A stretch of DNA of 37,004 bases from Kiritimatiellota bacterium (GTDB taxonomy: Bacteria > Verrucomicrobiota > Kiritimatiellia > RFP12 > UBA1067): positions 1 to 37,004 of the forward strand of contig WRJS01000024.1 in NCBI GenBank assembly GCA_009778475.1, in the 5' to 3' direction. The notes under the pieces were generated by a model, which saw only the letters and a list, made by a program, of their open reading frames with translations, was not told the DNA's origin and made no database searches. The position numbers and the translations under genes were made by a program. Positions within the stretch are counted from its first letter, which is position 1. Every line of letters begins with the position of its first letter. Below are positions 1-37,004 of this stretch, piece by piece.

Positions 1-2428
1 GCGTGAAGTCCCCCGGCATGTTGACGAAGGGGTCGAGCGTCAGCAGCCGCCCCGTGTCGGGCACGATGGGCACGAGCCAGCCGCCGGGCAGCTGGCAGAG
101 GCTGCGGAAGACGTTGCCGGTGCCGCCGTGGGCCCCGGTCAGGTTCATGTCCGCGATGAGGTTGCCGCCGATCAGCGTGAAGGCGTTGGTCTGCGCCTCC
201 GTCCCGCCCCCCTGCGTCCACTCGACGACGAGGTGCGCGTCCCACGGCGCGGCGCTCGCGGGCGCGCCGGGGGCGGCGAGCACGTAGATCATCTCCCCCG
301 CGCCGACGGGGGCCCCGGCGGCGAGGGCGTGGTACGCGCCGCTGGCGTCCCTGCGCCTCGGGGCGAGGCGGCTGTCGCAGGAGGTCATCACGGCGGGGGT
401 GCTGTGGTGCGCGGCGTGCGCGGGGCAGGGGCAGCACGCGCCGCCGCCGGGCCCGCCGTGCGGGGGGAAGGCGATCTCGCCCCAGCGGAACTCGCGGTAG
501 CGCGGGAGCGCGCCGCGCTCCACGAAGGTGGCGAACGGCTCGGCCCCCCCCGCGCCGCCGCCGGGCTCGGGCGGCGGCTCATGGGCGTGCGGGCAGGTGT
601 GGCAGCCGGTCCACCAGACCCCGCAGCGGGCGCAGTACCCCTCCGTCGCGCCGGTCTCGGGCGGGGCGTTGGTGGAGGGCCCGGGGCGCGCGCAGTACCA
701 CACGGGGCAGCTGTTGGAGACGGCCGCGGGCCAGCCGCCGGGCGTGAACGCCACGGTGGCCGTGGAGGGCCAGTTGGTCTCCCAGCCCGCGCTCCTCGGC
801 AGCAGGGCGGGGTTGTTCGTGACGCGCAGGTCCCCGTAGGCCCACACGAACTCACCCTCGAACGCGGGCGTGACCTCCGCCTCGGCGGGGTGGGCGTCCG
901 GCGAGTGGAAGCAGACGTGGCCCTGCGGTATGGTGACCCTCGGGACGCCCGCAAGCCCCCACAGCCCCGGGATCCAGTATTCCGCCTCCCAGAAGAACGG
1001 CGGGCCCTCGGGCGGGCCGCCGCCGCCGCGCGTCGGGGGGGACTGCTGGATGAGCACGCAGGGGTCGTCGGAGGTGATGGTCAGGTCCAGCCCGCCGAGC
1101 GCCCAGCCGGGGGTGACGGTGATTGTGCCGCTGCCGTCGCGGGGCAGCCACACGTCCCATGACCCCGCCTCGCGCAGGAGCACGCGCCGCGCGGAGGGCC
1201 CGTCGCCGAAACGCAGCACCGCGCCGGGGTGCGCCACCGCAGTGCCCAGCGTGACCGTCACCATGTGCCAGTCGTACGACCCGTCCGCGTGCGGCTGCGG
1301 GAAATCGTTCCCGTCGTTCGGGTCCGTGCCGAACAGGTGGATCTCCATCCAGTCCGGCCAGCCGTCGTTGTCGCTGTCGAGCGTGAGGTCGCACGTGAGC
1401 GGGAGCTTGTTGATGATCTTGAAAAGCCGGTCCGGATCCCCGCCCGCGTACGGCAGGAACAGGTTATCGTCATCCCCGTTGACCGCGCCGTCGAGGTCAT
1501 GATCAGGGTCGAAGGGAGATATCCCGAGCATGGCGGCGTCCCCGTTGAGGACGCCGTCGTCATTCCAGTCCTCGTCCGGCGGGATGTACGCCTCCACGGG
1601 GATGCCCCAGATGCGTTTTTTCGCGTCGCTGATGCCGTCGCCCGAGCTTGACCGCTGGCTCGCGACCGAAAAAAAAGCTTTGCTCCCGTCCCACCCCGGC
1701 AGGCAGGCGAGGTCCGCGAACGTCACGGTAATCGTGCAGTTCGTGTAATCGTGCGCACCGGTGTGCGGCGGGCGGACCGTCCCGACGAGCTTCCACCCCG
1801 GCCCCGGCCGCGTCAGCTTGGCGGACGCGAAAATGTCGAACGCCCGCCCCGTGCCGTCCAGGTAGGCGGCGAGCCACGCCACGTCCAGGAGGAAACCGCC
1901 AACCCACGGGCGGATGGCCGTGATCATGACGGGGTTCTCTTCGGAGAGCTCCACGCCCCCGCGCAACGGCGCCGCGCCGCCACGCCACGCGCCCGGCGGC
2001 GCGAAAACGGCATCGCGCCAGACCGACCCCGGCAGCACATGCCAGTGATACAGGGCCGCCAGCCAGACGGCCTTCTGGTAGTCCAGCAGCGCGAGCTCCG
2101 CCGCCGCCTCCTCCAGATGCTCAGGCGAGTGGATGCCGCCGGCCGCGTAACCGAAGAACACCGCCTCGGCCGCCGCGTTGCCCTGCTGCTGGCCCTGCGC
2201 CGCCAGCGGCAGCGCCAGCAGCGGCAGCAGCGCGGCCGCCAGCGCGGCCACGCCGGGAGCCCTTCCGGGAGCGCATTTGCCGGGAGCGCAGGGCTTCTGC
2301 CCTGCCAAATGATAGATGCAGGGCGGAAGCCCTGCGCTCCCGGCGTTGCAGGGCGGAAGCCCTGCGCTCCCGGCAAACCTCGCGCTCCCGGCAAACAACC
2401 GATATACGTTCTTACGCATTGAGACCAT
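1..2428 (-). CDS. Large secreted protein with calcium-binding Asp/Asn motifs (partial, 3' end beyond the window)
   Basis: An open frame runs without a stop from ATG 2428 (or ATG 2419, three codons later) off the left edge, giving at least 809 codons. After a basic start (MRKNVYR) come about 50 Gly/Pro/Cys-rich residues encoded by repeat DNA. Then follows a hydrophobic stretch (VAALAAALLPLLALPLAAQG) that looks like the core and cleavage region of a signal peptide. Further in are Asp/Asn motifs of the dockerin or thrombospondin type-3 kind: DWNDDGVLNGDA, DPDHDLDGAVNGDDD and DSDNDGWPDWMEIHLFGTDP. These motifs are known to bind calcium and are common in large surface or secreted proteins of PVC bacteria. 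A Cys-rich patch (CARCGVWWTGCHTCPH) lies further downstream. No enzymatic domain is recognisable in the visible part. An in-frame GTG at 2251 could be an alternative start, but it would leave a signal peptide without positive charges. There is no clear ribosome binding site. The exact role is unknown. Confidence 0.85.
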   Translation of the reverse strand, partial: MVSMRKNVYRLFAGSARFAGSAGLPPCNAGSAGLPPCIYHLAGQKPCAPGKCAPGRAPGVAALAAALLPLLALPLAAQGQQQGNAAAEAVFFGYAAGGIHSPEHLEEAAAELALLDYQKAVWLAALYHWHVLPGSVWRDAVFAPPGAWRGGAAPLRGGVELSEENPVMITAIRPWVGGFLLDVAWLAAYLDGTGRAFDIFASAKLTRPGPGWKLVGTVRPPHTGAHDYTNCTITVTFADLACLPGWDGSKAFFSVASQRSSSGDGISDAKKRIWGIPVEAYIPPDEDWNDDGVLNGDAAMLGISPFDPDHDLDGAVNGDDDNLFLPYAGGDPDRLFKIINKLPLTCDLTLDSDNDGWPDWMEIHLFGTDPNDGNDFPQPHADGSYDWHMVTVTLGTAVAHPGAVLRFGDGPSARRVLLREAGSWDVWLPRDGSGTITVTPGWALGGLDLTITSDDPCVLIQQSPPTRGGGGPPEGPPFFWEAEYWIPGLWGLAGVPRVTIPQGHVCFHSPDAHPAEAEVTPAFEGEFVWAYGDLRVTNNPALLPRSAGWETNWPSTATVAFTPGGWPAAVSNSCPVWYCARPGPSTNAPPETGATEGYCARCGVWWTGCHTCPHAHEPPPEPGGGAGGAEPFATFVERGALPRYREFRWGEIAFPPHGGPGGGACCPCPAHAAHHSTPAVMTSCDSRLAPRRRDASGAYHALAAGAPVGAGEMIYVLAAPGAPASAAPWDAHLVVEWTQGGGTEAQTNAFTLIGGNLIADMNLTGAHGGTGNVFRSLCQLPGGWLVPIVPDTGRLLTLDPFVNMPGDFT
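2261..2393. repeat. REP-like palindromic repeat cluster inside the 5' end of the secreted protein gene
   Basis: The 27-bp unit is a 7-bp stem (GCAGGGC, loop GGAA, GCCCTGC) followed by a GCTCCCGGC tail. Two identical full copies lie in plus orientation at 2318-2344 and 2348-2374. One inverted copy with a single mismatch is at 2279-2305. Partial tails flank them at about 2264-2273 and 2382-2392. In the frame of the overlapping gene each plus copy reads as AGSAGLPPC, so the array lengthens the N-terminus without breaking the frame. A further full copy lies at 2855-2881. Confidence 0.85.
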
Positions 2429-2527
2429 TGTAGCAGGGAACGCCCCCGCGCGCAACCACAACTTCGACCTCATTTCCATACTCCCTCCCTTTCCTTTCAT
2501 CCCGCCCCTCGGCGGCGTCGCCCCGAC

Positions 2528-2556
2528 AAAAAAGACTCCCAATTAAATCGAGAGTC
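2528..2556 (-). terminator. Intrinsic terminator of the structured RNA
   Basis: On the minus strand GACTCTC (2556-2550) pairs with GGGAGTC (2540-2534) across a 9-nt AT-rich loop, with one T-G wobble. Six T residues (2533-2528) follow immediately. This is a classical rho-independent arrangement on this strand only. Confidence 0.75.
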
Positions 2557-2726
2557 GGGAAGGTCACAATTCACAACGATATGAATCCGTCACTTTCGGG
2601 CTCCGGTCGGGAGACCTTTTGTATGATAACGGTTTCCCGACCTGCATCGGGACTTTGCTAGCCAATCGTTGCGGGCTGTGACACCCTACTCTCTAACCAT
2701 GTCCACCTGCCCCTATCTCTAGGGAC
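2528..2726 (-). ncRNA. Structured RNA with its own promoter and terminator: free ncRNA (6S-like shape) or terminator-type leader of the downstream gene
   Basis: The segment folds into one long interrupted hairpin. Its helices pair 2688-2693 with 2550-2555 (6 bp), 2677-2682 with 2563-2568 (6 bp), 2665-2671 with 2574-2580 (7 bp), and 2631-2642 with 2605-2616 (12 bp, one A-C mismatch on this strand) around a 14-nt loop. On the minus strand it is preceded by a good promoter (2734-2762) and ends in an intrinsic terminator (2528-2556). The overall shape, a rod with a wide internal bubble and a total of about 200 nt, resembles 6S RNA. I could not match the conserved 6S sequence, nor SRP, RNase P or tmRNA hallmarks. 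The 5' arm of the terminator is also the 3' strand of the outer helix, so the two structures exclude each other, as in riboswitches. The secreted protein gene starts about 100 nt downstream. The 12-bp helix would be G-U paired on the plus strand, so strand choice rests on promoter and terminator. Confidence 0.6.
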
Positions 2727-2733
2727 GCGCAAC

Positions 2734-2762
2734 AGGATACACCAAACCCCCGCCCCGCGCAA
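2734..2762 (-). promoter_or_regulatory. Sigma70-type promoter of the structured RNA
   Basis: On the minus strand, -35 TTGCGC (2762-2757), a 17-bp spacer and -10 TATCCT (2739-2734). The predicted start is near 2727-2726, just before a small CCCTA/TAGGG hairpin. Confidence 0.5.
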
Positions 2763-2854
2763 GCCCGGAATGAGGGCCGCCGCAAAAAAAAACGGGCGGC
2801 GGGGGCGGCGGGGGGAGGGGCGCGAGGCGGCCGCCTTGCAATATTAGCAACGAT

Positions 2855-2881
2855 GCAGGGCGGAAGCCCTGCGCTCCCGGC
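2855..2881 (+). repeat. REP-like 27-bp palindromic repeat (same family as 2279-2374)
   Basis: An identical copy of the GCAGGGC-GGAA-GCCCTGC hairpin with GCTCCCGGC tail, here in non-coding DNA upstream of the alaS promoter. Degenerate tail fragments (GCTCCCGGCA) follow up to about 2915. The stretch 2763-2850 between the ncRNA promoter and this copy is very G-rich, and I see no gene in it. Confidence 0.85.
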
Positions 2882-2946
2882 AAGCCTTGCGTTCACGGCA
2901 TGGTGCTCCCGGCATTGGGCTGTCTATCATCAAAAGGATGCAAGGC

Positions 2947-2975
2947 TTGACTTCATGTGCGGGTTTGTGTATAGT
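2947..2975 (+). promoter_or_regulatory. Promoter of the small ORF and alaS
   Basis: TTGACT (2947-2952), a 17-bp spacer and TATAGT (2970-2975). This is close to the sigma70 consensus and is the best promoter before alaS. It lies 25 bp before the small ORF at 3001. Confidence 0.75.
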
Positions 2976-3000
2976 ATCACATTTTGAAAGAGGTCACAGC

Positions 3001-3150
3001 ATGGCGATGAATTTCTCAATGGATATGCGGTTGCTCGGCGATGTGCCTGAAATCAATGGGTTATCCCTCCAAACCGGGGACATCCACCGCAATTTCAGGC
3101 GCCATCTTCGTAATCATGGGATTGACCCAAACCGTTTTCATTTTCACTAA
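3001..3150 (+). CDS. Small ORF (49 aa) between the promoter and alaS
   Basis: ATG 3001 follows a Shine-Dalgarno-like AGAGG (spacing 8). It is the first start codon after the promoter at 2947-2975. The product begins MAMNFSMDMRLLGDVPEING and ends in a His/Arg-rich tail (RNFRRHLRNHGIDPNRFHFH). It has no signal peptide and no recognisable domain. It ends 19 bp before alaS, so both are probably on one mRNA. It could be a genuine small protein or a leader ORF whose translation affects alaS. It contains only one Ala codon, so a classical alanine attenuator is unlikely. The frame extends upstream to 2887, but that would include promoter DNA, so 3001 is preferred. Confidence 0.5.
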   Translation: MAMNFSMDMRLLGDVPEINGLSLQTGDIHRNFRRHLRNHGIDPNRFHFH

Positions 3151-3169
3151 CCCACAAGAGATTAAGACG

Positions 3170-4966
3170 ATGAGACTGACCGCAGACCAACTCCGTAGCG
3201 CATACCTGAATTTCTTTGAGTCCAAGGGGCACAAGATTATTTCGGGCGCGTCGCTGATTCCTGAGAATGACCCGACGGTGCTGTTCACCACCGCTGGGAT
3301 GCACCCGCTGGTGCCGTACCTGCTGGGCGAGAAGCACCCGGGCGGGACGCGCTTGACGGACGTGCAGAAGTGCGTCCGCACGGGCGACATCGACGCGGTG
3401 GGCGACTCGTGCCACCTGACGTTTTTCGAGATGCTCGGCAACTGGTCACTGGGCGACTATTTCAAGAAGGAGGCGATCGCGTGGTCGTATGAGTTCCTCA
3501 CGCAGCACCTCGGGTTCGCGCCGGAGCAGTTGAGCGTCACGGTGTTCGAGGGCGAGGGCGACATCCCGCGTGATGACGAGTCCATCGCCATCTGGAAGTC
3601 GCTCGGCATCCCCGAGGGGCGCATCTATGCGTTGCCCAAGGAGGACAACTGGTGGGGTCCGGCGGGGACGACGGGTCCGTGCGGTCCTGACACGGAGATG
3701 TTCATCGACACGGGCAAGCCCGCCTGTTGCGCGGAGTGCCGCCCCGGCTGCCGCTGCGGCAAGTACGTCGAAATCTGGAACGACGTGTTCATGCAGTACA
3801 ACAAGACCGCCGAGGGCGCGTACGAGCCGCTGAAGCAGCACAACGTGGACACGGGCATGGGCGTCGAGCGCACCATCTGCATGATGAACGGCTGCGAGAC
3901 GGTTTACGAGACGGAACTCTTCGCGCCCATCATGGCGGAGATTCGCGCGCTCTCCACGCTCCAGCCCGACCCCGAGACCGCGCTCCGCGCCGCGCGCATC
4001 ATCGCCGACCACATCCGCACCGCCGTGTTCATCCTCGGCGACCCCAAGGGCGGCGTGAAGCCCGGCAACATCGGCGCGAACTACGTCCTGCGCCGCCTCA
4101 TCCGCCGCTCCGTGCGCTACGCCAAACTGCTCGGCATCGCGCCCGGCTACACGCGCACGCTGGCGGAGATCATCATCGCCAACTACGCGCACGTCTATCC
4201 CGAGCTCGACGCCAACCGCGCCACCGTCATCCACGAACTCACCGCCGAAGAGGAGCGCTTCGAAAAGACCCTCACCGCCGGACAGCGCGAGTTCGACAAA
4301 GTCGCCACCGCGCTCAAGCAGCACGGGCAGGCGACGCTCTCGGGGCGCACCGCGTTCAAACTCTACGACACCTTCGGCTTCCCGCTGGAGTTCACCGAAG
4401 AGCTCGCCGCCGAGCAAGGACTCGCCGTTGACCGCGCCGGATACGAAGAGGCGTTCAAGAAACATCAGGAAGCCTCCAAGCAGGGCGACGCGACATTCAA
4501 AGGCGGACTCGCCGACAACACCGTCGCCACCACGCGCCTGCACACCGCCACGCACCTGCTCCACAAAGCGTTGCAGACCGTCCTCGGCTCCCACGCCCTC
4601 CAGAAAGGCTCCAACATCACCCCCGAGCGCCTGCGCTTCGACTTCTCGCACCCCGACAAGATGACGCCCGAGCAGATCAAGCAGGTCGAGGAAATCGTCA
4701 ACAGCGTCATCCAGCGCAACCTCCCCGTCACGATCGAGACCATGACCATCGAGGACGCGAAAGAGAAAGGCGCCGTCGCCCTCTTCGCCGCGAAATACGG
4801 CGAGCAGGTGAAGGTGTACACCATCGGCGACTTCTCCATGGAAGTCTGCGGCGGACCCCACGCCGCCAACACGGGTGAACTCGGCGGCTTCAAAATCCAG
4901 AAAGAGGAATCCTCCTCCGCCGGCGTGCGCCGTATCAAGGCGGTGGTGACAGGGGTGAAGGGGTAG
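3170..4966 (+). CDS. alaS: Alanine--tRNA ligase, short form without the C-Ala domain
   Basis: Charges tRNA-Ala with alanine in the cytoplasm and edits Ser/Gly mischarging. The 598 residues contain the class II catalytic core (start MRLTADQLRSAYLNFFESKGH, then LFTTAGMHPLVPYLLG) and the tRNA-recognition region (KGGVKPGNIGANYVLRRLIRR). The editing domain has its metal-binding HTATH and CGGPH motifs. The usual C-terminal oligomerisation/C-Ala domain is absent: the protein stops about 270 residues short of the common 870-880, and the following DNA does not encode it in another frame. Short AlaRS forms of this size are known, for example in spirochaetes, so this is probably natural. A Cys-rich insert (CCAECRPGCRCG) in the catalytic domain may bind a metal. 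ATG 3170 was chosen because it follows AAGAGATTAAGACG and matches the family start. Codons upstream to 3041 are open but overlap the small ORF. Confidence 0.97.
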   Translation: MRLTADQLRSAYLNFFESKGHKIISGASLIPENDPTVLFTTAGMHPLVPYLLGEKHPGGTRLTDVQKCVRTGDIDAVGDSCHLTFFEMLGNWSLGDYFKKEAIAWSYEFLTQHLGFAPEQLSVTVFEGEGDIPRDDESIAIWKSLGIPEGRIYALPKEDNWWGPAGTTGPCGPDTEMFIDTGKPACCAECRPGCRCGKYVEIWNDVFMQYNKTAEGAYEPLKQHNVDTGMGVERTICMMNGCETVYETELFAPIMAEIRALSTLQPDPETALRAARIIADHIRTAVFILGDPKGGVKPGNIGANYVLRRLIRRSVRYAKLLGIAPGYTRTLAEIIIANYAHVYPELDANRATVIHELTAEEERFEKTLTAGQREFDKVATALKQHGQATLSGRTAFKLYDTFGFPLEFTEELAAEQGLAVDRAGYEEAFKKHQEASKQGDATFKGGLADNTVATTRLHTATHLLHKALQTVLGSHALQKGSNITPERLRFDFSHPDKMTPEQIKQVEEIVNSVIQRNLPVTIETMTIEDAKEKGAVALFAAKYGEQVKVYTIGDFSMEVCGGPHAANTGELGGFKIQKEESSSAGVRRIKAVVTGVKG

Positions 4967-5131
4967 GCGCAAGGAACAGGCAGCGCACGATACCCCGCCA
5001 TGCGTGTTCACGATTCCTGCGATTCGCCGTAAAATACCCTTGCCAATCCGGCCCGCGCCATCTACAATTATCTTTTTGTTTGAAACAGGATTGTACGGGA
5101 TGGCATTCGGGATTGAAATTCGACTGATACC

Positions 5132-5201
5132 GGCTGAACCCGACTGGGATCGACTGAACCCGATTCCAGTCGATTTTAATCGATTTCAGTCGGCATCAGC
5201 C
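5132..5201. repeat. Imperfect CGACTG-rich inverted repeat upstream of the ABC transporter genes
   Basis: Left arm blocks GGCTGA (5132-5137), CCGACTG (5140-5146) and ATCGACTG (5149-5156) pair in order with CAGTCGAT (5167-5174), CAGTCGG (5187-5193) and TCAGCC (5196-5201). An extra CGACTG lies at 5121-5126. No T run follows on either strand, so it is not an obvious terminator. It ends 35 bp before the ABC ATPase start. The rest of the 4967-5236 gap shows nothing else. Confidence 0.6.
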
Positions 5202-5236
5202 GAGGGCCAAAAATTCGCCACTGGAAACTCCCCCCC

Positions 5237-5905
5237 ATGATCGAGCTCATCAACCTCTCGAAGCAGTATGTCGCGGGCGGGGTCGTCATCGACGCGCTGC
5301 GGCCCACGACGCTGACCATCCCGGAGGGCGCGTTCCTCACCGTCATGGGGCCGTCGGGGTCGGGCAAGTCCACCATGCTCAACCTGTTCGGCCTGCTCAT
5401 CCAGCCCTCCACGGGGACGTACAAGATCAACGGCAAGGCCGTCTCCTCGCTCTCGGACAACGCGACCTCGCGCATCCGCAACAAGACCATCGGCATGGTG
5501 TTCCAGTCGTTCAACCTGCTGTCGCACCTGACCATCCTGGAGAACGTCTGCCTCCCGATGCAGTACGCGCGCACGCGGCGCGGCGAGATGCGCAGGCGCG
5601 CCAAGGCCCTGCTCGACCGCCTCGGCCTGCAGGGCCGCTACGGCTCGCGCCCCACGCAGCTCTCGGGCGGCCAGTGCCAGCGCGTGGCCATCGCGCGCGC
5701 GCTGGCCAACGACCCGCCCGTCATCCTCGCGGACGAGCCCACCGGCAACCTCGACGAGAAGACCGGCACAGAGGTGATGGGCATTTTCACCGAGCTCAAC
5801 CGCAGCGGCAAGACCATCATCCTCGTCACGCACAACCCCGCCTACGAGTCCTACGCCTCCCACAAGATCCACATCCACGACGGCACCGCCACCCTCACTT
5901 CGTGA
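5237..5905 (+). CDS. ABC transporter ATP-binding protein, MacB/LolD type
   Basis: A 222-residue ATPase that would energise the permease encoded next. Walker A is GPSGSGKST (residues 38-46), the signature is LSGGQCQR (usually LSGGQQQR), Walker B is [12 protein letters not shown], and the switch His is in VTHN. The length and the [13 protein letters not shown] and DEPTGNLD sequences fit the MacB/LolD/FtsE group. That group drives mechanotransmission pumps for lipoproteins, peptides or antibiotics rather than classical solute uptake. The start follows CCCCCCC without a Shine-Dalgarno sequence. The permease gene begins 133 bp downstream in the same direction, so the two form a unit. No periplasmic adaptor gene (MacA-like) lies next to it in this window, so the substrate cannot be assigned. 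Confidence 0.93.
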
Positions 5906-6034
5906 GGAATTAGGAATTAGAAATTAGGAATTAGGAATCAGGAGTTCACCATGTGTCATTCATCACCCACCTTTCGCCATCCCCCGTTCTTCATTCTTCA
6001 TTTCCAATTCCTAATTCCTAATTACTAATTACTT
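5906..6034. repeat. AATTAGG simple-repeat inverted pair between the ABC genes
   Basis: About 35 bp of GAATTAG/AAATTAG repeats directly after the ATPase stop (5906-5940) are mirrored by CCTAATTCCTAATTACTAATT-like DNA at 6004-6031. The transcript could fold into an AU-rich hairpin with a loop of about 65 nt. Such low-complexity repeats recur in the window (compare 33365-33399). Confidence 0.7.
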
Positions 6035-6038
6035 CCCC

Positions 6039-7322
6039 ATGTCCCTCTTCGAAACCATCCTCACCGTTTACGCCAGCCTGACGCGCCACTTCATCCGCGC
6101 GTTCCTGGCCATGCTGGGCATCGTGCTGGGCATCGCGGCCGTGGTGGCCATGCTCGCGATCAGCGAGGGCGGCAAGCGCGGCGTCATCGACCAGATCAAG
6201 GCGCAGGGCATCGACAACATCATCGTGCGCAGCATCAAGCCCACCACCAGCGCGAACAACACCTCCGCCGCCACCTCGCGCGGCGGCATCGAGATGTACG
6301 GCCTGACCCGCGCCGACCTCGACCACATCCGCAACACCTTCTTCAACATCGACAAGCTCGTCCCCGTCCGCGAGATCTCCACCGAGATCTACGCCGGCCA
6401 GGTCAAGACCGACATCACGCCCATCTCCTCCACCGCCGACCTCTTCAGCCTCATCAGCTGCGGCATCATCGACTCCCGCACCAAGCCCTTCCGCGACGCC
6501 AACGACGGCGTCCTCATGCCCACCTGCTACGCGGGCATCGACGCGGCCGTCAAGCTCTTCGGGCACCGCGAGCCCCTCGGGCGCACCATCGAGATCGGCG
6601 GCGTCTCGTTCACCGTCACCGGCCTCGTGGAGGGCCTGAGCCAAGGCCGCATCGGCGGCCAGTACAACATCAACAACGCCCTCTACATCCCCATGGCCAT
6701 GGCGGACACCATCTGGGGCACCTCCGTGCGCGCCCGCCGCAACACCGCCGCCAGCGCCACCGAGTACGACCTCTTCTACATCAAGGTCAAGGACCTCGCC
6801 ACCCTGCCCGACACCGTGGACCGCCTCAAGAGCTACCTCTCCATCGCCCACGCGCAGAACGACTACGAGTTCCAGGTCCCCTACGAGCTCATGCACGCCG
6901 CCGAGAAGACCCAGCGCATCTTCACGCTCGTGATGACCTCCATCGCGGCCATCTCGCTGCTCGTGGGCGGCATCGGCATCATGAACATCATGCTCGCCAA
7001 CATCTTCGAGCGCACCCGCGAGATCGGCATCCGCCGCGCGCTGGGCGCGACCAAGCGCGACATCCTCGTCCAGTTCCTGGCCGAGTCCATGGTGCTCACG
7101 TTCATCGGCGGCGCGCTCGGCGCGGGGCTGGGCGTGGCCACCGCGCACGCCGCCGAATGGGTCGCCCGCATGAACGGCGACATGACGATCCAGTCCGTCG
7201 TCACCTCCGAGTCCATCATCATCTCGCTCATCGTCGCCGTGGCCACCGGCATCACGTTCGGCACCTACCCCGCGTGGAAGGCCGCCAACCTCGACCCCCT
7301 GCTCGCCCTGCGGCACGAGTGA
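6039..7322 (+). CDS. ABC transporter permease, MacB/FtsX family
   Basis: A 427-residue inner-membrane protein that partners the ATPase at 5237. The order is one N-terminal membrane segment (HFIRAFLAMLGIVLGIAAVVAML), a roughly 230-residue extracytoplasmic MacB_PCD-type domain, then three C-terminal segments with the FtsX/MacB sequence TREIGIRRALGATKRDILVQFL. The short permease length and four-helix topology match half-transporters that work as dimers. The family exports or extracts lipoproteins, peptides or drugs by mechanotransmission. The substrate here is unknown. The start ATG has no clear Shine-Dalgarno sequence. Downstream, a separate promoter serves the next gene, so the ABC pair probably ends this transcription unit. 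Confidence 0.93.
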   Translation: MSLFETILTVYASLTRHFIRAFLAMLGIVLGIAAVVAMLAISEGGKRGVIDQIKAQGIDNIIVRSIKPTTSANNTSAATSRGGIEMYGLTRADLDHIRNTFFNIDKLVPVREISTEIYAGQVKTDITPISSTADLFSLISCGIIDSRTKPFRDANDGVLMPTCYAGIDAAVKLFGHREPLGRTIEIGGVSFTVTGLVEGLSQGRIGGQYNINNALYIPMAMADTIWGTSVRARRNTAASATEYDLFYIKVKDLATLPDTVDRLKSYLSIAHAQNDYEFQVPYELMHAAEKTQRIFTLVMTSIAAISLLVGGIGIMNIMLANIFERTREIGIRRALGATKRDILVQFLAESMVLTFIGGALGAGLGVATAHAAEWVARMNGDMTIQSVVTSESIIISLIVAVATGITFGTYPAWKAANLDPLLALRHE

Positions 7323-7342
7323 GACACGCCGCAATTATAGTG

Positions 7343-7371
7343 TTGCCATGCGGGGGCGGAAATGTTACACT
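7343..7371 (+). promoter_or_regulatory. Promoter of the Gfo/Idh oxidoreductase gene
   Basis: TTGCCA (7343-7348), a 17-bp spacer and TACACT (7366-7371). The start codon at 7399 lies 27 bp downstream with a good ribosome binding site. Confidence 0.65.
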
Positions 7372-7398
7372 GCTGGGAATTCTTGGGAGGGTACTATC

Positions 7399-8814
7399 AT
7401 GCGGTTTTCACGGAGGGAGTTTGTTAGACGCGGGATGACGGCCGGCGTGGCGCTGGGCTTCCCGTCCATTGTGCCGTCGAGGGTGCTGGGGCAGGAGGCG
7501 CCGTCGAAGAAGGTTCAGGTCGGGGTCATCGGCTGCGGGCGCATCGCGGACACGATGGACATCCCCGGCGCCGCGATGAACAGGGACCTGGCGACCATCG
7601 TGGCGCTGGCGGACCCGGACATGAAGCGTCTGCGTGCGATGCGCGAGAACACGCGGAAGCGGTTCGAGGGCGACCTGCCCGAACTGAAACTGCACCAGAA
7701 CTATGCGCAGATGCTCGCCGACCCGTCGGTGGACGCGGTCATGATCTGCACGCCTGACCACTGGCACGCGCAGCTGTGCGTGGAGGCGGCGCTGGCGAAG
7801 AAGGACGTGTATGTGCAGAAGCCGCTCGCGCTCTCCATCGACGAGAGCAGGCTCATCGCGGACGTGGTGGGGAAGACGGGGTGCGTGTTCCACCTCGGGA
7901 CGCAGCAGCGCTCCGAGGGGAAGGGCGCGCACGGGCCGCAGTTCCGCAAGGCCGCCGAGTATGTGCAGGACGGGCGCATCGGGCGCGTGACGCGGGTGGA
8001 GATCGGCCTGCCGGGCGAGCCGGCCGAGCCGGACCTGCCGCTGGAGCAGCCCGCGCCGGACACGTTCGATTTCGACTTGTGGCTGGGCTGTGCGCCGTCG
8101 GCGCCGTTCAGCGTGCTGCGCACGCACCCGCAGGGCAAGGGCGACGCGCCGGACTTCGGCCGGCCGGGGTGGATGTCCGTCAGCGATTACGATTTGGGCA
8201 TGATCGCGAACTGGGGCGCGCACCACATCGACATCATGCAGTGGGCGCTGGGCATGGAGCGGTCGGGGCCGGTGAAGATTGCGTCGAACACGGAGTTCCC
8301 CAAGCGGCGGCTCTGGGACGTGCACGGTAAGCTGGATGTGCGCATGGAGTACGCCAACGGAACGGCCGTGCATCTCGCGGACCTCGGGACCTACCCGAAC
8401 GGCGTGCGCTTCATCGGCGAGAAAGGCTGGATATTCTGTAGCCGAGAGTCCGTCAAGGCCACCATCGACGACCCCGGGGGCGGCCAGCACGGCCGCTGGC
8501 GGCCGCTGGAGGCCAGCGCGGCGAACCTCATCGAAGGGGACGTCGCCAAGCCGCTGCTGCGGAACCCCAGCAATCACCACCGCCCGTGGTTCGAGAGCAT
8601 CCGCACGCGCAAGCCCACGAACATGCCCGTGGAGGTCGCGCACTGCTCGACCGTGGCGTGCATCCTGGCGCATACCGCGATGACGCTGAACCGCCCGCTG
8701 GCGTGGGATCCGGCCGCAGGGCGTTTCGTGGATGACGCAGCGGCGGAGGCGACGCTGACACGCCCCGAGCGCGCGCCTTACGGCGTGCGGAATGTGTTTA
8801 AGCGCATGGGGTGA
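7399..8814 (+). CDS. Tat-exported Gfo/Idh/MocA family oxidoreductase
   Basis: A predicted NAD(P)-dependent dehydrogenase of 471 residues acting outside the cytoplasmic membrane, probably on sugars or sugar derivatives. The N-terminus MRFSRREFVRRGMTAGVALG is a twin-arginine signal. The dinucleotide-binding motif is VGVIGCGRIA, followed by the family pattern with CTPDHWHAQLCVEAALAKKDVYVQKPLA, in which the EKP-type Lys is present as QKP. A conserved SDYDLGMIANWGAHHIDIMQWALG block provides the probable catalytic His region. The start at 7399 has GGGAGG eight bases upstream; the frame opens earlier at 7348, inside the promoter. Exported family members of this kind are very abundant in Planctomycetes and Kiritimatiellota. 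The substrate cannot be predicted. Confidence 0.93.
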   Translation: MRFSRREFVRRGMTAGVALGFPSIVPSRVLGQEAPSKKVQVGVIGCGRIADTMDIPGAAMNRDLATIVALADPDMKRLRAMRENTRKRFEGDLPELKLHQNYAQMLADPSVDAVMICTPDHWHAQLCVEAALAKKDVYVQKPLALSIDESRLIADVVGKTGCVFHLGTQQRSEGKGAHGPQFRKAAEYVQDGRIGRVTRVEIGLPGEPAEPDLPLEQPAPDTFDFDLWLGCAPSAPFSVLRTHPQGKGDAPDFGRPGWMSVSDYDLGMIANWGAHHIDIMQWALGMERSGPVKIASNTEFPKRRLWDVHGKLDVRMEYANGTAVHLADLGTYPNGVRFIGEKGWIFCSRESVKATIDDPGGGQHGRWRPLEASAANLIEGDVAKPLLRNPSNHHRPWFESIRTRKPTNMPVEVAHCSTVACILAHTAMTLNRPLAWDPAAGRFVDDAAAEATLTRPERAPYGVRNVFKRMG

Positions 8815-8824
8815 AGCGGGGCTG

Positions 8825-9865
8825 ATGAAGACGAACGCAAAAACAGGCAAAGGGGAACGGGCGTGCCGGGCAGACTCGGCGGAGGATGTCTTGCGCACGT
8901 TCACGCAGGCGCGGTCGGTGCTGATCTCCGGCCATGAGCACACGGACGGCGACTCGCTCGGGAGCATGATCGCGCTGGCGCACCTGCTCGACCGCAGGGG
9001 CGTCAAGGCCGTCGCGGCGGGCGATCGCAACGCGCTGGGAAGCCCCGGCTTCCTGCGCGGCGCCGAGCGGCTTGTCCCGCCCGAGACCGCCGCGAGAGGG
9101 AGGTGCGACCTGCTCGTGACGCTCGACTGCGGCGCGCTCGACCGCCTGCCCGTGCCGCTCCAGAAACTCGCCCGGACCCGGCCCGTTGTCAACATCGACC
9201 ACCATGTCACCAACACCCGCTTCGGGACGCTCAACTGGGTGGACGCCAAGGCCTCCTCCACGGGCGAGCTGGTCTGGCGCCTCGCGCGCAAGGCGAAATG
9301 GCCCCTCGACGACATCGCCGCCGAGGCCCTCTGGGTCTCCATCATCACCGACACCGGGCGCTTCGCGTATGACAGCACCAAGCCCGCCACCCTGCGCTGC
9401 GCCGCCGACCTGCTGCGCCACGGCGTGCGCACCGCCTTCATCAACGACAAGATTTACGCCTCCTTCTCCGCCACCAACGTGGAGCTGAAACGCCGCGCCT
9501 ACAAGACGCTCACGATTCTTCACGGCGGCGAGATTGCCGCCGTCTGGCTGACCAAGAAAGACTTCGGCGAGACCCGCGGCACCAAGGCCGACGCCGAGGA
9601 CGTGATTGACATCCCCCGCAACCTTGCGGGGAACCGCGTCGCGCTTTTCTTCTACGAGAGCGGCGACGGTGCCTCCGAGACGCGCGTCAGCATCCGCACC
9701 CGCGAGCCGCTCGATGCCACCGCGCTCGCCAAGCGGTTCGGCGGCGGCGGCCACGCCCGCGCCGCCGGATGCACCGTCAACGCCCCCCTCGCGCAATCGC
9801 GCAAGATCGTCCTGAAGGCCGTGAAGGAATGGCTGGGAGGCGATTCTGCGGGAACGCCCGCCTGA
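8825..9865 (+). CDS. DHH/DHHA1 phosphoesterase, NrnA-type oligoribonuclease/pAp phosphatase
   Basis: A predicted metal-dependent cytoplasmic phosphoesterase of 346 residues that degrades short oligonucleotides or 3'-phosphoadenosine 5'-phosphate. The DHH domain motifs are present: GHEHTDGDSLGS (residues 36-47), LVTLDCGALD, NIDHHVTNTRFG with the DHH triad at 125-127, and IITDTGRFAYDST. The C-terminal DHHA1 domain carries the GGGGHARAAGC substrate-binding loop. Some members of the wider family cleave linear or cyclic dinucleotides, which may matter because a diadenylate cyclase gene lies in this window. The gene starts 10 bp after the oxidoreductase. ATG 8825 has GGGG just upstream, and an in-frame ATG at 8792 would overlap the previous gene. 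Confidence 0.92.
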   Translation: MKTNAKTGKGERACRADSAEDVLRTFTQARSVLISGHEHTDGDSLGSMIALAHLLDRRGVKAVAAGDRNALGSPGFLRGAERLVPPETAARGRCDLLVTLDCGALDRLPVPLQKLARTRPVVNIDHHVTNTRFGTLNWVDAKASSTGELVWRLARKAKWPLDDIAAEALWVSIITDTGRFAYDSTKPATLRCAADLLRHGVRTAFINDKIYASFSATNVELKRRAYKTLTILHGGEIAAVWLTKKDFGETRGTKADAEDVIDIPRNLAGNRVALFFYESGDGASETRVSIRTREPLDATALAKRFGGGGHARAAGCTVNAPLAQSRKIVLKAVKEWLGGDSAGTPA

Positions 9866-9872
9866 GATGAAA

Positions 9873-9890
9873 GCGGCGGCAAGCCGCCGC
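9873..9890. repeat. GC-rich perfect palindrome after the DHH gene
   Basis: GCGGCGGC-AA-GCCGCCGC, an 8-bp stem with a 2-nt spacer, seven bases after the stop codon. No T run follows. It may slow or stop transcription, or be one more dispersed palindromic repeat. Confidence 0.6.
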
Positions 9891-9934
9891 ACTCCATATA
9901 CGTCGTCTCAAAATTGAATGGGCATGGATTTTAC

Positions 9935-10109
9935 GGCTCACGAGGACGTTCGCCCTCCATCGCGTATGTTTTAACGCCCTCCATCGCATATGTTTTGGCG
10001 CCCTCCATCGCGTATGTTTTGGCGCCCTCCATCGCGTATGTTTTGGCGCCCTCCATCGCGTATTTTGGCACCCTCTATTTTTTTTGGAGGGCGAACGTCC
10101 TCGTGAGCC
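9935..10109. repeat. 24-bp tandem repeat array enclosed by a perfect 25-bp inverted repeat
   Basis: The inverted repeat arms are 9935-9959 (starts GGCTCACGAGGACG) and 10085-10109 (ends CGTCCTCGTGAGCC). They are exact reverse complements. Between them lie five head-to-tail copies of a 24-bp unit (GCCCTCCATCGCGTATGTTT plus TGGC): 9952-9975, 9976-9999, 10000-10023, 10024-10047 and a 22-bp copy at 10048-10069. A T-rich remnant follows. The arm sequence is itself REP-like (GAGGGCG-AA-CGTCCTC), and a 22/25 match lies inside folP at 25769-25793. Overlapping reading frames are periodic and are not credible genes. The remainder of 9866-10229 holds only the palindrome at 9873 and the promoter at 10156. 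Confidence 0.9.
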
Positions 10110-10155
10110 ATTTGATGACAGATCTGGGTTGGCGGCACTATTCAGCCAAATCCTG

Positions 10156-10185
10156 TTGCGTTCCGGGGATGGAGGGTGATATACT
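10156..10185 (+). promoter_or_regulatory. Promoter of the MoxR/DUF58 membrane operon
   Basis: TTGCGT (10156-10161), an 18-bp spacer and TATACT (10180-10185). The first gene of the operon starts 44 bp downstream, after a GGAAAGGGGG ribosome binding site. Confidence 0.6.
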
Positions 10186-10229
10186 GTTGCATTTTCTGGT
10201 TTTGAAGGATTGACGGAAAGGGGGTCGGG

Positions 10230-11003
10230 ATGTGGTATTACACGGAGGATGGCCGGCAGATGGGGCCGGTGGATGAGGAGGCGTTCGCGGACCTGGTGCG
10301 CAGGGGCGCGGTGACGGCGACGACGCTGGTCTGGCGCGGCGGCATGGCGGCGTGGCAGCCGTATGGCGCGGTGGCGGGCGAAGGGGCGGGCGACGGGCAG
10401 TCCGTGATGTGCGCGCATTGCGGCGGGATGTTCGCGCCGGATGACCTGGCGGATTTCAGCGGCACGCGCGTGTGCGCGGCGTGCAAGCCGCTGTTCGTGC
10501 AGCAGTTCAAGGAGAACGCGCAGGCGGCGGGGCGGCTGGGGATGCGCTACGCGGGGTTCTGGATACGGGTGGGCGCGACGATGCTTGACGGCATCATCTC
10601 GTCGGTGCTGTCGTACGCGGTGATTATCCCGATGACCCTCTTGGGGGCTGCGGCGGGCAAGGGGGCGGCGGCGGCGGCGGGCGATGTGGCGCTTGTGGCG
10701 GCGACGCTCACCGGGCTTCAACTGCTCACGACGCTGGTCTCGCTGTGCATAGGGGCGCTGTACTATATCATCCCGCTGGTGAAGTGGGGGGCGACGCCGG
10801 GGAAGATGGTGTGCGGCCTGAAGGTCGTGCGCAGCGACGGCTCGCCGCTCACGGTCGGGCGGGCAATCGGGCGGTATTTCGGCAACGTGCTTTCCGGGAT
10901 GATCTGCTACATCGGCTACCTGATGGTCGCGTTTGACCAGCAGGAGCGCAAGGCGCTGCACGACACCCTGTGCGACACGCGCGTCATCCACAAGAACGGT
11001 TAG
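10230..11003 (+). CDS. GYF_2 domain - zinc ribbon - RDD membrane protein
   Basis: The 257 residues have three parts. Residues 2-45 are a GYF_2 domain (WYYTEDGRQMGPVDEEAF ending in GMAAWQP), a module thought to bind proline-rich peptides. Residues 61-85 hold a four-Cys ribbon (C61, C64, C82, C85). From about residue 103 comes an RDD membrane domain (RYAGFWIRVGATMLDGIIS, then WGATPGKMVCGLKVVRSDG) with three or four membrane segments. RDD proteins are small integral membrane proteins of uncertain function. This is the first gene of a long co-directional operon, and the RDD domain recurs in its last gene. The start is supported by a strong ribosome binding site. It may act as a membrane scaffold recruiting partners, but that is only an inference from the domains. 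Confidence 0.85.
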   Translation: MWYYTEDGRQMGPVDEEAFADLVRRGAVTATTLVWRGGMAAWQPYGAVAGEGAGDGQSVMCAHCGGMFAPDDLADFSGTRVCAACKPLFVQQFKENAQAAGRLGMRYAGFWIRVGATMLDGIISSVLSYAVIIPMTLLGAAAGKGAAAAAGDVALVAATLTGLQLLTTLVSLCIGALYYIIPLVKWGATPGKMVCGLKVVRSDGSPLTVGRAIGRYFGNVLSGMICYIGYLMVAFDQQERKALHDTLCDTRVIHKNG

Positions 11004-11005
11004 CC

Positions 11006-11695
11006 ATGCCGCACCCCGAGACAGCCTGTTGCCTGAACTGCAAGTGGGAGGCGAGGACCGCCCTCGACCCGTTCGAGGGGTCGGCCTTCCCGCTGGCCTT
11101 GTGCCCGCGCTGCGGGCGGCGGGGGTTAGCCCTGGTGTTCCCTGCGGCGCGGCGGGGGGCGGGCGGCGGCGGCGCGGGGGTGGCGGCGGCGGCGGGCGAC
11201 GCGGTGTGCTTCCACCATCCGGCGAAGCGCGCGGAGGTGGCGTGCGAGGCGTGCGGGCGCTTCCTGTGCGAACTGTGCCACGTGGACCTGGACGGCCGCG
11301 CCCTGTGCGCGGCGTGCCTTGCGCAGATGCACACGCACAGCGACAAGACGCGGGGCGCGGGCAACGCGACGTCCGCGCATGTGCCTTCGCGCATACGGTA
11401 TGACCAGATCGCGCTGTGGTGCGCCTTGTGCGCGCCGGCCCTGAGCATCATCTCGTTCGTCCCTGCCGGGGTGGCGCTGTACCTGTGCATCCGCCACTGG
11501 CGCACGCCGCTGAGCGCGCTGCCGCGCAACCGCTGGCGGTTCGTGGTGGCGGGTCTGGGCGCGGTGGCGGTGCTTGCGGGCTGGCTTGCCATGGCGGGCT
11601 TTATGGTGTATGGGGTGTGGAGCGCGCGCCCAAAAGGAGAGGCCCGGATGAGCGAGGAGTATCCGACGCAGGAGGTGACGCATGGCGACGAGTAA
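11006..11695 (+). CDS. B-box-like zinc-binding membrane protein
   Basis: A 229-residue protein beginning two bases after the previous stop. It has a first ribbon (C9/C12 and C33/C36). A second module has spacing C-x2-H-x8-C-x2-C-x4-C-x2-C-x9-C-x2-C (C68 to C104), which resembles a B-box zinc finger. Two membrane segments follow, near 136-162 and 179-205. The same second module, with identical spacing, occurs in the protein encoded at 12668. The Gly/Ala-rich linker (about 50-66) is encoded by GGC repeats. No catalytic domain is seen. The role is unknown, but position and shared module suggest it works with the other membrane proteins of this operon. Confidence 0.8.
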   Translation: MPHPETACCLNCKWEARTALDPFEGSAFPLALCPRCGRRGLALVFPAARRGAGGGGAGVAAAAGDAVCFHHPAKRAEVACEACGRFLCELCHVDLDGRALCAACLAQMHTHSDKTRGAGNATSAHVPSRIRYDQIALWCALCAPALSIISFVPAGVALYLCIRHWRTPLSALPRNRWRFVVAGLGAVAVLAGWLAMAGFMVYGVWSARPKGEARMSEEYPTQEVTHGDE

Positions 11696-12671
11696 CGTGA
11701 GGCTGCGGCGCGGTTCGCGGTTGTCGCCTTTTCAGGTGGGCGTGGAGGAGTTGTGGCTCTGCGACACGCACCTGCTCTGCATCCGCAACATCGTGGGGGT
11801 GGAGCAGTACCAGCGGTTCTACTACCGGGACATTGAGCGCATCTCGCTGGTCACGACGCGCACGGGCGCGTGGGTGGCGGGGGTGTGCGCCGCGGTGCTT
11901 GCGCTCTGCGTGTGGCTGCTGGTTGAGGCGGGTGCGACCTGGGTGGTGCTGATCCCCTTCGGGATAATCCTCCTGCCTGTGATCTTCCACGCCTTGACGG
12001 ACGACACCTGCCGCGTGGTGCTGGCGACGCGCGTGAACACGCGCACCCTTTGGAGCCTGACGCGTGTGCGCGTGGCGCGGCGGGCGTTGACGCCGCTGTG
12101 CGAGCGCGTCTGCGCGGCACAGGCGGAGGAGCGGGGGAAGAGTGTGGAGGGTGGAGAGTGGAGTGTGGAGTTGGAGAAGGGGAGTTCGGAGTTGGGGGTG
12201 GGAGAGGGGAGTGCGGAGTTGCCGCCGCCGTTGCCGAGGGGGGCCGCGCCGAATTGGCGTTGGCATTGGGTGACGTGCGCGATGCTGTTTTTGCAGGCGG
12301 TCGCGGGGCTTGCGATGGCGTATCAGCCGTCGGTCCAGGGGGGGTTCGCGATGATCGGCCTTGTCCTCCTGTCCGCGCTCTTTTGCGTGATGGCGCAGGT
12401 TGCCCAGGGGCGGCAGTCGCCCGCGCCCGCGCTGCGGAAGGCGTGCTGGTGGGTGCTGGGGTATAACCTGTGCTTGGGCTTTGCGGCGATGATGATACTG
12501 GGGACGATAGTGGCGCAGCGATCTGACATGTTAGCGCTGCTGGAGTCGATGTTCTCGTTCGTCCTTGATGCGACGGGGGTGTTGGTGCCGGTGCTGTGCC
12601 TGTGCCATGCCGCGGCGGTGCTGCTGCTTGCGGTGTGGGTGGGCGTGGCCAGCAAGAGGGAGTTGCCATGA
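11682..12671 (+). CDS. Polytopic membrane protein with PH-like N-terminal region
   Basis: A 329-residue protein overlapping the previous gene by 14 bp, with GGAGG six bases before its ATG. Residues 15-60 (VEELWLCDTHLLCIR, then RFYYRDIERISLV) look like a bacterial PH-type beta domain. Six hydrophobic segments follow, near 63-81, 86-103, 196-213, 221-241, 255-278 and 298-321. Between the second and third lies a low-complexity Glu/Gly/Ser stretch (about 150-182) followed by PPPLP. That stretch is encoded by purine-rich GTGGAGAGTGGAGTGTGGAG-type DNA at 12129-12220. It appears to be a simple-repeat expansion that kept the frame. The proline-rich motif could be a ligand for the GYF domain of the first operon protein; this is speculative. 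Confidence 0.8.
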   Translation: MATSNVRLRRGSRLSPFQVGVEELWLCDTHLLCIRNIVGVEQYQRFYYRDIERISLVTTRTGAWVAGVCAAVLALCVWLLVEAGATWVVLIPFGIILLPVIFHALTDDTCRVVLATRVNTRTLWSLTRVRVARRALTPLCERVCAAQAEERGKSVEGGEWSVELEKGSSELGVGEGSAELPPPLPRGAAPNWRWHWVTCAMLFLQAVAGLAMAYQPSVQGGFAMIGLVLLSALFCVMAQVAQGRQSPAPALRKACWWVLGYNLCLGFAAMMILGTIVAQRSDMLALLESMFSFVLDATGVLVPVLCLCHAAAVLLLAVWVGVASKRELP

Positions 12672-13015
12672 GCCTGCGCCGAGAGCGTTGCATCCTGCAC
12701 CCGGACCGCGAGGCGGCGGCCTGCTGCCCGTCGTGCAGGCGCCCGTTCTGCCGCGAGTGCGTGACGGAGCATGACGGGCGGCTGCTCTGCGCGGCGTGCA
12801 TCGGGCGGCTGGCGGCGGCGCGGGAGGAGCGGCCGCGCGCGCGGCCGCTGGCGGTGCTGGCGCGGCGCGGGGGCAAGGCGCTGGCGCTGGCGGCCAGCGC
12901 GTTGGCGCTGGTGGCGTTCTACCTGCTGGTGGCGCTGCTGCTGGGGTCGATCCCGCACCGCTTCCATGACAGTTCGGCGATTGAGCGGTTCGCGGCCGGG
13001 GAGGCGGGTGACTGA
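12668..13015 (+). CDS. Small B-box-like zinc-binding membrane protein
   Basis: A 115-residue protein starting in an ATGA overlap with the previous gene. The N-terminal zinc module C8-x2-H11-x8-C20-x2-C23-x4-C28-x2-C31-x9-C41-x2-C44 has exactly the spacing of the module at 68-104 of the protein encoded at 11006. One membrane segment lies near residues 71-93, and a short tail follows. The module is thus probably cytoplasmic and anchored to the membrane. No enzymatic function is visible. The 4-bp overlap upstream and the TGATG junction downstream indicate translational coupling. Confidence 0.82.
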   Translation: MSLRRERCILHPDREAAACCPSCRRPFCRECVTEHDGRLLCAACIGRLAAAREERPRARPLAVLARRGGKALALAASALALVAFYLLVALLLGSIPHRFHDSSAIERFAAGEAGD

Positions 13016-14646
13016 TGCGCAAGGCGGATGTCACAGCGGAGGCGCGGGGGATGTTCCCGCTGGTGGAGGAGGGCGTGACGCTGCTGCGCCGTGCGCCGGC
13101 GGCGGCGTGGGCGTGCCTGCTGCTGGGGGCGGGGCCGTTCATGCTGGGGCTCGTGCGGTTCTGGTCGGTGTTCAGCAACGGGGAGGGGCGCGCGAACCCG
13201 GTGGGGTGGGCGCTGGCGCTGGCGGGGCTGCACCTGTGGATGCGCGTGTGGCAGAGCCGTTTCTGCGCGATGCTGCTGGACGTGCGCAGCGCGCGGGAGG
13301 CGGGGGCGTGGAGACCGGGGGTGTGGCGGCGCGTGGCGGTGTGCCAGTTGCTGTGCGGGATGCCGTGTTTCCTGGGGATGCTGCCGGCGATGGTGGTCAT
13401 GATCCCGTTCGGGTGGGTGTTCGCGTTCTATCAGGGGCTGGCGGTCTGCGCGTGGCAGGAGGGCGGTGCGCGGCGGGCGTGGGCGGCGGCGCGGTATGCG
13501 CCGTACCAGAACCACCTCGCGATGGGGTGGCTGTCCGTCGCGTGGCTGGTGCTGTTCCTGAATGTGTCCGCGACGCTGGTGCTGCTGCCGTATGGCGTCA
13601 GGTGGCTCTTCCCGGTGGAGTGGGTGTTCATGAAAAACATATTCTGGTATTTCAGCACGACGTTCCTGTGCGCGGTGATGGCGGTGACGTACCTGCTGTT
13701 CGACCCGCTCGTCAAGGCGGTGTATGTGCTGCGCGTGTTCTACGGGCTGTCGGCGGCGACGGGCGAGGACGTGCGCACGGACTGGCGCAGGCTGCGCGGC
13801 GCGGGCGCGGCGATGGCGCTGGCGCTGGCGGCGTGCGGCGCGGGCGCGGCGCCGCGGCCGGGCGCGCTGGACGTGGCGGCGGAGGCGGTGCCCGTGGTGC
13901 CCGTGGAGGAGGTGGCGGGCGGCGCGGCCGCGCTGGGGGAGGCGCTGGCCGCGACGGCGGCGGGCGGGCGTTACGCGTGGCGCAAGCCCGTTGACCTGAC
14001 GGAGCATGCCGGGGGGTGGTTCGAGACCTACGTCGCCAAGCCCGTCGAGCGGTTCATGGAGCGCATGGAGAAGTGGCGGAAGAAACTCGCGGCGTGGCTG
14101 GAGAAAATCTTCACGCGCAAGGACAGGGATGTTTCGCTGCATTCGCCGTCGGGGATTTCCGCGTCTGCGCTGACGTGGCTCATCGCGGCCGGGGTGGCGC
14201 TGGCGGGCGGCGTGATGGTGTTCCTGCTGTGGCAGCAGCGGCGGCGCACGGCGGGCGTGGGGCAGGCGGTGGCGGCGCCGCAGGAGGCGGACGTGCCGGA
14301 CGTGGCGGATGAGCGCGTCACGGCGGAGGTGCTGGCGGAGGACGAGTGGCTGCGCCTGGCGGAGCGGCTCTGCGCGGAGGGCGAGCGCCGCAAGGCCGCG
14401 CGGGCGTTTTTCCTGGCGTGCCTGGCGTGCCTGGCGCGGCGCGAGTGGGTCACGCTCAAACGGTTCAAGACCAACGCGGACTACCTGCGCGAGATGCGCC
14501 GCCGCGCGTTGGGGCGCGTGTTCGATGACGGGCCGTTCTGCGCGGCGGTGGGCGTGTTCGAGTCCGGCTGGTACGGCGAGCATCCCGTGACGGCGGAGAT
14601 GCTGGGCGCGTTGCGCGTGAGCGTGGAGGCGTACCGCCATGGGTAA
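13015..14646 (+). CDS. Polytopic membrane protein with C-terminal DUF4129 domain
   Basis: 543 residues. The N-terminal half has five or six hydrophobic segments (for example AAWACLLLGAGPFMLGLV and CGMPCFLGMLPAMVVMIPFGWVF). It is followed by an extracytoplasmic Ala/Val-rich region and a basic amphipathic stretch (VERFMERMEKWRKKLAAWLEKIF). A further membrane segment lies near 402-424. The last 100 or so residues (DEWLRLAERLCAEGERRKAARAFF, then FKTNADYLREMRRRA and FESGWYGEHPVT) match the DUF4129 pattern. DUF4129 proteins sit next to DUF4350, MoxR and DUF58 genes in many phyla. The gene shares one base with the previous stop (TGATG) and overlaps the next gene by 8 bp. The molecular role of the family is not established. 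Confidence 0.85.
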   Translation: MRKADVTAEARGMFPLVEEGVTLLRRAPAAAWACLLLGAGPFMLGLVRFWSVFSNGEGRANPVGWALALAGLHLWMRVWQSRFCAMLLDVRSAREAGAWRPGVWRRVAVCQLLCGMPCFLGMLPAMVVMIPFGWVFAFYQGLAVCAWQEGGARRAWAAARYAPYQNHLAMGWLSVAWLVLFLNVSATLVLLPYGVRWLFPVEWVFMKNIFWYFSTTFLCAVMAVTYLLFDPLVKAVYVLRVFYGLSAATGEDVRTDWRRLRGAGAAMALALAACGAGAAPRPGALDVAAEAVPVVPVEEVAGGAAALGEALAATAAGGRYAWRKPVDLTEHAGGWFETYVAKPVERFMERMEKWRKKLAAWLEKIFTRKDRDVSLHSPSGISASALTWLIAAGVALAGGVMVFLLWQQRRRTAGVGQAVAAPQEADVPDVADERVTAEVLAEDEWLRLAERLCAEGERRKAARAFFLACLACLARREWVTLKRFKTNADYLREMRRRALGRVFDDGPFCAAVGVFESGWYGEHPVTAEMLGALRVSVEAYRHG

Positions 14647-15892
14647 CGGAAAGGGACTGCTGGTGCTGACGGTGGCCGCGCTGGCGGCGGGGGGCGTGTG
14701 GCTGGCAAAGGACACGGTGGCGCGTGATACCGCGTACCCGGACTATTCGACGCTGAACGATGCGCCGACGGGCGCGAGCCTGCTGCATCACGCGCTGGGC
14801 GCGGCGGGGCTGGGGGTGCGCCGCAGTTACGGCAAGGAGGCGCCCCCGGCGGGCGCGGCGCTGTTCCGCATCGGCACGCGGTTTGGGCAGGCCATCCCGC
14901 GCGATTCGGACGAGGGTGTGTTTTTGGCGGCGGGCGGGCGGCTCGTTTGCACGTATTACGCGCGGGCGTATCCCGACAAGCCCAAGCCGCCAAAGGCCGA
15001 GGAAGCCAAGGAAGCCGAAGAGGCCGAGGAAGTCGAAAAAGTCGAGGAAGTCGAAAAAGTCGAGGAGACCGAAGAAACCGAGGAGGCCGAGGAAACCGAA
15101 AAAACCGAGGGTGACGCGGCGCCCCCTGCGCCTGACGCGGCGAGCGTAAAGCCGCTGGACATTTTGCGCGGCGTCGCGCTGGAGCGGCATCCGTTTTCCG
15201 CAGAGCAGGGGCACGCGGAAGGCGCATTGCCGTGGCTATCGCCCATGGCGTTCGAGTTGACGGGCGAGGCGACGAACCGCTGGCAGGTGCTGTACGCGCG
15301 TGACGGGCATCCCGTGGTGATGCGGGCGCGCTTCGGCAAGGGGAGCGTCACCGTGGCCAGCGACAGTTTCTTTTTGTCCAACGAGGCGCTGGCGGAGGCG
15401 CGTGACCCGGCGTGGCTGGCGTACCTGCTCGGGGACTGCCGCACGGTGGTGTTCGACGAGGCGGCGCACGGCCTGCGCGAGGGGCGCAACGTCGCGTGGC
15501 TCCTGCACCGCTACCGGCTGCACCTGCTGGTTGGCGCGGTCGCGCTCGTGCTGCTGCTCACGCTGTGGCAGCAGACGTGCCCGCTGCTGCCGCGCCAAGC
15601 GGCGGAGGCGGAGGAGGCCGCGCGGCGCGTCACCGAGAAGGAAGAGGGCATCGCCCGCCTGTTGCGGCGGCACGTGGCGGAGAAGGCGCTGCCGCAGGCC
15701 ATCCTCGACGTGTGGGCGCAGACCGAGTCCGGCCCTGACGCCGTGTCACGGCAGGCCATCCTCGACATGATCGAGCAGCACCTATTCATCCGCACGCCGC
15801 CGCTCGACATCTGCCGCATGCTCTATACGATGGACCAGCGGGTGAACCGGCACGCTGTCCAACAAACGAAAAAGGAGAAAAACCATGGGTGA
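14639..15892 (+). CDS. DUF4350 domain membrane protein with acidic repeat insert
   Basis: 417 residues. An N-terminal signal anchor (LLVLTVAALAAGGVWLA) is followed by the DUF4350 start (YPDYSTLNDAPTGASLLHHAL). The fold resembles glutamine-amidotransferase-like or GATase1-like domains, without known activity. A second membrane segment (LHLLVGAVALVLLLTLW) is near 288-304, and a cytoplasmic tail of about 110 residues follows. Residues 120-157 are almost only Glu, Lys, Val, Thr and Ala. They are encoded by GA(A/G)-NCC/GTC repeats with an 18-bp period (GTCGAGGAAGTCGAAAAA) at about 14998-15110. This is a simple-repeat expansion inside the domain. GGAGG lies nine bases before the ATG. The downstream MoxR gene overlaps by 8 bp. 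Confidence 0.85.
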   Translation: MGNGKGLLVLTVAALAAGGVWLAKDTVARDTAYPDYSTLNDAPTGASLLHHALGAAGLGVRRSYGKEAPPAGAALFRIGTRFGQAIPRDSDEGVFLAAGGRLVCTYYARAYPDKPKPPKAEEAKEAEEAEEVEKVEEVEKVEETEETEEAEETEKTEGDAAPPAPDAASVKPLDILRGVALERHPFSAEQGHAEGALPWLSPMAFELTGEATNRWQVLYARDGHPVVMRARFGKGSVTVASDSFFLSNEALAEARDPAWLAYLLGDCRTVVFDEAAHGLREGRNVAWLLHRYRLHLLVGAVALVLLLTLWQQTCPLLPRQAAEAEEAARRVTEKEEGIARLLRRHVAEKALPQAILDVWAQTESGPDAVSRQAILDMIEQHLFIRTPPLDICRMLYTMDQRVNRHAVQQTKKEKNHG

Positions 15893-16847
15893 TACCACCG
15901 CATTGCTGAACACACTCGACCGCACACGCGCCGAAGTCGCCAACGTCGTCTTCGGGCAGGAGACCGTCATCGACTTTTGCCTCGTGGCGATCCTGTGCAA
16001 CCAGCACGCCTTGATCGAGGGCGTGCCGGGCATCGCCAAGACCCTGCTGGTGCGCACGCTGGCCGCCGTGCTGGGGTGCGACTTCGGGCGCATCCAGTTC
16101 ACGCCCGACCTCATGCCGGCGGACATCACCGGCACCAGCGTCTTCGACGTGCAGACGGGGCAGTTCCGCCTCCTGCCGGGGCCGGTGTTCACCTCGTTCC
16201 TGCTGGCGGACGAGATCAACCGCGCCCCCGCCAAGACGCAGTCCGCGCTGCTCCAGGCGATGCAGGAGCGGCGCGTCACCATCGACCGCGACACGCACGC
16301 GCTGCCGCCGGACTTCACCGTCTTCGCCACGCAGAACCCCATCGAGTATGAGGGGACGTACCCGCTGCCCGAGGCCCAGCGCGACCGCTTCATGCTCAAA
16401 ATCCCGATGGCGTATCCCGGGCAGGAGGAGGAGATGGCGCTCGCCCACGCGATGCTTTCGGATGACGCACCCGAGTCGCGCCTCGACCGCGCGCGCGTGT
16501 CCCCGACCCTCGACGGCGCGACGCTCGCGCAACTGCGCCAGTGCCTCGCGGGCGTCACGGTGCGCGACGAACTGGTGCGCTACGCCGTGGAGATCGTCCG
16601 CGCCACGCGCACGCGCGACAGTGTGCTGCTCGGCGCCGGGCCGCGCGCCACGCAGGCCCTCGTGCTGGGCGCGCGCGCGTTGGCCGCGGTGCGCGGCAAG
16701 GATTTCGTGACGCCCGACCACCTGCGCGAAATCGTCCTCCCCGTGCTGGGCCACCGCATGGTGCTGCGCCCCGAGCATGAGGTCGAAGGGCTGACCACGG
16801 AAGAGGTCATCACGCAACTCCTGACGGAGGTCGCGGTCCCCCGTTAA
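15885..16847 (+). CDS. MoxR-family AAA+ ATPase
   Basis: A 320-residue cytoplasmic AAA+ ATPase. Its relatives act as chaperones that activate or mature partner proteins, often together with DUF58/vWA proteins. Walker A has the MoxR form GVPGIAKT (residues 46-53), Walker B is LLADEINRAPAKTQSALLQAMQE (from 106), and sensor 1 is FATQNPIEYEGTYPLPEAQRDRF. The length matches the family. A GGAG ribosome binding site lies seven bases before the ATG. It is followed after 4 bp by the DUF58 gene, the most common MoxR partner, so the two products probably interact. Confidence 0.96.
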   Translation: MGDTTALLNTLDRTRAEVANVVFGQETVIDFCLVAILCNQHALIEGVPGIAKTLLVRTLAAVLGCDFGRIQFTPDLMPADITGTSVFDVQTGQFRLLPGPVFTSFLLADEINRAPAKTQSALLQAMQERRVTIDRDTHALPPDFTVFATQNPIEYEGTYPLPEAQRDRFMLKIPMAYPGQEEEMALAHAMLSDDAPESRLDRARVSPTLDGATLAQLRQCLAGVTVRDELVRYAVEIVRATRTRDSVLLGAGPRATQALVLGARALAAVRGKDFVTPDHLREIVLPVLGHRMVLRPEHEVEGLTTEEVITQLLTEVAVPR

Positions 16848-16851
16848 CGTT

Positions 16852-18177
16852 ATGCTCGTGCCGTCGAACAGATTGATTTTCTGGTGCGCGGCGACGCTGC
16901 TGCCCGCGGCGTTGCTGCTCACGCTTGCCCCGCACCTGCTGTGGCTCGCCGCGCTGCTGGCGGCGGCGGTGTGCGCGGCCGGCGCGATCGATGCGGCGCA
17001 GGTGCGCGGCACGGCCGTGTCGTTCGCGTTGCCGGAGGTGACGAATTTCTCGTGCGGGCGGCCGGGGGCGCTGAACGTGCGGCTGGCGTTCCCGGCCGCG
17101 CTGCAGGGGCGCGTGGTGCGCCTCGCGCTCGACGTCCCGGCGGAGGCGGGCGTCGCGGACGCGGTGCTGGACTGCCGTCTGCCGGCAGGCACCGAACAGG
17201 CGCACATCGCATGGACGTGCTGCCCTGTGCGGCGCGGCACGCTGACCGTCCGCCATGCGGCGTGCGAGGTCACGTCCGGCTTGGGGCTGTGGCACCGCAT
17301 CCATCGGCAGGCCGTGCGGAGCGCCCTGCGCGTGTATCCCGACCTGCGCGGCGAGCAGCGCAAGATCGCCCCCATTTTCGTGCGCCGCGCGAGCGCGGGG
17401 GCGCACGCCTGCCGGCTGGCCGGCAAGGGGCGCGAGTTCGAGAAACTGCGCGAGTATGTGCCGGGCGACGACTTGGGCGACATCCACTGGAAGGCCACCG
17501 CGCGCCGCCGCTTCCCCATCACCAAGGTCTTTCAGGCGGAGCGCACGCAAGAGGCGTACATCGTGCTGGACGTGTCGCGCCTCTCGGGGCGCCTCCTCGG
17601 CGACGACGCGCAGACCGTGCTGGACCAGTACATCCAGACCGCGCTCACGCTCGTGCTGGCGGCGGAGCGCCTGGGCGACCGCTGCGGACTGATCGTCTTC
17701 CACCGCATGGTCGTGCGCTTCCTTCCGGCGGACAGCGGCAAGCAGCATTTCGACGCCTGCCGCAACGCGCTCTACATGTTGCAGACGGAGGCGGTCGCGC
17801 CGGACTTCCGGGACCTGTTCGCGTTCCTCCGCGCCCGCATCCCCAAGCGTGCGCTGATGCTCTTCCTCACGCACATCGACACGCCCGCGCTGGCGGAGGC
17901 GTTCCTCGACGCGTCGCGCCTGGTCCTGCGCCAGCACCTGCTGGTCGTGCCGCTGCTCACCGCGCACGACGCGCAGCCGCTCTTCTCCACGCCGCCGCCC
18001 GAGACGATCGACGATGCGTTCCGCGACTTGGCCGCGCACCTGCATTGGCGCGACCTCAACGCGCTGGAGCGCCAGTTGAGGGCCCGCGGCGTGCAGTCCT
18101 CGCTCGCGCCCGTGCGCAAGGCCACCGCCGTGCTGGGCGCGCACTACCTGACCGTGAAAGAGAGGCAACTGCTGTGA
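16852..18177 (+). CDS. DUF58 family protein (MoxR partner)
   Basis: 441 residues. Two N-terminal hydrophobic segments (residues 8-45) are followed by a beta-rich region and the DUF58 signature GREFEKLREYVPGDDLGDIHW (from residue 193). The signature leads into a vWA-like fold (YIVLDVSRLSGRLLG, with Asp240 and Ser242 in a MIDAS-like DxS arrangement). DUF58 proteins almost always pair with MoxR ATPases, as here. The start has no clear Shine-Dalgarno sequence, since GGAGG is about 21 bases upstream. It may be translated by coupling to moxR, which ends 4 bp earlier. The next gene starts at a GTG overlapping the stop. Confidence 0.94.
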   Translation: MLVPSNRLIFWCAATLLPAALLLTLAPHLLWLAALLAAAVCAAGAIDAAQVRGTAVSFALPEVTNFSCGRPGALNVRLAFPAALQGRVVRLALDVPAEAGVADAVLDCRLPAGTEQAHIAWTCCPVRRGTLTVRHAACEVTSGLGLWHRIHRQAVRSALRVYPDLRGEQRKIAPIFVRRASAGAHACRLAGKGREFEKLREYVPGDDLGDIHWKATARRRFPITKVFQAERTQEAYIVLDVSRLSGRLLGDDAQTVLDQYIQTALTLVLAAERLGDRCGLIVFHRMVVRFLPADSGKQHFDACRNALYMLQTEAVAPDFRDLFAFLRARIPKRALMLFLTHIDTPALAEAFLDASRLVLRQHLLVVPLLTAHDAQPLFSTPPPETIDDAFRDLAAHLHWRDLNALERQLRARGVQSSLAPVRKATAVLGAHYLTVKERQLL

Positions 18178-19163
18178 TTGTTGACCTTCAACGCTTCCTG
18201 AACCGCAACGAGCCGCAGTGGCGCGCGCTCGAGGACGTGCTCAAACGCATCGAGCAAGACCCCGGCACGCCGCTGGGCATCGCGGACATCACGCGCCTCC
18301 ACGCGCTGTACGAGCACGCCTCCAACAATCTGGCCGAACTGAACAGCGCGGTCTCGAACCCCGAGGTGCGCAAGTACGTGGAGACGCTGGTCATGCGCGC
18401 CTACAGCGAGGTCTATTCGCAACGGGCGCGCGCGACGCGATTCTCGCCCCTGCGCTGGCTGCTGCAGACGTTCCCGCAGACCTTCCGCAAGCACGCCGGG
18501 TTTTTCGCGCTGGCGTGCGCGATCACCCTCGGCGGCATCCTGTTCGGCGGCGGCGCGATCCTCGCCGACCCGCCGTCGCGCGAGGTGCTCATGCCCTTCG
18601 GGCACGACAAGATTGACCCCCGCAAGCGCGTGGCGGAGGAGGAGAAACACAGCCTGGACAAGACGCGCGGCCGCCACGCGTTCTCGGCGCACCTGCTCCA
18701 GAACAACGCGCGCGTGTCCGTGTTCACGTTCGCGTCGGGCATCACCTACGGCATCGTCAGCGGCATCCTGCTCTTCTACAACGGGGCGATACTGGGCGCC
18801 ATCAGCACGGATTACGTCATGGCCGGGCAAGGGCGCTTCCTCGCCGCGTGGCTGCTGCCGCACGGCTCGGTGGAGATCCCCTGCATCCTGTTCGCCGGGC
18901 AGGCCGCGCTCCTGCTCGGGGCGGTCATGTTCGGCCGCCGCAGCAACCTGCGCCTCGGCCTGCGGATACGCGCCGTGCTGCCCGACCTCGTGACGCTCAT
19001 CGGCGGGGCGGTGGTGCTGCTCGCGTGGGCCGCGTTGGTGGAGTCCTTCCTCTCGCAATACCACAGCCCGCGCATCTACATTCTGAAAATCGCCTTCGGC
19101 CTCGTCGAGGCGGTGCTGCTCGCACTGTTCCTCGCGTATGGCGGGCGCGGCAAAACCACATGA
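18174..19163 (+). CDS. SpoIIM-like integral membrane protein
   Basis: 329 residues from GTG 18174, chosen because GAGAGG lies seven bases upstream and the GTGA overlaps the previous stop. The cytoplasmic N-terminal part (DLQRFLNRNEPQWRALEDVL, then NLAELNSAVSNPEVRKYVETLVMRAYSEVY) is typical of the 'stage II sporulation protein M' family outside Firmicutes. Membrane segments follow with the family sequences NNARVSVFTFASGITYGIVSGILLFYNGAILGA and LLPHGSVEIPCILFAGQAALLLG. In Bacillus SpoIIM belongs to the engulfment machinery. In non-spore-formers the homologue travels with MoxR, DUF58, DUF4129, DUF4350 and RDD genes, and its function is unknown. No sporulation genes are seen in this window. Confidence 0.93.
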   Translation: MIVDLQRFLNRNEPQWRALEDVLKRIEQDPGTPLGIADITRLHALYEHASNNLAELNSAVSNPEVRKYVETLVMRAYSEVYSQRARATRFSPLRWLLQTFPQTFRKHAGFFALACAITLGGILFGGGAILADPPSREVLMPFGHDKIDPRKRVAEEEKHSLDKTRGRHAFSAHLLQNNARVSVFTFASGITYGIVSGILLFYNGAILGAISTDYVMAGQGRFLAAWLLPHGSVEIPCILFAGQAALLLGAVMFGRRSNLRLGLRIRAVLPDLVTLIGGAVVLLAWAALVESFLSQYHSPRIYILKIAFGLVEAVLLALFLAYGGRGKTT

Positions 19164-19966
19164 AAACCACCGCGCTACAGATACAGACGCCCGAGGGCGC
19201 GACGTTCACGCTGCACGTCGCGAGCCCCCTCCTGCGCGGTGTCGCGGTGCTCATCGACCAGTGCGTGATGATGGCGCTCGCGCGCGTGCTACAGGCGTTC
19301 ATGATGATGCTCAACCTGGTCAGCCCGGACATCGCGACCGCCCTGTACGTGCTGCTGTACTTCCTGCTCTCGCTGCTCTACGCCATCATCCTGGAATGGT
19401 TCTGGCACGGGCAGACGCTCGGCAAGCGCCTCCTCCGCCTGCGCGTCATGGACGCATGCGGGCGACAACTGGCATTCTCGCAGATTGCCGTGCGCAACCT
19501 CCTGCGCGTGCTGGACAGCCTCCCCGTTTTCTACCTGCTGGGCGGCGCGGTGGCCTTCTTCTCCGCGCGCGGCCAGCGGCTGGGCGACACCGTCGCCGAC
19601 ACCGTCGTCGTCACGCTCCAGCAGCCGAAGGCGCCCAACATCCGCCCTCTGATCGCAGGGCGCTGGAACTCCCTGCGCGCGCACCCCGTGCTGGAGGCCC
19701 GCCTCCGCCAAGGCATCTCCCCTGCGGAGGCGACGCTCCTGGTGCAAGCCCTCTCCCGGCGCGACGACCTCGACCCCGCCGCCCGCCTCGCGCTCTACCG
19801 CGAGATCGCCGCCGACATCCAGTCCCGCGTCACCTTCCCCCCTACCCTGCTCGAAGACCTCACCGACGAGCAGTTCCTCCGCGACACCCTCGACTCCCTC
19901 TTCGCCTTCCATGGAAGGCACGGCATCACTGAAGAGCGCACGCGAGCGCCTTCACCACGCACGTAA
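19160..19966 (+). CDS. RDD family membrane protein
   Basis: 268 residues. An RDD domain (SPLLRGVAVLIDQCVMMAL, then HGQTLGKRLLRLRVMDACGRQL and RGQRLGDTVADTVVVTL) with three or four membrane segments is followed by a cytoplasmic tail of about 90 residues. The ATG overlaps the SpoIIM-like stop by 4 bp (ATGA). It closes the operon that begins with another RDD protein at 10230. Its 3' end overlaps the convergent HAD gene by 41 bp, so transcription of the two genes may interfere. Confidence 0.92.
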   Translation: MKTTALQIQTPEGATFTLHVASPLLRGVAVLIDQCVMMALARVLQAFMMMLNLVSPDIATALYVLLYFLLSLLYAIILEWFWHGQTLGKRLLRLRVMDACGRQLAFSQIAVRNLLRVLDSLPVFYLLGGAVAFFSARGQRLGDTVADTVVVTLQQPKAPNIRPLIAGRWNSLRAHPVLEARLRQGISPAEATLLVQALSRRDDLDPAARLALYREIAADIQSRVTFPPTLLEDLTDEQFLRDTLDSLFAFHGRHGITEERTRAPSPRT

Positions 19967-20594
19967 GGTTCGCAACGACAGGCACGCCAGCCTGTTCAAG
20001 GCGCGATGCGGACTGATGCCCTTGCGCGACAAGGATGCAGCGGGCGCCCAGCGCCTGCGCGACCTCCGCGTCGTGGAGCGTGTCGCCGACGAGCAGCACC
20101 TGCTCCGGCGGCAACGCCAGTTTCTGGAGAAGGTTCTGCCCCAGCGCCATCTTGGAATGGCCGTGGAGATTGTCCACGCCGAAGACCTCCGTGAAATAAT
20201 CGCGAATCGCGAAGTCGCCCAGCATACGGTCCAGTATGCCCTGCTCCGAAGCCGAGAGGATGGACTGCGGAAGCCCGCGCCGCCGAACCTGCTCCAGCAC
20301 GTCCCGCGCCCCGTCCTGGAGGCGTATGGACGGCTCCGCCAGAAACAGGCCGTGGAACTCGCGGGCAAGGCTGTCCCAGTCCTCGCGCGCCAAAGGGAAG
20401 TCGATCTGCCTGTAAAAATCGATGACGGGGAAGCCGAACACCGCGCGGTAACGCGCAACGTCGATACGCGCCACGCCACGGCGCGTGAGCATCGTGTTGA
20501 TGGCGCTGACGCACGCCAGCGTGTCATCCAGCAACGTCCCGTTCCAGTCCCAAACCACATATTGAATCGTATCTGCCCGCATACCCGTACTCAT
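19926..20594 (-). CDS. HAD-superfamily phosphatase (phosphoglycolate phosphatase-like)
   Basis: A 222-residue cytoplasmic phosphatase. The HAD motifs are in order: DWNGTLLDD (motif I, nucleophile Asp), ILSASEQ (motif II Ser), the Lys in GHSKMALGQN (motif III) and LLVGDTLHDAEVAQALG (motif IV). An alpha-helical cap lies between motifs I and II, as in Gph-like enzymes. The substrate is not deducible. ATG 20594 was chosen because the frame further upstream runs through promoter DNA; ATG 20582 (MRADTIQ) is an alternative. A promoter lies only 12 bp before this ATG, so the mRNA has almost no leader. Its end overlaps the convergent RDD gene. Confidence 0.92.
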   Translation of the reverse strand: MSTGMRADTIQYVVWDWNGTLLDDTLACVSAINTMLTRRGVARIDVARYRAVFGFPVIDFYRQIDFPLAREDWDSLAREFHGLFLAEPSIRLQDGARDVLEQVRRRGLPQSILSASEQGILDRMLGDFAIRDYFTEVFGVDNLHGHSKMALGQNLLQKLALPPEQVLLVGDTLHDAEVAQALGARCILVAQGHQSASRLEQAGVPVVANLTCVVKALACALQ

Positions 20595-20606
20595 GAAAAG
20601 CGTAGA

Positions 20607-20635
20607 ATCATACCTTCCCACCTTTCTGAAATCAA
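20607..20635 (-). promoter_or_regulatory. Promoter of the HAD phosphatase gene (near-leaderless)
   Basis: On the minus strand, TTGATT (20635-20630), a 17-bp spacer and TATGAT (20612-20607), then 12 bp to the ATG at 20594. The predicted 5' leader is about 5 nt, and no ribosome binding site is present. Confidence 0.65.
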
Positions 20636-20709
20636 GCCGAAATCCTCTCAAAAAAACATTGCGCCGAGAACGGGAAAACGATAACCTTTTCCAAAACTGG
20701 GAGAATACT

Positions 20710-21519
20710 ATGAAGCGCACTTGGATGAAGCTGATGACCGCTGTTTTCGGATGCTTGGCGTTTTCCGCCGCCGCGCAGACGCCGGAGGAGAACCTGCTGC
20801 ACGCCACGTTTAAGGTGTTCAACAAGGACTCGTGCGCGACGGGGTTCCTGATGAGCGACATGTCTCCGGCCGCGACGCCCACGAACGTCATCCTCATCAC
20901 CGCCAACCATGTCCTGAAAAAAGCGACGGGCGACTCGATACTCCTGGTGTGCCGCATTCAGGACGGCGACGGGACGTGGAAACGCTTTGACCACAAAGTC
21001 ATCATCCGCAATGGCACGAACGAGCTCTGGGCGGCGCACCCCGCGCAGGACATCGCCGTGCTGCGGTGCACGCTGCCGCCGGATGCGAAGTTCTTCGCGC
21101 TCCCCCGCACGGCAATCGCCAGCGAGGCGAGCGCGCAAGCGGCCGGGCTGACCGTCGGGAGCCGCCTATTCTACTTCGGCTACCCGGCGCGGGTGGAGGC
21201 CAACGCCGCCGCATTCCCGCTGCTCCGCGAGGCGATCGTGACCGCCTACCCGCTCTTCCCCGTCGCGCGCTACCCGACCCCCTTCATGACCGCCCCGACG
21301 TTCGCCGGGGACAGCGGCGCGCCCATCGCGATGCGCCAGTCGAACACCTCCATCCCGCTGGTGGTCGGGCTGGTCGTCAGCCGCACCCACAAGAACGACA
21401 CGTTCTCCAACGACGACTGGACCATCGAGTTCAAGCGCGACCTGAGCCTCGGCTCGTTCGTCCAAGCGGAATACATCCAAGAGACGTTGAACCTGCTGAA
21501 CCGCGCCGCGCAACCGTAG
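20710..21519 (+). CDS. Secreted trypsin-like serine protease
   Basis: 269 residues with a Sec signal peptide (MKRTWMKLMTAVFGCLAFSAAAQ). The catalytic triad is visible: His67 in ITANHVL, Asp114 in HPAQDIAVL and Ser202 in FAGDSGAPI. The protein is shorter than DegP/HtrA and has no PDZ domain. It is thus a stand-alone chymotrypsin-fold protease of the periplasm or exterior. A GGGAG ribosome binding site lies six bases before ATG 20710. The gene is divergent from the HAD gene. Only a weak promoter (TTGCGC near 20660) can be proposed for it. It ends 8 bp before the convergent mtaB stop. Confidence 0.9.
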   Translation: MKRTWMKLMTAVFGCLAFSAAAQTPEENLLHATFKVFNKDSCATGFLMSDMSPAATPTNVILITANHVLKKATGDSILLVCRIQDGDGTWKRFDHKVIIRNGTNELWAAHPAQDIAVLRCTLPPDAKFFALPRTAIASEASAQAAGLTVGSRLFYFGYPARVEANAAAFPLLREAIVTAYPLFPVARYPTPFMTAPTFAGDSGAPIAMRQSNTSIPLVVGLVVSRTHKNDTFSNDDWTIEFKRDLSLGSFVQAEYIQETLNLLNRAAQP

Positions 21520-21527
21520 GGGCTTGT

Positions 21528-22772
21528 TCACGCATTGACCAGCACGTCGCTTTTGATGGCGGCGGGGGTGAAGGTGAGCAGGGTGCGGCGGAGATTGGAG
21601 GGGGCGCCGGCGACGGCGCAGGGAAGGTATTCGGCACTCCAGCCGATAGCCCTCCCATGCGGGTCGTAGCGCTCGACGAGAACGGTCACGGGGCGCCCAA
21701 CAAAACGCGTCATGTAGTCCGCGCGCTTGCCTTCCGCCAAACGGAGCAACGCTCGTGCCCGTTGCTCGCGTGTCTTGGGCGCGACGGGGCCAGGCAGCCC
21801 GACGGCGGCGGTGTGAGGGCGCTCGCTGTAGGGGAAGACGTGGATGTTGGCGAAAGGGTAGTCCCCCGCAAGGGCAAGGGTATTGGCGAATGCATCTTCC
21901 GTCTCGCCGGGGAATCCGGCAATGAGGTCGGTGCCGATGGCGATGCCGGGCAGCAACGTATAAGCCACATCAAGGAACTGTCTCACGCGCCCGATCATGT
22001 AACGGCGGCGCATGAGGCGCAGGATGGTGTCGTCGCCGCTCTGGACGGGCAGGTGGAGGAAGGGGCATATCCGCGGCTCGTCCTTCATCAGGGCGAGCAG
22101 GCCGCGCTCGACGGTACCCGGCTCAATCGAGCCGAGGCGGATCCGTCCCGCCCACGGGAGGCGCAGTAGCGCACGCAGGAGGTCAACGAGGTTATTGCCC
22201 TCATCTTGATAGCACGCGGTGTTGCATCCCGTGACGACGATTTCCTGAAAGCCGCTGTCAATCAGCGCGCGCGCCTCAGCGAGGCAGTCGGCAAGGGGGC
22301 GGCTGCGCGACACGTTCCCGCGCGCGGCCGGGACGACGCAGTAGGCGCAGCCGAACGGGCAGCCGTCCTGCACTTTGATCGCGGCGCGTTGCGTGCGCGG
22401 CATTCGGAAGGCGGGGGGGGGAACGGCTGTTTCTTGCCCGAGGCGGCGCATGACGATGGCAAGCAGGTTGTCCTTCTCGGACTGCGGCACGAACACATCA
22501 ACGAGGCCGCAGAGGGCGTCGGCCTTGCAGGTCTCGGTCGCGCAGCCTGTCAGCACGATGCAGGCCTCGGGTTGCGTGGCGCGGGTGCGGCGGAGGAGTT
22601 TCATGCACTCGGCCTCGGCCTTCTGCGTGACCGCGCAGGAGTTGATGATGATGACATCCGCAGTGCCGCCGGACGGGACGCGCCGAAAACCAACGCCCTC
22701 AAACGCGGCTTCAACCTGCGAGCCTTCCGCCTGATTGAGGCGGCAACCGAAAGAACGTAGAAAGAAAGTCAT
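21528..22772 (-). CDS. mtaB: tRNA t6A37 methylthiotransferase, MtaB type
   Basis: A radical SAM methylthiotransferase of 414 residues that converts t6A to ms2t6A at position 37 of ANN-decoding tRNAs. The N-terminal MTTase domain has its cluster cysteines C10 (FGCRLNQAE), C46 (NSCAVT) and C77 (TGCATE). The radical SAM cluster is CPFGCAYC (C138, C142, C145), and GTDLIAGFPGETE follows. A short TRAM-like end (GRPVTVLVERYDP) closes the protein. The FGCRLNQAE start and INSCAVTQKAE favour MtaB over MiaB or RimO. The t6A-forming gene tsaC/sua5 lies at 36073, so two steps of the same tRNA modification are encoded in this window. A near-consensus promoter is upstream; no ribosome binding site is visible. 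Confidence 0.94.
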   Translation of the reverse strand: MTFFLRSFGCRLNQAEGSQVEAAFEGVGFRRVPSGGTADVIIINSCAVTQKAEAECMKLLRRTRATQPEACIVLTGCATETCKADALCGLVDVFVPQSEKDNLLAIVMRRLGQETAVPPPAFRMPRTQRAAIKVQDGCPFGCAYCVVPAARGNVSRSRPLADCLAEARALIDSGFQEIVVTGCNTACYQDEGNNLVDLLRALLRLPWAGRIRLGSIEPGTVERGLLALMKDEPRICPFLHLPVQSGDDTILRLMRRRYMIGRVRQFLDVAYTLLPGIAIGTDLIAGFPGETEDAFANTLALAGDYPFANIHVFPYSERPHTAAVGLPGPVAPKTREQRARALLRLAEGKRADYMTRFVGRPVTVLVERYDPHGRAIGWSAEYLPCAVAGAPSNLRRTLLTFTPAAIKSDVLVNA

Positions 22773-22807
22773 GCTTGAAAAATCAGGAATTCATAAACTT
22801 AATGAAT

Positions 22808-22836
22808 AGCATACACGTTCCCCCCTCTGCAGTCAA
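22808..22836 (-). promoter_or_regulatory. Promoter of mtaB
   Basis: On the minus strand, TTGACT (22836-22831), a 17-bp spacer and TATGCT (22813-22808), then 35 bp to the ATG. The -35 region plus spacer (TTGACYGCAGAGGGG) recurs at 23015-23001 without a good -10. The remaining part of the 22773-23080 gap has a CCCCT/AGGGG hairpin near 22875-22890 and the ftsH promoter; no gene is seen. Confidence 0.75.
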
Positions 22837-23041
22837 TCCCCGGCAGGGTACAAATTGCAATATTAAATGAGCCACCCCTGAAAAGGGGAAACAGGGGCCA
22901 GAGCCCCCCCTCCCACACCCCCCGTGCGAGCGCCACGCCGCCGCCTCATTCGCTGGTTCATTTTGCTTGCAATTCGCCAGAAAGAATTTCACGCGCGTTT
23001 CCCCTCTGCGGTCAAAAAAAAATCTGCGGCGCATTTTTACA

Positions 23042-23071
23042 TTGCCCGCAAAGGCCTAAAAAAGATATACT
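23042..23071 (+). promoter_or_regulatory. Promoter of ftsH (leaderless arrangement)
   Basis: TTGCCC (23042-23047), an 18-bp spacer and TATACT (23066-23071). The ATG of ftsH is only 9 bp after the -10, so the mRNA would start 2-3 nt before the ATG. Confidence 0.6.
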
Positions 23072-23080
23072 ACACGCTTT

Positions 23081-25099
23081 ATGGCAAAAGAAGAGCATAA
23101 CGACCTGCCACCAACCCCGCCGCCTTTGCCCGCGCAGGCGAAGGAGCGGAAGGAGGAGGGCAAAGCGATCAGCGGCGTGCTTCCGCCGAGATGGATCCCG
23201 TGGCTCATCATCGCGCTCATGGCGCTGATGATGGCGGGGCTGTATTTCCTCAAACCCGAGAGCGCCCTGCGGGAGATTGACCCGCTCGAATTCCGCCGGA
23301 TGGTTGAAGAGAGCCTTGTCGAGAAAGTGGAGTGGGTGGAGGACTCGAACGGCGCCAGTTACCTGAGCGGCCGCGAGCGGGGGGACGCCAAGAAACGCTT
23401 CCGCGTCAACCTCCCGCCGGGCGAGAACCAGAACATGAAGGACTTCCTGCTGGAGCACAACATCCAGCACCCGTTCGTCAAGCGCATCAACATGCTCATG
23501 ATGCTGCTGATGTCGCCGCTGCTGTTCCTCGTCATCGGCATCCTGCTGTTCGTCTTCATCATGCGGCAGATCAAGAGCGCGAACTCGGGCGCGATGAATT
23601 TCGGCAAGAGCCGCGCGAGGATGCTGTCGCAGGACAAGAAGAAAATCACGTTCGAGAACGTCGCGGGCATCACGGAGGCGAAGGAGGACGTGCAGGAGAT
23701 CGTCGAGTTCCTGAAGGACCCGAAGAAGTTCCAGAACCTCGGCGGGCGCATCCCCAAGGGGGTGCTGCTCATGGGGCCGCCCGGCACGGGCAAGACGCTG
23801 CTGGCCAAGGCCATCGCGGGCGAGGCGGGCGTGCCGTTCTTCAGCATCAGCGGGTCGGACTTCGTGGAGATGTTCGTGGGCGTGGGCGCGTCGCGGGTGC
23901 GCGACATGTTCGAGCAGGGCAAGAAGAACGCGCCGTGCCTCATCTTCATCGACGAGATCGACGCGGTCGGGCGCAGCCGCTTCGCGGGCCTCGGCGGCGG
24001 CAACGACGAGCGCGAGCAGACGCTCAACGCCCTACTCGTCGAGATGGACGGCTTCGAGACCTCCGAGGGGGTCATCATCATCGCGGCGACGAACCGTGCG
24101 GATGTGCTGGACCCCGCGCTGCTGCGCCCCGGCCGCTTCGACCGCCAGATCGTCATCGACCTGCCGACGCTCACCGACCGCGAGGCCATCCTCAACGTCC
24201 ATGCGGCGAAGGTGAAACTCGGGCCGGACGCGGACCTCTCGCGCATCGCGCGCGGCACGCCGGGTTTCTCGGGCGCGGACCTCGCGAACCTGCTGAACGA
24301 GGCCGCCCTGCTGGCGGCGCGCGGCAACAAGGAGGCCGTGCAGCACACCGACCTCGAGGAGGCGCGTGACAAGGTGCTGTGGGGGCGCGAGCGCAGGAGC
24401 CGCGCCATGGATGACAAAGAGCGCAGGACAACGGCTTGGCACGAGGCGGGTCACGCCCTGTTGCAGGTACTGTGCGAGCACGCCGAGCCGTTGCACAAGG
24501 TCACCATCATCCCGCGTGGGCAGTCGCTGGGCTCGACCATGTCGCTGCCGGAGAAGGACGTGCTGAACCGCACGCGCAATGACCTGCTGGACCTCTTGGT
24601 GGTGCTGGCGGGCGGGCGCATCGCGGAGGCGCTCTACACGGGCGACATCTCCACCGGCGCGCGCATGGACATCAAGATGGCCAGCGAGATCGCGCACCAG
24701 ATGGTCTGCGCCTACGGCATGAGCGACGCCTTCGGCTTCCAGTCGTTCGGGAGTAACCAGGAGACGCTTTTCCTCGGGCGCGAGGTCACGCGCAACCGCC
24801 AGTCCTACAGCGAGGAGACCGCCCGCAAGATCGACGCGGAGGTCGCGCGCCTCGTGACGGCGGCCTACGCCCGCGCGGAGCAGATGATTCTCGCGAACCG
24901 CGAGAAACTGGAGATGCTGGTCGGGCAGTTGATGGAGCATGAGACCATGGACGGCCGTGCGGTCGAGAATCTGCTCAACCCCCCGCCCCCGCCTCCCGAG
25001 CCGGACCTCTTTGACTTCGCTGCCGAAGCGCAGAAAGCCCAGACCCCGCCAACGGAGGATGCCCGTGAAGACGTGGCTGTGCCAGAACAACCGGATTGA
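23081..25099 (+). CDS. ftsH: ATP-dependent zinc metalloprotease FtsH
   Basis: A membrane-anchored AAA+ protease of 672 residues that degrades misfolded membrane proteins and some regulators. There are two membrane segments (near 38-57 and 138-161) around a periplasmic domain. The AAA domain has Walker A GPPGTGKT (232-239), Walker [12 protein letters not shown] and the second region of homology [20 protein letters not shown]. The zinc site is HEAGH (454-458), with the third ligand in [12 protein letters not shown]. The N-terminus is longer than usual and proline-rich ([12 protein letters not shown]). No ribosome binding site precedes the ATG, and the promoter suggests a leaderless mRNA. The end overlaps folP by 35 bp. 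The ftsH-folP order is also found in E. coli. Confidence 0.98.
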
Positions 25100-25937
25100 T
25101 TTGACCCGCACGCGCGTGATGGGCATCGTGAACGTCACGCCCGACTCGTTCTCGGACGGCGGGCAGTGGTTCGACCCGGGACGCGCCGTCGCGCACGGGC
25201 TGAGGCTCGCGGCGGAGGGCGCGGACATCCTCGACATCGGCGGCGTCTCGACGCGGCCGGGCGCGGGCGAGGTGGAAGAGGCCGAGGAGTTGCGGCGCGT
25301 GCTGCCCGTCATCGAAGGGCTCGCGCGGCAGACGGGCGTGCCGTTGTCGGTGGACACGTCCCGCGCGAGCGTGGCGCGGGCGGTGATCGAGGCGGGCGCG
25401 TGCATCGTGAACGACGTGGCGCGGTTCGACGGCGACGCGGAGATGGCCGTCGTCGTGCGCGAGACCGGCGCGGGGGTGGTGCTGACGCATTCTCGCACGT
25501 CCCATGACGACACGCAGTATGCGGATGTCGTAGAGGAGGTGAAGGCCGCGCTGGAGACCGCGCTCGCGTATGCGCGGGCGCAAGGCATCGCGGAGGAGGT
25601 CTGCGTGATCGACCCGGGACTGGGGTTCGCCAAGACGACGGCGCAGAACGTCGCGCTCCTGCGGCGGCTCGATGATTTGATTGGGGTTGCGCCCGTGCTA
25701 ATCGGCGCGTCACGCAAGCGGTTCATCGGCGAGTTGGTAGCGCACGGCGTCCCCGCCGTGCAGGAGATTGGAGGGCGAGCGTCCCCGCGAGCCGATCGAG
25801 CCGAGGCAGCGCAGCGGCTAGGCGGCAGCATCGGCGCCGCCGTGTGGTGCGCATTGCGCGGCGCGGCAATCGTGCGCGTACACGACGTGAAGGAAACGGT
25901 CGAGGCATTGCGCATCGTGAGCGCGATTGAGGGTTGA
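25065..25937 (+). CDS. folP: Dihydropteroate synthase
   Basis: Condenses p-aminobenzoate with dihydropterin pyrophosphate in folate synthesis. The 290 residues contain the pterin-binding motifs [50 protein letters not shown] and [13 protein letters not shown], and end [10 protein letters not shown]. The start is GTG 25065, with GGAGG exactly six bases upstream; the ATG at 25059 directly abuts the GGAGG and cannot use it. Two oddities: the first motif is usually DIGGESTRPGA, with Glu where this protein has Val61; and residues 235-243 (IGGRASPRA) are encoded by a copy of a dispersed REP-like repeat. Both lie close to functional parts, but the frame and all other motifs are intact, so the enzyme is probably active. 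Confidence 0.94.
25769..25793. repeat. REP-like repeat inside folP, same family as the 25-bp arms at 9935/10085
   Basis: The sequence TGGAGGGCGAGCGTCCCCGC plus GAGCC matches the right arm at 10085-10109 at 22 of 25 positions. It is read in frame as part of GGRASPRA. The following residues ([12 protein letters not shown]) are also unusual for this part of dihydropteroate synthase. Confidence 0.75.
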
Positions 25938-25993
25938 GTTTGGTGTTTGGATGAGATGAGAACGTGTCGGAGAAAATTTGGATGCCGGTTATT

Positions 25994-26238
25994 TATCCGC
26001 AAGGCCTTCAGCCTTGATAGGCTAGCCGTGCCGTCACGTAGGGCGTTGCCCCAGCCCCATTGGTCGCGCTTGCGCCAACGGGGTCCCCTCCCTATCATCC
26101 GCAAGGCCGTTGGCCTTGTGCCTACGCAATGGAATCTCCGTCTAATGACGAAGGGCGAAGCCCTTCCGTATCATAGCGCAGGGCAACGCCCTGCGTTATG
26201 GGCAACAAAAAAAATCAAGGCTGAAAGCCTTGCGGATA
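25994..26238. repeat. Array of six or more REP-like palindromes bounded by inverted copies
   Basis: Small hairpins follow each other: AAGGC/GCCTT (26001-26015), CCCCATTGG/CCAACGGGG (26055-26083), AAGGCC-GTT-GGCCTT (26103-26117), AAGGGC-GAA-GCCCTT (26151-26165), CGCAGGGC-AAC-GCCCTGCG (26177-26195) and AAGGCT-GAA-AGCCTT (26217-26231). The outermost units, 25994-26018 and 26214-26238, both carry TATCCGCAAGGC and are inverted copies of each other with 24 of 25 positions identical. The array lies directly upstream of a Y1 transposase gene, whose enzyme class recognises such hairpins. No gene is seen between 25938 and 26251. Confidence 0.85.
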
Positions 26239-26251
26239 TAAAGTTAACGTT

Positions 26252-26704
26252 ATGCCACAGTCATTAACCAACGTCTATGTCCATATCGTGTTCAGCACGA
26301 AAAACCGCTGCCCGCTCATCGACGACAGCGTCAGGCAGACGTTGTGGGCGTACATCGGCGGGATATGCAGGACGTTGGAGTGTTTCGCCTTCCGTGTCGG
26401 CGGGACGAGCGACCATATCCACATCTGCTGCCTGTTGTCGAAAAAGGTGACGCAGGTCGAGTTGCTGCAAGAGGTCAAACGGAAATCCTCCCTGTGGATG
26501 AAAACCCAAGGCGCGCGCTATGCCGATTTTTACTGGCAGGACGGGTACGGGGTGTTTTCCGTCAGCCCGCCGGAGACCGGGAAGGTCGCCGAGTACATCG
26601 ACAACCAGCACGAGCATCACAAGACGCGCACGTTTCAGGAGGAGTTCTTGGCGTTCCTGAAAAAATACGGGGTGGAATACGATGAGCGGTATTTATGGGA
26701 TTAG
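26252..26704 (+). CDS. tnpA: IS200/IS605-like Y1 (HUH) transposase
   Basis: A 150-residue single-strand DNA transposase. It begins MPQSLTNVYVHIVFSTKNR, carries the HUH pair in GTSDHIHICCLL, and has the catalytic Tyr in VAEYIDNQHEHH. It ends FLKKYGVEYDERYLWD, typical of the full-length PF01797 clade found in Bacteroidota and PVC bacteria. The length is complete, so the element may be active. No TnpB accessory gene is present. It sits in the same orientation as the flanking folP and cdaA genes, in the middle of what looks like an ancestral operon. Confidence 0.95.
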   Translation: MPQSLTNVYVHIVFSTKNRCPLIDDSVRQTLWAYIGGICRTLECFAFRVGGTSDHIHICCLLSKKVTQVELLQEVKRKSSLWMKTQGARYADFYWQDGYGVFSVSPPETGKVAEYIDNQHEHHKTRTFQEEFLAFLKKYGVEYDERYLWD

Positions 26705-26723
26705 CGCCTAGGGATATTTTCGT

Positions 26724-26747
26724 ATGTTGAGCGGAATACTGACATGA
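26724..26747 (+). pseudogene. Remnant copy of the cdaA start (MLSGILT, stop)
   Basis: Seven codons, ATG TTG AGC GGA ATA CTG then ACA TGA, with AGGGA upstream. The intact cdaA at 27408 starts ATG TTA AGC GGG ATA TTA. Both encode MLSGIL, and the preceding TTTCGT is identical (26718 and 27402). The four differences are transitions, three in third codon positions and one in a first position (CTG/TTA), and all are silent. The stop codon overlaps the ATG of the orphan gene at 26744, so the remnant may act as its leader ORF. Confidence 0.6.
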
Positions 26748-27388
26748 AAAAGAACCGTATAGTTAAAAGAGGAATTATCGTCGCCGGGCTTTTAGCGGTG
26801 CTTGCAACGATAACCGTGCCGAACTTCTTGCCAGGCTCGGGCATCAACGACGGTTACGATGAAATCGACATCATGACAGGTCGGGTTAGAAACACATGGA
26901 AACTCTGGTTCGTCACGGTTTGGAGCAAGACCGAGGATTCGGAAATAACAAAAGCACTCACGCCCGAAGATTTTTACGACACCACGCCAAACTGGAAGCG
27001 GGTTATTTATATCCCCCCGCCACTGACGTTATGCCGTTGGCATATACATTATATTTATCACGGGGCAATCCATCAGGCAATCCGTTTGCACACTATCTGG
27101 CATATGATGGAAACCACCGATATTCTTTCGGGAACCGATCTTGATACGTTCAAACGCAAGACCGCGAAGGATCTTTTGTTACTATGGCAGGAAGGTGGTC
27201 AAGATTTCGTAGCGAACGATTATCTGGCATATCTGGATGATATGCTTTCTCGGTGGGAGACACCTGCGGCGTCAATCGACGAACGTAAAGCGGATATCGA
27301 CGTACTCCTTGCGTTGAAGGTCGTCAAGACAGAAACCATTGACGGCAAAACCGTCACCAAGTTTAACAACCCTGATGAACGCCGTTAG
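26744..27388 (+). CDS. Hypothetical membrane-anchored protein, low GC
   Basis: 214 residues. A basic N-terminus and one hydrophobic segment (IIVAGLLAVLATITVPNFL) resemble a signal anchor or prepilin-like start. An Asp-rich motif YDEIDIMTGRVR follows, then a soluble domain rich in aromatic residues and His (RWHIHYIYHGAIHQAIRLHTIWHMM). I do not recognise the family. The DNA is visibly more AT-rich than its neighbours and uses A/T-ending codons, which suggests acquisition from elsewhere. It lies between two copies of the start of cdaA and in the same direction as the interrupted cluster. Its ATG overlaps the stop of the 7-codon remnant. Confidence 0.7.
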   Translation: MKKNRIVKRGIIVAGLLAVLATITVPNFLPGSGINDGYDEIDIMTGRVRNTWKLWFVTVWSKTEDSEITKALTPEDFYDTTPNWKRVIYIPPPLTLCRWHIHYIYHGAIHQAIRLHTIWHMMETTDILSGTDLDTFKRKTAKDLLLLWQEGGQDFVANDYLAYLDDMLSRWETPAASIDERKADIDVLLALKVVKTETIDGKTVTKFNNPDERR

Positions 27389-27407
27389 GATTTAACATGA
27401 GTTTCGT

Positions 27408-28274
27408 ATGTTAAGCGGGATATTACAGATTGGGTTTAGGGACATCGCGCAGGTGCTGATTTTGTACCTCGTGGTCTATTGGGTCTTGCGCTATGTGCGC
27501 GGGACGCGGAGCGCGCAGATGCTGCTGGGCGGGGGGCTGATCGTCGGCGTGCTGCTGGTGTTCACCTACCTGCTGAGTTTCGATGTGCTGGCGCACGTCA
27601 TCTACTTCCTGCTGGGGTATGTGGCGGTCATCATGATCGTCGTGTTCCAGCACGAGCTGCGCCGCGCCCTCGCGCTGCTGGTGGGCAAGACGCTCTTCCC
27701 GAAGGCCGCCCACACGCGCCAGGCGCACCTCCCGGAGACGCTGGCGCACTGCGTGCAGAAACTCGCGTCGAAGCAGGTCGGCGCGCTCATCGCGGTGGAG
27801 CGCGGCATCTCGCTGGCGGGCTACGAGGACACGGGCGTCAAGCTCGACGCGCTCATCAGCCAGGAGCTGCTCGTCTCGCTCTTCACGCCGCCCCTGCCGC
27901 TGCACGACGGCGGCATCGTCGTGCGCAACGGGCGCATCGCGGCGGCGCACTGCCTGTTCCCCATCTCGAACCAGGTGGCGCTGAACGCGTCGGGGATGCG
28001 CCACCGCGCGGCCGTAGGGCTGAGCGAGGAGACGGACGCGGTCATCATCACGGTGTCGGAGGAGACGGGGGTGGTGTCGGTGGCGTACAGCGGCCGGCTG
28101 CGCCGCTACCCCGAGAACGCGGAGAAGCGCGTCCTGCGCTGGCTGCGCTTCGCGATGCCGGGGATGCGCGCGCGGCCCTCGACGTTCTCGGAGTGGCTGG
28201 GCACGGCGCTCACGCGCCAGTGGAAGAGCATCCAGACCCAAGCCGGAGAGGAGGCGGAACGTGCAAACGATTAA
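27408..28274 (+). CDS. cdaA: Diadenylate cyclase CdaA (DisA_N domain)
   Basis: Makes cyclic di-AMP from two ATP at the cytoplasmic face of the membrane. The 288 residues have three membrane segments (about 14-30, 39-57 and 61-80) and a DisA_N domain. The catalytic motifs are LHDGGIVV (residues 165-172; usually DGA, here DGG) and GMRHRAAVGLSEETDA with RHR at 198-200. The order with the YbbR gene directly downstream is the conserved cdaA-cdaR arrangement. Cyclic di-AMP controls potassium and osmolyte balance and cell-wall homeostasis. No strong ribosome binding site lies directly before the ATG; TAGGA belongs to a tiny overlapping ORF (MSFVC) at 27397. The gene overlaps cdaR by 14 bp. Confidence 0.95.
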   Translation: MLSGILQIGFRDIAQVLILYLVVYWVLRYVRGTRSAQMLLGGGLIVGVLLVFTYLLSFDVLAHVIYFLLGYVAVIMIVVFQHELRRALALLVGKTLFPKAAHTRQAHLPETLAHCVQKLASKQVGALIAVERGISLAGYEDTGVKLDALISQELLVSLFTPPLPLHDGGIVVRNGRIAAAHCLFPISNQVALNASGMRHRAAVGLSEETDAVIITVSEETGVVSVAYSGRLRRYPENAEKRVLRWLRFAMPGMRARPSTFSEWLGTALTRQWKSIQTQAGEEAERAND

Positions 28275-29268
28275 CTGGCGTGACATCCTGCGGATGATGT
28301 TCGTGCGCGATTGGCCGTGGAAGGCGCTGTCGCTGGCCATCGCGTGCATGATCTACTTTTCGATACGCGCGCAGATCAGCCACCTGCGCACGGTGTCCGT
28401 GCCGGTGGACGTGGCGTTCGCCGTGGCGGACACGGGCTTCGCGATCGAGTCCGTCGAGCCGCGCTCGGCGCAGGTGACGCTGCGCGGCTCGTACTCGGCG
28501 CTGAACCAGCTCAACCCCGAGAACATGCTCTTCGACATCAACCCCAAGCCGCGGCGCAACGCCGCCGCGCAGAAGGATTCCGAGACGGTGAAGCTGAGCG
28601 CGTTCCAGCTGCGCAACGCCAACGGCCTGCGCATCGTGGACATCGAGCCCAAGCGCGTGCTGGTCAAGTTCGACGTGCCGATGAACCTGACGCTGGGCGT
28701 CGCGCGGCCGGAGCTCACGGGGGCGGCGCGCGGGCAGGTGCGCCTGAGCTACGACCAGACGAACGCGGTGGTCACCGGCTCGCGCCGCCTGCTGGCCACG
28801 CTCGCGCCGGACAAGGTGCAGGTGCTGTCCTCGCCCATCAACGTCGAGGGGCGCACCATGAGCTTCCAGACGCGCGTGGCCCTCTACCCGCCCGACCACC
28901 CGACGCGCCTTAAGGTCACGCCGTCCGAGATGGTCGTGGAGGTGCAGATCACCAGCGAGAAGACGTCCGCGCGCATCGAGCGCGTCCCCGTGCACGTCCT
29001 CCCCGCCGCCGCCGGGGGCGCGCCGTGGGTCTGCTCGCCGCCGCACGTTGAGCTGGAGGTGGCCGGGGGCGCGGAGGAGGTGGCCCACCTCGGGCCGGAG
29101 GATTTCTCGGTCATCGCGAACACGATGCACCTCGACCCCTCCCCCACCGCCGGCAAACAGATCGTGACGCTGACCGTGCTGGTGCGCCAGGGCACGGCGG
29201 TGACGGCCTCCGCCGTCCCCGGCTCCGTCGAACTGCAAATCCTTTCCTCACCTGAACAAGACCCCTAG
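28261..29268 (+). CDS. cdaR: CdaR/YbbR-domain protein, regulator of the diadenylate cyclase
   Basis: 335 residues from a GTG start with GGAGAGGAGG upstream. One N-terminal membrane anchor (WKALSLAIACMIYFSIRA) is followed by extracytoplasmic YbbR-type repeats: VSVPVDVAFAVADTGFAIESVEPRSAQVTLRG, and later RVLVKFDVPMNL and MVVEVQITSEK. In Bacillus and Listeria CdaR binds and modulates CdaA, and the 14-bp overlap here supports the same partnership. The usual third gene glmM does not follow. Instead ftsK begins 13 bp downstream. Confidence 0.88.
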   Translation: MQTINWRDILRMMFVRDWPWKALSLAIACMIYFSIRAQISHLRTVSVPVDVAFAVADTGFAIESVEPRSAQVTLRGSYSALNQLNPENMLFDINPKPRRNAAAQKDSETVKLSAFQLRNANGLRIVDIEPKRVLVKFDVPMNLTLGVARPELTGAARGQVRLSYDQTNAVVTGSRRLLATLAPDKVQVLSSPINVEGRTMSFQTRVALYPPDHPTRLKVTPSEMVVEVQITSEKTSARIERVPVHVLPAAAGGAPWVCSPPHVELEVAGGAEEVAHLGPEDFSVIANTMHLDPSPTAGKQIVTLTVLVRQGTAVTASAVPGSVELQILSSPEQDP

Positions 29269-29281
29269 CGACAGGCTTTTT

Positions 29282-31702
29282 ATGGACGACCCGACCGACA
29301 CACCCGTTGACCGCCACGAGACCGAGCGCCGCGCCCACCGCAGGCTCATCGGCATCATCCTCTTCCCCATCGCGTTCTTCCCCCTGCTCAGCATGATGAC
29401 GTACAACTGGCGCGACATCTCCATGCTCAACGCCCCCCCCCTCTCGCCCCCGGCGAACCTCATCGGGCTGGCCGGCGCGTGGTCGGTGTTCGCGGGCTAC
29501 ACCATCTTCGGCCTGGCGCTCTGGGTCGTGCCCGTCTTCGTGCTGCTCTTCAGCGCGATCCTCCTCTACGGGAAAATCCGCCGCACGTGGAAAATCCTGC
29601 TCTGGACGCCCGTGTTCCTCGTGGCCCTCTGCTGCCTCGTGCAGCTGGGCAGCGAGACCGTCTTCGCCCTGTGGCTGGAGCGCCTGAACCTCGTGGACGC
29701 AGGCGGCGCCATCGGCTTCTACCTGATGACCCGCCTGCTGGCGAAATGGTTCAGCCCCGTCGGCGCGGGCATCCTGACGGCGAGCGTCATGCTGTTCGCC
29801 GCCGTCATGGCCGTGGGCATCCGCAACACCGCCGCCGAGCTCGGGCGCCTCACGGGCTGGTGGTCCATGCGCCAGCAGACCCGCAAGCAGAGGTCCGCCG
29901 AAGAGGCCGAGGCGGAGGCGCAGGCCGCCGCCGCCAAGCGCGACGAGGAGCTGCTGGAGCGCGCCCGGCGCGCCAGCGAGGAGGCCAAGCGCGTCCGCGA
30001 GGAAGAGCGCAAAGCCAAGGCCGCCGCCGCGCGCCCCCCCAAGGAGCCGCCCGCGCGCAAGCCCCCCGCGCCCCCCGCCAGGGACGACGCGCCCGACCTC
30101 TCGGGCTACCCGCTGCCCCCGGTCTCCCTCCTCAACCCCGCCACCGGCCCCGCCGCCGACCACGGCAACATCCGCGAGATCGCCGACATCCTCGTCGAGA
30201 CCCTCAGCCACTACAAGATCCCCGTCGAGGTGGTCGGCGCCATCTCCGGCCCCGTCGTCACGCAGTACGAGCTGCGCCCCGCGCCGCACATCAAGCTGGG
30301 GAGCATCAAGAGCCTGCAAGGCAACCTCCAGATGGCCCTCGAGGCCAAGACCATCCGCATCGAGGCCCCCATCCCCGGCAAGAACGCCGTCGGCATCGAG
30401 ATCCCCAACCGCCGCGCGCGCGCCGTCACCTTCCGCGAGATCCTCGAAGGCCCCGCATGGGAGGGGAACACCTGCGCGATCCCCCTCGTGCTCGGCAAGG
30501 ACGTCGCCGGCAACGACATCGTCTATGACCTCACCAAGGCCCCCCACCTGCTCGTCGCCGGCGCGACGGGCGCGGGCAAGAGCGTCTGCCTCAACGCCAT
30601 CATGACCGGCTTCCTCATGAGCCGCTCCCCCGAAGACCTCCGCCTCATCCTCGTGGACCCCAAGCGCGTCGAGTTCACCGCCTTCAACGACCTGCCCCAC
30701 CTGCTCGTCCCCGTCATCAACGAGCCCAAGCGCGTCGCCTTCGGCCTGCGCTGGGCCCTCATCGAGATGGACAAGCGCTACAAGCTGCTCAACAAGGTCG
30801 GCTGCCGCAACATCGCCGCCTTCAACGCCCGCCTCATGCAGGGCGACCTCTTCGGCACCGAGCCCGCCGAGGAGTTCAGCGAGGCCATCCCCGCCAAGCT
30901 CCCCTACATCGTCATCGTCATGGACGAGGTGGCGGACATCATGGCCGCGGTCGGCAAAGAGGTCGAGCCGGCCATCGCCCGCCTCACCGCCCTCTCCCGC
31001 GCCGTCGGCATCCACCTCATCATCGCCACCCAGCGCCCCTCCGTGGACGTCATCACCGGCACCATCAAGGCCAACATCCCCGGGCGCATCGCCTTCAAGG
31101 TCTCGCAGGCCAACGACAGCCGCACCATCCTCGACAACCCCGGCGCCGAAGACCTCATCGGCAAGGGCGACATGCTCTTCCTGCGCGAAGGCTCCCTGCT
31201 CCAGCGCGCCCAAGGCGCATGGGTCAGCGACGACGAGATCAACCGCGTCGTCGAGTTCGTCAAGCAGCACACGCGCCCCTGCTACGACCAGGCCCTCGTC
31301 AACAAGCTCGACCGCATCAAGGAGGCCCCCCCCGAAGACGACCTGGACGACGGCGGCGGCGACGACTCCCCCGGCGCCCCCGCCCCCTCCCGCGCCGACG
31401 CCGACGACGACTCCGACGATGCCATGGTCATCAAGGCACTTGAGGTCATCCGCATGACGCGACGCGCCGCCGCAAGCCTGCTGCAACGCCGCCTGCGCAT
31501 CGGCTACAACCGCGCCGCGCGGCTCATGGACATCCTCGAAGAGCGCGGCATCGTCGGCCCGCAGGTCACGGCAGGTTCCGGCGCGCGCGAGATCCTCGTG
31601 GACCTCGACGCCTTCCTCGCCTCCGCCAACTACGGCGATGCCGCCAGCGCAACGCCTCCCGGCCTCCCCGAGGACGACTCCGACATCCCCGAAGAGGATT
31701 GA
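29282..31702 (+). CDS. ftsK: DNA translocase FtsK/SpoIIIE
   Basis: An 806-residue septal DNA pump that clears chromosome ends and activates dimer resolution. Four or five N-terminal membrane segments (between residues 21 and 181) are followed by a charged Ala/Glu/Lys linker (about 200-270), short compared with the E. coli protein. The motor has Walker A GATGAGKS (427-434), a Walker B-type IVIVMDEVADIM, and the ATQRPSVDVITG and PGRIAFKVSQANDSRTILD motifs. The C-terminal gamma winged helix (MTRRAAASLLQRRLRIGYNRAARLMDILEERGIVG) binds orienting DNA sequences. An acidic linker (DDLDDGGGDDSPG) separates motor and gamma. It is probably co-transcribed with cdaA and cdaR. The gap 31703-31827 after it shows only a short CCTTAA/TTAAGG inverted repeat. 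Confidence 0.97.
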   Translation: MDDPTDTPVDRHETERRAHRRLIGIILFPIAFFPLLSMMTYNWRDISMLNAPPLSPPANLIGLAGAWSVFAGYTIFGLALWVVPVFVLLFSAILLYGKIRRTWKILLWTPVFLVALCCLVQLGSETVFALWLERLNLVDAGGAIGFYLMTRLLAKWFSPVGAGILTASVMLFAAVMAVGIRNTAAELGRLTGWWSMRQQTRKQRSAEEAEAEAQAAAAKRDEELLERARRASEEAKRVREEERKAKAAAARPPKEPPARKPPAPPARDDAPDLSGYPLPPVSLLNPATGPAADHGNIREIADILVETLSHYKIPVEVVGAISGPVVTQYELRPAPHIKLGSIKSLQGNLQMALEAKTIRIEAPIPGKNAVGIEIPNRRARAVTFREILEGPAWEGNTCAIPLVLGKDVAGNDIVYDLTKAPHLLVAGATGAGKSVCLNAIMTGFLMSRSPEDLRLILVDPKRVEFTAFNDLPHLLVPVINEPKRVAFGLRWALIEMDKRYKLLNKVGCRNIAAFNARLMQGDLFGTEPAEEFSEAIPAKLPYIVIVMDEVADIMAAVGKEVEPAIARLTALSRAVGIHLIIATQRPSVDVITGTIKANIPGRIAFKVSQANDSRTILDNPGAEDLIGKGDMLFLREGSLLQRAQGAWVSDDEINRVVEFVKQHTRPCYDQALVNKLDRIKEAPPEDDLDDGGGDDSPGAPAPSRADADDDSDDAMVIKALEVIRMTRRAAASLLQRRLRIGYNRAARLMDILEERGIVGPQVTAGSGAREILVDLDAFLASANYGDAASATPPGLPEDDSDIPEED

Positions 31703-31827
31703 GCCCCCCTTAAGCCAGAATTCCGCGTTAAGGAAAAACAGACTGTTTTCATTAACCCAGGTTACGCATTAGCATCTTTTTTCAATCCCCGCTTTACAAC
31801 CGCAGAGAATCTGCGACACGGATGGCG

Positions 31828-32838
31828 TCACCGGGTGTGCTGGCGGTTGGGTTTAACAGGCTGGGGGGTGCGGTGATGCGAGAAGAAATCCCAGATGAAC
31901 GCAGTGGCGTCGAAGGTGTCGATGCAGGGACCGGCGATGGCCTGGGGGAGGTTGCGGGCACCGCCGGGCCAGTAGTGCCCGTGGCCGGGGATGACGACCG
32001 ACATGATTTCTTTGGCGTCGCCCGGATGGCCGCTGGATGCGATGAGCACGCCGTCTTTGCGCGGGGCGTGTTGGGCGAACGCGGCGGTTGCCCCCGCCGC
32101 GCGGCACCAGCGGGCGAGCATTTCCTCCACGGACGGCTTGGGCGTGGTGTTGACGGCGCGCGTCGCGCCGGGCAGTGTGACGATGCCGCCGCCCAGCGGG
32201 TTCAGCGGGTCGCTCGCACCGGTGACGTAGCACAGCGGCACGGGGTGCGCCGGTTTCGGGTGCGGGTCCCAGCAGGCCCCGGCGACCGGCGCGATGGCGG
32301 CGATGCGCCGCCGCGATTCCGCGCCGAAGCGGAACGTCATAGCACCGCCGTTGGAAAACCCCGTCACATAAATCCGCTGCTCGTCCACGGCGAAGCGCCC
32401 GATGATTCCGTCGAGCATCGCGTCGAGGAACGCCACGTCGTCAATCAGCGCGGCGTTGTCGCCGTGCGTGAAGCGCCCCGAGCCGTCGTTCCACGTCTGC
32501 GGGTTCCCGCGGAAACGCGCGGGCTGCGAGGGGTCACGCGCAAGGGCGTCCGGGTAGGCGACGAGGAAGGCCTCCGCGTCCGCCTTCGGCTGCCAGTTCG
32601 TGTCGCGCAACGCGCCGCGCCCCGTGCCGCCGCCGCCGTGCAGGAGGACCACGAGCGGGAGCGGCGATGTGCCCGTGTATCCCGGCGGCGCGTAAACGCC
32701 GTATGACCGCTCATAGCCGCCGCTCGCGAGGGTGTGCGCGGAATGCCCAGCGCGGGCGGGCGGGCCGGGCGCGGCATCCGGCTGCGGGCGGGCGGCGCAT
32801 CCGGCGGCAAGCAGCAAGGCGAGGGCGAGGGTTCTCAT
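31828..32838 (-). CDS. Esterase lipoprotein, LpqC/PHB-depolymerase family
   Basis: 336 residues. The N-terminus MRTLALALLLAAGCAARP has a lipobox-like AAGC, so it is probably a lipoprotein. The alpha/beta-hydrolase core shows the oxyanion-type LVVLLHGGGGTGRGA, the nucleophile in TGFSNGGAMT, a likely acid in GASDPLNP and the His in GHGHYWPGG. Relatives hydrolyse polyhydroxybutyrate, feruloyl or acetyl-xylan esters; the true substrate is unknown. GAGGA lies seven bases before the ATG. It starts 16 bp after the NIF3-domain gene, so the two form a small operon. Confidence 0.9.
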   Translation of the reverse strand: MRTLALALLLAAGCAARPQPDAAPGPPARAGHSAHTLASGGYERSYGVYAPPGYTGTSPLPLVVLLHGGGGTGRGALRDTNWQPKADAEAFLVAYPDALARDPSQPARFRGNPQTWNDGSGRFTHGDNAALIDDVAFLDAMLDGIIGRFAVDEQRIYVTGFSNGGAMTFRFGAESRRRIAAIAPVAGACWDPHPKPAHPVPLCYVTGASDPLNPLGGGIVTLPGATRAVNTTPKPSVEEMLARWCRAAGATAAFAQHAPRKDGVLIASSGHPGDAKEIMSVVIPGHGHYWPGGARNLPQAIAGPCIDTFDATAFIWDFFSHHRTPQPVKPNRQHTR

Positions 32839-32854
32839 GCATCGTTCCTCGGGG

Positions 32855-33166
32855 TCACTGCATCCGCACGGGCGTGAACACGAACGCGGGTTCTTCGTAA
32901 GGGTGCGCGGCGCGGATGGCGGCGATGACGGCGGGGATGTCGGCGTCGGCGCAGATGGCCTCCACGCGGTACTCGGGGACGCTCACGACAACGCCGCGCT
33001 CGCCGATGGCCGGGCTGCTGCCCTCCAGCGGCCGGAACTGGCCCTGCCCGAGGACCTGCCAGCAACAGCGGTCGTAGGCGGCGTAACGCCCCGCACCGGC
33101 CGCGAAGATGGCTTCCTTGACCTGCTCCACGTGCGTTTCAGGGATATAGACGGTAAGTTTGTGCAT
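32855..33166 (-). CDS. Stand-alone NIF3/YqfO-type domain protein
   Basis: 103 residues with the pattern of the small CutA-like domain inserted in some NIF3 family proteins: MHKLTVYIPETHVEQVKEAIFAAGAGRYAAYDRCCWQ, then GQFRPLEGSSPAIG and a C-terminal HPYEEPAFVFTPV. It also exists as a separate protein in many bacteria. Its function is not established; ligand or metal binding is suspected. AGAGGA precedes the ATG. It is the first gene of a two-gene unit with the esterase. The T-rich repeat array at 33211-33350 lies directly upstream. Confidence 0.85.
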   Translation of the reverse strand: MHKLTVYIPETHVEQVKEAIFAAGAGRYAAYDRCCWQVLGQGQFRPLEGSSPAIGERGVVVSVPEYRVEAICADADIPAVIAAIRAAHPYEEPAFVFTPVRMQ

Positions 33167-33210
33167 CAGGGTTCCTCTGCTTGCAATTGGACAGGATTTC
33201 AGTGGGGCGC

Positions 33211-33350
33211 TTTTTTTGACAGGGTTAACAGGGTTACGTTTTTTTTGACAGGATTAACAGGATTGTTTTTTTTGACAGGGTTAACAGGGTTGCGTTTTTT
33301 TGACAGGATTAACAGAATTTGTTTTTTTTTGACAGGATTAACAGGATTGG
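33211..33350. repeat. Five-copy array of the GACAGGATTAACAGGATT repeat
   Basis: Units consist of a run of 7-9 T followed by GACAGGRTTAACAGRRTT. The GACA starts are at 33218, 33247, 33274, 33302 and 33331, so the period is 27-29 bp. Two of the five carry GGGTTAACAGGGTT instead of GGATTAACAGGATT, the two versions partly alternating. A degenerate unit (GGACAGGATTTCAG) lies at 33189. Further single copies are at 34784, 34899 (reverse orientation) and 36675. The units are directly repeated without unique spacers, so this is not a CRISPR array. Confidence 0.9.
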
Positions 33351-33364
33351 GGAAACGAGCAGCA

Positions 33365-33399
33365 AAACTAGAAACTAGAAACTAAAAACTAGAAACTAG
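33365..33399. repeat. AAACTAG heptamer repeat
   Basis: Five consecutive A-rich units of 7-8 bp (AAACTAG or variants such as AAACTAA) lie between the T-rich array and the nrdR stop. It is a simple repeat of the same style as the AATTAGG repeats at 5906-6034. Confidence 0.8.
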
Positions 33400-33411
33400 C
33401 CCTCCCTCCCA

Positions 33412-33861
33412 TCACCCCTTCTGCACCATGTCGGTGACGGCGCGGAGGAACTGGTTGACATCCGCGAAGCGGCGATAGACGGAGGCGAAGCGGATGTACG
33501 CCACCTCGTCCACGCGGTGCAGGCGGGCCATGAGCATCTCGCCGAGCGTGTCGGACGTGACCTCCGTCTCGCCCTCGAGTTCCGCGATGATCTGGTCCAC
33601 CAGATCGTGTATCTGGTCCGCGCTGATGGGGCGCTTCTCGCAGGCGCGCGAGATGCCGCGCTCGAGTTTGACGCGGCTGAACTCCTCGTGCCGGCCGTCG
33701 CGCTTGATGACGCGCAACTCGTCCTTGACGATCTCCTCGTAGGTGGTGAAGCGGAACTCGCAGGCCAGGCACTGGCGGCGGCGGCGTATGGACGCGCCCT
33801 CGCGCGCCGAACGGCTGTCCAGCACCTTGTCGTCGCTATGGCCGCACTTGGGGCAACGCAT
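33412..33861 (-). CDS. nrdR: Transcriptional repressor NrdR
   Basis: A 149-residue ATP/dATP-sensing repressor of ribonucleotide reductase genes. The N-terminal zinc ribbon uses C3, C6, C31 and C34 (MRCPKCGHSDDKVLDSR and RRRQCLACEFRFTTYE), and an ATP-cone domain follows (VIKRDGRHEEFSRVKLERGI). The length and motifs are standard. A good GAGAGGG ribosome binding site lies upstream. It starts 11 bp after the response regulator gene and is probably on the same mRNA. No NrdR boxes or ribonucleotide reductase genes are seen in the window. Confidence 0.97.
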   Translation of the reverse strand: MRCPKCGHSDDKVLDSRSAREGASIRRRRQCLACEFRFTTYEEIVKDELRVIKRDGRHEEFSRVKLERGISRACEKRPISADQIHDLVDQIIAELEGETEVTSDTLGEMLMARLHRVDEVAYIRFASVYRRFADVNQFLRAVTDMVQKG

Positions 33862-33872
33862 AAAGCACCCTC

Positions 33873-34643
33873 TCAGGTGATCGCCATCACACGGTCGATG
33901 AGCGTGTTGACCGAAAGGTCTTTGAGCATGTGCTTCTGCGGGATGTTCAGGTTGGCGACGTGCTGGAGGTCGGCCTCGGGCAGGTCCATGCCATAGACCA
34001 CGGCCTTGACGCCGCGCGTGTTGGGCAGGCGCGCGAGCATCGCCGCGACCTCGTCCGCGCTCATGCCCTCCAACTCCAGGCGCATCACGACGGCGTCCGG
34101 CGCGAACTTGACGCACGCCTCCAGCGCCTCCGGGCCGGTCCTGGCGGTCACCACCGAGAACCCCGCCTGCGCGAACTCGCGGCTGAGCGTCGCGAGCAGT
34201 TCGGCGTCGCCGTCCGCCACGACGAGGCGGCGCGTGGCCTTCTGCCCCGCCGCGGCCGGGCTTTCCGCCGACGACCTGAACAGGATATGCCCCACCTCCA
34301 GCAGGAGGTCGGCCGGCGCGCAGGGCTTGGCCAAAAAGCCCGCGATCTGCTTGTCCGCGAAATACTCCGCCATGGACGCGCGGGCGGTCAGCACCAGCAC
34401 CGGCAGCAGGGTGCTGCCGTCAGGGTTCGTGATGCGATCCAGGAAGCCCACGCCGCCCATGCCCGGCATCCCCATGTCGAGGATGATCAGGTCCGGCTGG
34501 AGCGAACGCAGTTTCACCAGCGCATCCTCGCCGCTGGGCGAGCATGCCACCTCGTAGCCTTCAAAGCGAAGGAAATCGCCCAGCGTCTCAAGCAGGCTGG
34601 GGTCATCATCAATCAACAATAATTTGCGCTTACTCGTTTCCAT
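33873..34643 (-). CDS. Response regulator with an active and a degenerate receiver domain
   Basis: 256 residues and no DNA-binding output domain. The first receiver (residues 7-123) is complete: Asp12/Asp13, phospho-acceptor Asp56 in LIILDMGMPG, Thr87 and Lys106 in FLAKP. The second (about 138-256) follows the fold (RRLVVADGDAELLATLSREFAQAGFSVVTA) but has Arg in the acceptor position (DAVVMRLEL) and lacks the Lys, so it cannot be phosphorylated. It may serve as a protein-interaction module. No histidine kinase gene is next to it. ATG 34643 is preceded by a promoter only 11 bp away, which suggests a leaderless mRNA. Co-transcription with nrdR is likely. Confidence 0.9.
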   Translation of the reverse strand: METSKRKLLLIDDDPSLLETLGDFLRFEGYEVACSPSGEDALVKLRSLQPDLIILDMGMPGMGGVGFLDRITNPDGSTLLPVLVLTARASMAEYFADKQIAGFLAKPCAPADLLLEVGHILFRSSAESPAAAGQKATRRLVVADGDAELLATLSREFAQAGFSVVTARTGPEALEACVKFAPDAVVMRLELEGMSADEVAAMLARLPNTRGVKAVVYGMDLPEADLQHVANLNIPQKHMLKDLSVNTLIDRVMAIT

Positions 34644-34654
34644 AAGAAGCAACC

Positions 34655-34683
34655 AGTGTAGCGCGTTTGCCGTCACATTTCAA
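34655..34683 (-). promoter_or_regulatory. Promoter of the response regulator-nrdR unit (near-leaderless)
   Basis: On the minus strand, TTGAAA (34683-34678), a 17-bp spacer and TACACT (34660-34655), then 11 bp to the ATG at 34643. No ribosome binding site fits in the predicted leader of about 4 nt. Confidence 0.65.
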
Positions 34684-34783
34684 ACACAATTTTTTCAGGA
34701 GGGGATTTTCGTTCGGAATTTCATGCAAAGGTCGAAGGCACAGAGGGATTTTTGATTTTAGATTGAAAAAACGATTCTGTAAA

Positions 34784-34919
34784 ATCCTGTTAATCCTGTC
34801 TAAAATAAACACCTGTTTTCCTTAACCACAATAGAATGCACAATGGACACTATTTTGTGCCTATTGCGAAAACCATTGTGTCCATTGTGGTAAAAGTCAT
34901 CCTGTTAATCCTGTCTAAA
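34784..34919. repeat. Composite repeat: two direct CCTGTTAATCCTGTC copies around an inverted repeat
   Basis: Identical 21-bp copies (ATCCTGTTAATCCTGTCTAA plus A) lie at 34784-34804 and 34899-34919. They are the reverse complement of the array unit at 33211-33350. Between them, CACAATGGACAC (34839-34850) and GTGTCCATTGTG (34878-34889) form a perfect 12-bp inverted repeat. The remaining 34684-34958 is AT-rich and contains no recognisable gene. Confidence 0.85.
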
Positions 34920-34958
34920 GACTCTGTGTCCCTTCGTCCCTGCGCGAAAACAACCTTG

Positions 34959-35999
34959 TCAGAAAAACACCTTCGCGAAGCGGAGGATGCCTTGCTTCCA
35001 CGGGACGCGGTGGGAGACGCCGGAGGCGTTCTTGAAGCTGGCGAGGTTGGCGACGTACCAGCGGTAGTTGCGGATGAGCGCGTCTTTGTTGGAGTGGCGG
35101 GGGGCGTAGCCGAGGATGCGCTCGGCTTTCTCGATGCTGACGAAGGAGTCCTCGCAGGCGGTCTCGTACACCCACTTGTAGAGGGGCGAGAGGTGGAGCA
35201 TCTCGAGGAAGCGCAGCGCCCAGATCATCGGGGCGGCGGGGAAGCCGCGGATCTTCTTGCCGTGGCCGGCGTCGTCCAGCACGGCCTGGTAGTCCTCGCG
35301 CATGGTGGTGAACTGCTTCGCGCCGATGTTGAAGGTGTCGTTGGCGGTGGCGGGGTCTCGGGTGAGCGTGAGCCAGATGGCCTCGCACAGATCCTCCACG
35401 TCGAGCAGCTGGTAGCGGTTGCGGCCGTTGCCGATCATCGGGAAGCCGTGGCCGGTGTGCGCCCAGTCGTAGAAGAGCGCGAACACGCCAAGGCGTTCGG
35501 GGCCGATGAAGGACTTGGGGCGGATGATGGGGACGCACATCCCCTGCTCGCGGAAGCCGAGGCAGACTTCCTCGGCCATGATCTTGGCCTTGCCGTAGGG
35601 GCCCACGCCGATGAGTTTGTCGGTCTCCAGCAGCGGGTGGTGGTCGGGGATGCCATAGACGGCGGTGGAGGAGATCATCACCATGCGCTCGACGCCGAAG
35701 CCCTGCGCGGCGGCGAGGACGTTGCGCGTGCCGTCCACGTCGGTCGTCATGATGTCCTGCTCGGAGTAGAGCGGGAGCGCGGCGGCGCAGTGGATGACCC
35801 ACGTCGCACCCTCCATGGCCTTGCGCAGGACCGGCACGTCGCGGATGTCGCCGACGGCCGCGCTGATCTCGCCCTTCTCGGGATAGTCGAACGGCACGAG
35901 GTCAATGGACGCGATGTCCGTGATGCCCTTGCCCCGCAGGAAACGAATCAGGTTGATGCCCAGAAAACCGCTGCCGCCCGTCACTAACACTTTCTGCAT
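34959..35999 (-). CDS. NAD-dependent epimerase/dehydratase (extended SDR family)
   Basis: 346 residues. The NAD-binding Rossmann motif is VTGGSGFLG (GxxGxxG at 8-14). The catalytic Ser/Thr region is ISSTAVYG, and the Tyr-Lys pair is in PYGKAK. The C-terminal half has RPKSFIGPERLGVFALFYDW, DVEDLCEAIWL and FNIGA, typical of nucleotide-sugar epimerases or sterol-dehydrogenase-like SDRs. The exact substrate is unknown. GAGGG lies nine bases before the ATG. The promoter is interleaved with that of the divergent tsaC gene. Confidence 0.92.
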   Translation of the reverse strand: MQKVLVTGGSGFLGINLIRFLRGKGITDIASIDLVPFDYPEKGEISAAVGDIRDVPVLRKAMEGATWVIHCAAALPLYSEQDIMTTDVDGTRNVLAAAQGFGVERMVMISSTAVYGIPDHHPLLETDKLIGVGPYGKAKIMAEEVCLGFREQGMCVPIIRPKSFIGPERLGVFALFYDWAHTGHGFPMIGNGRNRYQLLDVEDLCEAIWLTLTRDPATANDTFNIGAKQFTTMREDYQAVLDDAGHGKKIRGFPAAPMIWALRFLEMLHLSPLYKWVYETACEDSFVSIEKAERILGYAPRHSNKDALIRNYRWYVANLASFKNASGVSHRVPWKQGILRFAKVFF

Positions 36000-36023
36000 A
36001 ATCTATACCCTCGTTGAAAAAAC

Positions 36024-36053
36024 AGTATAGCCTATCTTGCGCCGAGACCGCAA
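36024..36053 (-). promoter_or_regulatory. Promoter of the epimerase gene
   Basis: On the minus strand, TTGCGG (36053-36048), an 18-bp spacer and TATACT (36029-36024), then 24 bp to the ATG with a GAGGG ribosome binding site. Its -35 lies inside the spacer of the tsaC promoter. Confidence 0.6.
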
Positions 36054-36065
36054 GTGTAGTACACT
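36037..36065 (+). promoter_or_regulatory. Promoter of tsaC (leaderless arrangement)
   Basis: TTGCGC (36037-36042), a 17-bp spacer and TACACT (36060-36065), then only 7 bp to the ATG at 36073. The predicted start of transcription is at the ATG itself. Its -35 lies inside the spacer of the epimerase promoter. Confidence 0.65.
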
Positions 36066-36072
36066 GGCGCAC

Positions 36073-36642
36073 ATGATTTTCTCGCTCACAGAAGACGCGC
36101 TGGCGCAAGCGGCCGGCATCCTCAACGCGGGCGGTGTCGTGGTCATCCCGACCGACACCGTTTACGGCATCGCTGCGCACCCGCGCCACCCCGAGGCCGT
36201 GCGGCGCATCTGCACCATCAAAGGCCGCCCCACGGGCAAGCCCATCGCGCTGCTCGCGACGGACACGGAAGCCGTCACGCGTTTCGGCGCGGACTTCCCC
36301 GACGCAGCCAAGCGACTCGCCGAGAAACACTGGCCCGGCGCGCTCACGCTCGTGCTGCCCTGCGGCGACGGCTACGAAGGCTTCCGCGTCCCCGCGCACG
36401 ACGCGGCGCGGCGGCTCCTCGCGCTGTGCGGCGGGACGTTGCGCGTGACCAGCGCGAACCTCAGCGGCGCCATGCCCGTGCGCGACGCCGCCGACGCGCT
36501 CAAAGACATCGGGCTGGAGGCCGACATGATCCTCGACGGCGGCACCTCCCCCGGCGGCACCGCCAGCACCGTCGTCAAGGTCGCCCCTGACGGGACGCTC
36601 GCAGTGATCCGCGAAGGCGCGATAAAAAAGATTTTTCATTGA
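36073..36642 (+). CDS. tsaC: Threonylcarbamoyl-AMP synthase (TsaC/Sua5/YrdC)
   Basis: Makes threonylcarbamoyl-AMP from Thr, bicarbonate and ATP, the first step of t6A37 synthesis in tRNA. The 189 residues form a single YrdC domain with IPTDTVYGIAAHP, IKGRPTGKPIALL (the KxR nucleotide-binding region), HWPGALTLVLP, RVTSANLSG and PGGTASTVV. The C-terminal Sua5 domain is absent, so it is the short TsaC form. ATG 36073 is the first good start and lies seven bases after the -10; there is no ribosome binding site. mtaB at 21528 acts on the t6A product. Confidence 0.95.
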   Translation: MIFSLTEDALAQAAGILNAGGVVVIPTDTVYGIAAHPRHPEAVRRICTIKGRPTGKPIALLATDTEAVTRFGADFPDAAKRLAEKHWPGALTLVLPCGDGYEGFRVPAHDAARRLLALCGGTLRVTSANLSGAMPVRDAADALKDIGLEADMILDGGTSPGGTASTVVKVAPDGTLAVIREGAIKKIFH

Positions 36643-36674
36643 TGCGTGAACCAGAATGTATGACGTTTTTTTTA

Positions 36675-36692
36675 GACAGGATTAACAGGATT
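36675..36692 (+). repeat. Single copy of the GACAGGATTAACAGGATT repeat
   Basis: It follows a run of eight T and an A, as in the array at 33211-33350. AACCACGATGGGTACAATGG follows (from 36696). It resembles the CCACAAT...CACAATGGACAC module at 34824-34850, so the two repeats occur as a pair at both places. Confidence 0.85.
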
Positions 36693-36752
36693 TTTAACCA
36701 CGATGGGTACAATGGGGTTCACGGTTGACACAAGCATCGTGTTTAAGGTGAA

Positions 36753-36875
36753 GTTGTCACAGCCATCTATGAAAACGCCGAAGGCGTGTAACGTGAGTAA
36801 CCGCCGGTGGCGCGAGCGTATGCGAGCGGAACCGGCGGTTACTCATGTTTAGCACCTGCGGCGCTATGTGACAAC
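36753..36875. repeat. Nested palindromic element with 9-bp ends
   Basis: The outer ends GTTGTCACA (36753-36761) and TGTGACAAC (36867-36875) are exact inverted copies. Inside them GAGTAACCGCCGGT (36795-36808) and ACCGGCGGTTACTC (36831-36844) form a perfect 14-bp inverted repeat. Short ACGCCGAAGGCGT and CACCTGCGGCGC pieces flank it. There is no coding potential. It resembles a MITE or a large mosaic REP element. Confidence 0.8.
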
Positions 36876-36893
36876 ATCAGGCTGGCAAGCGTC

Positions 36894-36962
36894 GTAGAGA
36901 CGGATGATTATCCGTCTCCTGAAGGCAATGACACGGGGAGACGGATAATCATCCGTCTCTAC
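36894..36962. repeat. Pair of REP-like hairpins in perfect 26-bp inverted orientation
   Basis: The left arm is 36894-36919 and the right arm 36937-36962; they are exact reverse complements separated by 17 bp. Each arm is itself a hairpin (GAGACGGAT-GATT-ATCCGTCTC on the left, AATC loop on the right). Two small hairpins or one long stem are possible. The end of the window (36982-37004) is a G-run of about ten and CCTCGCGGG, probably the edge of another repeat. No gene is seen from 36643 to 37004. Confidence 0.9.
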
Positions 36963-37004
36963 CATTAAACCTGTCGTGATATGGAGGGGGGGGGGCCTCG
37001 CGGG

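Follow-up and report, generated by a model that had tools for sequence, protein, structure and literature searches.

A candidate orphan riboswitch-like transcription attenuator upstream of apparently secreted protein genes in one genus of gut Kiritimatiellota

Results

Organization of the locus

The window analyzed here is a stretch of 37,004 nucleotides from a Kiritimatiellota bacterium (contig WRJS01000024.1). An RNA element of ~200 nt is found on the minus strand at 2729-2528 and occurs in gut bacteria of this phylum. It is followed by a gene (1-2479, minus strand) that begins at an ATG at 2479 behind GGAAAGGGAGGGAG and runs off the contig. The ATG lies about 50 nt after the T-run of the element, not about 100 nt downstream as a preliminary description of the locus had it. 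The gene product is large and apparently secreted with DxDxD calcium-binding-like repeats, and no database match was found for it (Pfam, NCBIfam) or for the products of its paralogues.

A sigma-70-like promoter is located at 2762-2734 on the minus strand, with TTGCGC at 2762-2757 and TATCCT at 2739-2734 separated by 17 nt, and transcription is expected to start near 2728. The sequence and position agree with the preliminary description, although the score falls below the scanner's threshold. A promoter-like sequence occurs at the equivalent place in all nine full copies of the element described below, the best being TTGACC/TATAAT in copy C265 of the second species, G001. In 9/9 copies, a start codon preceded by a purine-rich ribosome-binding site lies 38-61 nt past the terminator arm, and the element thus occupies the 5' leader of a gene, the location of riboswitches, in every copy. 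Inspection revealed a small hairpin between the terminator and the ribosome-binding site (2515-2502, minus strand) that has counterparts in both G001 copies and none in C45.

Copies and distribution

Several copies in the window's own genome were first seen by nucleotide search, a multicopy nature that the preliminary description had missed. A covariance model (R1) built from eight copies was used for the copy search and gave seven full copies in this genome (C24, which is the window, C123, C15, C171, C33, C174, and C45). The model also gave a copy truncated at a contig end (C102) and a 3' half that has decayed (C3). G001, a termite-gut Kiritimatiellota metagenome-assembled genome from a second species of the same genus, has two full copies on contigs C265 and C104 and a weak, decayed 5' remnant on C217. 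An exact core pattern run across 84,980 species genomes returned a single record, WRML01000265 ("Kiritimatiellaeota bacterium isolate Th196P3bin76"), which is this sister species. In the isolate name, Th196 stands for the termite Termes hospes and P3 for a compartment of the hindgut (PMC7024585).

No convincing homologue outside the genus was found among 162 order, 41 family, and 388 phylum genomes, where searches spanning more than 40 genomes ran with stricter filters that could miss weak homologues. A weak match in G212 (E 0.004, search of 388 genomes) lacks most of the helices P2 and P3 and was taken as chance. Pattern matches in IMG/VR received no support from the covariance model, blastn with the element found no match in phages and plasmids, and viral-contig scans with two proteins, alaS and the S8 peptidase, returned nothing useful. 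On present evidence, the RNA family is restricted to one genus.

Six close paralogue copies have flanks of about 70-90 bp in common, and contigs break there. The C45 and G001 copies have the RNA alone in common and their flanks differ. On C24, C123, C15, C33, C174, C102, and C139, the contig stops in the RNA, a short way past it, or in a downstream gene. This points to a large set of near-identical paralogues too similar for the assembly to resolve.

Downstream genes

The two G001 copies precede an S8 peptidase gene with BACON domains and a C10 peptidase gene with a choice-of-anchor Q domain. The two peptidases have an 87-residue C-terminal region in common at 83% identity and are otherwise different. 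This region (L055 and L056; TETQTTPVPVPYWWLD...WESYVAGLDPTN) may be a sorting or anchoring domain. Downstream of the C45 copy is a gene for a small protein whose start resembles a signal peptide. The visible downstream genes apparently encode secreted proteins, as judged by eye from hydrophobic N-terminal segments. Because the products are of different types (S8 peptidase, C10 peptidase, and uncharacterized secreted proteins), conservation of the RNA is not a mere consequence of gene duplication.

Covariation supports a conserved fold

The single-sequence fold of 2520-2770 is better than that of shuffled sequence (z = -3.1). Pairing was counted in A5, a structure-fitted alignment of the nine full copies. 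The consensus of hairpin H0 and helices P1-P5 is paired in 96.2% of cells in A5, a value that the fitting to a related model favors somewhat, and pairing falls to 35-49% when the partners are offset by one to three columns. Changes on both sides were found at 12 base pairs in 31 cells, a cell count that overstates the independent events, since close paralogues with common flanks make up six of the nine copies. None of 500 shuffles reached the covariation score. The nine copies contain 29 G-U cells and 2 A-C cells, and this excess of G-U pairs identifies the minus strand as the RNA strand. The covariation-backed secondary structure, a general property of riboswitches, bears out the preliminary description of a structured RNA on this strand. 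Minimum-energy folds of single copies recovered P2-P3 together with at least the inner part of P1 in eight of nine cases, and in the ninth (G001 C265), P1 folds when the 3' arm of the terminator is omitted. Long invariant stretches lie outside the paired regions, as in aptamers.

The RNA begins with H0 (2726-2709), a 7-bp 5' hairpin that the preliminary description did not contain. It is paired in 95% of cells with two pairs changed on both sides, and its tetraloop is always GNRA or GNRA-like (GAGA in the window; GUGA, GCGA, and GAAA in other copies). The 5' strand of P1, the antiterminator (GAGAGU-A-GGG, 2693-2684), pairs with CCC-G-ACUCUC at 2559-2550. P2 is formed by GUCACA (2682-2677) and UGUGAC (2568-2563), and 3/6 of its pairs covary on both sides in the nine-copy comparison; a hand-made pair table also covers this helix. 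P3 joins GCAACGAU (2672-2665) to AUCGUUGU (2580-2573). In the hand-made table, prepared from unaligned sequences, 7/7 tabulated P3 pairs had compensatory changes and none was broken (stems GCAACGA/UCGUUGU, GUAUACC/GGUAUAU, AUAGAGU/GCUCUAU, GACAAAA/UUUUGUU, GUAGAAC/GUUCUAU, and CAGAUAA/UUAUCUG), in agreement with the A5 result and nine-copy covariation. Between copies (C171, C33, C174, C123, C15, and the window), the two P3 arms are swapped as a pair, whereas the invariant interior and flanks follow their own lineage. This pattern suggests either gene conversion or coordinated changes that arose repeatedly in the RNA.

Two helices stand on top of this stack. P4 (CCCGA-loop-UCGGG, 2651-2636) is paired in 100% of cells. 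The invariant 3' arm, GUCGGGAA, is complementary to another invariant stretch, UUCCCGAC, which lies just before and overlaps the terminator, and this sequence complementarity may make the alternative pairing a third player in the switch. P5 pairs CCGUUA (2632-2627), which is followed by the conserved internal loop UCAUACAAAAG, with UGACGG (2592-2587), which is preceded by a conserved GAAAG. It is 100% paired with one both-side change in the nine-copy comparison. P6 (2613-2601) is a hairpin of variable size and sequence, as seen by inspection of the nine copies.

Of the four nested helices proposed previously, the outer (6 bp), second (6 bp), and third (7-8 bp) have compensatory changes and were retained. 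The innermost 12-bp helix (GGUCGGGAAACC with GGUCUCCCGACC) pairs strongly in the window copy and its close paralogues; it was rejected as a general feature, being nearly absent in C45 and one G001 copy, and P4 (CCCGA/UCGGG) and P5 (CCGUUA/UGACGG) are kept in its place in 9/9 copies. A candidate pseudoknot, GUUAG:CUAAC, was dropped on inspection because it is broken in G001 C104, which extends P1.

P1 competes with the terminator

The intrinsic terminator is a 7-bp hairpin (GACUCUC/GGGAGUC, 2556-2534) followed by a tract of six T (2533-2528), as previously described. Its stem is paired in 100% of cells. The segment ACUCUC at 2555-2550 belongs to both the outer helix and the 5' arm of the terminator, which also matches the earlier account exactly. 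CUCUC (2554-2550) can pair with upstream sequence to form P1 or with downstream sequence to form the terminator, and both pairings are conserved. P1 and the terminator each keep pairing with one compensatory pair, and covariation within the terminator itself is weak. In G001 C265, a C-to-U change in CUCUC is met by a G-to-A change in P1 and is tolerated as U-G in the terminator; another C-to-U change, in C45 and C265, is met by G-to-A in the terminator. When the P1 or terminator state was forced, the energy gap was at most 1.7 kcal/mol in 8/9 copies and 3.6 kcal/mol in the ninth.

The RNA therefore has alternative helices that would control a terminator, the arrangement of a riboswitch expression platform, with a weak or missing T-run in 2/9 copies. 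Intrinsic termination is not universal in the family because the T-run is absent in G001 C104 and poor in C45. These two copies may have lost termination or may act differently. Since P1 is the antiterminator, stabilization of the domain should turn the gene on, and the switch probably operates in the ON direction.

Comparison with known RNAs

Rfam 15 covariance models gave no match in the window at the gathering threshold, and relaxed thresholds applied to the window and five further loci gave chance-level matches alone. The element had been described as belonging to no known RNA family, and the Rfam search agrees. The T-box leader family model did not match, and the element is not a T-box member. 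No riboswitch paper mentioning Kiritimatiellota was found in a literature search.

The element resembles transcriptional ON riboswitches, for example of the adenine type, in having a P1-type helix mutually exclusive with an intrinsic terminator and, upstream, a compact conserved domain whose junction and loop bases are invariant, placed in cis before the regulated gene. It differs in having no sequence or covariance match to any Rfam riboswitch and in occurring in one genus only. Termite-flg (RF01729) and Termite-leu (RF01730) are RNA motifs known only from termite hindgut (PMC2864571). These structured RNAs share a kind of habitat with the sister genome and were submitted to Rfam; neither matched the element in the Rfam scan.

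The EAR-type processive antitermination leaders of exopolysaccharide operons are also structured leaders of genes for exported products. They act on distant terminators, whereas the element overlaps its own adjacent terminator, and the element has no Rfam match.

Discussion

The data are best read as a candidate orphan riboswitch-like transcription attenuator, probably of the ON type. The element is a cis leader, not a 6S RNA or a free small RNA. The RNA family is genuine and new, and of an established kind: a cis-regulatory attenuator and orphan riboswitch candidate. We consider it likely that the RNA is the 5' leader of the 2479-1 (minus strand) mRNA and that the family acts through transcription attenuation with the switch and regulon proposed here. 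RNA polymerase would start near 2728 and produce a folded domain in which the GNRA hairpin is followed by stacked P1-P2-P3, with P4 and P5-P6 on top. If the emerging CUCUC pairs back, P1 would close as the antiterminator, allowing read-through and turning the gene ON; if it pairs forward, the terminator would form and the gene would be OFF. Because the two states have nearly the same free energy, a stabilizer of the domain would tip the balance to ON. The stabilizer would most likely be a small molecule that binds at the conserved P3/P4/P5 junction and the P5/P6 internal loop. The same switch precedes several unrelated secreted-protein genes as a multicopy set and thereby makes up a small regulon. 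The chances are about even that this is a new riboswitch class, found in one genus of gut Kiritimatiellota, in which sensing of a small molecule or second messenger switches on a regulon comprising genes for secreted proteases and surface proteins.

The effector of a real attenuator could instead be a protein, such as an antiterminator or RNA-binding regulator, or a trans-acting RNA. Either would give identical anatomy and covariation, and the regulon comprises secreted proteins and not one metabolic pathway. BglG/SacY-type antiterminators bind short hairpins, however, and the element is larger and more elaborate than such targets with several invariant loops, which leaves this alternative rather unlikely. 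Spread of a repeat or mobile DNA element with common flanks and no regulatory function would account for the 70-90 bp shared by the six close copies, the contig breaks at these sites, and the decayed fragments (C3 and G001 C217). It is nevertheless highly improbable: the compensatory substitutions and G-U asymmetry in the aligned copies require selection on the RNA fold, the G001 and C45 copies share the RNA and not the flanks, and placement before a gene is constant.

The preliminary description left the choice between an independent noncoding RNA and an ON-type leader. A complete promoter-terminator unit of about 200 nt present in multiple copies could be a small RNA that ends at its own terminator and is expressed independently of the gene. 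The distance to the start codon in 9/9 copies leaves no room for a promoter between them, the terminator is degraded in two copies that keep the fold, and P1 competes with the terminator. These features make a separate small RNA very doubtful, and covariation, strand asymmetry, competition, and position uphold the leader; its ON direction is our inference. The length of about 200 nt and the long stem had also suggested a 6S-like rod, here considered as a 6S RNA or 6S-like RNA polymerase decoy (RF00013, RF01685). The likeness ends with the elongated shape: no match to RF00013 or any 6S family was obtained at E values up to 10 for the window and up to 5 for other copies, seven copies lie in cis before genes, and the top is multi-branched with no single central bubble. 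The chance that it is a 6S RNA is negligible. The cis-acting attenuator remains our preferred reading.

The family adds a well-supported orphan RNA to a phylum without a riboswitch paper in the literature searched, and its two-state design is readable from sequence alone. It links a candidate sensor to secreted proteins of gut symbionts, two of them proteases, and the trigger of the switch could point to a signal that operates in the termite hindgut.

Two further loci, C139 (L053, about 1118-1200) and C181 (L052, 43-125), contain a paralogous protein start and the whole RNA is missing. The RNA was apparently lost between GGGGCGGG repeats, which would make these loci natural switch-less versions. 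A REP-like palindrome, GCAGGGCGGAAGCCCTGC (with CTCCCGGC), occurs in the window at 2318-2335, 2348-2365, and 2855-2872 and also in C139, C171, and C181. Besides sites between genes, it is found in frame within the part of the leader-controlled genes that encodes the N-terminal region, and there its translation gives AGSAGLPPCNAG-like repeats.
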